A stretch of DNA of 64,000 nt, taken from the NCBI RefSeq assembly GCF_003173715.1, contig NZ_CP029550.1, forward strand, positions 5,782,001 to 5,846,000, written 5' to 3'. The stretch is from Methylobacterium durans (lineage in GTDB: Bacteria; Pseudomonadota; Alphaproteobacteria; Rhizobiales; Beijerinckiaceae). A program made the translations under genes and the position numbers. Below the pieces are notes generated by a model, which ran no database searches, was not told where the DNA came from, and saw only the letters and a list, made by a program, of their open reading frames with translations. Numbering within the stretch: the first letter of the stretch is position 1; each line of letters begins with the position of its first letter. Below, piece by piece: positions 1 to 64,000 of the stretch.

Positions 1-318
1 ATCGGCAGCGAGTACATGCCGATCGAGGGCGGAAGCGTCTACGCGGCCACGAAGGGAGCCATCGCCGGCCTGACGAGAGGCTGGGCAAGGGATCTCGGTC
101 CTGCGGGCATCACGGTCAACAATGTCCAGCCGGGGCGCATCGACACCGACATGACCCCGGCCGACGGTCCCTTGGCGAGCCGGATCCGTGGATCCATCGC
201 ACTTCAGCGGTATGGTTGCCCAGAGGAAGTAGCCGGGTTGGTGGCATTTCTGGCTGGGCCAGAAGGCTCCTTCATCACAGGGGCCAATCTGCGCGTCGAT
301 GGGGGCGCTTCTGTCTGA
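1..318 (+). CDS. SDR-family oxidoreductase, C-terminal part (5' end outside window)
   Basis: The frame is open from base 1 and ends with TGA at 316-318. It encodes the last ~105 residues of a classical short-chain dehydrogenase/reductase. The catalytic Tyr-x-x-x-Lys is visible as YAATK close to the start, followed by the family-typical ITVNNVQPGRIDTDM segment (adenine-dinucleotide side of the fold) and the C-terminal ITGANLRVDGG ending. The N-terminal Rossmann GxxxGxG motif and the catalytic Ser lie upstream of the window. Substrate cannot be deduced. It is the left flank of the eroded island and could be cargo or host gene. Confidence 0.9.
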   Translation: MGSEYMPIEGGSVYAATKGAIAGLTRGWARDLGPAGITVNNVQPGRIDTDMTPADGPLASRIRGSIALQRYGCPEEVAGLVAFLAGPEGSFITGANLRVDGGASV

Positions 319-679
319 AGTCCCACGCCTAGCACGCACCGTTGCAGGTGGCCCGCCCTCACGTTCAGAGCAAAAGCCGAGGCGAAGGCCAGAATATTCT
401 TGTTGTACTCGTGTAAGGAGAACATGCGATGGATATTGACGCCTATAAACTTTCCGCATGCGAAATGGTTGGCTCGCGAATCGGAGCATAAATATTTGAC
501 ATGGCATGGTTATGCTTCATGGATGCCAGAATCGGCGGCCTTTTGATCACGGTGGCGGCTGCGTTGGTCTCTTCCCATTTAAGCGGAGCGCTCCTGTCGG
601 CAACCGCCTTTGCCAGGAGCGCCTTCTCTGGCGGTAGCAGCTGGGGGCGCTCGCCCACGCATCCCTGATCGACCAGACT
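319..679. other. Intergenic stretch without a supportable gene
   Basis: No ORF here has a ribosome site or recognisable protein. A minus-strand frame covering 443-832 is open, but it crosses the inverted repeat and the antisense of the IS3 remnant, so I regard it as noise. The stretch probably consists of degraded mobile-element sequence. Confidence 0.5.
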
Positions 680-741
680 TAGATGTTCGGTCCCTCCATG
701 CGGCGTCAGTCGTACCACCACACAGCGGGACCGAACATCTA
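680..741. repeat. 15-bp perfect inverted repeat, 32-bp spacer
   Basis: TAGATGTTCGGTCCC at 680-694 is exactly the reverse complement of 727-741. The right arm touches the start of the IS3 OrfA remnant (743). It could be a pair of nested IS ends or a stem-loop; the sequence alone does not say which. Confidence 0.6.
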
Positions 742-742
742 G

Positions 743-870
743 GTCAGACAGGCTGAACGCGACGGCGGCGTACGAGCCGGGCCGACGACCGATGAGCGCG
801 AGCGGATCAAGGCGTTGGAGCGGGAGACCCACGAGCTTTGGCCCGAGCCAACGAGATCCTGAGTGTCAAG
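743..870 (+). pseudogene. IS3-family transposase OrfA fragment
   Basis: Translation from 743 reads VRQAERDGGVRAGPTT, then DERERIKALERETHEL. This is the signature stretch of IS3-group OrfA between the N-terminal helix-turn-helix and the leucine zipper. After about base 838 the frame slips, and RANEIL (the next conserved piece) continues in another frame before homology stops at about 865. Both ends of OrfA and all of OrfB are missing, so this is a dead scrap marking past insertion-sequence activity. Confidence 0.75.
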
Positions 871-1009
871 CACGGATATAGTCGACCCTGAGAGTCATTG
901 TTCGAGCGCCGGTCGAGGCGATCCTCACACCCTCGGATCGACTAGACGGTGCGGGATCCTGATCTCCGACCCGCGCCGTCGAACCCTACTCTCTGTGTAG
1001 GTTGGTTCT

Positions 1010-1312
1010 GTGCCGCGCCACTTCTTCGACGTCCACATCGACCGCAAAGTGACCCGGGACGATACCGGCACAGAGTTCGCCACCCTCGAAGAGGTCCGGA
1101 AGGCGGCTCAGCGGCTTCTGCCAGATGTTGCGCACGATGAGATCCCGGAGGACGGCGACCGGCAAGCTGAGCTGCTGGAAGGTCCGCTTCGGAGCATTGG
1201 CCTAGATCAACTGTATGTCTGGGATGGGCGGATTGTGTTGAAAAACTCCGCGGCGCGGTCGAAGTCCTCTATAGCTAGTATTTGTCGCCCGATACGACCC
1301 CAGGTGTTGTAG
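1010..1312 (+). CDS. DUF6894-like small protein with replaced C-terminus
   Basis: A GTG start at 1010 gives MPRHFFDVHIDRK, then a 'DxxGTEF-LEEVRKAAQRLLPDVAHDEIP' type core. That N-terminus is typical of the short (~75-85 aa) DUF6894 proteins that are abundant in Methylobacterium; their function is unknown. After about residue 52 the usual hydrophobic C-terminal strand is replaced by unrelated residues, and from residue ~74 the frame runs into the inverted-repeat element at 1231-1358. The gene therefore looks truncated by rearrangement and is probably not functional. Family assignment comes from memory of the consensus. Confidence 0.55.
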   Translation: MPRHFFDVHIDRKVTRDDTGTEFATLEEVRKAAQRLLPDVAHDEIPEDGDRQAELLEGPLRSIGLDQLYVWDGRIVLKNSAARSKSSIASICRPIRPQVL

Positions 1313-1358
1313 GTTGATGTCCTCGAAAGAGGGGCAAACGGAGTTTTTCAACACAATC
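1231..1358. mobile_element. MITE-like element, 128 bp with perfect 20-bp terminal inverted repeats
   Basis: GATTGTGTTGAAAAACTCCG at 1231-1250 is the exact reverse complement of 1339-1358. The 88-bp interior has no coding capacity. Ends of the GTGTTGAAAAACTC kind resemble transposase-recognised IS termini, so this may be a non-autonomous derivative of an IS, or two inward-facing IS ends left after deletion. No clear target-site duplication is seen. It lies between the DUF6894 fragment and the HlyD remnant. Confidence 0.6.
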
Positions 1359-1379
1359 GGCGCAAAGCGGCAGGTCCGC

Positions 1380-1680
1380 TTATTGGCCGAGAGCAACTTA
1401 TGGACGTGGTGGTCGCGCCCCAGGACTTGGATCGGGGGGCGGCTCGGGCAGGCGGCGAGCCTGCGCTTCCCGAGCTTCGACCAGCGCACGACCTCCGAGT
1501 TCAGTGGCACGATCATCCAGCCGCGGTCGATGTCAGCGCGGATTTGCGCACGGGCACCTACTACCTCGTGCGCTCAAGAGGCCGGCGCAGAAACTCGCCC
1601 GCCTCGACGAGGCGAAGTTGAGGCCGGGTGTGCCCGCCGAAGCTTTTCTGCAGAACGGTGGATGGGACGGTGGTGCCCCC
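1380..1680 (+). pseudogene. HlyD/PrsE-type type I secretion adaptor, frameshifted C-terminal remnant
   Basis: Pieces of one protein are scattered over three forward frames: MDVVVAPQDLD (1400 frame), LRFPSFDQRTTSEFSGT (1314 frame), DVSADLRTGTYYLVR (1400 frame) and LARLDEAKLRPGVPAEAFLQ (1504 frame). In order they match the beta-barrel end of HlyD-family periplasmic adaptors, which normally read 'GQxAxLRFPAFNQRTTPEL-GTV...VSADL...TGTYY-VRI...LKLVPGMPAEVFIQTG'. At least three frameshifts and the loss of the N-terminus make it a pseudogene. No ABC transporter partner is adjacent. Confidence 0.75.
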
Positions 1681-1828
1681 TCACCAACTTGCTATTGTAT
1701 TGTATTATCTATGATTTCGATAGAAATTATCGGTTCTATAAGGCGACTTCAGCAGTTCGTATTGTGCCGATTATTATAAGGCAGCGCTGGGCGATGGCGC
1801 TGACCACCCTCTGAATCATCGGAAATTT

Positions 1829-2107
1829 TCAATCTGCCTTCTGTCGTGCCACGAGCTTGTCCGTTGCATCGGTGCAAACGAAATCAACTGCACTCGCAAC
1901 ACGCTGAGCATCCTGTAGAGCGATGATCAATTCGCCAAGGCGCTGCAGCGGGATACGTAGACCTTTGGCTGTTTCCACCATTGCACCCCGCCCGTTCGTA
2001 GTAGCAATGCGGAGATCGCAGCCAATCTCTCCGCGCTTCTCGCGCAAGATGACGCAGATGCTCTCACGAGCATTCTTGCGCACCTCACCAATAATGTAAT
2101 CAGGCAT
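1829..2107 (-). CDS. PC4/YdbC-like ssDNA-binding coactivator fold protein (tentative)
   Basis: A 92-aa protein. The pattern 'IIGEVRKNARESICVILREKRG...CDLRIA...KGLRIPLQRLGELIIALQDAQ' follows the bacterial PC4-like layout (I-x-K-N-x-x-E-x-I-x-V-x-L, then a strand with L-R-I, then K-G-L-x-I and a terminal helix L-P-E-L-x-x-A-L). Such proteins bind single-stranded nucleic acid and are common in phage and plasmid regions. Preceding DNA is AT-rich compared with the surroundings (1680-1800). The ribosome site is weak. Assignment rests on pattern only. Confidence 0.5.
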   Translation of the reverse strand: MPDYIIGEVRKNARESICVILREKRGEIGCDLRIATTNGRGAMVETAKGLRIPLQRLGELIIALQDAQRVASAVDFVCTDATDKLVARQKAD

Positions 2108-2179
2108 GCCGTTCAGCCGAATGTTAAGTAAATTTAGCAGTGTTTCGTTGCGGATGTTCGAACCTTAAGGCGGGCGTAC

Positions 2180-2638
2180 TTATGAACTGCCACCACCACC
2201 TCGCGACCCGTTCTGCTCATGCAGGTCCGGCTGCCGGTCGCCCTGCATGATCTTGATTGCCAGTCGAGCCTCGCGCTCGAGTGCATCTCTGCTAAATGTA
2301 TCGAGTAGAGACGTGTAGCGGTTGGGATTTATCCAATAGAGCGAGTCTAATCCCACGACTATCGCGCGGAGCTTGTCGATGTTGATGTTTGGGCGGGCAA
2401 CTCGGCCCTCAGCTGCTAGCTGCCATGCGGCTTCGCAACGAGCCGCCGCGAAGAGGCGTGCCTCCGGCGGGTTCTTCGCCTGAGAGGCATACGCGACTAA
2501 GGCAGTGGGATCGCTGATCCCGTAGACTGCATCGATCGCCGGCTTCACGACGGCCTCGATCCGCTCGGCCGGCTGGAAGTCGTGGATGCCGACGCCGCGA
2601 TAAATGGCAACCTTCGGAATGGGGCCTGTGCGTTCCAT
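2180..2638 (-). CDS. Hypothetical protein, phage-block gene
   Basis: 152 aa, ATG at 2638, overlapping the stop of the upstream gene in an ATGA junction, so probably translationally coupled to it. The C-terminus ends in a Gly/Ser-rich tail (SRGGGGSS). The middle is helical and Ala-rich with no motif I recognise. Its position after the possible small terminase would suit a packaging or head gene, but a large terminase is not seen, so the phage block appears truncated on this side. Confidence 0.6.
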   Translation of the reverse strand: MERTGPIPKVAIYRGVGIHDFQPAERIEAVVKPAIDAVYGISDPTALVAYASQAKNPPEARLFAAARCEAAWQLAAEGRVARPNINIDKLRAIVVGLDSLYWINPNRYTSLLDTFSRDALEREARLAIKIMQGDRQPDLHEQNGSRGGGGSS

Positions 2639-2961
2639 CAGTTGGGCACCCCTCGCTGTGCCATCAGTGCCAGCGCGCGGCGGCTCATCTCGTCCTCTTC
2701 CGGCACTTCGCCGGGGTCGACGAGCACCGCCGGCAGCCCGGCATTCGCCGCCATCAGCGCCTTGCAGGCGGCGACCCGCGCCGTGGCGGGCGCATCCCTG
2801 TCGACGGCGATGCCTGCCAGGATGCGCTTCGGGTCAATAAGGGTCGAATCGACGCCAGCGGCGCGGATGGCGCGGCGCAGGGCCTCATCGCGGGTCGGCC
2901 GACCGCGGCGCGCCTTCGCCTCTGGCTTTTCGGCCGGCTTCTTCGATTTCTTCGTCGTCAT
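2638..2961 (-). CDS. Small Lys-rich phage-type protein, possible terminase small subunit
   Basis: I chose ATG at 2961 rather than the longer frame from 3003, because AGGTGA lies just upstream and the protein then starts MTTKKSKKPAEKPEAK. It has 107 residues: a basic N-terminus, then GRPTRDEALRRAIRAAG and a helical core (ILAGIAVDRDAPATARVAACKALMA). A basic DNA-binding start followed by helices next to an HNH endonuclease is the usual setting of phage small terminases. I see no decisive motif, so the role is inference from context. Confidence 0.55.
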   Translation of the reverse strand: MTTKKSKKPAEKPEAKARRGRPTRDEALRRAIRAAGVDSTLIDPKRILAGIAVDRDAPATARVAACKALMAANAGLPAVLVDPGEVPEEDEMSRRALALMAQRGVPN

Positions 2962-3123
2962 GGGATCACCTAAGAAAGTGCTGCACTTGCAGATAATTAG
3001 CACAGAGCCGGTGGCGGACCGGATGCCTCGCCTGGGAATATTTCTCCGCGCGCGGGAATTGCGCGCGTGGAACCCTGTGCGATGCGGCCCCCTTCGACCT
3101 GCAGACTTTCGACCCTCCCCCGG

Positions 3124-3438
3124 TCATCGCAGGCCATGCCTCCGAGCCCGGGCGTCGGCGGTCTTCGTGGTGTGGCAGGAGCCGCAGCGAAGGCGCACGT
3201 TGGCCTCGTCGAGCGGTGCACCGCCGTCGCTGATCTCCTCGACGTGGTCACAATAGATCCGCGTGCCGGTCCGCCCGCAGTCCTCGCACTTCCGGCCCCG
3301 CTCCCGCAGCAGCCGATCCCGCAGCGCCCGCCACTCCGGGGTGCTGTAGAACGCCTGCCCAGGCTCGGTGCCGCGCGTAACCTTGAGGCGGGTGCTGATG
3401 GTGTTGAGCCGCGGCCGCAGCATCGTCAGGCGTGCCAT
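3124..3438 (-). CDS. HNH endonuclease, phage type
   Basis: 104 aa from ATG 3438, preceded by AGGAGA; longer upstream frames belong to the overlapping DUF551-like gene. The C-terminal half carries a treble-clef HNH fold: CEDCG zinc knuckle, a catalytic-type DHVEEISDGG (first His), N in LDEANVRLRC and the second knuckle CGSCH. FYSTPEWRALRDRLLRERG before it is the standard lead-in of phage HNH nucleases, which work with terminases during DNA packaging in HK97-like phages. It overlaps the gene upstream by 13 nt. Function is confident, phage origin likely. Confidence 0.85.
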   Translation of the reverse strand: MARLTMLRPRLNTISTRLKVTRGTEPGQAFYSTPEWRALRDRLLRERGRKCEDCGRTGTRIYCDHVEEISDGGAPLDEANVRLRCGSCHTTKTADARARRHGLR

Positions 3439-3689
3439 GGTGTTTCTCCTGTCGCGAGCTTGGCGCTGGTGGCCGAAGGCGCTTCGCGCCAGTGCGTCGG
3501 TACCCATCCCCGCGGCAGGCGCCGCCAGTACGGCGCTGGGTGCCGAACGCTGCCGCCCTCGCACCACTTGCACCCGGCGAAGGTCTCGACGCGCATTCGC
3601 TCGGTGCTCGCGATCCAGCGCTCGGCCCGGATCTCGATGAGCCGGTCGCGGGGCGCCGTGGCGATTGGCTGCCAAGAGGTTGCTGTCAC
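3426..3689 (-). CDS. DUF551-like phage protein
   Basis: Start placed at GTG 3689: its first three bases overlap the TGA of the preceding gene (GTGA), the coupling used elsewhere in this block. The protein then begins VTATSWQPIATAPRD. W-x-P-I-x-T-A-P-x-D near the N-terminus and a C-terminal P-x-H-W are the hallmarks of DUF551 phage proteins (87 aa here). Function is unknown in the family. A longer start at ATG 3749 is open but would overlap its neighbour by 64 nt. Confidence 0.6.
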   Translation of the reverse strand: MTATSWQPIATAPRDRLIEIRAERWIASTERMRVETFAGCKWCEGGSVRHPAPYWRRLPRGWVPTHWREAPSATSAKLATGETPWHA

Positions 3690-4330
3690 GGCAGCCGCTC
3701 CACCGTGCCACCACCAGTCGCGGCAGATTCGGTTAGGTCGGCCAGCCATCGCTCTGCCTGCCGTCGGTCGGCTAAGGCCTGTGCGACGCGCCTGCGCTGA
3801 TCCCGATAGCGTGCGAGAGTCTCACGGCAGGCCGCGACGATCTCGGAGATTTCTGGGAAGTACGTGCTCTCGCGCCTGAGCTTCTCGCACGCAGCGGCAA
3901 CCACCGTTGGTGGGAAGCCCAGATCCACGAGGTCGAAGATCGCGGCCTCGACGAAGATCGGAAGATTGTGAGGCAGCCTCATCCGGCTGTCGATCAGAGC
4001 GGCCAGGCTGGCCTCGACAGCGCCTTCGTCGGGCTCGGCACTCAAAGCACGATCGAGGGCTTCGCTGATCGCCTCAAGCGCGTGCACGCTCGCCGCGCCG
4101 GCCAGCATCACCTCCAGAGCTTCGCGATGGGTGGCGATCAAAGACGACCGCAGTGCCGACGGATCTCTGGGGTCGATTGCTCGCAGCGTCGGGAGGTAGG
4201 TCCTGGCAACCGATCTACCGTGCTCGCGCAGCAGCCGCTCGACCCTGAGCAGGTTGTTCGGATCGGCTGGCGCTACGGTGCGCCGCTCGAACGGCACGAC
4301 CGTGTTGGATGGCGGGTCGCGATCAGCCAT
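3686..4330 (-). CDS. Hypothetical protein in phage replication block
   Basis: 214 aa, ATG at 4330, overlapping the stop of the replication gene upstream by 8 nt. Mainly helical, Arg/Ala-rich; ends with a likely coiled-coil stretch (ARYRDQRRRVAQALADRRQAERWLADL). LGFPPTVVAAACEKLRRESTYF and 'PEISEIVAAC' resemble a segment often found in proteins next to phage O-like initiators, where helicase loaders sit. No Walker motif, so not a DnaC-type ATPase. Role unassigned. Confidence 0.6.
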   Translation of the reverse strand: MADRDPPSNTVVPFERRTVAPADPNNLLRVERLLREHGRSVARTYLPTLRAIDPRDPSALRSSLIATHREALEVMLAGAASVHALEAISEALDRALSAEPDEGAVEASLAALIDSRMRLPHNLPIFVEAAIFDLVDLGFPPTVVAAACEKLRRESTYFPEISEIVAACRETLARYRDQRRRVAQALADRRQAERWLADLTESAATGGGTVERLP

Positions 4331-4754
4331 GGCCCATCCTCCTGGCCCGGCGTTCCATCATGTAGGCCGCGGCGCTGTTGGGGTTGACGTCGGATCGGTG
4401 CTGCCGGGCAGCGCTGCCGCTAGCGGAATCCCGATGTCGGATCAGTTCGTCGGACCAGCGGCCGCCGTTCAGCCATGTGGTCGGGCTTTTCGTGTACTTC
4501 GGATCCTCTCCAGCCCGGGCCGCGGCATACCGGCAGGCTCCGGCAATCAGCTCCTCAGGCGTGGCGGTTCGATTCTTGAGAACCCTATCGAACGCCTTCC
4601 GGGCAGCGATCTTCCCATCGCGCAGTGGGTAGGCCTGCCACCACTCGTCGAAGAGTGAGGGGGAAGGGGGAGACTCTTCCCGGTTTCCTTTCCCGGTAAT
4701 ATTCCCGGATTCAGGTGCACCACCGTGCACCGTCGACGGTGCACCACCGTGCAC
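4323..4754 (-). CDS. Replication-organiser C-terminal half (split gene)
   Basis: The frame begins at GTG 4754 with two more octapeptide repeats (VHGGAPST, VHGGAPE) and continues to FDEWWQAYPLRDGKIAARKAFDRVL and 'ELIAGACRYAAAR...TKSPTTWLNGGRWSDE', the conserved C-terminal region of phage O-like replication proteins. It is out of frame with the wHTH half that stops at 4757, so the gene is either frameshifted within the repeat array or re-initiates at GTG 4754; GAGGGG lies 6 nt upstream of that GTG, so restart is feasible. 143 aa. Confidence 0.65.
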   Translation of the reverse strand: MHGGAPSTVHGGAPESGNITGKGNREESPPSPSLFDEWWQAYPLRDGKIAARKAFDRVLKNRTATPEELIAGACRYAAARAGEDPKYTKSPTTWLNGGRWSDELIRHRDSASGSAARQHRSDVNPNSAAAYMMERRARRMGHG

Positions 4755-4858
4755 TCTTACCCCTCATCTCGTGCACTGTTACCGTCTTGCAACAGTGCAT
4801 CGTCGTGCACCGTCAACGGTGCATCTTCATGCACTCTTGAGGGTGCACCGTCGTGCAC
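4715..4858. repeat. Eleven GTGCAC-type hexamers in a 24-bp period (iteron-like, possible origin)
   Basis: Hexamers (G/A)TGCA(C/T) begin at 4715, 4725, 4739, 4749, 4771, 4795, 4805, 4819, 4829, 4843 and 4853. Spacing alternates 10 and 14 nt, i.e. 24-bp units, each coding the octapeptide TVHDGAPS or variants. The regular phase breaks between 4755 and 4770, exactly where the reading frame of the replication gene is lost. Iterons inside an O-type initiator gene are how lambdoid phages place their origin, so an origin role is plausible but not shown. Confidence 0.65.
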
Positions 4859-5182
4859 CGTTGGATCGTTCGACGCTGTCCGGGAGAAGTCGATCTGGAA
4901 TGCGTTCGTGGCGTAGCGATTTGCGGCGGCGGCTCCGCCTTTCACGCGCTCGACCGCGATCCAGCCAGCCTGCTCCAGCTCTTGGATCGCGTAGATGATG
5001 GCGCGACGCTTCAGACCCGTCCCGTCAGCGAGCGCCTGATACGATGGACAGCACCGGCCGGTCTGACTGTTGAAGAAGTCAAGCAGCCGCGCAGCCACGA
5101 CCTTCGCGCTCGCCGACAGATCGGGCGATGCGATGATCACCTGAAGCAGGTTCCACTTCTGCAGAAGCGAGACGGCCGCCAT
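4757..5182 (-). CDS. wHTH replication-organiser N-terminal half (phage O-like)
   Basis: 141 aa from ATG 5182. Residues ~1-85 form a winged helix: SASAKVVAARLLDFFNSQ, CCPSYQALADGTGLKRR (recognition region) and a wing IQELEQAGWIAVERVKGG. Residues ~105-140 are the GTGCAC-coded octapeptide repeats. The protein ends at TAA 4757 just before the out-of-frame C-terminal half. In a family member of normal length (~280 aa) both halves are one chain. Expected role: origin binding and recruitment of the helicase loader for phage DNA replication. Confidence 0.7.
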   Translation of the reverse strand: MAAVSLLQKWNLLQVIIASPDLSASAKVVAARLLDFFNSQTGRCCPSYQALADGTGLKRRAIIYAIQELEQAGWIAVERVKGGAAAANRYATNAFQIDFSRTASNDPTVHDGAPSRVHEDAPLTVHDDALLQDGNSARDEG

Positions 5183-5185
5183 GGC

Positions 5186-5380
5186 TCAGGCCGCCTCGAA
5201 CAGATAGTCGTCTTCGAAGATCTCAACCGCGATGTAGTATCCGCGTAAGACTTCGGCATGCGAAGCTTCCGGCCAGATCTTCATGGCCCAGGCGGCCGCT
5301 GCCCATGGCCCGAGGCCAGGGACGCGGTTGGTCTCGATCAGGATCTGCGCGATGACGGCGGAGAGGTCGCGGCGGATCAT
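5186..5380 (-). CDS. Small hypothetical phage protein
   Basis: 64 aa, ATG at 5380 overlapping the stop of the upstream gene (ATGA), and only 3 nt before the start of the wHTH replication gene, so it is part of the same transcript. Sequence is mildly hydrophobic (IAQILIETN, GPWAAAAWAMKIW) with an acidic end (EIFEDDYLFEAA). No family recognised. Confidence 0.6.
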   Translation of the reverse strand: MIRRDLSAVIAQILIETNRVPGLGPWAAAAWAMKIWPEASHAEVLRGYYIAVEIFEDDYLFEAA

Positions 5381-5643
5381 GCCCGGCCTCCCTGCAGGAA
5401 GGCGCGAGCCTCTGTGCGGCCGGCAAACACGCCGCAGACCATGCCCTCGCGGTCGATCAGCGCCACAAGGCGGCTTGCCACCGAGCCTACCGACCGCTTA
5501 TCGTCGCCACGAGCTTTCCCCCGATTGCTCACCTTTTCAGCGCCGTTGCGGGCCCCTACTCCCGCGACGGCGTTTTCATTTTCAGCGGTGCGCAACGGGC
5601 TGTTTCTGGTCGGGTTTCCCGTTCTAACCCTTTGATATCGCAT
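5377..5643 (-). CDS. Small basic protein at the head of the phage block
   Basis: 88 aa, first gene of the minus-strand block. The N-terminal half is basic and low in hydrophobics (MRYQRVRTGNPTRNS, KARGDDKRS); the C-terminal half has a short strand-rich motif (VALIDREGMVCGVFAGRTEA). It may be an early regulator, but I recognise no DNA-binding motif. It overlaps the next gene by 4 nt. Coding support comes from position and coupling rather than homology. Confidence 0.5.
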   Translation of the reverse strand: MRYQRVRTGNPTRNSPLRTAENENAVAGVGARNGAEKVSNRGKARGDDKRSVGSVASRLVALIDREGMVCGVFAGRTEARAFLQGGRA

Positions 5644-5696
5644 AGCCGCCTTTCTCCTCAGTCGGAGAAAAAGCGTAGGTTTCTCAATGCTTAGGC

Positions 5697-5745
5697 GAGG
5701 ACTCTGACTCCTCTAGTCCTGGTTCGAATCCAGGTCCCCCAGCCA
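5697..5745 (+). other. 3' fragment of tRNA-Gln(CUG): candidate attachment-site scar
   Basis: From 5697 the sequence folds as an anticodon arm (GAGGA / loop CTCTGAC / TCCTC, anticodon CTG at 5704-5706), a T arm (CCTGG, TTCGAAT, CCAGG at 5718-5734), then the 3' acceptor strand TCCCCCA, discriminator G and CCA. The D arm and the 5' acceptor strand TGGGGGA are absent upstream. A tRNA 3' half at the edge of a phage-like block is the classic product of tyrosine-recombinase integration, the intact tRNA being rebuilt at the other end (to the left, outside the window). Confidence 0.8.
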
Positions 5746-5777
5746 CTATCTTTTGAAACACTTAGCCTGATCCGATG

Positions 5778-5798
5778 AACCCGCTTCGGCGGGTTTTT
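5778..5798 (+). terminator. Rho-independent terminator after the tRNA fragment
   Basis: Stem CCCGC / GCGGG (extended by AA/TT) closed by a TTCG tetraloop and followed by five T. It would have terminated the original tRNA-Gln transcript and marks the start of core chromosome to the right. Confidence 0.8.
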
Positions 5799-5948
5799 CT
5801 ATGTTGCCGGTTGGAGGCGGCTTCGTCTCGCTGTGCCGGTCGCCCGTCGCGTGACCCGTTGAGCGAGCCTCGAATCCGGAAACGATGCGTTTCGTCCGTT
5901 TCCGTTTCCAACCCGGCTCGGCTGCTGCAATCTCCCCCTGGTTGAGGC

Positions 5949-5975
5949 GCCGATCCGAGGGCGCCTCGGATCGGC
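5949..5975. promoter_or_regulatory. 11-bp inverted repeat upstream of the pirin gene
   Basis: GCCGATCCGAG and CTCGGATCGGC separated by five bases, ending 43 bp before the pirin start. No T-run follows, so it may be an operator or leader hairpin rather than a terminator. Confidence 0.4.
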
Positions 5976-6018
5976 GGACCGGCAGCGCTTCGTGCCGCGT
6001 GGGGAGGGAGTGAGAACC

Positions 6019-6957
6019 ATGAGCTGGCACAGCGCGGACGACCCGGTCCCGGGCGATCGATTCTCCTGCGACGCCATCCGCACCCTGATCGTCCCGCGCT
6101 CGCGGGATCTCGGCTCGTTCGCCGTGCGGCGCGCCCTGCCCTCGACCGCGTGCCGGATGGTCGGGCCGTTCGTCTTCTTCGACCAGATGGGCCCGTCCGA
6201 GTTCCTGCTCGGCGAGGGCATGGATGTCCGCCCGCATCCGCATATCGGCCTGTCCACTGTCACCTACCTGTTCGACGGGGAGATCATGCACCGGGACAGC
6301 CTCGGCACGGAGCTGCCGATCCGTCCGGGCGAGCTGAACTGGATGACGGCCGGCCGCGGCATCACGCACTCGGAGCGGACGGGCTCGGAGCTCCGGCGGA
6401 CCGGCTCGAAGCTATTCGGCATCCAGAGCTGGGTCGCCCTCAGCGCGCGGGACGAGGAGACCGCCCCGTCCTTCGAGCATTACGAGGCGTCGGCCCTGCC
6501 GATCCTCGCGGGCGAGGGCAAGACCGTGCGGCTGATCGCGGGCGAGGCCTTCGGGGCGCGCTCGCCCGTGCGCACCTCAAGCCCGATGGTCTACGCCGAC
6601 GTGATGCTCAAGGCCGGCGCGGTCCTGCCCCTCGATCCGACCTACGACGAGCGCGCGATCTACACGGTCGCCGGCGCGATCGAGATCGCGGGCGACGGCT
6701 TCGGGCCCGGGCAGTTGCTGGTCTTCCGCCCGGGCGACCGCATCAGCGTGCGCGCGACGCGGGACGCCCGCTTCATGGTGCTGGGCGGCGAGCCGATGGA
6801 CGGACCGCGCCATCTCTGGTGGAACTTCGTCTCCTCGCGGCCCGAGCGGATCGAGCAGGCGAAGGAGGATTGGCGCCAGGCCCGCTTCGACAGCGTGCCG
6901 GGCGATGCCGAGTTCATCCCCCTGCCCGAAGACCCGCCGCCCGTCCGCTATCCCTGA
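6019..6957 (+). CDS. Pirin-family protein (bicupin)
   Basis: 312 aa from ATG 6019; GGGAGG lies ~11 nt upstream, and the in-frame GTG at 5992 lacks a better site. The N-terminal cupin contains the pirin signature: [20 protein letters not shown] with the metal-ligating His pair, then HRDSLG and '[17 protein letters not shown]', supplying the remaining His/Glu ligands. The C-terminal pirin_C cupin spans ~190-300. Bacterial pirins bind Fe and some have quercetinase activity; the role here is unknown. Followed by the antiporter gene after ~100 bp, possibly co-transcribed, as seen for redox/K+ export clusters. Confidence 0.9.
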
Positions 6958-7058
6958 GCGCGATCCGCGACGGTCGACAGGCCGGCCCGCGCCGTCGGCC
7001 CGGCCCCCATCTCTGCGCCCCACGGCAGCGTCCCCTTCCAGCGAGGTTCGATCATCCC

Positions 7059-8824
7059 ATGGCCGTCGAAGCGTCCGGAGCGGCGAGCGAACTCGTCCAA
7101 GTCGTCGCCCTCCTCGCCGCGGGCGTCGTGGCGGTGCCGCTGTTCAAGCGGCTCGGCCTCGGTTCGGTTCTCGGCTACCTCGTGGCCGGGCTCGCGATCG
7201 GGCCGTTCGGCCTCGGCCTGTTCACGGATCCCCACGCGATCCTGCATGTCGCCGAACTCGGCGTCGTGATGTTCCTGTTCATCATCGGGCTGGAGATGGA
7301 GCCGTCCCGGCTCTGGGGCATGCGGCGCGAGATCTTCGGGCTCGGCCTCGCCCAGGTCGGTGCCTGCATCGGGGCCCTGACGCTGGTAGGCATCGCGCTC
7401 GGCTCCTCCGCCACCGTCGCCTTCGTGGCCGGCACCGGCTTCGTGCTGACCTCGACCGCGATCGTCATGCAACTCCTGGAGGAGCGCGGGTCGCTCTCGA
7501 CCCCGAAGGGCCAGCGCATCGTCGCGATCCTGCTCCTGGAGGATCTCGCCATCGTCCCGCTTCTCGCGGTCGTCGCGCTCCTGGCACCCGGGGAGCCGAG
7601 ACGAGTGGCACCGAGCGCGCCGTCGCCATCGCGATCGCGATCGGATCCGTCGTGGCGCTGGTGGCGGCCGGCCGCTGGCTGCTCAATCCCCTGTTCCGGC
7701 TGCTCGCCGCCGCGAAGGCGCGCGAGGTGATGACCGCGGCGGCGCTGCTGGTGGTGCTCGGCTCGGCGCTCGCCATGCAGCTCGGCGGCCTGTCCATGGC
7801 CATGGGCGCCTTCCTGGCGGGCGTCCTGCTCTCGGAATCGAGCTTCCGCCATCAGCTCGAGGCCGACGTCGAGCCCTTCCGCGGCATCCTGCTCGGCCTG
7901 TTCTTCCTCGGCGTCGGGATGTCCCTCGATCTCGCGGTGATCGGCGCGAACTGGGCCCTGATCCTGGCGAGCGTCGCCGCCTGCATGGTCGCGAAGAGCC
8001 TCGTCATCTACGGGGTGGCCCGAGTCCTGAGGGCCTCGCATCCCGAGGCGATGGAGCGCGCGGCCCTGATGGCTCAGGGCGGCGAGTTCGCCTTCGTGCT
8101 CTACGCCGCCGCGACGAGCGCCGGGATCATCGACGGCACGACCAACGCGATCCTGACGGCGACCGTCATCCTGTCGATGGCCATGACGCCCCTGATGGTG
8201 ATCGCCTTCGACCGGTTCGGGCCGAGACCGTCCGTCTCGACGGAGGGCCTCGAGGTCCCGGAGAACCTGGTCGGCAGCGCGCTGATCATCGGGTTTGGCC
8301 GCTTCGGGCAGATCGTCAGCCAGCCGCTGATCTCACGCGGGTGCTCGGTCTCGATCATCGACACCAACGCCGAGAACATCCGCCTCGCGGAGGGGTTCGG
8401 CTTCAAGGTCTATTACGGGGACGGCGCCCGGCTCGACATCCTGCATGCGGCGGGCGCCGCAACGGCGCGCGCGATCCTGATCTGCGTCGACGATCCTGAG
8501 ACGGCCAAGCGCATCGCCGAGATCGCGCGGGCAGAGTTCCCGCTCGTGCCCGTCCTCGCCCGCGCCCGGGATCGGGAGCACGCGGTCGCGCTGATCCGGG
8601 CGGGCGTCGCCTATCAGATCCGCGAGACGGTCGAGTCGGCGCTCGCCTTCGGCGAGCAGGCGCTGCTGACGATCGGGGACGATCCGGAGGCGGCCGGCGA
8701 CGTCATGGACGAGGTTCGCCGCCGTGACGCGGAGCGCCTCGACCTGGAGATGGTCGGCGGCCTCTACGCGGGGCGCGCGCTGATTCGGGGCAACGCGGCC
8801 GATGCGGCGCGCGAGGTCGGGTGA
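7059..8824 (+). pseudogene. KefB/KefC-type K+/H+ antiporter (CPA2), one-base frameshift
   Basis: Start ATG 7059. The first ~175 residues in this frame carry the CPA2 transmembrane core (VLGYLVAGLAIGPFG, FIIGLEMEPSRLW, TGFVLTSTAIVMQLLEE). The frame then slips by -1 in the run CCCGGGG at 7586-7592, and the rest continues in the +2 frame: MGAFLAGVLLSESSFRHQLE, ALMAQGGEFAFVLY, then a TrkA-N/RCK domain (ALIIGFGRFGQIVSQPL) to the stop at 8824. Restored length is ~589 aa, the family norm. One missing G or C repairs it. Family role: K+ efflux/H+ uptake in electrophile or osmotic stress. Confidence 0.85.
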
Positions 8825-8918
8825 ACCTGACGCGGGGACGGGCCATCGTCCTTGACCATCGCGCACGCGCGTCCGAATGACGGTAGCCGCTGCGGCCTGG
8901 GCGTGGCATAGCCCGTTC

Positions 8919-9125
8919 ATGACCGAAGACGTGCCGCACCCCTACTCGATCGAAGTCTCGCCTCTCGCGAAGCCCGAGGGGCATTTCGGCTGGGCGATCC
9001 GCCGGAACGGGAAGCTGACGGAGCGGTCGGACCGCCCCTACCTGACGGAACGGAAGGCCTGGGAGGCCGCTGCCGCGGCGGTGGAGCGCGACCTGAAGCC
9101 GGGCGCGGACGCGCGCCGACGCTGA
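8919..9125 (+). CDS. Small conserved-type hypothetical protein
   Basis: 68 aa from ATG 8919. Compact mixed sequence: PYSIEVSPLAKPEGHFGWAI, then RRNGKLTERSDRPY and a terminal helix KAWEAAAAAVERDL. It looks like a single alpha/beta domain (three strands and a helix) common as an orphan in methylobacteria; no function can be given. A longer start at 8877 is open but adds residues unlike the rest. Confidence 0.65.
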   Translation: MTEDVPHPYSIEVSPLAKPEGHFGWAIRRNGKLTERSDRPYLTERKAWEAAAAAVERDLKPGADARRR

Positions 9126-9277
9126 GGAACGCCGATCCCGGCGTCGCCCGCCGGCCGAGCCGCACGTGACCGTCCGGGGGTCGGAGACGCCCCGGGCGCG
9201 CCTGTCCTGCCCGCGCGCTCCCCTCGCCCCGACCTCGCGGCCGCGGTCTCGAAGGGCGACGACTTGCTTGCGGGCAC

Positions 9278-9409
9278 CTACTTCCGGCCGGCCGATCTGA
9301 CGGCGGCGCTGACCATGTCCTTCGTGGACGGTGCGGCCGCGATCGACTTCGGCACCGGCTTCTTCGGCTTCTTCGCTTCGCGGTTTCCGCGCTTCTTTTC
9401 CGAGGCCAT
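9278..9409 (-). CDS. 43-aa basic Lys/Pro-rich small protein
   Basis: ATG 9409 with GGAGGAGG 6-7 nt upstream, stop TAG at 9278. Sequence starts MASEKKRGNREAKKPKKP and continues VPKSIAAAPSTKDMVSAAV to RSAGRK. Short proteins opening 'KEKRGNREAKKPK' recur in methylobacteria; function unknown, probably nucleic-acid associated given the charge. The strong ribosome site and composition support a real gene. Confidence 0.65.
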   Translation of the reverse strand: MASEKKRGNREAKKPKKPVPKSIAAAPSTKDMVSAAVRSAGRK

Positions 9410-9541
9410 GACGAACCTCCTCCAGTCGCGCGGGGATCATCGCACGATTCGAGGGGGTCAGGTCATGCAAAGTGCGGTCGTGCCGGCGGCGAGAGCCCGC
9501 AGGGAAGCGGTGCCCGTCGTCCGGGCTCCGCGCAGAGCGGC

Positions 9542-9904
9542 CTACCGCCGTGCTCTGGCCTTGCGGGCCGCGAAGCGCGCATCGCGTGCCGCCTTCTGCT
9601 CGGCGGCGAGCGCGGCCTGACGCTCCGCCTTCTCGGCGGCCTGGCGGGCGAGCTCCGCCTCCTGCCGCTCCAACTCGGCCAACGCCTCGGCCTCCCGCTG
9701 CGCCTCGGCGGCCAAGCGGGCCATCGCGCGCTCGGTCTCCCGGATCTCGCGGGCCTGGATGATCGCGCGTCGCGCGGATTGCCGGGCGAGTACCACCGGG
9801 TCGTCGGCGCCGGGCCGTGCCCGGAACCGCGCGACCGTGGCTTGGCGCGCCTTCGCGGCGGATTCCAGACGATCGGCGAGGTGATTGGCTTTGAATTGAC
9901 CCAC
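9542..9904 (-). CDS. DUF6481-like Ala/Glu/Arg coiled-coil protein
   Basis: I chose GTG 9904 (AGGGAG 6 nt upstream) over ATG 9937, giving a typical opening MGQFKANHLADRLESAAKA. 120 aa; residues ~45-115 are an unbroken charged helix (EAQREAEALAELERQEAE). The opening and helical body fit the DUF6481 family of small alphaproteobacterial proteins, function unknown. It sits directly downstream (same strand) of cspA, separated from it by a terminator-like hairpin. Confidence 0.7.
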   Translation of the reverse strand: MGQFKANHLADRLESAAKARQATVARFRARPGADDPVVLARQSARRAIIQAREIRETERAMARLAAEAQREAEALAELERQEAELARQAAEKAERQAALAAEQKAARDARFAARKARARR

Positions 9905-9940
9905 GAAAACTCCCTGAGGCCCGCCGCAGCCGGGCATCGA

Positions 9941-9980
9941 TGCGAGAAACGGAAGAAGCCGCCCCAGGGGGAGCGGCTTC
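9941..9980 (-). terminator. Terminator-like hairpin after cspA
   Basis: On the minus strand GAAGCCGC (9980-9973) pairs with GCGGCTTC (9962-9955), with an inner CCCC/GGGG, followed by TTCCGTTTC. It lies 25 nt after the cspA stop. Confidence 0.6.
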
Positions 9981-10005
9981 GCAGCGTGTCGAGACGGTGT
10001 TCGGC

Positions 10006-10215
10006 TCAGGCGGCCTTCAGGTTGCCGGCCGATTGCTTGCCCGAGCGACGGTCCGTCTCCATCTCGTAGGAGACCTTCTGACCCTCAACGAGGGTGCGCA
10101 TGCCCGAGCGCTCGACCGCCGAGATGTGGACGAACACGTCCTTGCCGCCGTCATCGGGCTGGATGAAACCGAAGCCCTTGGTTTCGTTGAACCACTTCAC
10201 GGTTCCTGTGCTCAT
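10006..10215 (-). CDS. cspA: Cold-shock protein, CspA family
   Basis: 69 aa. Single cold-shock domain with both RNA-binding motifs: RNP1 GFGFIQ and RNP2 DVFVHI, after the standard opening [14 protein letters not shown]. It binds single-stranded RNA/DNA as an antiterminator or RNA chaperone in the cytoplasm. Monocistronic: terminator-like hairpin downstream and 450 bp of non-coding DNA upstream, room for the long leader used by many csp genes. Alpha-proteobacteria usually carry several copies; which paralogue this is cannot be said. Confidence 0.95.
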
Positions 10216-10664
10216 GGGTCGCTCCGTGTCTTTGTAGGTCGGTCAATCAGGCGAACGCGCAGAAGGCACGCTCGGCCACGCGTCGTCGAAATGTGGGAGA
10301 GATGCAGAGCGCGCGCCCAGCGGGCGAGACGGCCGGATATCTGGCCATAGATCGATGCGGGATTTCTACGGCATCCCGGCGATACTTACAAGCGTGAGCG
10401 GAACGCCCTGAAAAGCTACTTGAAATCAGGGCGTAAGCGGGAATTCCGGCGTGCGGCCCAGGTCGTTTCGTGCGGACCCATTGCGGACGGGCCTCCCGCG
10501 CACCATATCCCGGCGACGCTGGTCGCAACGTCTCGCGTTGCTCGATCGGCGACGGCCACGGTGCTGGGATGGGGTGACGCCGGATGTACGCGCGCTCCGC
10601 CTGCCATCAGTGGCCGTTCGTGTTTCCAGAGCGGTGGTCCAGCCACTGCAGGCTCCCGAGAATC
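10216..10664. other. Intergenic region between cspA and the 89-aa protein gene
   Basis: Open frames here (e.g. minus 10247-10528, plus 10420-10812) have shadow-type composition and no ribosome site. The part next to cspA (10216-10400) is the place for its promoter and leader. No RNA gene recognised. Confidence 0.5.
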
Positions 10665-10934
10665 ATGGCCAAGCGCATCAAGTCCAAGCCGCTCGAGCGC
10701 GGCTCCGTGCTGTTCGACGTCGTCTACGAGGACGGCTCGCAGGCCTCCAATCGACGCGTTCCCGTCGAGATGCTCGGCGGATTGGACGGGGACGCGCCGG
10801 CCCGCGAGATGATCGCCGCCCAGGACGAGGCGATCGCCCAGAAGTCGGGTCGGCCGCAGCGGTCGATCCGCAGCGTGACCCGGTCCCCCGCGCCGGAGAC
10901 CAAGCTCGCGCGGGATCAGCACGGAAGCTCGTGA
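10665..10934 (+). CDS. Hypothetical small protein (89 aa)
   Basis: Start at ATG 10665 (MAKRIKSKPLERGS) rather than the 81-nt longer frame, because the extra residues look like shadow sequence. Two-part protein: a strand-rich N-terminal half (VLFDVVYEDGSQASNRRVP) and a helix plus basic tail. Contains EDGS-R-VP, reminiscent of small lineage-specific proteins with one beta hairpin. Function unknown. Confidence 0.6.
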   Translation: MAKRIKSKPLERGSVLFDVVYEDGSQASNRRVPVEMLGGLDGDAPAREMIAAQDEAIAQKSGRPQRSIRSVTRSPAPETKLARDQHGSS

Positions 10935-11098
10935 CCATGGTCTCGGAGAGCGCTTCCGCGGCCCATCGGGACCGGCAATCCGTGCGTCTTCGCGGGCGAG
11001 AGACCGCGCGATGCGGGAGCATGAGATCGCGTTCGCGTCAGGCGGATCAGACCCATTCCGATCGGGTGCCCCCGCACCCGGCGAAGCAGGAGGCTCAC

Positions 11099-11305
11099 GT
11101 GGCCCACGACAACAGAACCGGCAACGCGCGCTCGATCTCGATGAGCGACTTCAACGCACGGGCCAAACGCATCGCCGAGCAGACGGGGGTGGTCGAGAAG
11201 CCGGAGAAGGCCTCCTTCAGCAAGCCGCGCCGGAGCCTGGTGCGCTCGGAGCCGCAACAGGCCGCCGCCCAGCCCGCACCCAGCGAGGATGGTGAAGCCG
11301 CCTAG
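11099..11305 (+). CDS. Hypothetical basic protein (68 aa)
   Basis: GTG 11099 with AGGAGG 6 nt upstream. It contains SDFNARAKRIAEQTG followed by a Lys/Ser-rich segment (EKPEKASFSKPRRSLVR) and a Pro/Ala-rich tail. No known domain. The strong ribosome site and codon pattern argue for a real small gene; possibly co-transcribed with the 89-aa protein gene 165 bp upstream. Confidence 0.6.
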   Translation: MAHDNRTGNARSISMSDFNARAKRIAEQTGVVEKPEKASFSKPRRSLVRSEPQQAAAQPAPSEDGEAA

Positions 11306-11465
11306 GGGTTCTCACGAACCTCGGGGAACCGGTGCCGCATCGTTCGCGCGGCGGCTTGGCCCCCGCGCGACGGGCGTCGTCGTCAAGGGCCCGAAACGCC
11401 GGGCGCCGCGCAGGATGCGGCGCCGGGGTTGCGGGCCCCCGGGATCGGCGGAGCCGGCGCCCGGC

Positions 11466-14400
11466 TCAGCCGATCCCGCCCGCCTGGAAGGTGCCGTCAC
11501 CGAAGGCGGACCGGCCCTCGTAGAGGCCGAATTGCAGGTAATGCTGCATCGGGTCGACGCCGGCGGCCGCCACGTCCTTGTAGGCGGCGAGATAAGCCGA
11601 GGTGTCGAACTCCCTGGCCGGGTCGCGGCCTTCCTTCCAGCCGAAGGTCTCGAAGTGGGTGAGCGGGTTGATCCCGGCCGCCTTCACGTCGCCGTAGGCC
11701 GAGAGATAGCCCTTCGTGTCGAACACCGCATTCGGATCGCGGCCCTCCTTCCAGCCGAAAGTCTCGAAATGCGAGCGGGCGAAGGCGAAGCTGTCCGCGC
11801 CGGCGGCCGAGGCCGCCCGCGCCACGTCGCCGTTGGCCAGGAGATAATGCTCCGCGTCGAAGCCGCCGCGGATGTCGGCAGCCCGGCCGATCGCCTCCGT
11901 GGTCGTCCGCCCTTCCGCCTGGCCGTATTCCAGGTAATGGGCGAGCGGGTTGAAGCCGGCCGCCTTCACGTCGGGGTTTTGGGCGAGGTAGGCCTCGTTG
12001 TCGAAGGCGGCTGACGGGTCGCGGCCCTCGCGCATCCCGTATTGCAGGTAGTGCTGGAGCGGATTGACGCCCGCCGCCTTCACGTCCGGATTGGCGGCGA
12101 GGTAGCCGTTCGTCGAGAAGAGCGGGTTCGGGTCGCGGCCCTCCCGCCAGCCGGAGGCCGCGTAATGCGCGTCCGCGTCGATCCCGGCCCGAAGCACGTC
12201 CTTGTTGGCGGCGAGATAGAAGAGGTCGTCGACGCCCGGGCCGCCGTCCCGCAGCAGGACGGTCGTGTCGGTGAACTGCACCCGCTCGAAGCCCGCGATC
12301 GCGTCCCGTCCTTCGGGCCCGGTCACGATCGTGAAGGCACCCTCCCGGGTCACCGTCACGTCGGCGAGCGCCGTGTTGAAGACCAGGGTGTCGTTGCCCG
12401 GCGAGCCGTCGGCGTTCTGGCCGCCGATCAGGATGTCGTCGCCCGCGCTGTTGACGATGGTGTCGTCGCCGGCAGCCCCGCGCAGGAGATCGGCGAAGGG
12501 CGTGCCCTGCAGCGTGTCGGCCCCTGCCGTGCCCGTCTTCGCCACGCCCGATTGCAGCACGGTGTCGGCGCGTAGCGCGAGGTTCTGGATGCGGATGTCG
12601 CCGGCCGGGCCCGTATCCGCCTGGCCGTAGGCGTTCGTGGCGTAGAAGGCCTTCAGATACTCGGCGAGCGCGTCCTGCTCGGAGCCCTGCGCCGCGAAGG
12701 TCTCGGTATCGGGCAGCGAGATCGGCCTGGCGTCGCGGAGCGCCACCTTGTTCTCGCCGAAGGCCGGGAAGGGGTAATTGTCGCCGCCGAGGCCGGGAGC
12801 AGCGGCGGTGCCGGTGGCCAGGAAGTCGAGGGTGACGACCCGGATCGCGCGGTCGGCGTCGCCGACGAGCTGGCCGTCCTTCACCAGCGTGTCGAGGATG
12901 TAGCCGCTGTCGTCGACGATCGCTGCCGAGACGATGCGCTGCCCCTCGCGGGTGACGTTGCCGTTGGCGTCGAGGGTCTGGGACTGCTTCGTCGCGTCGA
13001 ACGCGTAGCGAATGCCGCCGATCTGCGTGAACTGGCCGAGCGTGGCGCCCGGCGCCACCGCGGCGACGCCGTGCTCCAGGATCCGCTCCAGCTCCGAGGC
13101 CGTCACGGTGACGAGGGCGAGGTTGTTGTTGAAGCGCAGCGAATTGGTGACGTCGAGCTGCGAGATGTCGCCCGCCCGCTTGCCGGCTTCCAGGTTGGCG
13201 GCGGGCGGCAGCTCCGCGGTGCCCCCGCCCGCCGTCGAGAAGGAGCCGATCGAGTCGCGGATGCCGCCGCCGTTCTTGATCGAGACGGTGACGGCCCCGT
13301 CGTACTGCTTGGCGTACCAGAGGTTCGCGTCGGCCGAGAGATTGCCGAGATTGGTCTCCTCGGTGCGCACCTCGCCGCGGCGGCCCTCGAGATAGACGCT
13401 GGTGCGGCCGAGGATGTTGCCGTCCTGCTGGCGGATGATGTCGGCGATGCCGACAGTCTCCTGCACGCCGTCATTGTCGGCGTCGAGGCCCTCAATCATC
13501 TCGCGCACCAGGAAGCCCTTGCTGCCGGGCGTGAAGGCGGCGGCCGTTGAGCCCCAGAGCTGGGCGACGGTCGCGTCGTCGACCGCCACCGCGCCGCTGG
13601 TCGCCGGGTTCACCGAGTCGCGGATGACGTTGCCCTGGTCGTCGAAGGTGACGGTGAGGCGGCCGACATAGGAATACTCGGAGGCCGTGTTGACGAGGGC
13701 CAGCGTCTGCCCGCTCGCGTTCGTGACGAATTGCGGGTAGCCGCCGCCCGCCGTGTCGCCCCGCAGGAGCCGGTCGTCGCCGTCGGCGAGAAGCGTGTGC
13801 GAGCCGCCGCCGATCAGCACGTCGACGTTGCGCAGGAGCGGCGCCAGCGCCTGCTCGTTGGCGAGCTGCTGCAGATGCGTGCCGACGATGACCTTGTTGA
13901 GGCCCGGATTGGCCGCGAGCACCCGGTCGACCTCGGCGTTGATCTGGTCGGCGAGCAGCCGGATGTTGTCCTGCCCGTTGAACCCGTCGACCGTGACGTT
14001 GCCGAGCGAGGTCAAGAGCGGCTCGAGCTGCGTCGTGGCGCCGATGAAGGCGATCCGCTCGCCGTTCTCCACGAGGATCGTGGACTTGGCGATCTTGTCG
14101 GCACCCGTGCCGGTCTGGGTCGATGTCGGGCCCGTCGCCGCGAAGGTCGCGTCGGAGATGTTGCCGTTGACGAGGCCCGCGAGCGCGGCCTCGCGGGAGA
14201 AGTTCAGGTTCGTGGAGAGGTAGGGGAACTGGGCGCCGACCCAGGTATCGTCGGCAGCCCCCGCCGCCGTGCCGAGATTCGCGCCGATGATGTTGGCGAC
14301 CTCGGTCGGGCCGGAATCGAACTCGTGATTGCCGAACACCGCGGCCTGCACGCCGATGATGTTCTGGATCGTGATGTCGGCCCGGCCGACGGAGGGGGCG

Positions 14401-17400
14401 AGGCGGGCGTAGGCCGCCGCACCCGAGAGCCCGTAGAGCTGATTGTAGATGCCGTTGTAGGTCGCGGCGAGCTGCGGGTCGGCGCCCGCGATGAAGAACG
14501 GGCTCGGGATCCAGCCGTCGCCGGTCGACAGCGTGATCGAGTTCGGGGTCGAATCCTCCAGCTTGTCGACGATGGCCGCGAAATTCGCCGCGCGCTGCGT
14601 GGCGAGGAGGCCGGCTTCCCAGTCGGAGGCGTGCAGGATCTGGAGCGTGTACGGCATGGACGACGGCCCTTGCGTGGTGAAGTCGAGCTGATCCTGGGCG
14701 AGGCCCGCGAAGGCGTTGCCGGCCGCGTCCGTGATGGCGCCCGCGGGCACGATCACGTCGTAGGCGGCGCCCGCGCGCAGATCGGCGGTCGGGTTGATGG
14801 TGACCGTGCTGCCGCTGATCGCGACCTGCGCGGTGTCCGTGACCGCGATGGTGCGGGTGTCGCCTGCCCCGTCGCTGATCGTGATCGCGCCGGTGCCGGC
14901 CCGCACCGCCTCGCTGAAGGTGAGGACGATGTCGGCGGACCGGGCGACGGTGCCGGCATTGTCGGCGGGCGTCGCCGAGACGAGGCGCGGCCCCGTCTGG
15001 TCGAGCCTCAGCCCCACGAGGACGGGATCGTGGTCGGATTCACGGGCGACGACGGAGACGTCGAAATAGGCGGGGTCGCGATTGAAATCGAGGTTGTAGT
15101 CGAGGGCGTCCGCCTCGTCGGCGTTGACGTGCCACTCGGTGACGCCGGTGACCTGCCGGTTCAGGCTGGCGCTGGCGAAGGCGTGGTCGAGGGCGCCGTA
15201 GGCGGCGTCGAAGACGTAGGAATAGGGGTCTGCGAGGCGGTCCTCGGCGAGGTTCGTGAAGCCGCCGGCCTTCACGACGTCGAGGGCGTCCTCCTTCAGG
15301 TAGGCGTTGAAGTCGCCGAGCAGGATCGTGTCGCTGTCCTGCGTGCCGGTGGGCTTCAGCGCCACCCACTCGGCGAGCGCCTTGGCCGCGAGCTCGCGCT
15401 GCTGCTGCCAGGCGCCCTGCCCGTCCCCCTGGTCGGCGTCGGCCCCGGTGCCGGCACCGCTCTTCGACTTGAAGTGGTTGATGACGGCCGTGACATCCTC
15501 GCCCGTCGCGATCTCGTGGAAGGTGACGGCGAGCGAGACGCGGCTCGTGTTGGTGCCGTTGAAGATGTGGCCGAGCGTGCTCTGCTGCAGGAGCGCGGGA
15601 TCGAAGGCGGCGACGTTCGCGTCGTCGAGGGTCGCGATCGTGGTGTTCATCGCCACGCTGACCTTGCTCGGCTTGTAGAGGAAGCCGACCGCGATGGCGT
15701 CGCCGCCGAGGAACTGGCCCTGGTCGAGCTGGGCGCCCGGGTTCACGTAGGCGTAGGTGCCGGCACCCGCCTTCAGGTTGAGCTGGCCGACGAGGTATTC
15801 GAGGGCGTTGCCCGGGTTGCCAGGCTGGAACTGGTTCTCGAGCTCTGTCAGGCCGAGCACGTCGGCGCCGGTGGCGATCAGCGTGTTGACGAGCTTCTCG
15901 GTCTGCCGATCGAACTCCGCGGCCGTGTTGGCGCCGCGCGGGTCGAGGCCGATCGCGGTCTTCACGCCGGTGGCCGAGCCATCGCTGTCGAGGGTCCGGA
16001 AGTAGTTCAGGACGTTGAGGCTGCCGACCTTGAGCGTGCCGCCGGTGTCCTCGGGCACGGCTGAGCGCGGGTTTTCCCGCACGAAGCTGTTGTCGCCGTC
16101 CTCGACCGCCCGCACCCGGTAGGCGCCGGACGGTCCGTAGCCGAGGATTCCGGTCAGCCCCGTCACGGTGTCGCCCATGCGCGGCGCGGTGGCGGTGCCG
16201 TAGGGGTTGAACCCGTCGAGGTTGCCGATCGGCTGGTTCTGGCCGTTCAGGCCGTCGTCGTAGACGATCGAGCGGGCGGCGGCCTGCGCAAGGTAGTCCG
16301 CGTAGCCCGCCGCATCCGGCTCGAACTCATTCGTGAAGCTCTCGACCCGCCCGCCTGCGGCGAGGCGGATCTCGTTGAAGCGGTCGAGGTTGAACTGCTC
16401 GGTGATGGTCAACGTCTGGGGCAGCGTCACCAGCATGCCCTCGTAGGCTTCGAGGTTCGGCTGGGCCGTCGCGCCGCTGCCCACTGTGCCGGCCGCCGGC
16501 AGCGAGACCGTCACCGCCTGCGCCTTCACCTGCGCGGCGCTCAGGGCGCCGGCCTGCATCACCTGGATGTTGGCCGCGGACGTGATCGCGATCTGCGACT
16601 CGCCGTTGAATTCGGTGATCGTTCCGGTGACGCGCACCCGGTCGCCCTCGGCAACGTCCCGGAGGAGATTGCCGGCGCCCTCGTAGACGAAGATGCCCTC
16701 CGAGGTCGCGCCATCGCCGTCCTGGTCCGCGCCCTCCTCCTGCAGGTAGAAGCCGCCGAGGCTGCGGCGCCCGTCCGCATCCCCGTTCTGGAAGTCGCCG
16801 ACGACGATGGCGTCGAGGGTCACGGTGCGGCCGACGAGCGGGCTCGCCGCGCCCGCGCCCTGGACCTCGTGGATCTTGGTGATCCCCTGAGCCTCGTAGA
16901 CCGTCGTGGTGTTGCCGACCTCGTTCGCCGAGACCACGAGCGCCCTGCCGGTCGGGCTGTCGGCGGCGCTGATGAAGGTGACGACCTCCGGCCCCGCCTC
17001 CGCCGCCGAGACCGGCGGCCGGTAGGTGACGTAGCGGGCGTTGGCCGGATCGGTGACGTCGTAGACCATGACGCCCCCGGTCCGCTCCAGGCCGACGAAG
17101 GCGTAGGTGCGGCCGTTCACGACGCCGATCGTGACGCCCTCGGGCTCCGGGCCCTTGTCGTCGGAGCGGGTGTCGGGGCCGGAACCCTGGTTCTGGTTGA
17201 AGATCGCGGGCACGTCGCGGGCGGTGATCGCCTCGAACTCGCCGCCGGTCTCGCGCACCTTCGTGATGGTGCCGTCGCCGTTGTCGCGGAAGATCGAGAT
17301 GCCGCGCCCGCCGAAGGCGTAGAGCTGGTCGAGGTCGCCGTCCCCGTCCGTGTCGCCGAACTTGGTGAGCACGTTGAGCCGGCCGAGGTCGCTCGCCTTG

Positions 17401-18488
17401 AGCGCCGCGGCGTTCGGGAAGATGGTCGGGTCGAGGACGACCGCCGCGTTGCTCAGGCGTTTGACGTCCAGGCCCTCGATCCCGCTGCCGACGCGCCCGT
17501 CGCCCTCGTTGGCGGTGACGAAGTACCGGACGCCGCCGACCGTGTAGCTCGCGATGGCGTCGGGCTGCAGCACGCTGGTGATGGCGGCGTCGCGGAGCGC
17601 GATGCCGTTCTGGTCGTTCGGGTCGAAGGCGTTGCCGGGAAGCGCGTGGTCGACGCCGCCGAGCGGCAGGAGGGCGATCGGGCGGCTCGCGGCCGGGTCG
17701 GTGAGGTCGAGCACCGCGACCGCGTTCACCTCCTGCAGCGTCACGTAGGCCCGGGTGCCGTCGGCCGAGACGGCGATGTACTCGGGCTCGATGTCGGCGG
17801 CGGCCGACACGCCGGGGAAGATCGCGATGCCGGCCGCGCGCAGATCGGCCTCGAAGCCGTTCAGAGCCTCGAAGGTGACCGCGCTGGCGAGGGCGGCGGC
17901 GCCCGCCCCGTCCGCGAGGCTGATGATGCTGACGCTGCCGTTCGGGTTGACGGCGGACGAGACCGCCTCCGCCTCGTTGGCGACGAGGAGCCGCGTTCCG
18001 TCCGGCGTGAAGGTGAGCTGGTCCGGCACCGGCCCGACCTGGACGAGCTTCTGCAGGGAGCCCGCGGTGTCGTAGAGCGCGACGGAGCCGTTCTCCGAGC
18101 GGACCGCGTTCTCGTAGGCGACCGCCACGATGCCGTTCTTGACGGCCACCGCGTTGACGGCGCCGTAGCCGGTCAGGCCGGAGAGCGCGATCTCGCCGGT
18201 CTTGGTGAGGCCACCGTCGGCCCCGATCCGCACGATGTCGACGCGGTTGGCGCCCGCATTCGTGATGTAGAGCTGGCCGCTGGCGGGGTCGAAGGACACG
18301 CTCTCGGCGTTGCCGGTGCCCGCCGCGAAGCTTGAGAGCCGCACGAGGTCGAGGCTGCCGGTGCCGATCGGAGCCGTCGCCGCGCCCGCGAGCGAGGGCG
18401 CCCGCGGCAGGATCGCGATCGAGCCGATGCTCGAGGCCGTGGTGGCCGGCGCCTCGTCCGGGGCCGCGAAGGTCGGCGTCGTGGGCAT
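11466..18488 (-). CDS. Giant secreted nuclease / 5'-nucleotidase (choice-of-anchor I, ExeM-like, UshA-like, RTX)
   Basis: 2340 aa from ATG 18488 (the frame is open 73 codons further, but that part has shadow composition). Approximate layout: 25-545 choice-of-anchor-I beta-propeller; 555-650 OB-fold; 815-1155 ExeM/NucH endonuclease with LGLTELENQ, NHFKSKSG, LLGDFNAY and SDHDP; 1165-1272 Ig-like; 1278-1620 calcineurin-type metallophosphatase (GNHEFDSG, GGGSHTLL); 1680-1905 5'-nucleotidase C-domain (NLGNLSADA, NGGGIRDS); 1975-2080 degenerate RTX; 2090-2340 six ~38-aa repeats with YLA-NPDVKAAG and EGRDP. No Sec signal, consistent with C-terminal type I export. It could turn extracellular DNA into nucleosides and phosphate in one chain. 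Its HASDWE replaces the usual ND-x-H metal motif. Confidence 0.85.
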   Translation of the reverse strand: MPTTPTFAAPDEAPATTASSIGSIAILPRAPSLAGAATAPIGTGSLDLVRLSSFAAGTGNAESVSFDPASGQLYITNAGANRVDIVRIGADGGLTKTGEIALSGLTGYGAVNAVAVKNGIVAVAYENAVRSENGSVALYDTAGSLQKLVQVGPVPDQLTFTPDGTRLLVANEAEAVSSAVNPNGSVSIISLADGAGAAALASAVTFEALNGFEADLRAAGIAIFPGVSAAADIEPEYIAVSADGTRAYVTLQEVNAVAVLDLTDPAASRPIALLPLGGVDHALPGNAFDPNDQNGIALRDAAITSVLQPDAIASYTVGGVRYFVTANEGDGRVGSGIEGLDVKRLSNAAVVLDPTIFPNAAALKASDLGRLNVLTKFGDTDGDGDLDQLYAFGGRGISIFRDNGDGTITKVRETGGEFEAITARDVPAIFNQNQGSGPDTRSDDKGPEPEGVTIGVVNGRTYAFVGLERTGGVMVYDVTDPANARYVTYRPPVSAAEAGPEVVTFISAADSPTGRALVVSANEVGNTTTVYEAQGITKIHEVQGAGAASPLVGRTVTLDAIVVGDFQNGDADGRRSLGGFYLQEEGADQDGDGATSEGIFVYEGAGNLLRDVAEGDRVRVTGTITEFNGESQIAITSAANIQVMQAGALSAAQVKAQAVTVSLPAAGTVGSGATAQPNLEAYEGMLVTLPQTLTITEQFNLDRFNEIRLAAGGRVESFTNEFEPDAAGYADYLAQAAARSIVYDDGLNGQNQPIGNLDGFNPYGTATAPRMGDTVTGLTGILGYGPSGAYRVRAVEDGDNSFVRENPRSAVPEDTGGTLKVGSLNVLNYFRTLDSDGSATGVKTAIGLDPRGANTAAEFDRQTEKLVNTLIATGADVLGLTELENQFQPGNPGNALEYLVGQLNLKAGAGTYAYVNPGAQLDQGQFLGGDAIAVGFLYKPSKVSVAMNTTIATLDDANVAAFDPALLQQSTLGHIFNGTNTSRVSLAVTFHEIATGEDVTAVINHFKSKSGAGTGADADQGDGQGAWQQQRELAAKALAEWVALKPTGTQDSDTILLGDFNAYLKEDALDVVKAGGFTNLAEDRLADPYSYVFDAAYGALDHAFASASLNRQVTGVTEWHVNADEADALDYNLDFNRDPAYFDVSVVARESDHDPVLVGLRLDQTGPRLVSATPADNAGTVARSADIVLTFSEAVRAGTGAITISDGAGDTRTIAVTDTAQVAISGSTVTINPTADLRAGAAYDVIVPAGAITDAAGNAFAGLAQDQLDFTTQGPSSMPYTLQILHASDWEAGLLATQRAANFAAIVDKLEDSTPNSITLSTGDGWIPSPFFIAGADPQLAATYNGIYNQLYGLSGAAAYARLAPSVGRADITIQNIIGVQAAVFGNHEFDSGPTEVANIIGANLGTAAGAADDTWVGAQFPYLSTNLNFSREAALAGLVNGNISDATFAATGPTSTQTGTGADKIAKSTILVENGERIAFIGATTQLEPLLTSLGNVTVDGFNGQDNIRLLADQINAEVDRVLAANPGLNKVIVGTHLQQLANEQALAPLLRNVDVLIGGGSHTLLADGDDRLLRGDTAGGGYPQFVTNASGQTLALVNTASEYSYVGRLTVTFDDQGNVIRDSVNPATSGAVAVDDATVAQLWGSTAAAFTPGSKGFLVREMIEGLDADNDGVQETVGIADIIRQQDGNILGRTSVYLEGRRGEVRTEETNLGNLSADANLWYAKQYDGAVTVSIKNGGGIRDSIGSFSTAGGGTAELPPAANLEAGKRAGDISQLDVTNSLRFNNNLALVTVTASELERILEHGVAAVAPGATLGQFTQIGGIRYAFDATKQSQTLDANGNVTREGQRIVSAAIVDDSGYILDTLVKDGQLVGDADRAIRVVTLDFLATGTAAAPGLGGDNYPFPAFGENKVALRDARPISLPDTETFAAQGSEQDALAEYLKAFYATNAYGQADTGPAGDIRIQNLALRADTVLQSGVAKTGTAGADTLQGTPFADLLRGAAGDDTIVNSAGDDILIGGQNADGSPGNDTLVFNTALADVTVTREGAFTIVTGPEGRDAIAGFERVQFTDTTVLLRDGGPGVDDLFYLAANKDVLRAGIDADAHYAASGWREGRDPNPLFSTNGYLAANPDVKAAGVNPLQHYLQYGMREGRDPSAAFDNEAYLAQNPDVKAAGFNPLAHYLEYGQAEGRTTTEAIGRAADIRGGFDAEHYLLANGDVARAASAAGADSFAFARSHFETFGWKEGRDPNAVFDTKGYLSAYGDVKAAGINPLTHFETFGWKEGRDPAREFDTSAYLAAYKDVAAAGVDPMQHYLQFGLYEGRSAFGDGTFQAGGIG

Positions 18489-19260
18489 GAGGAAACGTCT
18501 CGCAGCAGGCAGTCGGGGAAACGGAAGACGCGGGGGGACAGCGTCTGCCGGCGGGCGCGATGGGAGGGCGCGTCGGACGTGCGGAGGCCGCGGGAGGCGG
18601 CGTACGGGATCCGACAATGCCGTCCGGCCGCGCTCGTAGCTGTGCCGTGTAACGGTCACATGACGGCGCCGGCTAAGGACTCGCGCAGGCCGCGGGCAGC
18701 AGAACACGCCATCCTCAAGGCCGCGATAGCGGTACGGCGAGATGATCGCGGCCGCGGGGACGGTCTTTGCGGGTCGACGACATCGTTAATTCTGTCGCTT
18801 CTTTCCACAGCGGCGCGACGACATCCGAAATCCGGCGCAACCGCACGGAAACGGACGAAGCATCCCGGCGCCGCCGCGCGGAGCCTCTTCGGCACGGCGG
18901 CGGGCGCGCCTTAACCATCCCGCGGCGGGAACTAGCCCGCGGCCCCGAGGAGCGGGCCGCGCGACAGGCCGGCGGACGCCCGCGCAAGAGATCGCCTGAT
19001 GAATTGACGTCCTGCGACAGCGGATAATCCGCCCAATTTCGATAAAAATCGTACTAGAACCACGGTCTAGTTAGTAATAGAGGCGTCGTTTTAGGTACAA
19101 TTTATGTCTATTCAGTCCGTTAAACGTTCTTTAACAGCTTCATTAGGCCGAAAGACCGGCGAAATCTGTCCGTCAGCAGTCACTTCGACGCAGCATCCGT
19201 GCATCCCGCGCGTGTGCTCGTTCCCGTCGTGCCGCCCGGACATCTTCTTGGGAGGCTGTT
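18489..19260. promoter_or_regulatory. Shared intergenic region between two divergent giant secreted-protein genes
   Basis: 770 bp without a credible ORF. An AT-rich island at about 19030-19140, unusual in this GC-rich window, contains an imperfect dyad ACTAGA / TCTAGT (19053-19058, 19066-19071) and lies ~130-200 bp before the peroxidase start, so it is the best promoter/operator candidate for that gene. A second AT-richer patch (18780-18810) may serve the minus-strand gene. No pho-box-like direct repeat was recognised by eye. Confidence 0.5.
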
Positions 19261-22200
19261 ATGGTTGCTCTCGTCAAGCACGACCTCGAATTCATTCTCC
19301 GTCAGATCAAGATCGCGGAGGCGAATTCGGAGGCGCATTCCGGGGCGCAGGCGAAGGCGCTCACCGCGATCTACGTGGACGCGAACGGCAACATCGTCGC
19401 CTCCACGGCGCCCGAGGCCGCCCTCGCCATCAGCCACCCGCTCGCGCCCTACGGGCTGCGCACGGTCGACGGCAGCTACAACAACCTGATCGCGGGCCGC
19501 GAGCAATGGGGCGCGGCCGACAACCCGTTCCCGCGGATCACGGACCCCTACTGGCGCAACGAGACGGACGACAGCATCTCCTTCGGGCCGGGCGCCGTGC
19601 TCACCGACGGCAATTACGGCGAGATGGGCGCCCCCCCTGCCCCGACCCGCGGTCTCGGCGGCGGCACCGTGGTCGACGCCGACCCCCGCATCATCTCGAA
19701 CCTGATCGTCGACCAGACTCTGAACAACCCCGCCGCCATCTACGCGGCGCTGATCCACTCGGGCTACACGGGCGCCGATCTCGGCGCCGCCCTCCAGGAG
19801 ATCATCGGCGCGCACAAGGTGGTCGCGCCCAAGCAGACGGCCGCCGATGCGGCTGCCGCCGCCGCAGAGACCGCCGAGCAGGCCGCAGCCACCGCCCGCG
19901 CCGGCGCCGATACCGCCCAGAGCAACGCCAACGCTGCGTCAGCTGCCGCCACTGCAGCGCAGAACGCCTACGATGCCGCTGCTGCCGCTACGGATCCGGT
20001 GACCTCTCCGGAGATGCTCGCCGACCTCTTGTTGGCCGCGACCAACGCCGCTGTAGCCGCCGACTTGGCGGGGACCGCCGCAACGAATGCAGACGCGCTG
20101 GCCGATGCGGCCGAGGCAGCAGCCGGCACCGCGCAAACGAATGCTGATGGCGCGGCTGCCACTCTGACGGCCGCCAAGGCGGATCTCGCCGCGCTGCTGG
20201 CCGGGCACAAGATCACGATGGAGGGCCAGTCCGTCGTCATCCCGAACGTGTCGCCGGACGAAGGCCTGTCGGCCCCCTACAATTCCTGGTTCACGCTGTT
20301 CGGCCAGTTCTTCGATCACGGCCTCGACCTCGTGACCAAGGGCGGCAACGGCACGATCTACATCCCGCTGCAGCCCGACGACCCGCTCTACAACCCTGCC
20401 TCGCCGAACACGAACTTCATGGTCCTCACCCGCGCGCCGGAAGGGGCCGACAACCTGACGACGCCCTGGGTCGACCAGAACCAGACCTACACGTCGAGCG
20501 CCTCGCACCAGCTCTTCCTGCGCGAGTACGCCATGGTCGACGGCAAGCCGCTCGCCACCGGCAAGCTCCTGGAGGGTGACCGCGGCCTCGCCACCTGGGC
20601 GGACGTGAAGGAGCAGGCCCGCACCAAGCTCGGCATCGACCTCGCCGACACCGACGTCTCGAACATCCCGCTCTTCGTGATGGACGCCTACGGCGAGTTC
20701 GTGCGTGGGCCGAACGGCCTCCCGCAGATGGTGATCTCGCTCGGCGCCGACAACACGTTCGGCGGGACCGGCGCCAATGCCGACGTGTTCGTCGAGGGCA
20801 GCCTGGCGAGCCCGATCTCGACCGCCAACGCGGTCCGGACCGGCCACGCCTTCCTCGACGACATCGCGCACGCCGCGGTCCCGGGGACGCTCTACGACCA
20901 CGACGGCAATCCGGCGACCCCGATGGTGGCAGTCCAGGCGGATGCGGACGGCGTCGCCGGCAACGCCATCGGCTTCGATTCCCGCGGCAACAAGGTCGCC
21001 TACGACAACGAGCTCCTCGACGCCCACTACATCACGGGCGACGGGCGCGGGAACGAGAATATCGGCCTGTCGGCCGTCCACCATGTGTTCCATTCGGAGC
21101 ACAACCACATGGTGCAGCAGGTCAAGGACATCGCCCTCGCCTCCGGCGACCTCGCCTTCCTCAACGAGTGGCTGCGGGTCGACGTGACCGCGATCCCGAC
21201 CACCCCGGAGGCCATCGCCGCCCTGCAATGGGACGGCGAGCGCCTGTTCCAGTCGGCCCGCTTCACGACCGAGATGCAGTACCAGCACCTCGTCTTCGAG
21301 GAGTTCGCCCGCAAGGTCCAGCCGGACGTCGACGCCTTCGTGTTCAACCCGTCGATCGACATCAACCCGGCGATCTTCGCCGAGTTCGCCCACGTCGTGT
21401 ACCGCTTCGGCCACTCGATGCTGCGCGAGACCGTCGACCAGATCGACGGTGACGGCAACCTGAACCCGATGAAGCTGTTCGACGCCTTCCTGAACCCGCT
21501 GGCGTTCGGCTCCGAGACGATCGGCCACGACGTCGCGGCCGGCGCCATCGTGCGCGGCATGACGGCCCAGGTCGGCAACGAGATCGACGAGTTCGTCACC
21601 CACGTGCTGCGCAACCAGCTCGTCGGCATCCCCCTCGACCTCGCCGCCCTCAACATCGCCCGCGGCCGCGACACCGGCATCCCGCCGCTCAACGAGGCGC
21701 GCCGCCAGTTCAAGGAGGCGGCCAACGGCGACAGCCAGCTCGACGCCTATGCGAACTGGACCGACTTCGCCCTGAACCTCAAGAACCCCGCCTCGATCGT
21801 GAACTTCATCGCGGCCTACGGCACGCATGGCTCGATCACCGCCGCGGCGAGCGTGGAGGCGAAGCGCGACGCGGCCATGAAGCTCGTCTTCGGCGACGAG
21901 ACGCTGACGGGGTCCGCCAAGGCCGCGTTCGACGCCGACCGCTCCGCCTTCCTCAACGCCCGGGGCGCCTACGCCAACGATGCGAAGCTCGGCGGCCTCG
22001 AGGACATCGACCTCTGGGTCGGCGGCATGGCCGAGAAGAAGATGGCCTTCGGCGGCATGCTGGGCTCGACCTTCTCGTTCATCTTCGAGCTGCAGCTCGA
22101 GAACCTCCAGAACGCCGACCGGTTCTACTACCTGTCCCGCGTCCAGGGCCTGAACTTCCTCAACGAGCTGGAGAACAACTCCTTCTCCAAGATCGTGCTC

Positions 22201-24194
22201 AACAACACCGATCTCGGCGAGACCGGCTACGCGCTGCCCGGTGACATCTTCTCGACGCCGGACCACGTCCTCTACGTGGACAAGAATGTCCAGACGAAGT
22301 TCGGCTACGCCGACCCGGTCCAGGACGACCCCTACCTGCAGGCGCTCTCGCCGATGGTGGAGCGCATCGACGCCAACAACGACGGCGTCGCCGAGTACAT
22401 CCGCGTCAACACCAACGACCACGTCCTGATCCAGGGCACCAACGGCAACGACCACATCGTCGCCGGCGGCGGCGACGACTCGGTCTGGGGCCGGGACGGC
22501 GACGACCGGATCGAGGCGGGCTACGGCGTCGACAAGATCCACGGCGGCAAGGGTGACGACATCATCACCAACAGCGGCACGGATATCGGCGAAGTGGACA
22601 TGCTCCACGGCGAGGAGGGCAACGACGTCATCCACGCCGGCTCCGGCCTCGCCCTCGTCTTCGGCAACCAGGGCCAGGACTTCATCATCACGGGTCCGGA
22701 CGGCAAGGAGGCCTTCGGCGGCACCGGCAACGACTTCATCCTCGGCGGCGAGGGCGGCGACTTCCTCCTCGGCAACGAGGGCGACGACTGGATCGAGGCG
22801 GGCAACGGCTTCGACACCACGGCCGGCGACAACTCGGAACTGTTCTTCAACTCGACCATCATCGGCCACGACGTGATGTTCGCGGGCGAGAACGAGCACG
22901 ATTTCGACGCCGAATCCGGCGACGACATCATGGTCCAGGGCGAGTCCGTCATGCGCAACGAGGGCATGTGGGGCTTCGACTGGGCGATCCACAAGTTCCA
23001 CAATCAGGGCGCCGACGACGACCTGATGCGCCCGATCTTCACCACCGACCAGCAGGACATCCTGCGCGACCGGTTCGACGCGGTGGAGGCGCTCTCGGGC
23101 TGGGACCAGAACGACCTGCTCAAGGGTGACAACCGCGGCTCGGCGGACCCGGCCGCCGAGCCCGAGGTCGGCGAGAACCCGAACCTCGCGGGCGCCGAGA
23201 ACACCATGGTCAAGCACGAGCTGACCCAGGCCGGCGTCGACCGGATCGCGGGCCTGCGCGCCGTGCTCGGCGACTGGGTCGCGGCCAAGCCGACGGGCGC
23301 CAACGTCGACCTCGAGGCGATCATCGCCTTCGACGACGGCAACATCCTGCTCGGCGGCGGCGGCAGCGACGTGATCGAGGGCCGCGGCGGCAACGACGTC
23401 ATCGACGGCGACCGCTGGCTCAACGTCCGCATCCTCATCGAGAAGGGCGGCGTGCGCTACACCGCCGACGGCATGGCCAAGAAGGTCTACCTCGAGAGCG
23501 ATCTCGTGGAGGGCGTCCTGAAGCCCAACGCGGTGGCGCAGTTCGGCGGCACCACCCTCGACGCGCTGATGCTGAGCCGCACCCTCAACCCGGGCCAGCT
23601 CTCCATCGTCCGCGAGGTGGTCAAGGACGACGGCCTCGGCGACGTCGACATCGCGGTCTACTCGGACGTGGTGGCGAATTACAGCTTCGCCCGCAACAGC
23701 GACGGCTCGATCCGGATCACGCACGACACGCTGTCGGCCGGGATCGTCGTCTCGGACGGCGTCGACAAGCTCTGGAACATCGAGCGTCTGCGCTTCGCCG
23801 ACGGCGAGTTCTCGGTGCGCGAGCTCGTCAACTTCCCGGCCACGGGCGTTCCGGTGATCGTCGACCCGACCCCCACCAACGGGCTCGTGTCGCCGACCGA
23901 GGGCCAGCCCCTCAGCGTCACCACGGCGGGCATCGCGGACGAGAACGGCCTCGGCGCCTTCTCGTACCGGTGGGAGCGCTCCGCCGACGGCGGGGCCACC
24001 TGGATCGCCATTCCCGGGCCGCCGGGGCCGGCCAGACCTTCACGCCGAACGAGGGCCTCCTCGGCTTCGGCAGCCAGGTCGGGAACATCCTGCGGGTCGG
24101 GGTCACGTTCACGGACGGTGACGGTCACCTGGAGACGGTGTTCTCGGCTCCGACGGGCGTCGTCGGCGACAACTGGAACGGCATCCCCTCGTGA
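19261..24194 (+). pseudogene. Animal-heme-peroxidase-like secreted protein with RTX repeats, frameshifted
   Basis: ATG 19261 with GGGAGG 5 nt before it. Residues ~1-190 start the peroxidase fold. ~190-315 are an Ala-rich low-complexity helix (AADAAAAAAETAEQAAATA). The peroxidase continues with FGQFFDHGLD (distal His 353) and YRFGHSML (proximal His ~718). ~1059-1395 hold RTX nonapeptides (GGGDDSVWG, GGKGDDI). At 24016-24018 one G is missing from CCCGGG; the protein then resumes as AGAGQTFTPNEGLLGFG in another frame to TGA 24194. Normal relatives run on into RTX/DUF4214, so this and the next gene are probably one ~2270-aa protein. Bacterial members are exported, calcium-binding peroxidases. Confidence 0.8.
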
Positions 24195-26068
24195 ACAACA
24201 CCTTCACCGGCACGGCGGGCGACGACATCGCCACGGGCGTCAGCCCCGTGCTCATCTTCGGCGGCAACGACACGCTGAACGGCAACGCGGGCAACGACGT
24301 CCTGAACGGGGCGGGCGGCACCGACACGCTGAGCGGCGGGGCGGGCGACGACCGGCTCGACGGCGGGGCGGGCACCGACACGGCGGTCTTCGCCGGCACC
24401 GTGCGCAGCTTCACCTTCGGCCTGAACGGCCAGGGCCAGCTCGTCGTCACCGACCTGACCGGCGCGGAAGGGATCGACACCCTCACCACGATCGAGCAGC
24501 TGCGCTTCGCCGGCACCACCTACGCCCTCCTCAACGGGACCAACACGGGGGCGACCCAGAACGGCGGCACCGGCGCCGACCTCATCCTGGGCCACGGCGG
24601 CGCCGACACGCTCAACGGGGCCGGCGGCAACGACGTCCTCGCGGGCGGGGCGGGCAACGACACCGTCAATGGCGGGGCCGGCAACGACACCCTGCTCTGG
24701 CGGGTCGGCGACGGCCGCGACTTCATGGACGGCGGCGCCAACGTGGACACCGTCCACATCGGCGGCGACGGCACCGCCGAGACCTTCCGCGTCTACTCCC
24801 GCACCGAGGCGCTCGCCGCGGGCCTGTCGGGCCTCAACGCCAACACGGAGATCGTGATCACCCGCAACGGCACCACCAACGCCGCGATCATCGCCGAACT
24901 CGACAACATCGAGGAGATCGTGATCAGCGGCTTCGGCGGCGGCGACACCTTCACGCCGATCGGCAGCTTCGCCGGCACGAGCCTCCTGACCAGCACCATC
25001 ACCCTCGAAGGCTCGCAGGACGACGACGTGGTGGACATCTCCGGCCTCACCTCGGAGCACCGCATCGTCTTCCGCACCAACGGCGGCGACGACCGGGTCA
25101 TCGGCGCGCTGCGCCAGCAGGACGTGATCGAGCTCGCCGCGGGCCTCGCGCCCGACACCTGCGACACCGACGAGAACGAGGACGGCACCCACACGGTCTC
25201 CGGCGGCGGCCACAGCGTCACCTACGGAGCGGAAGGCAACCCGATCGTCCGCGGCGAGACCGAGTGGGAGGATCCGAGCGACGATCACCCCAGCCTGTTC
25301 CACCACCGCGAGCATTTCGGCAGCGTGAGCCACGACGTGCACAGCGCCGCGGGCGAGGTCTACGCCCTCTACGACGCCGTGTTCGACCGGGCCTGCGACG
25401 TCGGCGGCCAGCAATACTGGACCGAGGCGCGCGGCAACGGCCTCTCGCTTCGCGACCTCGCGGACACCCTGCTGCGCTCCGGGGAGGGCCAGTCGCATCT
25501 CGGCCAAGCGGACGACCGCGCCTTCGTCGAGAGCCTCTACCACACGGCGCTCGGCCGCGAGGGCGACACCGGAGGCACGGCGTACTGGACGGAGGCGCTC
25601 GGCGACGGCCTGTCGCGGGCCGATGCGATCCTCGCCTTCGCCTTCTCCGAGGAGAACCTCGCCGATCTGCAGCCGGCCTACACCTACGGTGTGTTCACGG
25701 CGGACAAGGACGCGGGCGGCGCGGCGCGGCTCTACTACGGCCTCCTCGACCGGGCGCCCGACGCGGACGGGCTCGCGGCCTGGACCGCCGCGCTGAAGGG
25801 CGGCCTCTCCGAGGTCGGCACGGCGCAGGCCTTCCTCGACTCGGCCGAGTACAAGGGCAAGTACGGGGGCCTGTCCAACGAGGACTTCGTGGAGCGCCTC
25901 TACAAGAACGCCCTCGGCCGCGACGCCGAGGACGAGGGGCTCGACTACTGGACGGGAGCCCTGGAGGCGGGCGCCTCCCGCGCCTCGGTCGCCACGAGCA
26001 TCAGCCAGAGCCTCGAAGCGCAGCGCTGCCTGGTCTCGCAGATCGAGGAGGGCTGGCACCTCGTCTGA
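24191..26068 (+). CDS. RTX / DUF4214 secreted protein (probable C-terminal part of the peroxidase)
   Basis: The frame opens at GTG 24191, whose GTGA overlaps the TGA of the preceding gene. 625 aa. Residues ~1-190 hold RTX repeats (GGNDTLNGNAGNDVL, LSGGAGDDRLDGGAG). ~200-370 is a beta-rich region. ~395-615 contain four DUF4214 units, recognisable by Y-x-x-x-x-x-R-x-x-D-x-x-G-x-x-x-W (LYHTALGREGDTGGTAYW, LYYGLLDRAPDADGLAAW, LYKNALGRDAEDEGLDYW). The sequence VVGDNWNGIPS/VNNTFTGTAGDD would read through if one C were added at 24185-24190, so I think it is the natural tail of the peroxidase; separate translation by stop-start coupling is the alternative. Confidence 0.75.
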   Translation: MNNTFTGTAGDDIATGVSPVLIFGGNDTLNGNAGNDVLNGAGGTDTLSGGAGDDRLDGGAGTDTAVFAGTVRSFTFGLNGQGQLVVTDLTGAEGIDTLTTIEQLRFAGTTYALLNGTNTGATQNGGTGADLILGHGGADTLNGAGGNDVLAGGAGNDTVNGGAGNDTLLWRVGDGRDFMDGGANVDTVHIGGDGTAETFRVYSRTEALAAGLSGLNANTEIVITRNGTTNAAIIAELDNIEEIVISGFGGGDTFTPIGSFAGTSLLTSTITLEGSQDDDVVDISGLTSEHRIVFRTNGGDDRVIGALRQQDVIELAAGLAPDTCDTDENEDGTHTVSGGGHSVTYGAEGNPIVRGETEWEDPSDDHPSLFHHREHFGSVSHDVHSAAGEVYALYDAVFDRACDVGGQQYWTEARGNGLSLRDLADTLLRSGEGQSHLGQADDRAFVESLYHTALGREGDTGGTAYWTEALGDGLSRADAILAFAFSEENLADLQPAYTYGVFTADKDAGGAARLYYGLLDRAPDADGLAAWTAALKGGLSEVGTAQAFLDSAEYKGKYGGLSNEDFVERLYKNALGRDAEDEGLDYWTGALEAGASRASVATSISQSLEAQRCLVSQIEEGWHLV

Positions 26069-26080
26069 TCCGCAGACGAT

Positions 26081-26109
26081 CCCCGGCGCCGCCAGCCTCG
26101 GCGCCGGGG
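26081..26109 (+). terminator. GC-rich hairpin after the RTX/DUF4214 gene
   Basis: CCCCGGCGCC (26081-26090) pairs with GGCGCCGGGG (26100-26109), 9-nt loop, 13 nt after the stop; no T-run. The remainder to 26382 has a near-direct repeat of GCCGCGGGCGCC but no gene. Confidence 0.5.
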
Positions 26110-26382
26110 CTCTCGAGCCGGGGGAACCCCGGCCGGGCGCGCGGGGCGGGCGGATCCTTCCGGCCGCCCCGCCGCATGAGCAGCGTCGACCTCACGAAGA
26201 CCCCGCACGTCAGTCCCTCACGACGTCTCCTTGGCTCCTCTCTCCCGCGAGTCGACCGTGCCGACAGGTTCCACGCCCACCGACCAGACCCGACGCGCCG
26301 CGGGCGCCAACCAGACCAAACACGCCGCGGGCGCCGGCCTGCTCCGGGCGTCGCGGCGTCCCGCCGAGGCCGGACCCGCGCG

Positions 26383-26655
26383 ATGAGCGATCCCGCCGCC
26401 AGCCTCGACCGCGCGGCCTGCCTCGACGAGCAGATCTCGTTCGCGCTCCGCACCGCCGCCGCCGTCCACGAGGAGAACGGCAACGTCGCGACCGCCGAGG
26501 AACTGCGGGCGCAGGCCCGGCACCACTCGCTCCGGGCGATGCGGCTGCGGGCGCTCTCGGAAGTCCGATCCGCGGAAGTCCGATCCGGGGAAGTCCGATC
26601 AGCGGAGGCGGAGGCCGGCCCGCCCGGCGGCCTCGCGCGGAGTGCCTGGGCCTGA
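26383..26655 (+). CDS. Hypothetical helical protein with 15-bp tandem repeat
   Basis: 90 aa from ATG 26383 (MSDPAASLDRAACLDEQ). Predicted helical throughout (SFALRTAAAVHEENGNVATAEELRAQARHH), similar in feel to small lineage-specific proteins. Near the C-terminus EVRSA-EVRSG-EVRSA is coded by three near-identical 15-bp units (26566-26610). No known family. The frame connects upstream to the frameshifted peroxidase frame, but that is coincidence. Confidence 0.5.
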   Translation: MSDPAASLDRAACLDEQISFALRTAAAVHEENGNVATAEELRAQARHHSLRAMRLRALSEVRSAEVRSGEVRSAEAEAGPPGGLARSAWA

Positions 26656-26791
26656 CGCCCGAGCGGTTCGCACGGGGCTTGCAGGGCCCGATGCCCGGTT
26701 TACGCCGGCCCTCCCGCCCGCCATGCTCGCGCGCCGGCGCAGAGCCGGAGACGACGGCGTCGGTCGGGACGGGCACGGGAGCGGTTCGCGG

Positions 26792-27007
26792 ATGAGATGG
26801 GTCAGATGGCTGGCGGTGCTGCCCTTCCTCGGCATGCTCGGCGGCCCCTTCTTCCTCAACCGCGTCACGCCCCTCGTCCTCGGCCTGCCGCTGCTGCTGG
26901 CCTGGCTCGTCTTCTGCGTGCTGATGACCTCGGTCATCATGGGCGTGATCTATCTCTGCGACCCTGAGAACCGCACCGACGGGACGGGCCGGGAGGCCGG
27001 CGAATGA
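26792..27007 (+). CDS. DUF3311 small membrane protein
   Basis: 71 aa from ATG 26792: two transmembrane helices (WLAVLPFLGMLGGPFFLN; GLPLLLAWLVFCVLMTSVIMGVIY) and a short polar tail. The LPF-x-G...PFF-N motif with a second long helix is the DUF3311 pattern. Such proteins are nearly always encoded just before a sodium:solute symporter, as here, with the stop overlapping the next start (ATGA), and are presumed accessory subunits. Upstream start codons exist but add a non-membrane Arg/Pro-rich shadow. Confidence 0.85.
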   Translation: MRWVRWLAVLPFLGMLGGPFFLNRVTPLVLGLPLLLAWLVFCVLMTSVIMGVIYLCDPENRTDGTGREAGE

Positions 27008-28452
27008 GCATCGCCCTCCTCATCATCGCCGGCGCCTTCGCGGGCGCGCTGGCGCTCGGCATCCGGGCGCGCTCCGGTCGCGAGATGAGCCTGGAGCAGT
27101 GGACGGTGGGCGGACGCGGCTTCGGCACGCTGCTCGTCTTCCTGCTGATGGCGGGCGAGATCTACACCACCTTCACCTTCCTCGGCGGCTCGGGCTGGGC
27201 CTACGGGAAGGGGGGGCCCGCCTACTACATCCTCTGCTACCTGACGCTCCTCTACGTCGTCTCCTACTGGCTGCTGCCGCCGATCTGGCGCTACGCCAAG
27301 GAGAACCGCCTGTTCTCGCAGCCCGACTTCTTCGCCGCGAAGTACGGCAGCCGCGGCCTCGGCCTCGTGGTGGCCCTCGTCGGCCTCGTCGCCCTCGTCC
27401 CCTACCTCGTCCTGCAGCTCAAGGGGCTCGGCATCATCGTCTCGACCGCCTCCTACGGGGCGGTCTCGCCGACGCTCGCGATCCTGATCGGGGCGGCGGC
27501 GGTGACGGCCTACGTCATGGTCTCCGGGGTCCACGGCTCGGCCTGGACCGCGGTCATCAAGGACCTGATGATCCTGTTCGTGGTCGCCTTCCTCGGCATC
27601 TACCTGCCGCTGCACTATTACGGCGGCTACGGCGCGATGTTCGAGGCGATCGAGGCGGGAAAGCCCGGCTTCCTCGCGCTTCCCGAGCGCGGGCAATCGC
27701 CGACCTGGTTCGCCTCGACGACCCTGCTCACGGCGCTCGGCGGCTACATGTGGCCGCACGTCTTCGTCTCGGTCTACACGGCGGGCGATCCGCGCTCCTT
27801 CCGCCGCAACGCCGTGCTGCTGCCGGTCTACCAGCTCATCCTGCTGTTCGTGCTGATGGTCGGCTTCACGGCGGTGCTGCAGGTGCCGGGGCTCACGGGC
27901 GCCGACGTCGACCTCGCCCTGTTCAAGCTGGCGCTGCAGAGCTTCCCGCCCTGGTTCGTCGGGGTGATCGGCGCCACCGGCGTGCTCACCGCCCTGGTGC
28001 CGGGCTCGATGATCCTGATGTCGGGGGGGACGCTCGTCGCCAACAACCTCGTCCGGCCGCTGCGCCCCGGCCTGACCGAGGCCGGCACGGCCCGGCTCGC
28101 CAAGATCTCGGTGCCCCTCATCGCCCTCGTCAGCGTCGGCGTGACGCTCCACGGCGGCGAGACGATCGTGCAGCTCCTGCTGATGGGCTACAACTTCGTG
28201 ACGCAGCTCCTGCCGGCCCTCGTCGCGAGCCTGCTGCGGACGAACCCCCTCACCGCCCGCGGGGCGTTGGCCGGCATCCTCGTGGGCGTCGCGGCGGTGG
28301 CGGCAACGAGCCTCGGCGGCCTGACGCTGGCCGGCCTGTTCCCGTTCCTGCCGGGCCCGGTGCAGGACATCAACGTCGGCTTCGTGGCGCTCGCCCTCAA
28401 CGTCGCCGCCGCAGGGATCGTCAGCCGCCTCGACAGGCCCCGGCGCGGGTGA
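27004..28452 (+). CDS. Sodium:solute symporter family permease (monocarboxylate/PanF-type)
   Basis: 482 aa, overlapping DUF3311 by 4 nt. SSF fold with about 13 membrane helices; family marks include WTVGGRGFGTLLVFLLMAGE, TFTFLGGSGWAYGKG and ALGGYMWPHVFVSVYTAGD (the conserved G-x-x-x-x-P-H region) and SMILMSGGTLVANNLVRP (Na+ site region). The DUF3311 + SSF pairing is typical of MctP/PanF-type importers of small monocarboxylates such as lactate, pyruvate or acetate, driven by Na+. The exact substrate cannot be read from sequence. Confidence 0.88.
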   Translation: MSIALLIIAGAFAGALALGIRARSGREMSLEQWTVGGRGFGTLLVFLLMAGEIYTTFTFLGGSGWAYGKGGPAYYILCYLTLLYVVSYWLLPPIWRYAKENRLFSQPDFFAAKYGSRGLGLVVALVGLVALVPYLVLQLKGLGIIVSTASYGAVSPTLAILIGAAAVTAYVMVSGVHGSAWTAVIKDLMILFVVAFLGIYLPLHYYGGYGAMFEAIEAGKPGFLALPERGQSPTWFASTTLLTALGGYMWPHVFVSVYTAGDPRSFRRNAVLLPVYQLILLFVLMVGFTAVLQVPGLTGADVDLALFKLALQSFPPWFVGVIGATGVLTALVPGSMILMSGGTLVANNLVRPLRPGLTEAGTARLAKISVPLIALVSVGVTLHGGETIVQLLLMGYNFVTQLLPALVASLLRTNPLTARGALAGILVGVAAVAATSLGGLTLAGLFPFLPGPVQDINVGFVALALNVAAAGIVSRLDRPRRG

Positions 28453-28514
28453 GACAATCGGAGTCCCTGTCCGTGCTCGCGGCGAGCACGGACGCCACGT
28501 CCGAGGAGCACGGG

Positions 28515-28625
28515 ATGTCGCCGGAACTTCGGGAATCGCGGGCGGCCCTGATCCTGCTCGCGGTCACCGTCCTCTCCGTCCTCGTCTTCGGGGCCGTGAC
28601 CCTGATCAGCCAGATCGGCGGCTGA
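28515..28625 (+). CDS. 36-aa single-span membrane microprotein
   Basis: ATG 28515 with GAGGAG 6 nt upstream: MSPELRESRAALILLA, then VTVLSVLVFGAVTLI and SQIGG. One transmembrane helix with a charged N-terminal side. It lies 62 bp after the symporter and may be an accessory micropeptide of it. Confidence 0.6.
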   Translation: MSPELRESRAALILLAVTVLSVLVFGAVTLISQIGG

Positions 28626-28714
28626 GCCCGCGCGGCGCGGCCCCCGCGGCGGCCGTGAAGGGCGCGCCCGGAAACGCATGATGAAACACACGCCCCGCGG
28701 GCGGCATTGAGGGA

Positions 28715-30205
28715 ATGCGCGGCCCGCGCCGCGCCGCCCGATTGATCATCCGAGAGACGGTATTGCCCGAGACCGCGCCACGCCCCTCCCGCCGCCACGC
28801 GGAGCTGGGACCCGCCTTCTACGACATCGTGGCGCCGGCCCGCTTCCCGCAGGCGATCCTGCGCTACCGCAACCGGCCCTGGGCCGAGCGGGTCGGGCTC
28901 GGGACGCTCACGGACGCGGACTGGATCCGGCATTTCGGCCGGTTCGAGCCCCTGCCCGGCAGCTTCCCCGAGCCCCTGGCCCTGCGCTACCACGGCCACC
29001 AGTTCCGGTCCTACAACCCGGATCTCGGGGACGGGCGCGGCTTCCTGTTCGCGCAGCTCCACGACCTTCGGGACGGGCGCCTGCTCGATCTCGGGACCAA
29101 GGGCAGCGGCCAGACCCCGTGGTCCCGCGGGGCGGACGGGCGCCTGACGCTGAAGGGCGGCGTGCGCGAGGTGCTGGCCACCGCGATGCTGGAGGCTCTC
29201 GGCGTCGAGACCTCGAAATCCTTCAGCCTGATCGAGACCGGCGAGGCGCTGGAACGGGGCGACGAGCCCTCCCCCACGCGATCGAGCGTGCTCGTGCGGC
29301 TGAGCCACTCGCATGTCCGCATCGGCAGCTTCCAGCGCTTCCTGGCGCTCAGCGAGACCGACAACATCGTCCGGCTCCTCGACCACACCATCACGACCTA
29401 CATGCCGGAGATCTGGCAGGACGCGCTCCCCGACCGGGCCGCCGCCTTCCTCGAGGCGGTGAGCCGGCGCGTCGCCCGGATGGGCGCGCAGTGGATGGCG
29501 GCGGGGTTCGTGCACGGCGTGCTCAACACCGACAACATCAACGTCACGGGCGAGAGCTTCGATTACGGGCCCTGGCGCTTCCTGCCGCATTTCGACCCGC
29601 ACTTCACGGCGGCCTACTTCGACACGACCGGCCTCTACAGCTTCGGGCGCCAGCCCGAGGCCCTGTTCTGGAACCTGAGCCGGCTCGCCGATTGCCTGCT
29701 GCCCGTGGCCGAGCAGCCGCGGCTGGAGGCCGTGCTCAAGGGCTTCGGGCCGCACCTGCAGGATGCCTTCGCGGCGGCGCTCTTCGCCCGTTTCGGCCTC
29801 GCCCCGGCGCCCGAGGAGCCGACGCACCGCTTCGTCGGCGCCTTCTGGCGCTTTCTCGCCGAGAGCGGCGCGCCCTTCGAGCGCGTCTTCTTCGACTGGT
29901 ACGGCGGGCTCGCGAGCGCGGCGCGCGCGGGCGCGAGCCCGGTGGCGGACCTCTACCGGGCCGAGAGCTTCGCGCCCGTGCGCGCCGCCCTCGAAGCCCT
30001 GGAGCCCGCCGATCCGCGGCGCCTCGCCCATCCCTACTTCGCGGGGCAGGCGCCCTGCACCATGCTCATCGACGAGGTGGAGGCGCTCTTCGCGCCGATC
30101 GCGGACCGGGACGACTGGTCGGCCTTCGCGGGCAAGCTCGCGGAGATCGCCCGCATGGCGGAGGCCTACGGCACGGGTCCGGAAGGGATGGGCGAGGCGG
30201 CGTAA
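28715..30205 (+). CDS. selO: Protein adenylyltransferase SelO (YdiU/UPF0061)
   Basis: 496 aa. Pseudokinase-fold AMPylator: it transfers AMP from ATP to Ser/Thr/Tyr of target proteins, linked to redox homeostasis. Visible family blocks: LRYHGHQFRSYNPDLGDGRG, LDLGTKGSGQTPWSRGADGRLTLKG (nucleotide-binding Lys/Arg region) and GFVHGVLNTDNINVTGESFDYGP with the metal-binding N/D residues. Length matches bacterial SelO. The first ~20 residues from ATG 28715 are not conserved; a TTG near 28763 could be the true start. Bacterial forms lack the eukaryotic selenocysteine. Followed directly by a repeat element. Confidence 0.92.
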   Translation: MRGPRRAARLIIRETVLPETAPRPSRRHAELGPAFYDIVAPARFPQAILRYRNRPWAERVGLGTLTDADWIRHFGRFEPLPGSFPEPLALRYHGHQFRSYNPDLGDGRGFLFAQLHDLRDGRLLDLGTKGSGQTPWSRGADGRLTLKGGVREVLATAMLEALGVETSKSFSLIETGEALERGDEPSPTRSSVLVRLSHSHVRIGSFQRFLALSETDNIVRLLDHTITTYMPEIWQDALPDRAAAFLEAVSRRVARMGAQWMAAGFVHGVLNTDNINVTGESFDYGPWRFLPHFDPHFTAAYFDTTGLYSFGRQPEALFWNLSRLADCLLPVAEQPRLEAVLKGFGPHLQDAFAAALFARFGLAPAPEEPTHRFVGAFWRFLAESGAPFERVFFDWYGGLASAARAGASPVADLYRAESFAPVRAALEALEPADPRRLAHPYFAGQAPCTMLIDEVEALFAPIADRDDWSAFAGKLAEIARMAEAYGTGPEGMGEAA

Positions 30206-30209
30206 GTCA

Positions 30210-30320
30210 CCTCTCCCGTCCGGGAGAGGCCGCGGGCGCGCCAGCGCACCGGGTGAGCGATACAGGTCCTTCCGGAGAGGTCGCATCCCTCACCCCGACC
30301 CTCTCCCGAACGGGAGAGGG
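30210..30320 (+). repeat. REP-like element, copy A (3' of selO)
   Basis: Bounded by two palindromes, CCTCTCCCGTCCGGGAGAGG (30210-30229) and CCTCTCCCGAACGGGAGAGG inside 30299-30320, with an internal GCACCGGGTGAG. Starts 5 bp after the selO stop. Same design as 40448-40555 and 40604-40712. Likely folds as paired hairpins in the mRNA 3' end. Confidence 0.8.
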
Positions 30321-30342
30321 GGCGCGGCGGCCCGGGGCGGCC

Positions 30343-30489
30343 TCACGGATCGGACCCCTCCCCCCGCTCGCGCTCGGCCACGCGCCCCCGCGCGATGCCG
30401 GCATCGATGGCGCGCCGCGCGAGACGCAGGCCGAGCCAGAACAGGAGGAGGCAGACGGCGAGCGCCGCGAGGATCTTGATGGGCTGCAT
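30343..30489 (-). CDS. 48-aa single-span membrane protein
   Basis: ATG 30489: MQPIKILAALAVCLLLFW, continuing LGLRLARRAIDAGIARG and a charged tail ending EGSDP. One N-terminal membrane helix followed by a basic amphipathic segment. The ribosome site is weak. It follows the 99-aa hypothetical gene on the same strand by 34 bp. Composition supports coding, function unknown. Confidence 0.55.
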   Translation of the reverse strand: MQPIKILAALAVCLLLFWLGLRLARRAIDAGIARGRVAERERGEGSDP

Positions 30490-30522
30490 CGGGGCGGGTC
30501 TAGCACGGCCGCGCCGCGGCGC

Positions 30523-30822
30523 TCACGCGCCCGGGCCGACCGGAGGCAGGCCCTGCTCCGGGGTCGGCACCACGCCGAGGCCGGAAGGGTCGTCCGGCGC
30601 GGCGGCGCCGAGGCGGCGCAGCAGCGCCTCGTAGGTCTGCGCGGCGGGCGAGCCCGCCTGGCGCTCGTTGGTGCGGTCGAGGAGTTCGTGCAGATCCGCC
30701 GCGAGCCGTGCGCGGGCCTCGGACCCGCCGGGACTCGCCTCGAACAGGTGGCCCAGCGCCAGCTCGAAGGCGCCGACCAGAACCCGCAGCCGCTCGACCT
30801 CGTCCTGAACGCCTGGATCCAC
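30523..30822 (-). CDS. Hypothetical helical protein (99 aa)
   Basis: GTG 30822 with GGAGG 6 nt upstream. Helical: EVERLRVLVGAFELALGHLFE, ARLAADLHELLDR and AAQTYEALLRRLG, then a Pro/Gly-rich end. No motif recognised. Downstream of the PhyH oxygenase gene by 58 bp on the same strand, so perhaps co-transcribed. Confidence 0.6.
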   Translation of the reverse strand: MDPGVQDEVERLRVLVGAFELALGHLFEASPGGSEARARLAADLHELLDRTNERQAGSPAAQTYEALLRRLGAAAPDDPSGLGVVPTPEQGLPPVGPGA

Positions 30823-30880
30823 GCGCGCCTCCGTCCTCGTCGGGACTCAACGCGCCGGGGCGGCGGGAGGTCCGGCCGCG

Positions 30881-31975
30881 TCAGCCGAGCTTCGGCGGGG
30901 CATCGGCCGTCACGGCGCCGACCGGACGCCAGACGTTGCGGGCAAGGCCCAGGCGCTCGCCCCGGTCGAGGGCCCACCAGGAAAGGCGCGTGCGCCAGCG
31001 GGCGAGCCCGAGGACCGACCACAGGTCGGGGCCGGGGACCGGCAGGAAGGGGTTGTGCCGGTCGTAGGCCCAGACCTCGATCCGCACCGAGGGGCGGAGC
31101 GACGGCCCGCGGGCGTGGAAGCCCACCGTGTCGCCGACGACGAGGGTGTTGCCGGGCACCGCGAAGGCCACCGGCTCGCCGTAGCCGAGGCGTCTCAGCT
31201 CGGCCCGCGTCGCCCGGAAGGAGCCGCGCCCGGTCAGCCGGTCGGGGTTGCGGGCGGCCCCGCGGGCGAGGCGGCGCTCCCAGGCGAGGCGGCGCTTGGT
31301 CGGCCGGTGCGAGCCCGGCACGTAGGTGAAGGGCCCCTCGTCCTCCGCCACGTCGGTGAGGAAGAGCCACGCCTTCATGGTCGGATGGAAGGTGTCGATG
31401 TGGAAGTTCGTCTGCGGGTCGGGCGGGCCCTCGACCGCGTGCGAGAGGATCGCCTGCACGGTGATCACCGGCTCGCAGTCGAAGCTCGACACGTAGCGCA
31501 GGAGGCCCTGCCACGCGGGAAGCTCGAGGAGCCGGGCCATCGCCGGCATCCGCGTGAGCGTCTCGGGATCGAGGGGGATGCGGCGGGTGACCGTGTCGCC
31601 CTGGAGCTGCTCGCGGGCCTCCACCGCGACGCTGCGGACCTCCGCGCTGATGGCGGCGTAGAGGTCGGGGGGCATGAAGTCGCGCCTCGCGATGAAGCCG
31701 TCGCGGGCGAAGGCGTCCCGGTCCTCGGCCGAGACGAGATGCGCGAGCCTGCGCCGCCGCCTGTCCGCCAGGGCATGGGCGAGGCGTACCCGCGCCGTGT
31801 GGAGACCCAGGCGGTTGAGGCGCTCCGATCCGAGGATCGGGTTGTCGACGAAGGATTTGGCGCCGGTGGCGAGCGCGGCGAGCCAGAGGGGCGCCCGCAG
31901 GACGGCCCCGAGGGCGGGAACGACGCGGGCCGCCGGGCGGGCGGGAGCGGGATGGGGGGACGCGGTGGCGCTCAT
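30881..31975 (-). CDS. Phytanoyl-CoA dioxygenase (PhyH) family protein
   Basis: 364 aa from ATG 31975, GGAGGA 10 nt upstream; the longer frame to 32104 is not conserved-looking. The Fe(II)/2-oxoglutarate oxygenase triad is visible: H-x-D in NFHIDTFHPTMK, and the distal His followed by the 2-oxoglutarate-binding Arg in GDTVGFHARGPSLRPSVR. FTYVPGSHRPTKRRL is the standard PhyH 'PGSH' strand. The N-terminal ~90 residues include a hydrophobic patch and look like an extension. Substrate unknown (lipid or small metabolite hydroxylation). Divergent from the 77-aa gene at 32154. Confidence 0.8.
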   Translation of the reverse strand: MSATASPHPAPARPAARVVPALGAVLRAPLWLAALATGAKSFVDNPILGSERLNRLGLHTARVRLAHALADRRRRRLAHLVSAEDRDAFARDGFIARRDFMPPDLYAAISAEVRSVAVEAREQLQGDTVTRRIPLDPETLTRMPAMARLLELPAWQGLLRYVSSFDCEPVITVQAILSHAVEGPPDPQTNFHIDTFHPTMKAWLFLTDVAEDEGPFTYVPGSHRPTKRRLAWERRLARGAARNPDRLTGRGSFRATRAELRRLGYGEPVAFAVPGNTLVVGDTVGFHARGPSLRPSVRIEVWAYDRHNPFLPVPGPDLWSVLGLARWRTRLSWWALDRGERLGLARNVWRPVGAVTADAPPKLG

Positions 31976-32153
31976 CGGGACTCGAATCCTCCGGATGTCC
32001 CGTTCGGGACCTGCCCGCGGCGGGATATGCAACCGTTGCGTGCAAATGTGCGGAAAGGAAGGCTCGCCCGGCCGCTGCGGACGGGCTGCGCCGAGGCGGT
32101 CCAAGCCCTATCTCCCGGGCGGCGAGACCCGCCGAGAGAGCCCGAGCGACCCT

Positions 32154-32387
32154 GTGAGCCAGCGCGAGACCTTCCACATCGAGATCCTCGGCCCCGACGA
32201 CGCGGACGTGCAGACGCGCGTCTCCGTGCGCACGAGCGACCTCGCGGGCGCGCGGGAGCGGGCGCTGCGCCTGTTCGCCCGGGCGCGGGTGCCCCAGCGC
32301 GGCGGCGAGCCGGCGGAGGCGGTGCGGGTGATCGACGGGGCGGGCCGCGAGGTGTTCCGCCAGAGCCGGTTCGACCGCGGGGATTAG
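32154..32387 (+). CDS. Hypothetical protein (77 aa)
   Basis: GTG 32154. Sequence SQRETFHIEILGPDDADVQTR forms two strands, followed by a helix LAGARERALRLFARARV and a final hairpin VRVIDGAGREVFRQSRFD. A small beta-alpha-beta domain with no known function. Divergent to the PhyH gene, sharing a 178-bp promoter region. Confidence 0.6.
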   Translation: MSQRETFHIEILGPDDADVQTRVSVRTSDLAGARERALRLFARARVPQRGGEPAEAVRVIDGAGREVFRQSRFDRGD

Positions 32388-32561
32388 GCGCCCCCGGCGG
32401 GGTCAGCCCCGGCCGCCGGACACCGTGCGGAAAGGATCTGTTCCGCCCGCTCAGCCCGCGCTATCGGTGAAGTCACGGCCGATTGCAGATGAGCGCGGGG
32501 AGAGACCGATTTGATCCGGGATCATAATAAGATTCTTTGAAGAACAGCTCGAACGCTCTTC

Positions 32562-32936
32562 TTGCGGTTACTTCCGGTCGCGCTGCTGACGCTGCCCTTC
32601 GGCGCCCGGGCTCAGAGCGTGGAGGACGGGTCCGACGCCGCCATCGGGCCGGCGGAGACCCGCACGATCCTCGACAGGGTCGGGCGGGACCTGAAGAGCC
32701 CGGATGCCAGGGTCACCGCCCTCCGCCGGGGGGAGGGCGCGGTGATCTGCGGCTCGGTCGACGTCAAGAACCGGATGGGGCTGTATACCGGCCCGCGCGG
32801 CTTCGTGGCCGACCTCTCCGACGGGTTCTTCGGCCGGGTTCCGGACGGGCCCGAACTCCTCAGCCCGAGCCGGATGGACGATTACCGCGCCATGGAACGG
32901 ACCCGGGACCTCTACTTCAAGGCGTGCCTGCGATAG
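32562..32936 (+). CDS. Secreted hypothetical protein (124 aa)
   Basis: The only usable start is TTG 32562 (an in-frame TGA lies 24 nt upstream and no ATG/GTG follows before the signal peptide). LLPVALLTLPFGARAQS is a Sec signal with an A-x-A cleavage site, so the mature protein is ~106 aa and periplasmic. Two Cys (VICGSV and the C-terminal FKACLR) could form a disulfide. Family not recognised. Preceding DNA (32500-32545) is AT-rich and likely holds its promoter. Confidence 0.6.
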   Translation: MRLLPVALLTLPFGARAQSVEDGSDAAIGPAETRTILDRVGRDLKSPDARVTALRRGEGAVICGSVDVKNRMGLYTGPRGFVADLSDGFFGRVPDGPELLSPSRMDDYRAMERTRDLYFKACLR

Positions 32937-33020
32937 ATCGCCGGATGCGGGGAGGCCGGCTGCCGGGGAACGGGGGGCGCCCTATCTCCCGCGCTGCGCC
33001 CCGCCGTTCCGGTCCCCGCC

Positions 33021-33377
33021 ATGCGCCTCGCCCTTGCCCTCGTCGGAGCCGCGCTCCTGTTCTGCGCCCTGTTCGTGCGCAGCTACACCGTGCCGCCGGC
33101 GCCCGACCGGCGGGGCGGCACCACGGTGTCGCTCGCCCTGCCGAACCGGCCGCTCTTCGGAAGCCCGCGGGCCGATTGCCTCGGCACGCCGGATTCGGAG
33201 CCCGTGATCGCCTGCCTGATCGCCTCGGTGAACCGGGCGCGCAGCGAGGCGATCCCGCTCGTGAGCCTCGGCTTCTCGCCGGCCTGCTACGACCTCTCGC
33301 AGCGCATCGCCCTGATCGGCCGGGACGCGGCGGCGGCCGAGGCCCGCCACGCGCAGATCGCCCGGTTCGGCTGGTGA
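33021..33377 (+). CDS. Membrane-anchored/secreted hypothetical protein (118 aa)
   Basis: ATG 33021; N-terminal hydrophobic helix LALALVGAALLFCALFV without a clear cleavage site, so probably a signal anchor. Periplasmic part holds four Cys (ADCLGTP, IACLIAS, PACYDL) that could pair. No family known. Lies 84 bp downstream of the previous secreted protein gene. Confidence 0.6.
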   Translation: MRLALALVGAALLFCALFVRSYTVPPAPDRRGGTTVSLALPNRPLFGSPRADCLGTPDSEPVIACLIASVNRARSEAIPLVSLGFSPACYDLSQRIALIGRDAAAAEARHAQIARFGW

Positions 33378-33477
33378 GGCGCGCGCCGGATCGGTCCCGC
33401 CCGCGGGCGCGTTGAGTTTGAGGATCCGGCGCGCGAGCCCGCAGCGCGTGAGGATCACGAGCTTGAGGACGACGACG

Positions 33478-33834
33478 ATGGCGCTCAGGTCCGAGACCCC
33501 TCCCCCGCCCGCCGACCTCAAGGCCCCTGCGCCCGGCCCGTCCGACCGGCCGACCACGGCCCAGCTCAAGGCGGACATCGACAGCGGCCGCACCGGCGAC
33601 AAGGTCGCGCATTACGATCCCGGCCTGTCGCAGCTCGGCACCGACGACGAGGCCGCCGGCCGGCCGAACGAGGCGCACCGGATCGCGGCGGCCCGGCAGC
33701 AGGAATCCGCCGCGCCCCACGTGCGGGCGGCGGCCGACCCGCAGGGCAGCCGCCCCTGGGTGCTGCCGGCCTTCGCGGGCTTCATCGTGTTCGCGGCCGT
33801 GGCGATCGGCCTCGCCCTCTGGCTGCTGCCCTAG
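33478..33834 (+). CDS. Tail-anchored hypothetical protein (118 aa)
   Basis: Start at ATG 33478 (GAGG upstream) rather than GTG/ATG at 33412. Pro-rich N-terminus (PPPPADLKAPAPGPS), a polar middle with TTAQLKADIDSGRTGDKVAHYDPG (a short motif recurring in small rhizobial proteins), and a C-terminal membrane helix (VLPAFAGFIVFAAVAIGLALWL). Cytoplasmic domain anchored by its tail; function unknown. Confidence 0.65.
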   Translation: MALRSETPPPPADLKAPAPGPSDRPTTAQLKADIDSGRTGDKVAHYDPGLSQLGTDDEAAGRPNEAHRIAAARQQESAAPHVRAAADPQGSRPWVLPAFAGFIVFAAVAIGLALWLLP

Positions 33835-33840
33835 GAAGGG

Positions 33841-34749
33841 CTAGGCGGCCTCGTCGTCGAGGGAGAAGCGGCTCGCGGGCCATTCGTACCGGCCGAGGGC
33901 CGCCGCGAGCGCCGATAGCGGCGTCGAGCGCCGCCGGCCCCCGACCGTCACGAGGCAGACCTGGCGGGCGACGGCCGGCTCCATCAAAGGCAGGAGCGAC
34001 AGGCCGGGCAGGGTGGCGGAGAACTCGGGCAGGAAGCACACGCCCATCCCGGCCGCGACCATGCTCTGGATCCAGTCCTCGCGCTCGCTGCGGTGGGAGC
34101 GCAGGATCTCGGTGCCCTGCTCGCGCAGGATCTCGGCGAGATGGTCCCGGTACTCGCAATTGATCCGCTGCAGGTAGATCTGCCCGGCCATCTCGCGCAT
34201 CCGGATCGCGTTGCGGCAGGCGAAATCGTGCCCCGGCCCGCAGGCGAGCATGAAGTGCTCCTCGTAGAGCGGGCTTGCCCGCAGCGGGTTGGGGAAGCCG
34301 CGCGGATCCGCCATGATCGCCACGTCGAGCTCGCCCGCGAGCAGCATCTCGGTCAGGCGCGCGGGCACGCCCTCGACGAGGGTCAGCTCGATGCCCGGAT
34401 GGGCGACGCGGAAGCTGTTGAGGAAGCCGACGAAGCGCAGCGGCCCGATCGTGCACATCACGCCGAGGCGCAACTCGGCACCCTCGAGCCGCAGGAAGCG
34501 CGAGGCCGCGCGCTTGGCGCGCTCGCGCCGCTCGATCATCTCGGTGAATTCGGGCTCCAGAAGGCGGCCGAGATCGGTCAGGTGCACGTGGCCCCGCTCC
34601 CGCGAGACCAGCAGGCCGCCGAGCTCGTCCTCCAGCTTCTGGATCGCCCGGGTCAGGGCGGGCTGCGTCACGTTGCAATGCTCGGCCGCCTTGGTGAAGC
34701 TGCCGAGGCGGCCGACCGCCAGGAAGTAGCGGATCTCGTGGAGCTCCAT
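33841..34749 (-). CDS. LysR-family transcriptional regulator
   Basis: 302 aa; ATG 34749 gives the standard LysR opening MELHEIRYFLAVGRLGSFTKAAEHCNVTQPALT, a winged HTH with recognition helix at ~28-40. The effector-binding domain spans ~90-295 with two alpha/beta lobes (ELRLGVMCTIGP, ELDVAIMADP, AAGMGVCFLPEF). No target operon is divergently placed: upstream are only small ORFs, so the regulon is not obvious. The sequence has some resemblance to the HcaR/BenM subfamily, but I would not name it. Confidence 0.88.
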   Translation of the reverse strand: MELHEIRYFLAVGRLGSFTKAAEHCNVTQPALTRAIQKLEDELGGLLVSRERGHVHLTDLGRLLEPEFTEMIERRERAKRAASRFLRLEGAELRLGVMCTIGPLRFVGFLNSFRVAHPGIELTLVEGVPARLTEMLLAGELDVAIMADPRGFPNPLRASPLYEEHFMLACGPGHDFACRNAIRMREMAGQIYLQRINCEYRDHLAEILREQGTEILRSHRSEREDWIQSMVAAGMGVCFLPEFSATLPGLSLLPLMEPAVARQVCLVTVGGRRRSTPLSALAAALGRYEWPASRFSLDDEAA

Positions 34750-34910
34750 CGGCGGCTCCGGCCTCACGGTCCTGGGGGCCGCCTCGGGCCGTCAGCCCGG
34801 CGCGGCCGTGGGACATCGGCCCGCCATTGTCTCGACAACGGGGCCATCGTCCAGGGGCGAGGCCCGTCGGTACGCTTGGGAAACCGGATCGCCCGGTGCG
34901 CCGCGCGGGC

Positions 34911-35015
34911 TCAGCCGGCCCGCCCCGGCGGCGGCGCCGGGTTCCGGCCGGCGAGCAGACGGTCGAGCTCGCGCAGGACCGCGCATTTGGCACGTCGTTC
35001 GTTGGAGCGCTTCAT
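34911..35015 (-). CDS. 34-aa basic micropeptide
   Basis: ATG 35015 with GGGAGG 4-5 nt upstream: MKRSNERRAKCAVLREL then DRLLAGRN and a Pro/Gly end. Strong ribosome site; otherwise no support. Function unknown. Confidence 0.45.
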   Translation of the reverse strand: MKRSNERRAKCAVLRELDRLLAGRNPAPPPGRAG

Positions 35016-35120
35016 GGGAGCCTCCCGACGCCCCGGTCCGCGCCGCGGCGATGCGCCGGCGAGGAAGAGGCGTCATCTCAAGGGGATAGGTGTGGACGCA
35101 CCGAACCCGGATCAAGGGCC

Positions 35121-35252
35121 TCAGGCGGCCCTGCGGGTGAACCGGGGATGGCGGATGACGATAGCCGGAGCCGGCTGGGGCGTGGTGGGCACTGCCGGGA
35201 CCCAGATCCGGACCTGCGTGCCGGCGCGGGGATCGAACACCGTGAGGACCAT
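35121..35252 (-). CDS. 43-aa small protein
   Basis: ATG 35252 with AGGAG 6 nt upstream. MVLTVFDPRAGTQVRIWVP followed by a Pro-rich linker and a basic end (RHPRFTRRAA). Similar in arrangement to the 34-aa ORF downstream: both lie on the minus strand between LysR and the secreted 86-aa protein gene. Confidence 0.5.
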   Translation of the reverse strand: MVLTVFDPRAGTQVRIWVPAVPTTPQPAPAIVIRHPRFTRRAA

Positions 35253-35378
35253 GATCGTCTCCTCTCATCCATCGTGTCCGCGAATCTCGCACGGGCGGCT
35301 TGCGGCTTCCGTGACGCGGGTCACGCTCTCGGAGGGCCGGGGCGGCCCTCCGCGCGGGGTGCGCCCGAACCGGCGCCC

Positions 35379-35639
35379 TCAGTTGTGCGAGTGGTGATGC
35401 AGCATCTCGGAATCGTCGGCGAAGGGCCCCGGCGCGGGAGCGGCCCGGACCGGCTTGGCCGGCCGCGCCGGCTGCACCGCGCGGCCGCCGTCGCCGCCGT
35501 AGATCGTGTAGCGGGGCGTGACCCCGTTCAGCGTCACCGCGGCGCCCTGGCCTTCGGGGTGCAGGATCGACTGGGTCCAGGCCTGGGCCGAGGACGCGAC
35601 GGCGAGAAGGACGGTGCCGGCGAGAAGAAGGCTGCGCAT
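35379..35639 (-). CDS. Small secreted protein (86 aa) with C-terminal His cluster
   Basis: ATG 35639, AGGAGA 7 nt upstream. A Sec signal peptide of ~20 residues ends in SSAQA. The mature part has LHPEGQGAAVTLNGVTPRYTIYGG, a Pro/Ala/Lys-rich linker and the end SEMLHHHSHN, whose four His could bind metal. Family not recognised, but compact and well formed. Confidence 0.65.
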   Translation of the reverse strand: MRSLLLAGTVLLAVASSAQAWTQSILHPEGQGAAVTLNGVTPRYTIYGGDGGRAVQPARPAKPVRAAPAPGPFADDSEMLHHHSHN

Positions 35640-35740
35640 GATCGTGATCTCCTGGTGAGGGAAGCCCGGACAGTCCGTCCTGCTTCCGGATCCGATCATC
35701 GGCGGGGGGCAGCCGAAAGGATAATGCCGTTCGGGCATCG

Positions 35741-36949
35741 TCACGATGCCCGCGGGTCGGGCGGTCCCGCCTGCCGGGCCGCGCGGACCTTGGCGCGCGT
35801 CTCGGCCCGCATCCTGGCGATCCGGGCGCGGGCCCGCTCCAGGGCGGCGGCCAGCGGGAAGAGCGGGTCGCCGCCCGGCGCCTCGATGAGGTGGTGGGCG
35901 AGGCGCGCGCGCCCGGTCCAGAACATCTCGGCGAGCTCGGTGCCGGGCGCGGCGCAGGAATCGACCCGCAGGATGGACGGATCGGCGAGCCAGTCCCGGC
36001 TCAGCCGATGGACGAGCTGGACCCCCGGCGAGTGACGCGCCGTCCCCTCGTCGTGGGCGATCTTGAGGAACCACAGGTCGGCGCCGGTCCGGGGCAGGAT
36101 CGCGGCGGCGAGCGTCTGCCCGCCGAGCCGCAGCCGGTCGATGCGCAGGCGCCCCTCCGCCCCGAGCGCCGCCGTCATCGCGCGCAGGAATGCGGCCTCC
36201 TGCGGCCGGCAGGCGATGGCGGTGCCCATCCGCCCCTTCCAGCCCGCTGCCTCGAGGGCGATGAAATCCTCGAGCGCCGCGGCCAGCGCCGCGGGCTCGT
36301 CCGCGGTGTCGAGGCGCAGGGCCTCCCCGCCGGCCTCCAGCGCCTCTCCGGCGGCGCGCAGCTTACGGCGGCGGCGGGCGGAGAGATGCGCGAGGGCGGC
36401 GCCCCGCGCCTCGGGGCCGAGCCCGTCGAGCGCGAGCCGCGCGCGGGCATGCGCCCAGACGCGCGTCTCGCGGGCCCCGCTCGCCGCCCGCTCGGCGCGC
36501 AGAAGCTCGGCGAAGGGGCCCTCCGTCGGCAGGTAGGGCATCAGCAGGCGGGGGCTCAGGGCGAGGGCCCGGGGCGCGGCGAGGAGAGCGGCGAGCGCGC
36601 GGGCGGGCTCCCGCGCGTCGAGGAGCGGCACGCCGAGCACGCCGTGGTCGTGCATCCAGCCGGCCAGAACCGGCAGGGGCAGGCCCCAGCGGGCACGCGC
36701 CCGCCGGAACGGCCAGAGCGCGAGGAGCCGGGCGCCCGGCATCTCCGGGGCCCGGTCCGCGACGAGGAGGAGATCGACGCCCGCGCCGTAGGCCGGCGCG
36801 GCCGCGAGCGCGTAGCCCGCCTCGTAGAACGGGTTCGCGAGGAAGGGGGCCTCCCCGAGGGCGCGCCAGGCGGGCCGGAACCCGGGAGCCGGCCCGAGCG
36901 GGCGGAGGGCGGCGACGAGGCCGCCGGGCAGGGCCGCGTCGCGGATCAT
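35741..36949 (-). CDS. GNAT/CelD-like acetyltransferase (BioF2/FemAB fold)
   Basis: 402 aa from ATG 36949, which overlaps the flippase TGA (ATGA). FemAB/CelD-type double GNAT domain: N-terminal half with FLANPFYEAGYALAAAP (the common 'F-x-S-P-x-F' substitute) and a C-terminal acyltransferase core LRIDRLRLGGQTLAAAILPRTGADLWFLKIAHDE with the conserved K-x-x-x-D-E. Ends in a basic helix. Members act in cell-envelope or exopolysaccharide decoration; the coupled flippase gene supports a polysaccharide role. Confidence 0.75.
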   Translation of the reverse strand: MIRDAALPGGLVAALRPLGPAPGFRPAWRALGEAPFLANPFYEAGYALAAAPAYGAGVDLLLVADRAPEMPGARLLALWPFRRARARWGLPLPVLAGWMHDHGVLGVPLLDAREPARALAALLAAPRALALSPRLLMPYLPTEGPFAELLRAERAASGARETRVWAHARARLALDGLGPEARGAALAHLSARRRRKLRAAGEALEAGGEALRLDTADEPAALAAALEDFIALEAAGWKGRMGTAIACRPQEAAFLRAMTAALGAEGRLRIDRLRLGGQTLAAAILPRTGADLWFLKIAHDEGTARHSPGVQLVHRLSRDWLADPSILRVDSCAAPGTELAEMFWTGRARLAHHLIEAPGGDPLFPLAAALERARARIARMRAETRAKVRAARQAGPPDPRAS

Positions 36950-38371
36950 CGGGCGGCCCGGCGGCGGGCCACGAGATCGGCGAGGCCGACGACGTTGAAG
37001 CGCCACGCGGCGGCGAGGAAGCCCGCGGCCAGGATCGCGAGGCCGGCGAGCCGCGCCGGGGCGCCCTGCCCGCCGGGCAGGAGGCCGATCCCGAGGATCG
37101 CGGCCCAGGCGAGGAGGGCGAGGGCGAGGATGCCGCCGATGTCGCCCGCCGGCACCGGCATGCGGAAGGTCTCGGGCCCGCGCCGCCCGCCGACCACGAA
37201 GACGAGGCAGGCGATGGCCTGGCCCGCCGCGAAGGCGAGGGCCGCGCCGAGCGCGCCGAGGCGCGGGATCAGCAGCCAGGAGAGGCCCCCGACGGTGGCG
37301 AGCAGCGCGGCCGAGGCGACGGCGTCGAGGTGGCTCGTGCGGGTGAAGTAGATGACCTGCCCGAAATAATAGGCGCGCACCATCAGGAGGATGCTCGCCG
37401 CGAGCAGGATCGGCGCCAGCGCCAGCGCCTGCGCCCGGTAGCCGGGCCCGAGCAGCACCGCGACGAGGACGTCGTCGTAGGCGAGCACGAACACGGCGCC
37501 GAAGGCGCCGACGAGCGCCAGGGCGCGGGCGGCGTCCGCGAGCACCGCCTCGGCCGCGCCGAGCGCGCCCGCCCGTACCTCGCGCTTGGCGATCGAGACC
37601 AGCGCCAGCGCGATGCTCTCGCCGAACACGACGAAGCCCTGGCGCAGGAAGTCGGCGATGGCGCCGTAGGCGCCGAGCTCCTCCGGGCCGACGCTGCGGC
37701 CGACGATGATCCGGTCGATGGTCTGGGCGAGCGCCGCGAGCCCGAAGGACAGGACGAGGGGCCAGCCGTAGGAGAACAGGCGGCGCGCCTCGACGGCGCT
37801 CGCCCGGCCCGCGCAGGAGCGGCCCGATCGCCCGCAGGGCCGGCAGCGCCGCGAGCCCGTTGGCGAGCGCCACCGCGAGGACGAGGGCGAGCGGATCGCC
37901 CGTGCGCGCCAGCGCGAGGCTGCCGAGGACGAGAACCAGGACGGCGCGGGCGAGGATCGCCAGCGCCACCGCGCCCGCCGCGAGCCGGGTGCGGGCGATC
38001 TCGGTCGAGGCCTCGAACAGGGTCATGCCGACGACGGCCGCGACGGTCGCCGCCGCGACCGCGGGGCTCGCGAGCCCCGCCGCGACCGAGAGCGCGGCCG
38101 CCAGGGCCGCGAGCGCCAGCATGGCGGCGAGGAGCCGGCCCACCGTGCCGACCTGGGCTGGGGCCCGGGCCTCGTCGTAGCGGGCGAAGAACGCGAATTT
38201 CGGCCATTGGCAGGTGGCGCCGTAGAGCACGAGCGCCCAGGCCAGCACGAACAGGTAGCTGCCGTAGGTCTCCACCGGCGCGAGCCGCGTGAAGACCGCC
38301 ACCGCGCCCATGTTGAGGGCCGCCGCCGCGGCGCGCGCGCCGACGTAGATGAAGGTGTGGCGCGCGATCAT
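36946..38371 (-). pseudogene. Polysaccharide/O-antigen flippase (MATE/MVF superfamily), one-base frameshift
   Basis: Start ATG 38371 (MIARHTFIYVGARAAAAA); upstream in-frame ATGs in a short GSGMP repeat are alternatives. The N-terminal half (~190 residues, six helices) reads in one frame. At 37804-37813 a G/C run carries one base too many, and the chain resumes as FSYGWPLVLSFGLAALAQTID and continues to TGA 36946 (GVMF-type helices, IIVGRSVGPEELGAYGA). Removing one G restores a 474-aa, ~12-TM Wzx-like flippase moving lipid-linked oligosaccharide across the inner membrane. Could be real decay or sequence error. Confidence 0.75.
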
Positions 38372-38649
38372 CCCAGAACCCGGCATCCCCGAACCCGGCA
38401 TCCCGGAACCGGGATCGTCCCCCTCCCCCGATGCGTGCGGGTTCGGGCCGCCGTGCGGCCCGGCCGGATCCGGTTGCGGAGCCCGCGGCGGCCTCTGTAG
38501 CATGCCGGGGCGTGCCCGCGAGGCCCCCTGCCCCGCGCCGGGGCGGGGCTGTCTCAAGCTGGTGCGGGAGGCCGGCGCGGGCTGCATGGGAGGGCAGCGT
38601 CTGCAGGGGGCGTGCCCGGGCGCCCGGGCGGGGCGCCGTGGACCGGCGA
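38372..38649. other. Intergenic region between flippase and helicase promoter
   Basis: Begins with a 15-bp tandem repeat CCCGGCATCCC(C/G)GAA type (38376-38418) next to the flippase start; otherwise GC-rich with no supportable gene on either strand. Confidence 0.5.
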
Positions 38650-38678
38650 TTGACTTCGCAGCCGCACACAGCCATATC
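38650..38678 (+). promoter_or_regulatory. Candidate sigma-70-type promoter for the DEAD-box helicase
   Basis: TTGACT (38650-38655), 17-bp spacer, CATATC (38673-38678). This predicts a ~225-nt untranslated leader before the helicase start, as is common for cold-induced helicase genes. Prediction by eye only. Confidence 0.45.
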
Positions 38679-38908
38679 GCGGGTGCAGCGTCAGCGGCCG
38701 TATCGGATCCGCTTGAGAGGGCTGCGTGACGGACGGGGCGGCCGCGGCGACGCGCTCGAACGGTCCGGCCCCTCTCTTCATACGTGCATGCACCTGGGCT
38801 GCCCCATCACGCGGGCGGCCTCCTGCCAACGGATCGAACCTGCCGTCGACGGCAGCCGGGGCCGGCGCGAGCGCGCGGCCCGGGATCCGCTGCCCTGAAA
38901 GTTCCAGC

Positions 38909-40429
38909 TTGACCCAGTTCACCGATTTCGGCCTCGCCCAGCCCGTGCTGCGGGCGCTCGATGAGGCCGGCTACCAATCCCCCACGCCGATCCAGGCGCA
39001 GGCGATTCCGCCTGCCATGCAGGGCCGCGACCTCTGCGGCATCGCGCAGACCGGCACCGGCAAGACGGCGGCCTTCGCCCTGCCGATCCTGCACCGCCTC
39101 TCCCTCTCGGACCGCCGCGCCCCGCGCCGCGGCTGCCGGGTGCTGGTGCTCTCGCCGACCCGCGAGCTCGCCAACCAGATCGCCGAATCCTTCTCCGATT
39201 ACGGTCGCCACCTGCCCTACACGAACACGGTGGTGTTCGGCGGCGTCACCATCAGCCGCCAGGAGCGGGCGCTGGCGCCGGGCGTCGACATCCTCGTCGC
39301 CACGCCGGGCCGCCTGATCGACCTCGTCGACCGGCGCTCGCTGACGCTGGAGGGCGTCGAGATCCTCGTCCTCGACGAGGCCGACCAGATGCTCGACCTC
39401 GGCTTCATCCACGCCCTGAAGCGGATCGTGCGGATGCTGCCGGGCAAGCGCCAGAGCCTGTTCTTCTCGGCCACCATGCCGAAGAACATCGCGGGCCTCG
39501 CCGAGCAGTACCTGACCGACCCGGTCCAGGTCGCGGTGACGCCCGTCGCCACCACCGCCGAGCGCGTCGAGCAGCAGGTCATCTTCGCCCATACGGGCGC
39601 CAAGCAGGCGCTGCTCGCCCACATCCTGCGCGACCCGAAGATCGACCGGGTGCTCGTCTTCACGCGCACCAAGCACGGGGCCGACCGCGTCGTGCGCGGC
39701 CTCGACAAGGCCGGCATCGCGGGCGCGGCGATCCACGGCAACAAGTCCCAGCCCCAGCGCGAGCGGGCGCTCGCCGCCTTCCGCGACGGCTCCTGCCGGG
39801 TGCTGGTGGCCACCGACATCGCCGCCCGCGGCATCGACGTCGAGGGCGTCAGCCACGTCGTCAATTTCGACCTGCCGAACGTGCCGGAGAGCTACGTCCA
39901 CCGCATCGGCCGCACGGCGCGCGCCGGGGCCGACGGCCTCGCCATCTCCTTCTGCAACGACGAGGAGAAGGCGTATCTGCGCGACATCGAGCGCCTGACC
40001 CGCCAGAAGGTGCCGGTCGCGGGCTTCCCCGAGGGCTTCGTGCCCCCGACCCGCCAGGAGGCCGCCGAGATCGCCGCCTCCGAGGAGCGCCGTCCCGACC
40101 AGCGCGGTCCCCGGCCCGGCCAGCGCCAGGGCCAGCGTCCGCAGGGGCAGCAGCGGCCCCAGGGCCAGCGCCCGCAAGCCCAGCGGGGCGACCATCGCCC
40201 GGGCGGGCGCCCCGCCTTCGGCGGCCGGCCGCAGGAGGGCCGGAATCCGGACGCCCGCAACGAGCGCCGCGGCGAGCACCGGCCGAGCCAGGGCCGTCCG
40301 GAGCATCAGGCCCGGCCCGAGCGCGGCCCGGAGGGCCGTCCGCAGCGCCCCGGCAACCGGCCCCGCAACGGGGGCGGCGGCGGCGAGGGCCGCGCGATCG
40401 GCTGGCTGGAGCGCGCGCCTCGCTCCTGA
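38909..40429 (+). CDS. DEAD-box RNA helicase (RhlE-like)
   Basis: I chose TTG 38909 because the family opening (M)[16 protein letters not shown] starts exactly there; the ATG at 38726 adds non-conserved shadow sequence. 506 aa. Motifs in order: Q motif [11 protein letters not shown], motif [19 protein letters not shown], motif II DEAD (~156), SAT, then the second RecA lobe with [20 protein letters not shown] and [10 protein letters not shown]. From ~395 a Gln/Arg/Gly/Pro-rich tail ([15 protein letters not shown]), probably disordered and RNA-binding. Unwinds RNA in ribosome assembly or decay. Confidence 0.92.
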
Positions 40430-40447
40430 GGCGACCGGCAGCCCCGA

Positions 40448-40555
40448 CCTCTCCCGTCCGGGAGGCCTGAGTCGGCGTGAACCGACCGGGTGATGGGTGC
40501 GACCTGTCCGGAAACCTCGCATCCCTTACTCTGTCCCTCTCCCGAACGGGAGGGA
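40448..40555 (+). repeat. REP-like element, copy B (3' of the helicase gene)
   Basis: Left hairpin CCTCTCCCGTCCGGGAGG (40448-40465), right hairpin CCCTCTCCCGAACGGGAGGG (40535-40554), internal ACCGGGTGATG. Begins 18 bp after the helicase stop. Arms are slightly decayed compared with copy A. Confidence 0.75.
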
Positions 40556-40603
40556 ACCCGCGCCCGATGTGTCGGCGTCGGGGCTGAGGGGGCCGGCGCC
40601 CCA

Positions 40604-40712
40604 CCTCTCCCGTTCGGGAGAGGTCGAGTGCGCGTGAGCGCACCGGGTGAGGGGCGCGACGTCGCCGGACACGGCGCCCCCCCACCCTGTCCCTCTCGGA
40701 ACGAGAAGGGAC
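40604..40712 (+). repeat. REP-like element, copy C
   Basis: Left hairpin CCTCTCCCGTTCGGGAGAGG (40604-40623), internal GCACCGGGTGAGG, right arm CCCTCTCGGAACGAGAAGGG (40691-40710) with mismatches. Tandem to copy B, same orientation, and 70 bp before the DUF1508 gene. Confidence 0.75.
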
Positions 40713-40781
40713 CCGTGCGCGCATATTGCCGAGCCTGCCCGGCGCACCATCTCCTCCGGCGGATCGACACGGGAGGAGCGG

Positions 40782-40967
40782 ATGCGCTTCGAACTCTACC
40801 GGGATGGCGTGGGCCGCTGGCGCTGGCGCCTGCGGGTGCAGAACGGCAACGTGATCGCGGATTCGGCGGAAGGGTACGCCCGCCGCGAGGATTGCGAGCA
40901 CGGGATCGCCCTCGTGAAGACGAGCGGCGGCGCCGCGACCGTCGACATGACGACGAAGATCGCCTGA
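40782..40967 (+). CDS. YegP-like DUF1508 protein
   Basis: 61 aa, ATG 40782 with GGAGGAG upstream. Single DUF1508 (UPF0339) unit: FELYRDGVGRWRWRLRVQNGNVIADSAEGYARREDC, whose 'F-x-x-Y-x-x-x-x-G-x-W-R-W-R-L...NG-x-I-x-x-S-x-x-Y' strands are diagnostic. Family function unknown, small cytoplasmic alpha/beta domain. One repeat here, two in E. coli YegP. Confidence 0.85.
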   Translation: MRFELYRDGVGRWRWRLRVQNGNVIADSAEGYARREDCEHGIALVKTSGGAATVDMTTKIA

Positions 40968-41139
40968 TCCCCCCGATTCACGCATCCGAAACCCTGCCCG
41001 CACGGGACCCGCGCGGCGCGATGTCCCGTGCGAAACGGTTCGGGCCGCTCGCGCGTTGGAAGCGACCGGGTTCTCGGGCAGCGTTCCCGGGCTCGAACCG
41101 GCCCGCCTGACCATCCGCCGATACCAAGGAGTTGTGAAC

Positions 41140-41427
41140 GTGCTGAGGAAATTCGTCCTGGCCGCCCTGCTGGCCCTAGGCTTCGCCGCCGCGGCCCCGC
41201 AGGGAGCCTCCGCCGCGCCCATCGGCCCGGCTCTCGCCCTGCCGAGCGAGGCGGCGCCCGCAATCGCGGAGAAGACGCAGTACTTCTATCGTCGTCCCTA
41301 TTACGGCCGCCGCTTCTACGGCCCCCGTCCCTATTACGGCCGTCGCTTCTACGGCCCGCGCCCCTATTATGGCCGCCGCTTCTACGGGCCGCGCCGCTTC
41401 TACGGCCCGCGCCGGTTCTATTACTGA
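41140..41427 (+). CDS. Secreted Tyr/Arg/Gly-rich repeat protein
   Basis: Start GTG 41140 (AAGGAG 8 nt upstream) rather than GTG 41134 (2 nt). Signal peptide LRKFVLAALLALGFAAAA...ASA. The mature C-terminal half consists of tandem units PYYGRRFYGPR repeated three times and ending RRFYGPRRFYY, coded by near-identical 42-bp repeats. Small cationic, aromatic secreted proteins of this kind occur widely in methylobacteria; role unknown, perhaps cell surface. A strong terminator follows. Confidence 0.75.
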   Translation: MLRKFVLAALLALGFAAAAPQGASAAPIGPALALPSEAAPAIAEKTQYFYRRPYYGRRFYGPRPYYGRRFYGPRPYYGRRFYGPRRFYGPRRFYY

Positions 41428-41473
41428 TCGCCGGTCCTGATCACTTGGAGCGCCCCCTCGGCGCGCCTGTCGA

Positions 41474-41505
41474 CCCGGCGGCTCCGCCCGAGCCGCCGGG
41501 TTTTT
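41474..41505 (+). terminator. Rho-independent terminator
   Basis: CCCGGCGGCT (41474-41483) pairs with AGCCGCCGGG (41491-41500), 7-nt loop, then TTTTT. Ends the Tyr/Arg-repeat gene. Just beyond, 41517-41570 has short tandem copies of TCCTTCATGGCCGG and TTTCCTGGCC. Confidence 0.9.
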
Positions 41506-41656
41506 CATGTTCGGTCCTTCATGGCCGGTCCTTCATGGCCGGTTTTCCTGGCCGGCTTTCCTGGCCCGCGCCGACGGCTGCCCGCGCTTCGATTTTTTGG
41601 TATCCTGCGGGCACGGGACGGCCGGCGTCAGATCGGGCCACCCGGGAGGAAGCCCG

Positions 41657-41842
41657 ATGAAAGACGCTGCGACCCGTGCGGCTCCGCCGGAGACCCCGCC
41701 CCCGCTCCTCAACCGGTTCGCGCCCGAGGCGCCTGCGTCCTCCCGGACCGAGCTCTGGCAGGTCGTCCCCCTCGAATGCGCCGTCTGCGCGCTGGCGGTA
41801 ATCGCCGCGGCGGGCCTGAAGCTTGCCGGATGGATGCCCTGA
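41657..41842 (+). CDS. Small tail-anchored hypothetical protein (61 aa)
   Basis: ATG 41657 with GGAGG 8 nt upstream. Pro-rich N-terminus (PPETPPPLLNRFAPE), then WQVVPLECAVCALAVIAAAGLKLAGW, a single C-terminal membrane helix. Lies 37 bp before the thioesterase gene and could share its transcript. Function unknown. Confidence 0.6.
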   Translation: MKDAATRAAPPETPPPLLNRFAPEAPASSRTELWQVVPLECAVCALAVIAAAGLKLAGWMP

Positions 41843-41879
41843 GAGGCAGGATGCGGCGACGGGGGAGGACGGGCCGGGC

Positions 41880-42335
41880 ATGGACGGGCTGACGAACGGG
41901 CGGAAGGCGGCGGAGCCCCGCGGCGACCTGACGGTGCGCACCATCGCGATGCCCGCCGACACCAACGCCAACGGCGACATCTTCGGGGGCTGGGTGCTCT
42001 CGCAGATGGACCAGGCGGGCGGCATCGCGGGCGTCGACCGGGCCCAGGGCCGCGTCGTCACCGTGGCGCTCGACGCGATGACCTTCATCCGCCCGGTGCG
42101 CGTCGGGGACGTGCTCTGCGTCTACACCCGGGTCGCGAGCGTCGGCCGCACCTCGATGAAGATCGAGGTCGAGGCCTGGGCGCGCCGCTTCTGCACACAG
42201 GTGCGCGAGAAGGTGACCGAGGCGACGCTGACCTTCGTCGCCATCGACGAGGCGGGCCGCCCCCGCCCGATCCCGCCCGACGCACCGGAGAGCCCCAGGG
42301 CCACACCCGGGCGCCAGGCGGAGGCCGCGGGCTGA
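41880..42335 (+). CDS. Acyl-CoA thioesterase, YciA-type hotdog
   Basis: 151 aa, ATG 41880. Hotdog domain with the YciA/BACH signature ADTNANGDIFGGWVLSQMDQAGG (catalytic Asp and the central helix), ALDAMTFIRPVRVGDVLCVYTRV and VTEATLTFVAID. It hydrolyses acyl-CoA to free acid and CoA in the cytoplasm; family members form hexamers. The C-terminal ~20 residues are a low-complexity tail. GGAGG is 11 nt upstream of the ATG. Confidence 0.9.
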   Translation: MDGLTNGRKAAEPRGDLTVRTIAMPADTNANGDIFGGWVLSQMDQAGGIAGVDRAQGRVVTVALDAMTFIRPVRVGDVLCVYTRVASVGRTSMKIEVEAWARRFCTQVREKVTEATLTFVAIDEAGRPRPIPPDAPESPRATPGRQAEAAG

Positions 42336-42482
42336 GGGCTGCCAGCCGCGGTTGTGATGCGCGGCGGATACACGCGCAGTGCGATATCGAGACGCCCGGG
42401 CAAGGGGCGGTTTCCATCGTAGAACGATTCACTTAGAACTTAGTCCGGCGAGGGCAGAATCGTCTCACCGGAGCGTTTTCGC

Positions 42483-43229
42483 ATGCACGTGCCGAGTTCG
42501 AGCAAGGTTTCCCAACCTCGCAAAGCGGACAAATTTCGGATACAAACCGGAAACAATCGCTCTGAACTGACCGTTGTTCGCGCAGATCGCTCCCTTCCTC
42601 CCGAACGTCTTGAGAGCACAGAGCTTTCCTCGGACCGCAACCTGACGCGGCACGCCCTTCAACCGCGTGAGAATCGCTGGGCCTGCCTCGGCCAGAAGCC
42701 CGTGATCGCGTGGTTCACCGGCCTGTCGGGGGCCGGCAAGTCGAGCATCGCGAGCGCCGTCGACCGGGCGCTGACCGCGCGGGGGCGCGCGACGATGGTG
42801 CTCGACGGGGACAATCTGCGGCTCGGCCTCAACCGCGACCTCGGCTTCAGCGCCGGCGACCGGGCCGAGAACATCCGCCGCGCCGCCGAGGCCGCGCGCC
42901 TGATGGCGGAGACGGGCCTGATCACGATCGTCTCGCTGATCTCCCCCTTCCGGGCCGAGCGCGAGGCGGCCCGCCAGATCGCGGGCGACGTCCCGTTCCT
43001 CGAGATCTTCATCGACACGCCGCTCGCGGTCTGCGAGGCGCGCGATCCGAAAGGGCTCTACGACCGGGCCCGGGCCGGCCGGATCCCCGACTTCACAGGC
43101 ATCTCCGCCCCCTACGAGGCGCCGGAGCGGCCCGACCTCGTGATCCCGACGCAGGATCGCGCGGTCGAGGATTCGGCGGCCCTGCTGATCCCGGAACTCC
43201 TGCGCCTCAGCGCCCTCGAACGCGCCTGA
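42483..43229 (+). CDS. cysC: Adenylylsulfate kinase
   Basis: 248 aa. APS + ATP gives PAPS. Walker A GLSGAGKSS at 80-88, preceded by NLTRHALQPRENRW...GQKPVIAWFT. DGDNLRLGLNRDLGFS is the APS-binding helix, and SLISPFRAEREAAR and DPKGLYDRARAGRI are further CysC hallmarks. The N-terminal ~65 residues extend beyond single-domain CysC (~200 aa) and are not CysN-like; they are polar and may be partly untranslated. No cysDN neighbour, so it may serve PAPS-dependent sulfation (e.g. sulfated glycans) rather than assimilation. Confidence 0.9.
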   Translation: MHVPSSSKVSQPRKADKFRIQTGNNRSELTVVRADRSLPPERLESTELSSDRNLTRHALQPRENRWACLGQKPVIAWFTGLSGAGKSSIASAVDRALTARGRATMVLDGDNLRLGLNRDLGFSAGDRAENIRRAAEAARLMAETGLITIVSLISPFRAEREAARQIAGDVPFLEIFIDTPLAVCEARDPKGLYDRARAGRIPDFTGISAPYEAPERPDLVIPTQDRAVEDSAALLIPELLRLSALERA

Positions 43230-43240
43230 CGGCGCGGGCC

Positions 43241-44797
43241 TCACTCGGCCGCGAACAACCCCCAGCCCTCGGCGGGCGCGGCCTCGGGCTCGCCGTCCGC
43301 CGCCTTCGGGTCGCCCGGCGCCGTCTCGCAGCCGAGCGCCGGCAGGGCGACGACGCGATTGCCCCGGAAATCGTTGCGGCAGACGATGGCGCCGCGGCCC
43401 TCGACGTAGCCGAGCAGGCGCCGGGCCCGCCCCGGCGAGCGGCTGCCGATCGCCCGCGCGAGCGCCGCGTCGCCCGGGCAGGGCTCGCCGCCGAGCGCGG
43501 CGCGGGCCAGCAGCAGGAACAGGCCCTGGACCTCCTCCGGCATGGTCGCGGCGACGCCTTGCGCCTGCGCCCAGCGCTCGTCGGCCTCCGCCGCGATCTC
43601 CGCCGGATCGAGGCCGGCCCGGGCGACGCTGAGGGCCCGCCGGAAGGCGGCGAGGCCGACGCTCTCGCCGTCGAGGCCGCGCATCCGGCAGCGGACCAGG
43701 AAATCCTGGTAGACGACCGCGACGGGCTGGCCCCGCGCCTCCGGGTCCGCGACGAGGCCACGCAGCACCGCGTCGCAGCCCGCCCGGTTCTCGGCCGCGT
43801 CGAGGGCGGGCGCCGGGGCGGCCGGCTCGGGACGGTAGGCGCTCAGTTCCCGCATCAGGTCGGCCGGGCTGACCCGCGGCTGCGGCGCCGGGCGCGGGGC
43901 GCGCTCGCGGAGCGCGGGAGCGCTCTCGCCTTCGGCCGGGGTGAGGATCAGGGCCCGCAGATCCGCCTCGCCGGGCTGGGGCAGCGGCACGAGCTTGGGC
44001 GAGCCTGCGCGGGAGCCGGTCGCCACCGGGCCGATCCGCAGCGCCAGCGGGCGCCGGCTGAGCGCCGGCCCGAGGGCCACGAACTCGCCGCGGCCGAGAT
44101 CGCGGAAGCGCTCGGCGCCGCGCCGGTCGAGGCCGAGGAGGTCGGCGGCCCGCGCCATGTCGATGTCGAGGAAGGTGCGGCCCATCAGGAAGTTCGTGGC
44201 CTCGGCCGCGACGTTCTTGGCGAGCTTGGCGAGGCGCTGCGTCGCGACGATGCCGGCCAGGCCCCGCTTGCGCCCGCGGCACATCAGGTTCGTCATCGCG
44301 CCGAGCGAGACCTTGCGGGCCTCGTCGGAGACGTCGCCGGCGGCGGCGGGGGCGAAGATCTGCGCCTCGTCGACCACCACGAGGACGGGGTACCAATGCT
44401 CGCGCTCGGCCTCGAACAGGCCGCCGAGGAAGGCGGCGCAGGCGCGCATCTGCGCCTCCATGTCGAGGCTCTCGAGGTTCACGACCACCGAGACCCGGTG
44501 GGCGCGCACGCGCGCGGCGATGGCCTGGAGGTCGGATTCCGCGTGGGCGCCGTCCACCACCACATGGCCGTAGGCCTCGGACAGGGTGACGAAATCGCCC
44601 TCGGGATCGATCACCACCTGCTGCACCTGGCCCGCGCTCTGCTCCAGGAGCCGGCGCAGGAGGTGCGACTTGCCCGAGCCCGAATTGCCCTGGACGAGGA
44701 GGCGGGTGGCGAGAAGCTCCTCCAGGTCGAGCCGCGCCGGCTCCGGAGCGCCCTGCCCCGCCCCGAGGGTCACCCCCATCTCGATGCTCGATACCAT
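43241..44797 (-). CDS. HerA/DUF87-type ATPase
   Basis: 518 aa; ATG 44797 with GGAG 5 nt upstream. FtsK/HerA-fold P-loop ATPase: LLVQGNSGSGKSHLLRRLLEQ (Walker A ~36-44), VVIDPEGDFVTLSEAYGHVV, Walker B PVLVVVDEAQIFAP, sensor region GLAGIVATQRLAKL. The C-terminal ~230 residues add an Ala/Pro-rich linker and a second helical domain. HerA proper pairs with the nuclease NurA; none is nearby, so a DNA-translocation or genome-maintenance role is inferred. It converges with cysC (12-bp gap). Confidence 0.8.
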   Translation of the reverse strand: MVSSIEMGVTLGAGQGAPEPARLDLEELLATRLLVQGNSGSGKSHLLRRLLEQSAGQVQQVVIDPEGDFVTLSEAYGHVVVDGAHAESDLQAIAARVRAHRVSVVVNLESLDMEAQMRACAAFLGGLFEAEREHWYPVLVVVDEAQIFAPAAAGDVSDEARKVSLGAMTNLMCRGRKRGLAGIVATQRLAKLAKNVAAEATNFLMGRTFLDIDMARAADLLGLDRRGAERFRDLGRGEFVALGPALSRRPLALRIGPVATGSRAGSPKLVPLPQPGEADLRALILTPAEGESAPALRERAPRPAPQPRVSPADLMRELSAYRPEPAAPAPALDAAENRAGCDAVLRGLVADPEARGQPVAVVYQDFLVRCRMRGLDGESVGLAAFRRALSVARAGLDPAEIAAEADERWAQAQGVAATMPEEVQGLFLLLARAALGGEPCPGDAALARAIGSRSPGRARRLLGYVEGRGAIVCRNDFRGNRVVALPALGCETAPGDPKAADGEPEAAPAEGWGLFAAE

Positions 44798-45119
44798 CAC
44801 CGCTCCGGCTGCGCCGCGACCGAAAAACCCGCCCGCGGCGGGAGCGCCCTCACGAGAGGCGCCCGCCGCGGGGGCCGGACCCTAACACGCGCGAGGGGGC
44901 GCCGTTTCCGGCCGGGGCCGGCGCGTCCACAGGTTGGAGCGGGTTATGCGCCGCCCGGACGCGGAGCGGAAAGCGCCGATTCGGACCGTTGTCCTATGAT
45001 TGTCTGCCTAGGTCTTCTGACCTAGGACTTCACGCTCATAGCTCGGGCGCCCTCGCGCCGGGCGGGCCCGGCATGCGATGCTCCGCCGGACCGGAGAACG
45101 CCATGCCCCGGAGAGCGCC
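44798..45119. other. Intergenic region between divergent HerA-like and S58 peptidase genes
   Basis: 322 bp, no ORF with support. Carries the CCTAGGTC palindrome and the promoters of both genes. Confidence 0.5.
45007..45026. promoter_or_regulatory. Perfect 8-bp palindrome with 4-nt centre
   Basis: CCTAGGTC-TTCT-GACCTAGG, 93 bp before the peptidase start in the divergent region. Operator-like; no T-run. Confidence 0.5.
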
Positions 45120-46154
45120 ATGAGCCGCAACCGCATCACCGACATCCCCGGCCTGCGCGTCGGCCACGCGGGCGACCCGCATCTGGCGAGCGGCACCACC
45201 GCGATCCTGTTCGAGAGCCCGGCCGTGGCCGCCGTCGACGTGCGGGGCGGCGGGCCCGGCACCCGGGAGACCGACCTCCTCGACCCCGAACGCACGGTCG
45301 CGGGCATCGACGCCCTCGTGCTCTCCGGCGGCTCGGCCTTCGGGCTCGACGCGGCGGCGGGCGTCGTGGCCTGGCTCGCCGAGACGGGGCGGGGCTTCGC
45401 AATCGGCCCCGTGCGGGTGCCGATCGTGCCGGGCGCGGTGCTGTTCGACCTCCTCAACGGCGGCGCCAAGGATTGGGGGCGCTACCCGCCCTACCGGGAA
45501 TTCGGCTACGCGGCGGCGCGCGACGCGGCCGAGGATTTCGCCCTCGGCTCGGTCGGCGCCGGCACCGGCGCGCGCACGGCGAACCTCAAGGGCGGCCTCG
45601 GCTCGGCCTCGGCGCGGGTGGCGGGGACGGATCTCACCGTGGGGGCGCTGGTCGCGGTCAACGCCTTCGGCCGGGCGACCGTGGGGGACGGCCCGCATTT
45701 CTGGGCGGCGCCCTTCGAGCGGGACGGGGAGTTCGGCGGCCTCGGCTTCCCGGCCCGGGTGCCGGAGGAGGCCCTCGCCTTCCCGGCCCGCGCCCTGCCC
45801 GGCGCCAACACCACGCTCGCCCTGGTGGCGACCGACGCGATCCTGACGAAGGCGCAGGCGCGGCGCCTCGCGGTCGCCGCCCAGAACGGCCTCGCCCGGG
45901 CCCTCAACCCCGTCCACACGCCGCTCGACGGCGACACGGTCTTCGCGGCGGCGACGGGCCGGGTGCCCCTCGCCGACCCGGTCGTCGACCTCGCCCGGCT
46001 CGGGGACGCGGCCGCCGCGACGCTCGCCCGGGCGGTGGCGATCGGCGTGCACGCGGCGGCGAGCCTGCCGGGCTCGGTACCGACCGAGGCCGGGGCACCA
46101 CCCTCCTATCTCGGCCTGCCGCCGGCGTGGCGCGACCGCTTCGGGAAAGGCTGA
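45120..46154 (+). CDS. P1/S58-family peptidase (DmpA-like)
   Basis: 344 aa from ATG 45120. N-terminal NTn-hydrolase of the P1 family: ITDIPGLRVGHA opening, DVRGGGPGTRETDLLDP, VLSGGSAFGLDAAAGVV, then PGANTTLALVATDA, where the chain normally self-cleaves before the nucleophile (Thr here, Ser in DmpA). Members are beta-peptidyl or D-stereospecific aminopeptidases; others are uncharacterised. Length matches the family. Cytoplasmic, no signal. Confidence 0.88.
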   Translation: MSRNRITDIPGLRVGHAGDPHLASGTTAILFESPAVAAVDVRGGGPGTRETDLLDPERTVAGIDALVLSGGSAFGLDAAAGVVAWLAETGRGFAIGPVRVPIVPGAVLFDLLNGGAKDWGRYPPYREFGYAAARDAAEDFALGSVGAGTGARTANLKGGLGSASARVAGTDLTVGALVAVNAFGRATVGDGPHFWAAPFERDGEFGGLGFPARVPEEALAFPARALPGANTTLALVATDAILTKAQARRLAVAAQNGLARALNPVHTPLDGDTVFAAATGRVPLADPVVDLARLGDAAAATLARAVAIGVHAAASLPGSVPTEAGAPPSYLGLPPAWRDRFGKG

Positions 46155-46158
46155 GACG

Positions 46159-46452
46159 TCAGCCGGCGCCCGCAGCCTCCTCCTTGGCGTCCGCGAGGAG
46201 TTGGGTGAGGCCGGCATCGACCTCGGCGGCGAGGAGGCGCCGCTCGGCCTCGTTGAGGTCGCCCGCCCAGCCGCGCCGGCCGAAGCCCTCGGCGCAGCGC
46301 GCCCGCTCGGATTCGAGGTAGGCCTCGGTCTCCGCGGGCCGTGTCCGCATGGCGTGGACGAGGCCGAACCAGGCGGCGCGCTCCACCACGGCGAGGCGCG
46401 CCCGCAGGCGGATGGAAACGGCCCGGTCCGGGTCGATCTCGAGTTCGCTCAT
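46159..46452 (-). CDS. Hypothetical protein (97 aa)
   Basis: ATG 46452 (MSELEIDPDRAVSIRLRARLAVVERAAWFG); the extra 27 codons to 46533 are antisense shadow. Helical with an Arg/Glu-rich middle (LESERARCAEGFGRRGWAGD, EAERRLLAAEVD). No family recognised. Converges with the S58 peptidase gene (4-bp gap) and follows the secreted 68-aa gene on the same strand. Confidence 0.6.
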   Translation of the reverse strand: MSELEIDPDRAVSIRLRARLAVVERAAWFGLVHAMRTRPAETEAYLESERARCAEGFGRRGWAGDLNEAERRLLAAEVDAGLTQLLADAKEEAAGAG

Positions 46453-46471
46453 GGATTCGTCCCCGGACGGA

Positions 46472-46678
46472 TCAGCGGCGCGGCTCGCAGCGCGTCTTGA
46501 CGTAGCTGCCCTTGTCGTCGCCGTGGCCGGCATTGGCCGCCAGCACCGGGCCCTGGACGAGGCATTCCTGCAGGGTGTGGGCCGGCCCCGTGATCACGTC
46601 GAGGGCGTTCTCGCGGGTGCAGTCCGGGGCCTGGATCGAGGAGGCGCAGACGAGGGCGACGACGAGGATCGGATTCAT
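46472..46678 (-). CDS. Small secreted Cys-containing protein (68 aa)
   Basis: ATG 46678 with GGGAGG 5 nt upstream. Short hydrophobic N-terminus (MNPILVVALVCASS) then CTRENALDVITGPAHTLQEC and a C-terminal TRCEPRR; the Cys are spaced to form disulfides. A common small periplasmic protein type in Rhizobiales; function unknown. Confidence 0.65.
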   Translation of the reverse strand: MNPILVVALVCASSIQAPDCTRENALDVITGPAHTLQECLVQGPVLAANAGHGDDKGSYVKTRCEPRR

Positions 46679-46819
46679 GACACCTCCCTGGCACCCCGAA
46701 CCTGGCGCCCCGAACCTGGATTCCAGGCTCGGGCGACCCGCGCGTGCCGGCAAAAGGAAGGGGTCGGGCTGCGCGAAGGTTCCCGCCGCGGCGAGGGGCG
46801 TCAGCGTCGCAGGGCGGCT

Positions 46820-47158
46820 TCACGGCAGCGTCGGGTCCGCGGTGCGCGCCAGCGCCTCCCGGATCGCGGCCGGATTCGTGGCGATCGTGCGCAGCAGGGA
46901 CCGGCTCGCCCGGTCCGGCTCGGAGCGGCCCTGCTCCCAGTTCCGGAGCGTCGACAGATCGAGGCCGAACGCGGCGGCGAACGCCTCCTGCGTCAGGCCC
47001 TGCCGCTCGCGGAGCCGGCGGACGTCGATCCGGTCCGGCGGTCCGTAGGCCGCGACCGCGACCTCCAGCGGATCCAGGTCGCGGCGCAGGCGGTCCCAGT
47101 CGTCGAGCCGCGGCAGCACGGCGACCGCGAAGCCCTCGTCGAAGAGCCGCGTCGCCAC
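46820..47158 (-). CDS. XRE-type helix-turn-helix regulator
   Basis: 112 aa from GTG 47158. The C-terminal half is a cro/C1 HTH: VRRLRERQGLTQEAFAAAFGLDLSTLRNWEQGRSEPD, like antitoxin/HigA-type regulators. The N-terminal part (FAVAVLPRLDDWDRLRRDLDPLEVAVAAYG) contains an extended DUF-type arm. The frame is open to ~47270 without ATG/GTG; residues there (GLALLLAERGLSLRAARIV) look protein-like, so the true start may lie further up with a rare codon. No toxin gene is adjacent. Confidence 0.75.
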   Translation of the reverse strand: MATRLFDEGFAVAVLPRLDDWDRLRRDLDPLEVAVAAYGPPDRIDVRRLRERQGLTQEAFAAAFGLDLSTLRNWEQGRSEPDRASRSLLRTIATNPAAIREALARTADPTLP

Positions 47159-47315
47159 GATCCGCGCCGCGCGGAGCGACAGGCCGCGCTCGGCCAGGAG
47201 CAGGGCGAGGCCCGGCGCGTCAACGCCGTGGGGGCGGCTGCGCAGGGCGACGGTGGCGGGTGACCCGGAGGGGACGCGGGAGACGTCCCGGACCTACGCC
47301 GGTCCCCGCCAGCCC

Positions 47316-49697
<2,382 letters not shown>

Positions 49698-49782
49698 CGC
49701 TCGTCCCGGCACGCGGCTTGCGGACGCCTGCACACGCGTCCGTGAACACCGGATATAGGCCACGCCCCCGCCGCTTCGCGCC

Positions 49783-50703
49783 TCATTTCGCGGATCCGCG
49801 CCGCGCGGCGTGCCAGGAATCGGCGGCGTAGAGGACGAGCGCGATCCAGATCAGGCCGAACAGCGGCACCTGGTGCGGCGCGATCCGCTCGTCGAAGGCG
49901 AGGACGCTCAGGGCGAGGAGGCAGGTCGGGGCGAGATATTGCAGCAGGCCGAGGGTGGCGAGCCTCAGCCGCCCGGCGGCGGCCGCGAACCAGATCAGCG
50001 GCAGCGCCGTCGTCACGCCGGTCAGCGCGAGGAGCAGGACCGCGCCGGGCTCGCGCGGGCTCGGCTCCGGGGTGAGGATCCAGTAGGCGAGCGCGAAGGG
50101 GGCGAGCAGCAGGGTCTCTGCGAGGAAGCCGAGGGTGGGGTCGACCCCGACGACCTTCCGGATCAGGCCGTAGAGGGAGAAGCTGACGGCGAGCGCCAGC
50201 GCCACCCAGGGCAGCGTCCCGGCCATGACGACGGCGGTCAGCACCCCGAGGGCGGCGATGCCGACCGCGACGACCTGGACCGGGCGCAGGCGCTCGCCGA
50301 GCACCAGCGCGCCGAGGCCGACGCTGACCAGGGGGTTGATGTAGTAGCCGAGGCTCGCATCGAGGAGGTGCCCGCCGTTCACGGCCTGGAGGTAGAGCAG
50401 CCAGTTCACGGCGATGAGGCCGGCCGACAGGCCGAGGAGGGCGTGGCGGGGCCGCACGGGCGCCGGCCACGGGACCGGCCGGCGCGCCCGCCAGATCAGC
50501 ACGAGGGCGAGCGCGAACAGGCTCGACCAGACGATGCGCTGGGCGAGGATGAGGCCGGGGCTCGAGGCCCCGAGCAGCCGGAAATGCAGCGGGACGACGA
50601 GGCCCCAGCTCAGATAGGCGCCGAGCGCGTAGACGAGCCCCAACGGTCTCCCCTGCCTGTCTCCCCTGCCGTGCCGGCGCGGCGGTCGCGGGCCCGCCGC
50701 CAT
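49783..50703 (-). CDS. rarD: EamA-family transporter, RarD type
   Basis: 306 aa. Ten-helix drug/metabolite exporter with the RarD marks: [66 protein letters not shown] (diagnostic) and APFALAYWI, and a C-terminal EamA repeat ([19 protein letters not shown]). RarD proteins are inner-membrane exporters of uncertain substrate, annotated for chloramphenicol sensitivity. The first ~20 residues are Arg-rich; a later start is possible. Confidence 0.88.
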
Positions 50704-50787
50704 GGCGGGCGCGGGGAGCCATACAGGGTTTTCGCAGGGTTTTCGCGCGGGAGGCCCGGCCGCGCCCGGCGCCGCCTCAGCGCTGCG

Positions 50788-51078
50788 TCAGCGCTTCTGC
50801 GGCGCGATCGGGTCGCCCCGCATCAGGGCGTGCAGGCGCTCGGTGTCGAACCCGTTCGGGATTCTGGGGGTGGCCTTCGGGGCGGCCTGCGGGGGCGGGA
50901 CCATCGTCGGCGCCGGCAGGATCGAGCCGGTGGCGGAGGGCTCGGGCGGGGCGGCGCGGACCAGGATCGGGGCGGGCGCGGCGCGGGGATGGGCGAGGCG
51001 GTCGGCGCAGGCGAAGCCGATGATGCCCGTGCAGGCGGCGAAGGCGGCGCCGATGGGGAGGAGACGCAGGATACGCAA
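50788..51078 (-). CDS. Secreted Pro-rich hypothetical protein
   Basis: 96 aa from ATG 51078. Signal-type N-terminus RILRLLPIGAAFAACTG (a Cys at the end could be a lipobox, AACT). The mature part is Pro/Ala-rich and disordered (PAPILVRAAPPEPSATG), ending FDTERLHALMRGDP. No family known. Possibly a lipoprotein, not certain. Confidence 0.6.
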   Translation of the reverse strand: MRILRLLPIGAAFAACTGIIGFACADRLAHPRAAPAPILVRAAPPEPSATGSILPAPTMVPPPQAAPKATPRIPNGFDTERLHALMRGDPIAPQKR

Positions 51079-51498
51079 GGGAAGACCGGTCCCGGATACG
51101 CGACAGACGGGCAGAATAGGGACGGCCCGTTAACGAAGCGGAACCCGTACGGCCGCTTCTGCACGCGACGATTGCGTGATGCCCGAGCGATCGTCCGGCC
51201 TTGAGCCCCTCCGGGCGAGCGCGATGGCCCGGCAGGCCCGCGTCCAGCACCAGCACCGACCGGATCCGACCTCGGGCAGATCCGCGTATGACGACGCCGA
51301 GGTTCAATCTCCGGGATGATCGCGATCAACGTCCCGAAGTCCTCCGAAAGATCGCTCGGGACGCGCCGTGATTCCTCGGCGCGCGAAGGCCGGCCCCGCC
51401 GCCGCGGCCCGCCCGCCGGCCCGCCCCCGCTTGACCGCGGCCCCCGCGCCGCGCTTCGGTTGCGCCGCAACAGCCCCGAATCCACGCCCCGAGCCCGC
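51079..51498. other. Intergenic region before the cystathionine beta-lyase gene
   Basis: 420 bp; frames here are continuations of shadows. No start with a ribosome site on either strand. Confidence 0.45.
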
Positions 51499-52700
51499 AT
51501 GTCGAAGACCCCGCCCCGCGACCCCGCCCGCTTTCGGCCGGCGACCCGCCTCGTCCACGCAGGCCGCGACCCGTCCGCCCAGCACGGCTTCGTCAACACG
51601 CCGATCTACCGCGGCTCGACGGTGCTCTACCCGACCTACGACGACATCCAGCACCGGCGGGGCCGCTACAATTACGGCACCTCGGCGACGCCCACGATGG
51701 ACGCGCTGACCGACGCCTGGACGGAACTCTCGGGGGCGGCCGGCACCGTGGTGACGCCCTCGGGCCTCGCCGCCCTGACGGTCGCCCTGATGGCGAGCGT
51801 CTCGGCGGGCGACCACCTGCTCGTGACCGATTCCGCCTACCGCCCGACCCGCCAGTTCTGCGACGGGGTGCTCGCCCGCTACGGCGTCGCCGTCGAGTAC
51901 TACGACCCGACGCTCGGCGCCGGCCTCGCGGCCTTGATGCGGGACACCACGAAGGCCGTCCTCGTCGAGGCCCCGGGCTCGCAGAGCTTCGAGATGCAGG
52001 ACGTGCCGGCGATCGCCGAGGTGGTCCACGCGCGGGGCGGCACGGTGATCATGGACAACACCTGGGCGACGCCGCTCCTGTTCCCGCCGCACGAGCGGGG
52101 TGTCGACATCGCGGTCGAGGCCGGCACCAAGTACCTCAGCGGCGGCTCGGACCTCCTGATCGGGCTGACCTCCGCGAACCGGAAGCACTTCCCGGCGGTG
52201 CGCCGCACCTTCGACCATTTCGCCATGTGCGCCGGGCCGGAGGACATCTTCCTGGCGCTGCGTGGCCTGCGCACCATGTCGCTGCGGCTCAACGAGCACG
52301 GCCGCCAGGGGCTGGAGATGGCGCGCTGGCTGCAGGCGCGGCCGGAGGTGCTGCGGGTGCTGCACCCGGCCCTGCCGGAGGATCCGGGCCACGCGATCTG
52401 GACGCGGGATTTCTCCGGGGCCTCGGGGCTGTTCGGCGTCATCCTGAAGCCGGTGCCGGAGGCGGCGGTCGCCGCCATGCTCGACGGGCTGGAGCTGTTC
52501 GGGATGGGCTTCTCCTGGGGCGGCTTCGAGAGCCTCGTCATCCCCTTCGACTGCGCGCCCTACCGCACCGCGACCCGCTGGGCGCCGGGGGGCCCGCCCT
52601 TCGCTTCCATATCGGGCTCGAGGACATCGCGGACCTGAAGGCCGATCTCGAGGCCGGGTTCGCGCGGCTGCGGCAGGTGGCGGGGGGTGAGGCGGGCTGA
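51499..52700 (+). pseudogene. metC: Cystathionine beta-lyase (Cys/Met-metabolism PLP enzyme), one-base frameshift near 3' end
   Basis: ATG 51499. PLP-dependent gamma/beta-family enzyme: RFRPATRLVHAGRDPSAQHGFVNTPIYRGS, GTVVTPSGLAALTVAL, PLP-Lys 211 in EAGTKYLSGGSD. Converts cystathionine to homocysteine, pyruvate and NH3 in methionine synthesis; the N-terminal VNTPIYRGSTVL favours MetC over MetB. At ~52584-52599 (CCGGGGGGCCCGCCC) one G is missing: the open frame ends at 52638, whereas adding a base restores LRFHIGLEDIADLKADLE to TGA 52700 and ~400 aa, the normal length. The conserved 'R-x-HIGLED' end is the strongest sign that the break is recent or an artefact. Confidence 0.85.
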
Positions 52701-52707
52701 GCCGGGC

Positions 52708-53312
52708 TCACGGCACCAGCCAGGTCCCGGTCCAGCCGCCCTCCCCCGTCCGCCGCCAGCCGGCGCGGCGATGGCCGCGGCGGTCGAGGTAGAGGAAGTC
52801 GAGGCGCTCGGCGCGCAGGACGAGCGCGCAGAAGCGGGACCGCCCGACGTCGGTTGCGTCGCCCGGCTCCGGCAGGGCGTAGGCGCCCCCGCTGGGCAGC
52901 GCTGTCCCGGGGCCGGGTCGATGCCGTAGCAGATCCGGCTCATCGGCCGGCTCGCGTCCCAGGCGGCGTCGGCCACCGCGTCGCCCGCGTGCAGCGTGGC
53001 CGTCCCCTCGACGCGGATCTGCACCGCGGTCTCGGGATCGTAGGCGTGGAGGGCGCAGGCACCCCGCGCGGCGATCTCGCCCGCCTTGTCCGAGCGCCGG
53101 TCGCAGTGGATCCGCAGCGTCCCGGCCCCGCGCTCGACCGCCCGCAGCACCACCGTGCGGACCCGCGGCCGGCCCCCGGCATCGACCGTGGCGAGGCTCG
53201 GCGTGTGGAAGGCGGAGCGTCCCCGCTCCACCCCGTCCGCGAGGAGGCTCCAGAGCTCGGCCTCCGCCGCGGCGAGATCCGCGTGGAAGGGCGGGAGCGG
53301 CGCGCGCTCCAT
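52708..53312 (-). pseudogene. Pyridoxamine 5'-phosphate oxidase-like FMN protein, one-base frameshift
   Basis: ATG 53312. Split-barrel flavin domain: ELWSLLADGVERGRSAFHTPSLATVDAGGRPRVRTVVL, IHCDRRSDKAGEI and RPMSRICYGIDPAPG (family's Alr4036-type FMN-binding marks). A missing G in CCCGGGG (52905-52912) shifts the frame; repaired, it continues with ALPSGGAYALPEPGD and FCALVLRAERLDFLYLDRRGHRRAGW to TGA 52708, ~201 aa. Likely an FMN-dependent oxidoreductase or heme-utilisation-like protein rather than the true PdxH (196-228 aa). Confidence 0.75.
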
Positions 53313-53313
53313 C

Positions 53314-53643
53314 TCAGCCGCCCCCGGCGCGGCGGCGCTCGCGGAAGATCAGGGCGAGGTTGCGCAGGTAGATCCCCGTCGAGAGCCCCTGCCCGATGAT
53401 GATCACCGGCTCCTTGCGCACGAAGCCGTAGGCGAGCGTCATCAGCCCGCCGAGGATCGACAGGAACCAGAACGAGAGCGGCATCACGCTCTTGCCCGCC
53501 CGCTCGCTCGCGACCCATTGCAGGATGAAGCGCGAGCCGAACACGAGCTGCGCCAGGATGCCGAACACGAGCCAGAAATCGAAGCGGGTGACGAAGACGT
53601 CGTAGAAATAGCCCCGCAGGTGGTCGGAGATCTCGATCAGCAC
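53314..53643 (-). CDS. LAB_N membrane protein (lipid A biosynthesis N-terminal domain)
   Basis: 109 aa from GTG 53643, overlapping the GT2 stop by 7 nt. Three to four membrane helices: FWLVFGILAQLVFGSRFILQWVASERAGKSVMPLSFWFLSILGG is the diagnostic LAB_N segment (the N-terminal membrane domain that in some LpxB proteins precedes the synthase). Stand-alone LAB_N proteins are usually encoded with an ArnC-type GT2 and GT39, exactly as here, and may help flip or present the prenyl-linked sugar used to modify lipid A. Confidence 0.85.
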   Translation of the reverse strand: MLIEISDHLRGYFYDVFVTRFDFWLVFGILAQLVFGSRFILQWVASERAGKSVMPLSFWFLSILGGLMTLAYGFVRKEPVIIIGQGLSTGIYLRNLALIFRERRRAGGG

Positions 53644-54428
53644 GGCCGTTCTCCCGCCTCCGCCGGCGCCGCGCCCGCGCCGATCTCGGCGACCGCAGGC
53701 GTCGGGCGCTTGCGCCGGATCAGCCACCAGACCCCGGCGAGGTCGAGGAGCCCGACCCAGAGCCGGTCGAACAGGCCGTAATTCGAGGCGCCGGTGAAGC
53801 GGGGCCGGTCGATCACGTCGCGGTGGACGACGCCGTAGCCCTCGCGGGCGACGAGGGCCGGCATGAAGCGGTGCAGCGCGTCGAAATAGGGCAGGCGCAG
53901 GTAGACGGCGCGGCGGAAGACCTTGAGGCCGCAGCCGGTGTCGCGGGTGGCGTCGCGCAGGATGCGCCCCCGCACCCCGTTGGCGATGCGCGATTGAAGC
54001 ATCTTGAAGCGCCCGTCCCTGCGCCCCGTGCGCTGCCCCTGCGCGAGGGCGGCGGCCGGCCCCGCCTCCTCCAGGGCCGCCACGAGGGCGGGGATGAAGA
54101 CGGGGTCGTTCTGGCCGTCGCCGTCGAGGGTCGCGACGACGGGGGCCCGCGCCGCGGCGACGCCGCTGCGCACCGCCGCGCTCTGGCCGGCGCTCGCCGC
54201 GTGGCGCAGCACCCGCAGCCACGGCCGGGTGGCGCGGGCCTCGGCGAGCCGCTCCGGCGTCGCATCGCTCGAGCCGTCGTCGACGTAGATCACCTCGAAG
54301 GGCGCGAGGCCCGCGCAGGCCGTCTCGATCTCGGCGACGAGGCTCGCGATGTTGCCGGCCTCGTTGCGCACCGGCACCACAACCGTCAGGCGGGGTTCGG
54401 GGGATGGGTTCAGGGATGCGCGCTCCAT
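53637..54428 (-). CDS. Family 2 glycosyltransferase, polyprenyl-phosphate type
   Basis: 263 aa from ATG 54428 (overlaps the GT39 stop, ATGA). GT-A fold: LTVVVPVRNEAGNIASLV, VIYVDDGSSDATPERL (DxD-equivalent), ALDGDGQNDP and RDTGCGLKVFRR, as in DPM1/ArnC-like enzymes that move a sugar from a nucleotide donor to polyprenyl phosphate. C-terminal extension with an amphipathic helix (DRLWVGLLDLAGVWWLIRRKRP). It probably supplies the lipid-linked sugar to the GT39 enzyme encoded just upstream. Confidence 0.88.
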   Translation of the reverse strand: MERASLNPSPEPRLTVVVPVRNEAGNIASLVAEIETACAGLAPFEVIYVDDGSSDATPERLAEARATRPWLRVLRHAASAGQSAAVRSGVAAARAPVVATLDGDGQNDPVFIPALVAALEEAGPAAALAQGQRTGRRDGRFKMLQSRIANGVRGRILRDATRDTGCGLKVFRRAVYLRLPYFDALHRFMPALVAREGYGVVHRDVIDRPRFTGASNYGLFDRLWVGLLDLAGVWWLIRRKRPTPAVAEIGAGAAPAEAGERPC

Positions 54429-56152
54429 CACGGCAGCACCGCGTAGGCCGTGAGGTCGAGCCGCTTGCCGCCGTTGATGTTGAAGCCCGAGACCTGCCCC
54501 ACGGGGGTCGGCAGCGGCGCGGCGACGGGGACGGGGACGGCGGCCGCGAGGTCGGCCGCGAAGCGCGCCTCGACGAGGACGAGGCGGCAGCCGCCGCCCC
54601 GCAGGAAGTCGAGAGCCTGGGATCCGGAATCGAGCATGGTCAGGTCGGTGCCCATCAGGAAGACGAGGCTCGGCTCGCGGTAGCCGAGGCTCGCGACCTG
54701 CGGGCTCGGGCAGGGCAGCGCGTCGCGGATCGCGGCGAGCCGGCCCGAGACCTTCAGCGCCGGCAGCGCGCGCTGGGCAAGGCCGAGTACGGAAGGCGTC
54801 AGGAGGCAGGCCGACAGGATCGCGATCACGCAGGCGCGCTCGGCCGCCCCGCGGGCGAAGGCCGCGACCGCGAGCGCCGCCAGCGCGCAGGCGGCGATGA
54901 GGAGCGGGAGCGCCGCGAGCGGCAGGCTGCGGTCGAGCTTCCAGCCGGCGGCGAGGAGCCCGAGGGTCAGGCCGACCGGGATCAGGAGCAGGAGGAACGC
55001 GACCGTCGCGCGCGCCCCGCGCCGGGCGGGGTCGAGGGCGCCGGACTGGAGCGCCAGCGCGGTCAGGATCGCGACCGCCGGCATCAGGGGCAGCACGTAG
55101 TGCGGCAGCTTCGTCGGCACCGCCTCGAAGACGAGCCAGGAGGGCACGATCCAGGCGAGCAGGAAGGCGACCGCATCGGTGCCCCGCGCGCGCCACGCAA
55201 AGGGTAAGCTCAGCGCCGCGAACGCGGCACCAGGCCAGAAGGTCGCGAAGAAGGCGATCAGGTAGGCGCCCGGCGGTCCCCAGTGCTTCTCCTTGGCGGT
55301 GCCGACCTTGCCCAGCATGTCCTTGCCCACCGCCTCCCCGAAGAAGGCGCCGCCGCTCTTCCAGGCGATGGCGAGGAACCAGGGCGCGACGAGGAGCAGG
55401 GTGAGGGCGAGGCCGGGGCCGGGGCGGAGCGCGAGCAGCCAGCGCCCGGAGCGGGCGCGGACCGAGAGGACGAGGGCGGCAAGGCCGACGAACATCGGCA
55501 CCATCGGCCCCTTGACGAGGATGCCCAGCGTCAGGCCGAGCCAGAAGGCGAGGAAGACGGCGCGGCCGAGGGCGCCCTGCCCCCGTTGCAGCCAGGCGCG
55601 GGCCAGCGCCCCGAAGGCGGCGGTGGCGGTCGCCGTGAGCACCGCGTCGGTCTTGGCGAGGTGGGCCTCGGCCGCGAGCATCAGGCAGGCGCCGAAGAGC
55701 GCGGCGGCGAGGAGGGCGCCCCGGCGCGTGAGGAAGGCGAGCGCCGCCCAGTAGGCGAGCAGCACGGAGGCCGCGGCGCCCAGCAGCGAGGGCAGGCGGT
55801 AGAGGCCGATCGCGGTGCGGGCCTCCGGCACGCCGAGCGCCTCGCCCGCGGCGACGGAGGCCGCCTGCAGCCAGTAGATGCCGACCGGCTTCTTGTGGCG
55901 CGCCTCCGCCTGGAAGCGGATGTCGACGAGGTCGCCCGTCTCCAGCATCTGCTTCGTGGCCTGGGCGAAGCGGGGCTCGTCCCGGTCCATCGGCTGCAGG
56001 GAGGTCAGCCCCGGCAGGAAGCAGGCGAGGCAGAGGGCGAGGAGCAGGGCGCAGGCCCGGGCGTGGCTGCGCTCCCCGAAGGCGAGGATTCGGTCGGGCA
56101 GCGGCGCGGAGAGCGCGCCTCGGGCGACGCGGCCGGCGGAGAGGCTCGTCAT
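54428..56152 (-). CDS. Family 39 (ArnT-like) glycosyltransferase
   Basis: 574 aa. Integral membrane GT-C enzyme: the catalytic loop FLPGLTSLQPMDRDEPRFAQATKQML contains the D-E pair typical of ArnT; ARHKKPVGIYWLQAAS follows. ~12 helices to residue ~450, then a periplasmic domain with GSQALDFLRGGGC and a C-terminal beta part. First gene of a minus-strand operon (GT39-GT2-LAB_N). By family it transfers a sugar from a polyprenyl-phosphate donor to an envelope acceptor, most likely lipid A. Confidence 0.88.
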   Translation of the reverse strand: MTSLSAGRVARGALSAPLPDRILAFGERSHARACALLLALCLACFLPGLTSLQPMDRDEPRFAQATKQMLETGDLVDIRFQAEARHKKPVGIYWLQAASVAAGEALGVPEARTAIGLYRLPSLLGAAASVLLAYWAALAFLTRRGALLAAALFGACLMLAAEAHLAKTDAVLTATATAAFGALARAWLQRGQGALGRAVFLAFWLGLTLGILVKGPMVPMFVGLAALVLSVRARSGRWLLALRPGPGLALTLLLVAPWFLAIAWKSGGAFFGEAVGKDMLGKVGTAKEKHWGPPGAYLIAFFATFWPGAAFAALSLPFAWRARGTDAVAFLLAWIVPSWLVFEAVPTKLPHYVLPLMPAVAILTALALQSGALDPARRGARATVAFLLLLIPVGLTLGLLAAGWKLDRSLPLAALPLLIAACALAALAVAAFARGAAERACVIAILSACLLTPSVLGLAQRALPALKVSGRLAAIRDALPCPSPQVASLGYREPSLVFLMGTDLTMLDSGSQALDFLRGGGCRLVLVEARFAADLAAAVPVPVAAPLPTPVGQVSGFNINGGKRLDLTAYAVLP

Positions 56153-56341
56153 GCGCGTCTCGTGGTGAGCGTCCCGTCACGGGCTCGCGGCGGGCTCAAC
56201 GGCGTCGGCCGGCCGGGCAGACCGCCCGCGCCCGGACCGGCGGCCGTGTCGGTGATCCGGCCCGGAATGTCAAATGACCCGGCTTGCCGGCCAAGCGAGC
56301 CCGTTCGAGAGTGCCGGCTGCCCGCCGCAGGACAGATTTCC

Positions 56342-57037
56342 ATGACGCTCCGCATCGGCCTCCTCGTCTTCCCCGGGGTGCAGCAACTCGACCTCACCGC
56401 CCCCTACGAGGTGTTCGCCGCCCTGCCCGGGGCGGAGATGCACCTCGTCGCGGCCGATCTCGCGCCCGTGCGCAGCACCACCGGCCTCGTGCTCACCCCG
56501 ACGACCCGGCTCGCCGACTGCCCCGACCTCGACGTGGTCTGCGTGCCGGGCGGCAGCGGCGTGAACGCCCTGATGCGGGACGCGACCGCCCTCGCCTTCC
56601 TGCGCCGTCAGGCGGGGACGGCGCGCCACCTCACCTCCGTCTGCACCGGCGCACTGGTGCTCGGCGCGGCGGGGCTGCTCCGCGGTCGCCGGGCGACGAC
56701 GCACTGGGCAGCGCACGACCTCCTGCCGGCCTTCGGGGCGATCCCCGTGCGCGAGCGCGTGGTGCGGGACGGCGCGCTCCTGACCGGCGGCGGCGTCACG
56801 GCGGGGATCGATTTCGCCCTGGCGCTCGCGGCGGAGATCGCGGGCGAGACGGCGGCGCACGGGATCCAGCTCGCCCTCGAATACGCCCCCGCCCCGCCCT
56901 TCGCGGCGGGCCACCCGGACGAGGCCCCGGAGGCGGCGCGCGCGGCGGCGCGGGAGCGCCTGGCACCGAGCCGGCGCGAGCGGGAGCGGATCGTGGCCGA
57001 GATCACGGGCGCGGAGGTTCCGCGGGCCGGCTGGTGA
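56342..57037 (+). CDS. DJ-1/PfpI-family protein (isonitrile hydratase-like)
   Basis: 231 aa from ATG 56342. Class I amidotransferase-like fold: LRIGLLVFPGVQQLDLTAPYEVFAAL, PDLDVVCVPGGSGVNALM, and the nucleophile elbow SVCTGALVLGAAGLLRGRRATTHW with Cys 101. The D-L-T-A-P-Y-E-V-F opening is typical of the InhA/isonitrile hydratase subgroup. The C-terminal ~40 residues add an Arg/Glu-rich helix. No downstream AraC domain. Just before the acyl-CoA synthetase, 73-bp gap. Confidence 0.85.
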   Translation: MTLRIGLLVFPGVQQLDLTAPYEVFAALPGAEMHLVAADLAPVRSTTGLVLTPTTRLADCPDLDVVCVPGGSGVNALMRDATALAFLRRQAGTARHLTSVCTGALVLGAAGLLRGRRATTHWAAHDLLPAFGAIPVRERVVRDGALLTGGGVTAGIDFALALAAEIAGETAAHGIQLALEYAPAPPFAAGHPDEAPEAARAAARERLAPSRRERERIVAEITGAEVPRAGW

Positions 57038-57110
57038 GCGGTGGCTCTCATCGCACGCATGATTGATCGGGCGCGGACGCGCGGTATCGTGCTGGCAGGA
57101 GAGAAACGCC

Positions 57111-58772
57111 ATGACCGCCGACACGACGAACGCCGACAAGCCGGGCGCCGACACGATCTACGACCGCGACCTCGACCGGAACCCGGCCAATTTCCAGCCT
57201 CTGACTCCGCTGAGCTACCTCGACCGGGCCGCGCGCGTCTTCCCCGACCGCGTGGCGGTGATCCACGGGCCGCTGCGGCGCAGCTACGCCGATCTCTACG
57301 CCCGCAGCCGCCGCCTCGCCTCGGCGCTCAAGGCGCGGGGCATCGGGCGCGGCGACACCGTGGCGGTGCTCCTCTCGAACACGCCCGAGATGATCGAGTG
57401 CCATTACGGGGTGCCGATGACCGGGGCGGTGCTCAACACCCTCAACACCCGCCTCGATGCGGGGGCGCTGGCCTTCTGCCTCGACCACGGCGAGGCCAGG
57501 ATCTTCATCACCGACCGCGAATTCTCGAAGGTTGCGGGACCGGCGCTGGAGAAGGCGGGCGTGAAGCCCCTCGTGATCGACGTGGACGATCCCGAATACG
57601 GGGGCGAGGGCACCGCGCTGGGCGGCATCGGCTACGAGGATTTCCTCGCGGGCGGCGATCCCGAGCACGACTGGACCATGCCGGGCGACGAGTGGGACGC
57701 GATCTCGCTCAACTACACCTCGGGCACCACCGGCGATCCGAAGGGCGTGGTCTACCACCACCGCGGCGCAGCGCTGCTCTCCCTCGGCAACGTCATCACG
57801 GGGGCCATGTACGGGCATCCCGTCTATCTCTGGACGCTGCCGATGTTCCACTGCAACGGCTGGTGCTTTCCCTGGACGCTCTCGGTGGTGGCCGGCACCC
57901 ATGTCTGCCTGCGGCAGGTGCGGGCGGGGGCCATGTACCGGGCGCTCGCCGAGCACGACGTCACGCATCTCTGCGGCGCGCCGATCGTGATGCAGCTCCT
58001 CCTCAACGCGCCGGATTCCGACAAGCGTCCCCTGCCCCGCCGGGTCTCCTTCATGACGGCCGCCGCGCCCCCGCCGCAGGCCGTGCTCGCCGCGATGGGC
58101 GAGGCGGGCTTCGACGTGACCCACCTCTACGGGCTGACCGAGACCTACGGCCCGGCGGTCGTGAACGCGTGGCACGAGGCGTGGGACGACCTGCCCGCGG
58201 ACGAGCGCGCCGCCAAGATGGCGCGCCAGGGCGTGCGCTACCCCGTCCTCGAAGGCTTCGACGTGCGCGACCCCGACACGATGGACTCGGTGCCCGCCGA
58301 CGGCGAGACGATGGGCGAGGCGATGTTCCGCGGCAACGTGGTGATGCGCGGCTACCTCAAGAACCCGAAGGCGACGCAGGCCGCCTTCGCGGGCGGCTGG
58401 TTCCGCTCCGGCGACCTCGGGGTGAAGCACCCGGACGGCTACATCCAGCTCAAGGACCGCTCGAAGGACATCATCATCTCAGGGGGCGAGAACATCTCCT
58501 CGATCGAGGTGGAGGACGCGCTCTTCAAGCACCCGGCGGTGGCCGCCGCCGCGGTCGTCGCCAAGCCCGACGAGAAATGGGGCGAGACCCCGGTCGCCTT
58601 CGTGGAGCTGAAGGAGGGCAAGACGGTCGAGCCCGACGCCCTCATCGCGTGGTGCCGCGACCGCCTCGCCCCCTACAAGCTGCCGCGCCAGATCGTGTTC
58701 GGCGACCTGCCGAAGACCTCCACCGGCAAGGTGCAGAAATACGTCCTGCGCGAGCGCGCGAAGGAGGGCTGA
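57111..58772 (+). CDS. Acyl-CoA synthetase (AMP-binding, medium/long-chain)
   Basis: 553 aa from ATG 57111 (AGGAG 8 nt upstream). ANL-superfamily enzyme: P-loop YTSGTTGDPKGVVYHH, A5 YGLTETYG, A8 GWFRSGDLGVKHPDGYIQLKDRSKDIIISGGENIS and the C-terminal catalytic Lys in PKTSTGKVQKY. It activates a fatty or other carboxylic acid to acyl-AMP then acyl-CoA. The opening YDRDLDRNPANFQPLTPLSYL is characteristic of the AlkK-like medium-chain group. Soluble. Confidence 0.9.
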   Translation: MTADTTNADKPGADTIYDRDLDRNPANFQPLTPLSYLDRAARVFPDRVAVIHGPLRRSYADLYARSRRLASALKARGIGRGDTVAVLLSNTPEMIECHYGVPMTGAVLNTLNTRLDAGALAFCLDHGEARIFITDREFSKVAGPALEKAGVKPLVIDVDDPEYGGEGTALGGIGYEDFLAGGDPEHDWTMPGDEWDAISLNYTSGTTGDPKGVVYHHRGAALLSLGNVITGAMYGHPVYLWTLPMFHCNGWCFPWTLSVVAGTHVCLRQVRAGAMYRALAEHDVTHLCGAPIVMQLLLNAPDSDKRPLPRRVSFMTAAAPPPQAVLAAMGEAGFDVTHLYGLTETYGPAVVNAWHEAWDDLPADERAAKMARQGVRYPVLEGFDVRDPDTMDSVPADGETMGEAMFRGNVVMRGYLKNPKATQAAFAGGWFRSGDLGVKHPDGYIQLKDRSKDIIISGGENISSIEVEDALFKHPAVAAAAVVAKPDEKWGETPVAFVELKEGKTVEPDALIAWCRDRLAPYKLPRQIVFGDLPKTSTGKVQKYVLRERAKEG

Positions 58773-58801
58773 GGCCGGCAGGGCGAGGACGGATCCGCCG
58801 C

Positions 58802-59164
58802 TCAGCCGATCCCGAGGCGGCGGGCGGCCGCGATGATGGCGGAGGGGCGATAGGGCTTCATCACGAGGAGGCTGTCGCGCACCTGCCGGGGCTCCTCGGC
58901 GCTGTAGCCCGTGACGTAGATCACCGGCAGGTCCGGCTGCAGGGCACGGGCCTGCTCGGCCACGCCCCAGCCGTCGAGGGCGCCGGGCAGGCGGATATCG
59001 GTGAACAGAAGGTCGATCGGGGTGCGCGCGGCGAGGATCGTCGCCGCCGCCTCGCCCGTGAGCGCCGTCACGACCTCGAAGCCCGCCTCCTCGAGCTCGG
59101 CCGCGACGACCTCGATCAGCATCGTCTCGTCCTCCACGACGAGGATCCTCGGCCGGTTCTTCAT
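58802..59164 (-). CDS. Single-domain response regulator
   Basis: 120 aa, only a REC domain: acidic pair E11/D12 in ILVVEDET, phospho-acceptor Asp 56 in LLFTDIRLPG, Thr in VIYVTGYS, and Lys in VMKPYRP. No output domain, so it acts by protein-protein contact or as a phosphate sink. Encoded directly downstream (80 bp) of the ethylene-receptor-like kinase on the same strand, its natural partner. ATG 59164. Confidence 0.92.
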   Translation of the reverse strand: MKNRPRILVVEDETMLIEVVAAELEEAGFEVVTALTGEAAATILAARTPIDLLFTDIRLPGALDGWGVAEQARALQPDLPVIYVTGYSAEEPRQVRDSLLVMKPYRPSAIIAAARRLGIG

Positions 59165-59244
59165 GCGCGCCTCCCCTCAGGGCCTCGTGACCGTGCGCCC
59201 CGGCCCGGACGGCGTCCGCGCCGGGGCGGCTCGACGCGGATTTG

Positions 59245-60528
59245 TCAGGCGCCCGCCCAGGACAGGCCCGCCGGCAGGGCGTCCGACCCGGAGGGCGGCT
59301 CGCCCGCCTGCGCCGCGGCGGGCGCCGGTGCCGCGCGGGCAGGGAAGAGCAGCCGCACGGTGGTGCCCCCCTGCGGCCCGATCACGATGACGGCGCTGCC
59401 GCCCGATTGCTGGGCGAAGCCGAAGACTTGGCTCAGGCCGAGCCCCGTGCCCCGGCCGAGGGGCTTCGTCGTGAAGAATGGCTCGAAGGCGCGGGCGGCG
59501 ACCTCCGGCGACATGCCGGCGCCGGTGTCCCGCACCTCCACGACGAGCCCCTTCTCCGCCGGTCCGCCGGCAAGTCCCGTCCCCTCCTCCGGCCGCAGGG
59601 CCCGCGTCGCCAGGGTGAGGACGCCGCCCTTCGGCATCGCGTCGCGCGCGTTGACGGCGAGGTTGAGGATCGCGTTCTCGAACTGGTTCGGGTCGATGGG
59701 GACCTGCGGCAGGTCCAGCGCGAGCTCCGTCTGCAGGCGGATCCGCGAGCCGATGGTGCCGCGCAGGAGTTCGGCGAAGGCACCGATCAGCCCGTTCACG
59801 TCGCTCATCACGGGCGAGAGCGGCTGCTTGCGGGCAAACGCCAGGAGCTTGTGGGTGACGGCCGCCGCCCGCTCGGCGCCCGTCATCGCATCCCGCACGG
59901 GCGACAGCAGTGGGCTGTCGGGCGCGAGGCGCCGCTCCACCCGCTCGAGATTGGCCAGCACCACGTTGAGCAGGTTGTTGAAATCGTGCGCGACGCCCCC
60001 CGTCAGCTGCCCGATCGCCTCCATCTTCTGCGACTGGCGCAGCAGCGCCTCGGTGCGCCGCTGCTCGGCGGTGGCCTGCTCCAGCGCGGCGAGCGCCCGG
60101 TCGCGCTCCAAGATGCGGGCGTGAAGCTCCTCGTTGGCGCGGCGAAGCTGCGTCGGCGAGGGCAGCGCCAGCGCTTGCGGCAGGAGCTTCCAGAGGGCGA
60201 TGGCGGTGGCGACCGAGGCCAGCGCGGTCACCGCCTTGACCAGGGCCTCGACCCCGTAATCGGGCACCCACAGGGTCCAGATCGCGAAGAGGTGGGTCGC
60301 CCCGCAGGCGGTGATGAAGACCGCGAACGACCAGAACATCCAGCCGAACACGATGTCGGGGCGGCGGGACACGAAGGTGGCGAGCGCGCCGGGAATCGAG
60401 AAATAGGCGAGCGCGATCAGCGTGTCGGCGACCACGTGCGTCCAGATCAGCTCGGGCCGCCACAGGAGGCAGATGCCGTGGGGCGCGAGGCTGTCGACCT
60501 CCCAGAGCTTGCGCAGGAACTCGAACAT
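59245..60528 (-). CDS. Histidine kinase with ethylene-receptor-like membrane sensor
   Basis: 427 aa from ATG 60528. N-terminal membrane domain (~15-115) matches the plant ETR1 ethylene-binding domain: PHGICLLWRPELIW, HVVADTLIALAYFSIP, FAVFITACGATHLFAIW, then a coiled linker. Residues equivalent to ETR1 Asp25, Tyr32, Cys65 and His69 (Cu(I) ligands) are Asp35, Tyr42, Cys75 and His79. Kinase: GGVAHDFNNLLN (His 181) is an H-box of the HWE/HisKA_2-like 'HDFNN' group, then N-box NLAVNARDAMP, DTGAGMS, GRGTGLGLS. Together with the downstream regulator it forms a predicted ethylene- (or related olefin/copper-) responsive pathway. Confidence 0.9.
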   Translation of the reverse strand: MFEFLRKLWEVDSLAPHGICLLWRPELIWTHVVADTLIALAYFSIPGALATFVSRRPDIVFGWMFWSFAVFITACGATHLFAIWTLWVPDYGVEALVKAVTALASVATAIALWKLLPQALALPSPTQLRRANEELHARILERDRALAALEQATAEQRRTEALLRQSQKMEAIGQLTGGVAHDFNNLLNVVLANLERVERRLAPDSPLLSPVRDAMTGAERAAAVTHKLLAFARKQPLSPVMSDVNGLIGAFAELLRGTIGSRIRLQTELALDLPQVPIDPNQFENAILNLAVNARDAMPKGGVLTLATRALRPEEGTGLAGGPAEKGLVVEVRDTGAGMSPEVAARAFEPFFTTKPLGRGTGLGLSQVFGFAQQSGGSAVIVIGPQGGTTVRLLFPARAAPAPAAAQAGEPPSGSDALPAGLSWAGA

Positions 60529-60880
60529 GAGACCCCCCATGTCGGTGAAGAGCGGCGCTCAAGAATCTGAACGTTCATTGGGCCAATCCGGAAGCAGAAG
60601 GCAATGCTTTCCTCGCATCGCAGGCTCATCCCCGCTCGCTCGGACGAATCAGAACTGCCGACGTTCTGGCGCTGCATCGACGGCCGGTGGCGAATACGCT
60701 CGCCGTGCGCCGGAAGGACGTCCGCAGGCCCGGATCGGGCGGCGCCCGTGCGGGGACGCGGCGGCGGCGATGCGACTGCAGGTGGTGGCGTTGTCCGTCC
60801 CGGCATGGCACAAGCTTGGCCTTTCCCCCTGCCGCCCGGCACGGGGCCCCTGCCCTCGCGAGTGAGACTGAAGACGCCCG
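60529..60880. other. Intergenic region, kinase and coiled-coil gene divergent
   Basis: 352 bp. AT-richer near 60560-60620, where the kinase promoter should lie. ORFs on both strands have shadow composition. No gene seen. Confidence 0.45.
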
Positions 60881-61192
60881 ATGAGTGCCCGCACGGACAC
60901 GCTGCTCGCCCTCCTCTCCCGCGTGGTCGACCACGTCCGCGCAGCGAATGCCCGGGCCGAGCGGGCGGAGGCAGCCGCGCGCGAGGGTGAGTCGCGGCTC
61001 GCCGTGACGGAGGCGACGGTGCGCCGGCTGCGGGAGGAACTCGGCGCGCAGGCGCGGGCCTGCGCGGCCGCCGAAGCCCGCGCAGTCGAGGCGAATCTGC
61101 GCATCTGCCAGGCCGCCGAGGCCCTCGGCTTCGCGGCGGCGGGCGAGGCCGGTGCGCCGCCGGCGGCCGAGGCGCCCGCGCGCCTGCACTGA
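60881..61192 (+). CDS. Coiled-coil hypothetical protein (103 aa)
   Basis: ATG 60881. One long Ala/Arg/Glu helix (ARAERAEAAAREGESRLAVTEATVRRLREELGAQ) with heptad-like spacing, then an Ala/Pro-rich tail. Likely a coiled-coil oligomer; no family recognised and no strong ribosome site. Confidence 0.55.
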   Translation: MSARTDTLLALLSRVVDHVRAANARAERAEAAAREGESRLAVTEATVRRLREELGAQARACAAAEARAVEANLRICQAAEALGFAAAGEAGAPPAAEAPARLH

Positions 61193-61538
61193 CGGCCGCC
61201 CCGGGCGCATCGGGGTTTAAGCCTTTATTCCCCTGGCGCCGGCCCGGACGGCCGGTGTTTCCTGCCTGCCGGGACCCGCGCGGGAGTCGCCGGCCGGCGC
61301 GGTTTTCGGGACCGGCGGTGCGGACGGGGCGACCTCGCACGCCCGCACCGCCGGCCTTCCCGCCGCTCGGGCGGGCCGGCCTTTGGGATGCCTCTACGGG
61401 ACGCCCCTCCAAGACGCCCCTCGCGCAGCCCCTAGGCCCGCCGGGCCCGAGCCTCTATAAGCCTCCGCCGACAGGCACCATCCCGACCCCCCGGGCGCTC
61501 CTCGGCGGCGCGGGCTCGCGGAGACCCTCGAAGACCCC
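61193..61538. other. Intergenic region before the LPS-type glycosyltransferase
   Basis: 346 bp of GC-rich DNA; includes one TTTATTCCCC (61224-61233) like the motif near the RepA gene. No supportable gene. Confidence 0.45.
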
Positions 61539-62330
61539 ATGGACGCGCCCACGCAGCCGGACCGCGCGCTACCGGTCGCCGTCTCCTGCACGATCATCGC
61601 CCAGAACGAGGCCGACCGGATCGTGCGCTGCATCGAGAGCGTGAAGGGCATCGCGCGCGAGATCGTCGTGATCGATTCGGGCAGCACGGACGAGACGGTG
61701 GCGCTCGCCGAGCGGCACGGCGCCGTCTGCCATTTCAACCCCTGGACGGGCTACGGCCAGCAGAAGCGCTTCGCTGAGGACAAGGCCCGCCACGATTGGG
61801 TGCTCAACCTTGACGCCGACGAGTGGCTGCCCGAGCCCGTGCGCGCCGAGCTGATCGACCTCCTGTCGCGGCCGATCCCGCCGGAGATCCACGGCTTCGC
61901 CTTCACGATCAGCCATGTCTATCCCGGGCACGCGCGCCCGCGCCCGCTCGCCGATTACCACACCTATGTCCGGCTCTACGACAAGACCCGCTGCCGCTTC
62001 CCGGAGAGCAGCGTCTTCGACGAGATCAAGCTCGCGCCGGAGCACCGGGGGCGCGTCCGGGCGCCGGTCTACCACCAGTCGATCCGCTCGCTCGGTCACC
62101 TGATCGCGAAGAACAAGGCCTATTTCCGCCTGCAGGCGCGGGAGGTCCGCAAGCCGCGCCTGCCGACGCTGCTCAGGATCTTCGTCGAGCCGGTCACGAC
62201 CTTCCTGAAATACTATCTCGTGCGGCGGCACATCACCGGCGGCGTCTACGGCTTCCTCGTCGCCTCGACCATCGCGGGCCTGCGCACCTACCGCCTCGCC
62301 CTGTTCCTGAAGGGCCGCCGGGAACCCTGA
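61539..62330 (+). CDS. Family 2 glycosyltransferase (LPS core, WaaE/KdtX-like)
   Basis: 263 aa from ATG 61539. GT-A fold: VSCTIIAQNEADRIVRCIESVKGIAREIVVIDSGSTDET, then W-TGYGQQKRFAEDKARHDWVLNLDADEWLPEP, the block that defines the WaaE/KdtX group with its DxD (LDADE). HRGRVRAPVYHQSIRSLGHLI and a hydrophobic C-terminal helix follow. Transfers a sugar (probably glucose or heptose) to LPS inner core. Confidence 0.85.
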   Translation: MDAPTQPDRALPVAVSCTIIAQNEADRIVRCIESVKGIAREIVVIDSGSTDETVALAERHGAVCHFNPWTGYGQQKRFAEDKARHDWVLNLDADEWLPEPVRAELIDLLSRPIPPEIHGFAFTISHVYPGHARPRPLADYHTYVRLYDKTRCRFPESSVFDEIKLAPEHRGRVRAPVYHQSIRSLGHLIAKNKAYFRLQAREVRKPRLPTLLRIFVEPVTTFLKYYLVRRHITGGVYGFLVASTIAGLRTYRLALFLKGRREP

Positions 62331-62334
62331 TCCC

Positions 62335-62907
62335 TTATTCCTCGGCCGGCGCGTAGACCGCCTCGCCGAGCCGCCGGACCGGGCCGCCGGCCCCGGAGCG
62401 CTTCCAGAGGCGCGTGTTGAGGGCCGCGACCGGATCCTGCCCCGGCAGGATGAAGCCCCGGCGGGCGATCCCCTCCAGGATCTCGCTCGCGTGGAGCGGG
62501 CGCCCCGCCTCCTCCAGCACCGCCAGGGACGCGGCGATCAGAGCGCGACCGTAGCGGCGGGCCGCGACCGGATCCTCCTCGAAGGCGATCGGCAGGGGGG
62601 CCGGAGGGCCCGCTGGCGCGGGTGCCGGCGATGGGCCGCTGCGCGAGGCCGGTCCGGGCTCCGCGGCCGGACCCGCCGGCTCGCGGAGGTCGGCCTCCGG
62701 CCCCACCGCGTCATCCCGGTCGCGGGACGGCGCATCCGCCGGGCCGGCCGGCTCCGCGAGACCGCCCCCGTCGCCGGGATCCGAGCCGCGCAGGCGGCGG
62801 CCGAGCTCGAGATAGAGCGCGTGGTCGGCGATCAGCCGGTCGAGGGCCTCGCGCCGACGCCGCAACGCCGCGAGCCGCTCCTCGATCTCGGCCTCCGAAG
62901 GGAACAT
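62335..62907 (-). CDS. HARE-HTH-like winged-helix protein
   Basis: 190 aa from ATG 62907. N-terminal coiled coil (EEIEERLAALRRRREALDRLI), a long Pro/Ala-rich linker (~50-120), and a C-terminal winged helix AASLAVLEEAGRPLHASEILEGIARRGFILPG...LNTRLWKRSGAGGPVRRLGEAVYAP, matching the HARE-HTH pattern (helix, 'plh..eI...i...G', strand, wing). HARE-HTH domains occur in RNA-polymerase delta subunit, restriction enzymes and chromatin proteins. Encoded next to RepA, hence perhaps a replication or partition regulator (inference). Confidence 0.65.
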   Translation of the reverse strand: MFPSEAEIEERLAALRRRREALDRLIADHALYLELGRRLRGSDPGDGGGLAEPAGPADAPSRDRDDAVGPEADLREPAGPAAEPGPASRSGPSPAPAPAGPPAPLPIAFEEDPVAARRYGRALIAASLAVLEEAGRPLHASEILEGIARRGFILPGQDPVAALNTRLWKRSGAGGPVRRLGEAVYAPAEE

Positions 62908-62914
62908 GCGGCGC

Positions 62915-63089
62915 TCCTATTCCGTCCACTCGCAGGGAATAGAAGACGAGAGGCCGCGCAGCAAGTGTTCCGTTCCGCTTATTCCCTTCATTGACGAGAC
63001 AGCCGACTCGGGTCGGTCTGTCGCGAGACGCGCATCAAGGGAATTCACTAAGCATCTATTGGGAAGATAAAATTCCTTTTATTCCCTAA
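62915..63089. promoter_or_regulatory. AGGGAATAA-type motifs and dyad between RepA and HARE-HTH genes
   Basis: AT-rich stretch with repeated AGGGAAT(A/T) boxes in both orientations: near 62934 (AGGGAATAG), 62979-62986 (TTATTCCC), 63039 (AGGGAATTC) and 63079-63087 (TTATTCCCT), plus a partial CTATTCC near 62918. A dyad GACAGCCGAC / GTCGG-T-CTGTC sits at 62998-63022. Position downstream of the rep gene and upstream of the HTH gene allows iterons, an origin or operators. Confidence 0.5.
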
Positions 63090-64000
63090 GCTCGTTTCGC
63101 CTGTGGCTTCGATGCGCGCGGGGGCACGAGCAGCGCGCTCGTATCGGCGGGTTGGAGCGTCATGCCGTTGTCGTCAAGGGCGATCGGCAGCCGCGGGAAC
63201 ACCTCGCAGAGATGGGCGAGATCGGCCTTGAAGGCCTGACGGAAGCTGCGGATGCTGGCGTTCTCGGCCCCGAACTGGCCGTGCAGGTTGTCCCAGGTCA
63301 GGCGCAGGGGCCGGTGCAGGGCGCGCAGCCGGTAGCCGACCCAGAACAGCAGGTCGAGCTTGCGCGCAGAGCCGGAGAAGGCCCGGGCCGCCCGGATATC
63401 GACGGGCAGGGCGTGCCGGATCAGGTTGTCGTAGAAATCCTGGTGGAACTCGACCGTCTTCGACCAGGCGAGGCCCTCCGGGCCCGCACCGCGCCAGAGG
63501 TCGAGGCTGCGGAAGGGGGGCACGTTCAGGGTACGGGCCCGCGCCTCCCCGTCCCAGAGGCCGATCTGCATGGTGCAAGCGGCGAGCCGGTTGAGCTGCT
63601 CCTTGAACTGGCGGATCGTGCCCCGCTCGCCCCCCGTCACGGCGAACCCCATCTCGCGCATGAAGGCGGAGAGCGATTGCGCCACCTCGATGGTGGGGCT
63701 GCGCTGGCGCACGGCTTCGGTGCAGAGGTGCAGGAGCACGAGGCGGGCCTTCGGGCCGTAGGGGAGGCCCTGGAGCTCCATCTCGCCCGTCAGCGGGCTC
63801 TTGAGGCGGCCGGCCACGAGGCTCAGCGAGTTGCGGCCGTAGGTGCGCACGAATTCCCGCACCGGCCCGGGATCCCGGTAGGGCAGGCCGCACAAAGCCA
63901 GCACCGAGTGGATGTGCTGCAAGTTCTCCGGCGCCGTCGGCTCGTTCTCGATCACCTCGCGGATCGCGTCGCGGCGGCGCGCGTCGCGGCCGAGGCGGGC
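63086..64000 (-). CDS. RepA_C-type replication initiator (5' end outside window)
   Basis: The frame is open from base 64000 to TAG 63086 (304 residues); GTG 63955 is internal to coding-looking sequence (GRDARRRDAIREVIENEP), so the true start is beyond the window. Matches alphaproteobacterial RepA (RepA_C, PF04796-type): EFVRTYGRNSLSLVAGRLKSPLTGEMELQGLPYGPKARLVLLHLCTEA, then IEVAQSLSAFMREMGFAVTGGERGTIRQFKEQLNRLAAC and FHQDFYDNLIRHALPVDIRAARAFSGSARKLDLLFWVGYRL. Such proteins initiate plasmid replication; chromosomal copies are also known. No parAB seen in window. Confidence 0.85.
   Translation of the reverse strand, partial: ARLGRDARRRDAIREVIENEPTAPENLQHIHSVLALCGLPYRDPGPVREFVRTYGRNSLSLVAGRLKSPLTGEMELQGLPYGPKARLVLLHLCTEAVRQRSPTIEVAQSLSAFMREMGFAVTGGERGTIRQFKEQLNRLAACTMQIGLWDGEARARTLNVPPFRSLDLWRGAGPEGLAWSKTVEFHQDFYDNLIRHALPVDIRAARAFSGSARKLDLLFWVGYRLRALHRPLRLTWDNLHGQFGAENASIRSFRQAFKADLAHLCEVFPRLPIALDDNGMTLQPADTSALLVPPRASKPQAKRA

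Follow-up and report, generated by a model that had tools for sequence, protein, structure and literature searches.

Can Methylobacterium durans perceive ethylene, and if so, along which route would the gas reach the signaling machinery of the cell? This question is raised by a two-gene locus within a 64,000-nucleotide stretch of its genome (NZ_CP029550.1, positions 5,782,001 to 5,846,000; hereafter the window, meaning the whole stretch analyzed), where a first-pass annotation had pointed to a kinase resembling the ethylene receptors of plants. We consider it likely that, in the two-component system encoded here, the sensor in the membrane is an ethylene receptor that depends on copper. The features of the kinase gene, with positions counted from the first letter of the window, are as follows.

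59245..60528, minus strand: ethylene-receptor-like sensor histidine kinase, 427 aa (coordinates include the stop codon)
60163..60453, minus strand: predicted ethylene-binding domain ETR1_N, residues 26-122 (Pfam PF25487.1, 131 bits)
60403..60426, minus strand: helix 1 motif DTLIALAY with D35 and Y42 (ETR1 D25 and, presumably, Y32), from sequence and alignments
60292..60315, minus strand: helix 2 motif ITACGATH with I72, C75, and H79 (ETR1 I62, C65, and H69), from sequence and alignments
60235..60237, minus strand: K98 codon; this residue may form a salt bridge with D35 (D/K co-variation)
60052..60156, minus strand: modeled helix 125-159, leading from TM3 to the phospho-acceptor domain with no PAS/GAF between (AlphaFold2 model)
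59986..59988, minus strand: putative phospho-acceptor H181 in HDFNN (HisKA 20.6 bits, under the Pfam cut-off of 26.9)
59335..59694, minus strand: HATPase_c catalytic domain, residues 279-398 (58.8 bits)

The kinase frame is intact over its 427 residues. A second in-frame ATG lies at 60540, four codons upstream of the start at 60528, and a start near the latter position is present in genus relatives as well (the start picked being the last ATG or GTG before the domain). The ETR1_N profile matches over its full length, with 131.2 bits for the whole kinase against a curated Pfam cut-off of 27 and 134.6 bits when residues 1-130 are the sole query, a score far above chance. When these 130 residues were searched against Pfam with max_evalue 10, the sole other match had E = 0.09 and fell under its own cut-off; a check for another family with three transmembrane helices thus leaves ETR1_N as the sole Pfam family over cut-off in the sensor region. 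The initial description of the protein as an ethylene-receptor-like sensor kinase is upheld by these scores, and its coordinates, strand, frame, and residue numbers were correct.

The kinase core comprises HATPase_c and H181, which is the His of the HDFNN box to which the first-pass annotation had already joined the sensor, with HisKA remaining sub-threshold. Between sensor and kinase no PAS or GAF match was obtained (Pfam, E up to 0.001), the GAF domain of the plant type included. In NCBIfam, the kinase half is nearest to PRK13557 (244 bits, cut-off 631) and CckA (232 bits), but with a cut-off of 1000 the latter score does not support assignment as a CckA equivalog. Among PDB sequences, the top matches of the kinase are 5idj, a histidine kinase, and 5idm, CckA; a sensor profile built from the 11-sequence alignment A1, chosen by eye, had no PDB match up to E = 10.

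Hydropathy marks three hydrophobic stretches in the sensor. A structure prediction of the sensor end, proposed earlier as a check, also yields three long helices: AlphaFold2, run for residues 1-160 from three aligned sequences and hence at low depth, places helices at 25-55, 62-87, 91-121, and 125-159 (mean pLDDT 77.7, pTM 0.49), residues 1-20 scoring about pLDDT 48. Three transmembrane helices are thus predicted by both approaches. In the model, helix 1 holds D35 and Y42, helix 2 holds C75 and H79, and helix 3 spans K98 to P117.

The set of residues needed for copper-mediated ethylene binding had been given as Asp35, Tyr42, Cys75, and His79. These four are correct, but the fuller set comprises all seven ETR1 ethylene-binding residues, which the alignment locates at D35, Y42, I45, P46, I72, C75, and H79. 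K98 we take to be the counterpart of ETR1 K91, and T101, S105, and P117 those of T94, S98, and P110, in our own register of the two proteins. By analogy with ETR1, C75 and H79 are presumed to be the Cu(I) ligands. The number of residues needed for ethylene binding in ETR1 is given as seven (PMC11819568, PMC6682694), and its copper site is described as Asp25, Cys65, and His69 (PMC12643061; see also the description in PMC13012798). In PMC6586836, I35, P36, and I62 are called essential, C65 and H69 are named too, and T94, S98, and P110 are tied to signal transmission.

An Asp-Lys salt bridge has also been proposed for ETR1 (PMC13012798), and the co-variation of D35 and K98 fits such a bridge. Across 48 sequences, 38 combine the Asp with Lys or Arg, none has the Asp without Lys or Arg, four have Lys or Arg without the Asp, and six have neither (two of these ten rows without Asp, L047 and L070, being gaps). 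The set consists of the 38 sequences of the wider set described below, window included, 6 further close genus copies selected manually, and four of the scored divergent copies (L043-L045 and L047), L046 being omitted as its residues are the same as those of L045. The co-variation is one-directional, since Lys or Arg is retained in the four sequences without Asp, and it reflects few events because the Asp-to-His cases fall mostly in a single lineage.

How widely is this site kept? ETR1_N occurs at 48 places in 45 of 111 genus genomes. A close copy is present in 42 genomes; among the other 69, ETR1_N gave no hit of any kind in 66. All seven residues are complete in 42/42 close copies and in none of the five divergent copies scored (L043-L047, with L045 and L046 sharing the same residues; a sixth, L048, was unscored). 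The frames of the close copies measure 413-453 aa in 40 of 42, the exceptions being L014 (327 aa) and L018 (272 aa). Distances between the kinases track those of rpoB (Mantel r = 0.90, reached in 0 of 2000 permutations; 37 of the 42 copies used), from which inheritance looks mainly vertical. Three of the divergent copies, namely L043, L045, and L046 (genomes G029, G049, and G050), are degenerate ETR1_N proteins with another phospho-acceptor box, SHEIR; L043 is without the Tyr and Pro, and L045 and L046 are without the Asp, Tyr, and His. Judged by these residues, they are possible ethylene-blind relatives.

As the close copies are mutually similar, the wider set carries more weight for the conservation of the site. 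It was assembled from 39 loci, 37 of which matched (L073 and L075 did not) and 8 of these 37 being IMG/VR contigs. With the window included, 25 of 38 sequences have all seven residues, and when the 97 columns are ordered by conservation, the seven of the site take ranks from 2nd to 16th (Mann-Whitney p = 9e-5, counting related sequences separately). Such conservation is evidence of a preserved site and not of the identity of its ligand. In drawn samples, ETR1_N was found in 52 of 248 family genomes and 28 of 385 class genomes, and the domain also occurs on cyanobacterial plasmids. Among the best 80 of 592 stretches in a contig scan with the whole protein, the sensor was present only in L108 and L140.

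Several variants were seen along the way. In L077 (genome G694), Gly naturally replaces the copper cysteine and the other six residues are kept; L065 of the same genome has all seven. A search with alignment A1 showed ETR1_N-like domains on IMG/VR contigs catalogued as viral (L267-L274), with His replacing the copper-site Asp and Val replacing the Lys in L269-L272; in phage records the ETR1_N domain was absent. L054 (142 aa) and L058 (153 aa) are open frames with the sensor domain alone and no kinase. Compact forms of the receptor without PAS or GAF, like that of the window, also exist in L067 and L069. The genome of the window has six Cu-ATPase matches over cut-off, and 13 of 14 control genomes have one too. 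It further holds three PQQ alcohol dehydrogenase matches over cut-off, against none in the 14 controls. At window positions 63086-63955 (minus strand) lies a gene for a replication protein of the plasmid RepA type (74.9 bits to RepA_C), although the replicon was assembled as a single contig of 6.79 Mb. Of 106 plasmid records with matches to the right part of the window, 7 are from Methylobacterium, and two of these head the ranking, at 79% identity over 6% of it, by way of an acyl-CoA synthetase gene that is widespread.

The second component and the surroundings of the pair add three further features.

58802..59164, minus strand: one-domain response regulator, 120 aa, acceptor D56 plus T85 and K103 (motif, by eye; Response_reg 57.3 bits)
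59196..59228, no strand: G+C-rich inverted repeat in the 80-nt kinase-regulator gap, its arms 16 nt long with 94% complementarity (sequence)
60601-60621, minus strand: terminator-like hairpin, T-rich in its tail, lying before the kinase start (one found, 0.6 expected by chance, in a scan of 58600-61600)

The regulator had been noted as adjoining the kinase, and it does so 80 bases downstream, as a receiver with nothing attached (Pfam, Response_reg cut-off 30.2). The arrangement is that of a split pair of the AzoEtr1 kind, namely a kinase with an adjacent one-domain regulator and no output domain. Of the 42 genus loci, 41 have the regulator next to the kinase on its downstream side, and the remaining one (L018) stops at a contig end; the acceptor motif of the regulator is intact in 41/41. 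Moreover, kinase and regulator are the only genes common to all 13 loci with longer flanks (L031-L042 and the window, reaching about 4 kb, with L034 starting near a contig end); a third cluster present in 13/13 consists of antisense frames over these same two genes. Judging from this gene neighborhood, kinase and adjacent regulator very likely form a working unit. The scan of 58600-61600 reported no promoter-like site anywhere in that range and no terminator-like site at the inverted repeat, and Rfam gave no match over 55000-64000. Regulator expression could be tuned by the repeat.

We also compared the sensor with ACC deaminase. Scoring the enzyme as TIGR01274 over cut-off and the sensor as close copy present or absent, we found ACC deaminase in 13 of 42 carriers versus 58 of 69 non-carriers, a negative association (Fisher p = 3.4e-8, 111 genus genomes). 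A dependent-evolution fit on an rpoB tree gave LR 10.8 with 4 d.f. (p = 0.029; 109 genomes, 21 starts), a value reached under simulated independence in 1 of 81 usable runs (139 run, of which 58 were discarded for a failed fit or for too few carriers of a trait). The tree reflects one gene, with G077 and G078 lacking an rpoB match and G036, G073, G093, and G100 entering as fragments. The association thus weakly survives the tree model and, being post hoc, is a lead; a few clades may drive it, and niche could explain it.

Full-length ACC deaminase matches in the genus fall into two score groups, at about 566-593 and 208-242 bits, a pattern that would fit acdS and D-cysteine desulfhydrase; both genes are the subject of a 2018 Methylobacterium paper cited in PMC10452086. 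The genome of the window itself has a split ACC deaminase/D-cysteine desulfhydrase-like gene (L276 811-2868, i.e., G000:C1 783810-785867, with matches at 783819-784412 and 785947-786357), and the 457-aa frame between its halves is transposase-like by eye.

Put together, the system is probably ethylene-binding, as far as its sequence can tell, and could operate as follows. The kinase would dimerize in the cell membrane, each monomer holding Cu(I) on helix 2 through C75 and H79, aided by D35 of helix 1. Ethylene dissolving into the membrane would bind the copper, and the resulting change would be relayed via a D35-K98 salt bridge to helix 3, through the helix that follows, and into the phospho-acceptor domain, where autophosphorylation of H181 would be altered. 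If ETR1 and the bacterial receptors are a guide, ethylene would most likely lower kinase activity. Phosphate would pass from H181 to D56 of the regulator, which, having no DNA-binding part, would act by protein contact or hand the phosphate on in the style of CpdR and CckA. We infer that the gas being read may be plant ethylene, and the role may lie in adjusting attachment or metabolism on plant surfaces, by analogy with Azospirillum; this last step is the weakest.

A bolder version of this scheme would treat the protein as a minimal receptor, in which a copper sensor is joined by a helix straight to a CckA-type kinase, with neither PAS nor GAF between them. Through it, ethylene would enter a CckA/CpdR-like phosphorelay in Methylobacterium, so that a gas made by plants would influence the cell cycle or the surface behavior of bacteria living on them. 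Lineages would choose between sensing and lowering ethylene, in keeping with the tendency of receptor carriers to lack ACC deaminase. We regard it as rather unlikely. If true, it would offer a very small system for solving transmembrane ethylene signaling structurally.

The ligand is where the main reading can be challenged first. The sensor could be a copper-binding module reused for another input, be it Cu(I) itself, the redox state, or some other small ligand that is gaseous or unsaturated (e.g., CO or an alkene). The seven residues do not encode ligand identity, many of the lineages that carry the domain have no evident link to plants (the class genomes and cyanobacterial plasmids mentioned above), and the Cys-to-Gly (L077) and Asp-to-His (L269-L272) variants indicate that the fold can persist without the standard site. 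Nevertheless, the site is standard in the window and in every close genus copy, and AzoEtr1 and SynEtr1, which bind ethylene, reportedly share the seven residues (PMC11819568, PMC6682694), so that we hold such a reuse to be unlikely. That the domain has become a vestigial membrane anchor with no sensing left is highly improbable: the degenerate copies L043-L047 and the short kinase frames of the close copies L014 and L018 tell us that decay happens in the genus, but the 42 close copies all retain the seven residues, 40 of them keep frames of 413-453 aa, and the regulator is kept in 41.

The output can be questioned as well. The sensor may bind ethylene while the adjacent regulator is not its partner, the signal leaving through another regulator or a shared CckA-type phosphorelay. 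CckA-type kinases can feed a shared relay, and the kinase is nearest to the PRK13557/CckA models; the regulator has no output domain, and the two genes stand 80 nt apart, with the G+C-rich inverted repeat in between. We find this improbable, given that the regulator adjoins the kinase in all genus loci but L018, cut short by its contig end, and that in Bradyrhizobium a receiver is fused to the kinase. A copper-dependent ethylene receptor signaling through its neighboring regulator hence remains our preferred reading.

What the locus adds to the picture of bacterial ethylene receptors is a compact form without PAS or GAF, its spread through a genus, a relative in which the parts are fused, the pairing pattern of D35 and K98, and a tendency not to occur together with ACC deaminase. 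Since 42 of 111 genus genomes have a complete site and the rest do not, the genus lends itself to a natural comparison for the role of ethylene sensing in plant-associated bacteria, one that this tendency sharpens. At the same time, a 427-aa receptor free of PAS and GAF domains is a simple test case.

In the open literature searched, the papers that mention Methylobacterium together with an ethylene receptor had neither term in title or abstract; among those listed in a second search, Methylobacterium occurred at most in a cited title. An earlier listing of the genus is possible. Lacey and Binder in 2016 are said to have reported bacterial carriers. The first-pass statement that ethylene sensors are known from plants and cyanobacteria was too narrow, for AzoEtr1 of Azospirillum brasilense binds ethylene (PMC11819568), which makes the window system less new than that statement implied. 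According to the same source, direct microbial evidence of a specific receptor before this 2025 Azospirillum paper came only from Synechocystis and one fungus.

Among the known systems, Arabidopsis ETR1 combines a three-helix Cu(I)/ethylene domain with a histidine kinase core, both matched in the window as predicted from sequence, and its D25, I35, P36, I62, C65, H69, T94, S98, and P110 have counterparts there (numbering of PMC6586836 and PMC12643061). On the other hand, ETR1 carries a GAF domain and its own receiver, whereas the window protein has no GAF and a receiver that is a separate protein; in plants, moreover, ETR1 signals mostly without kinase activity. SynEtr1 of Synechocystis PCC 6803, a receptor kinase for ethylene from a bacterium, likewise has a regulator that is a protein apart (PMC6682694, PMC11819568), but differs in having an added light-sensing cyanobacteriochrome and in that the regulator in question, Slr1213, switches on the transcription of a small RNA. 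The CckA/PRK13557-like kinases are alike in the kinase half, yet the window protein has a different sensor domain and no receiver of its own. In Bradyrhizobium sp. AT1 (L140), identity to the window amounts to 55% over 157 aa in the sensor, 44% over 268 in the kinase, and 37% over 115 in the receiver; there, a single fused protein runs sensor-PAS-kinase-receiver, whereas the window pair is split and without PAS.

The nearest functional precedent comes from Azospirillum brasilense Sp7, whose plasmid ABSP7_p1 (L275) encodes a 525-aa kinase followed by a 135-aa regulator overlapping the kinase end, lengths and order that agree with the published AzoEtr1/AzoRR-etr1 (PMC11819568). As in the window, an N-terminal ethylene-binding domain is combined with a C-terminal histidine kinase and an adjacent one-domain regulator. 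The AzoEtr1 sensor end is 52% identical to that of the window over 145 aa, with 7/7 site residues, and its kinase and the AzoRR-etr1 regulator are 28% and 30% identical to their window counterparts. AzoEtr1 differs, however, in the PAS between sensor and kinase, which the 427-aa window protein lacks, and its gene overlaps that of the regulator, whereas the window genes are 80 nt apart. In yeast, the AzoEtr1 domain showed saturable ethylene binding, while gene-disrupted cells showed little or none; AzoEtr1 also affects root colonization, and its authors predict autophosphorylation inhibited by ethylene (PMC11819568). The family to which the window sensor belongs is thus already shown to work in another alphaproteobacterium.
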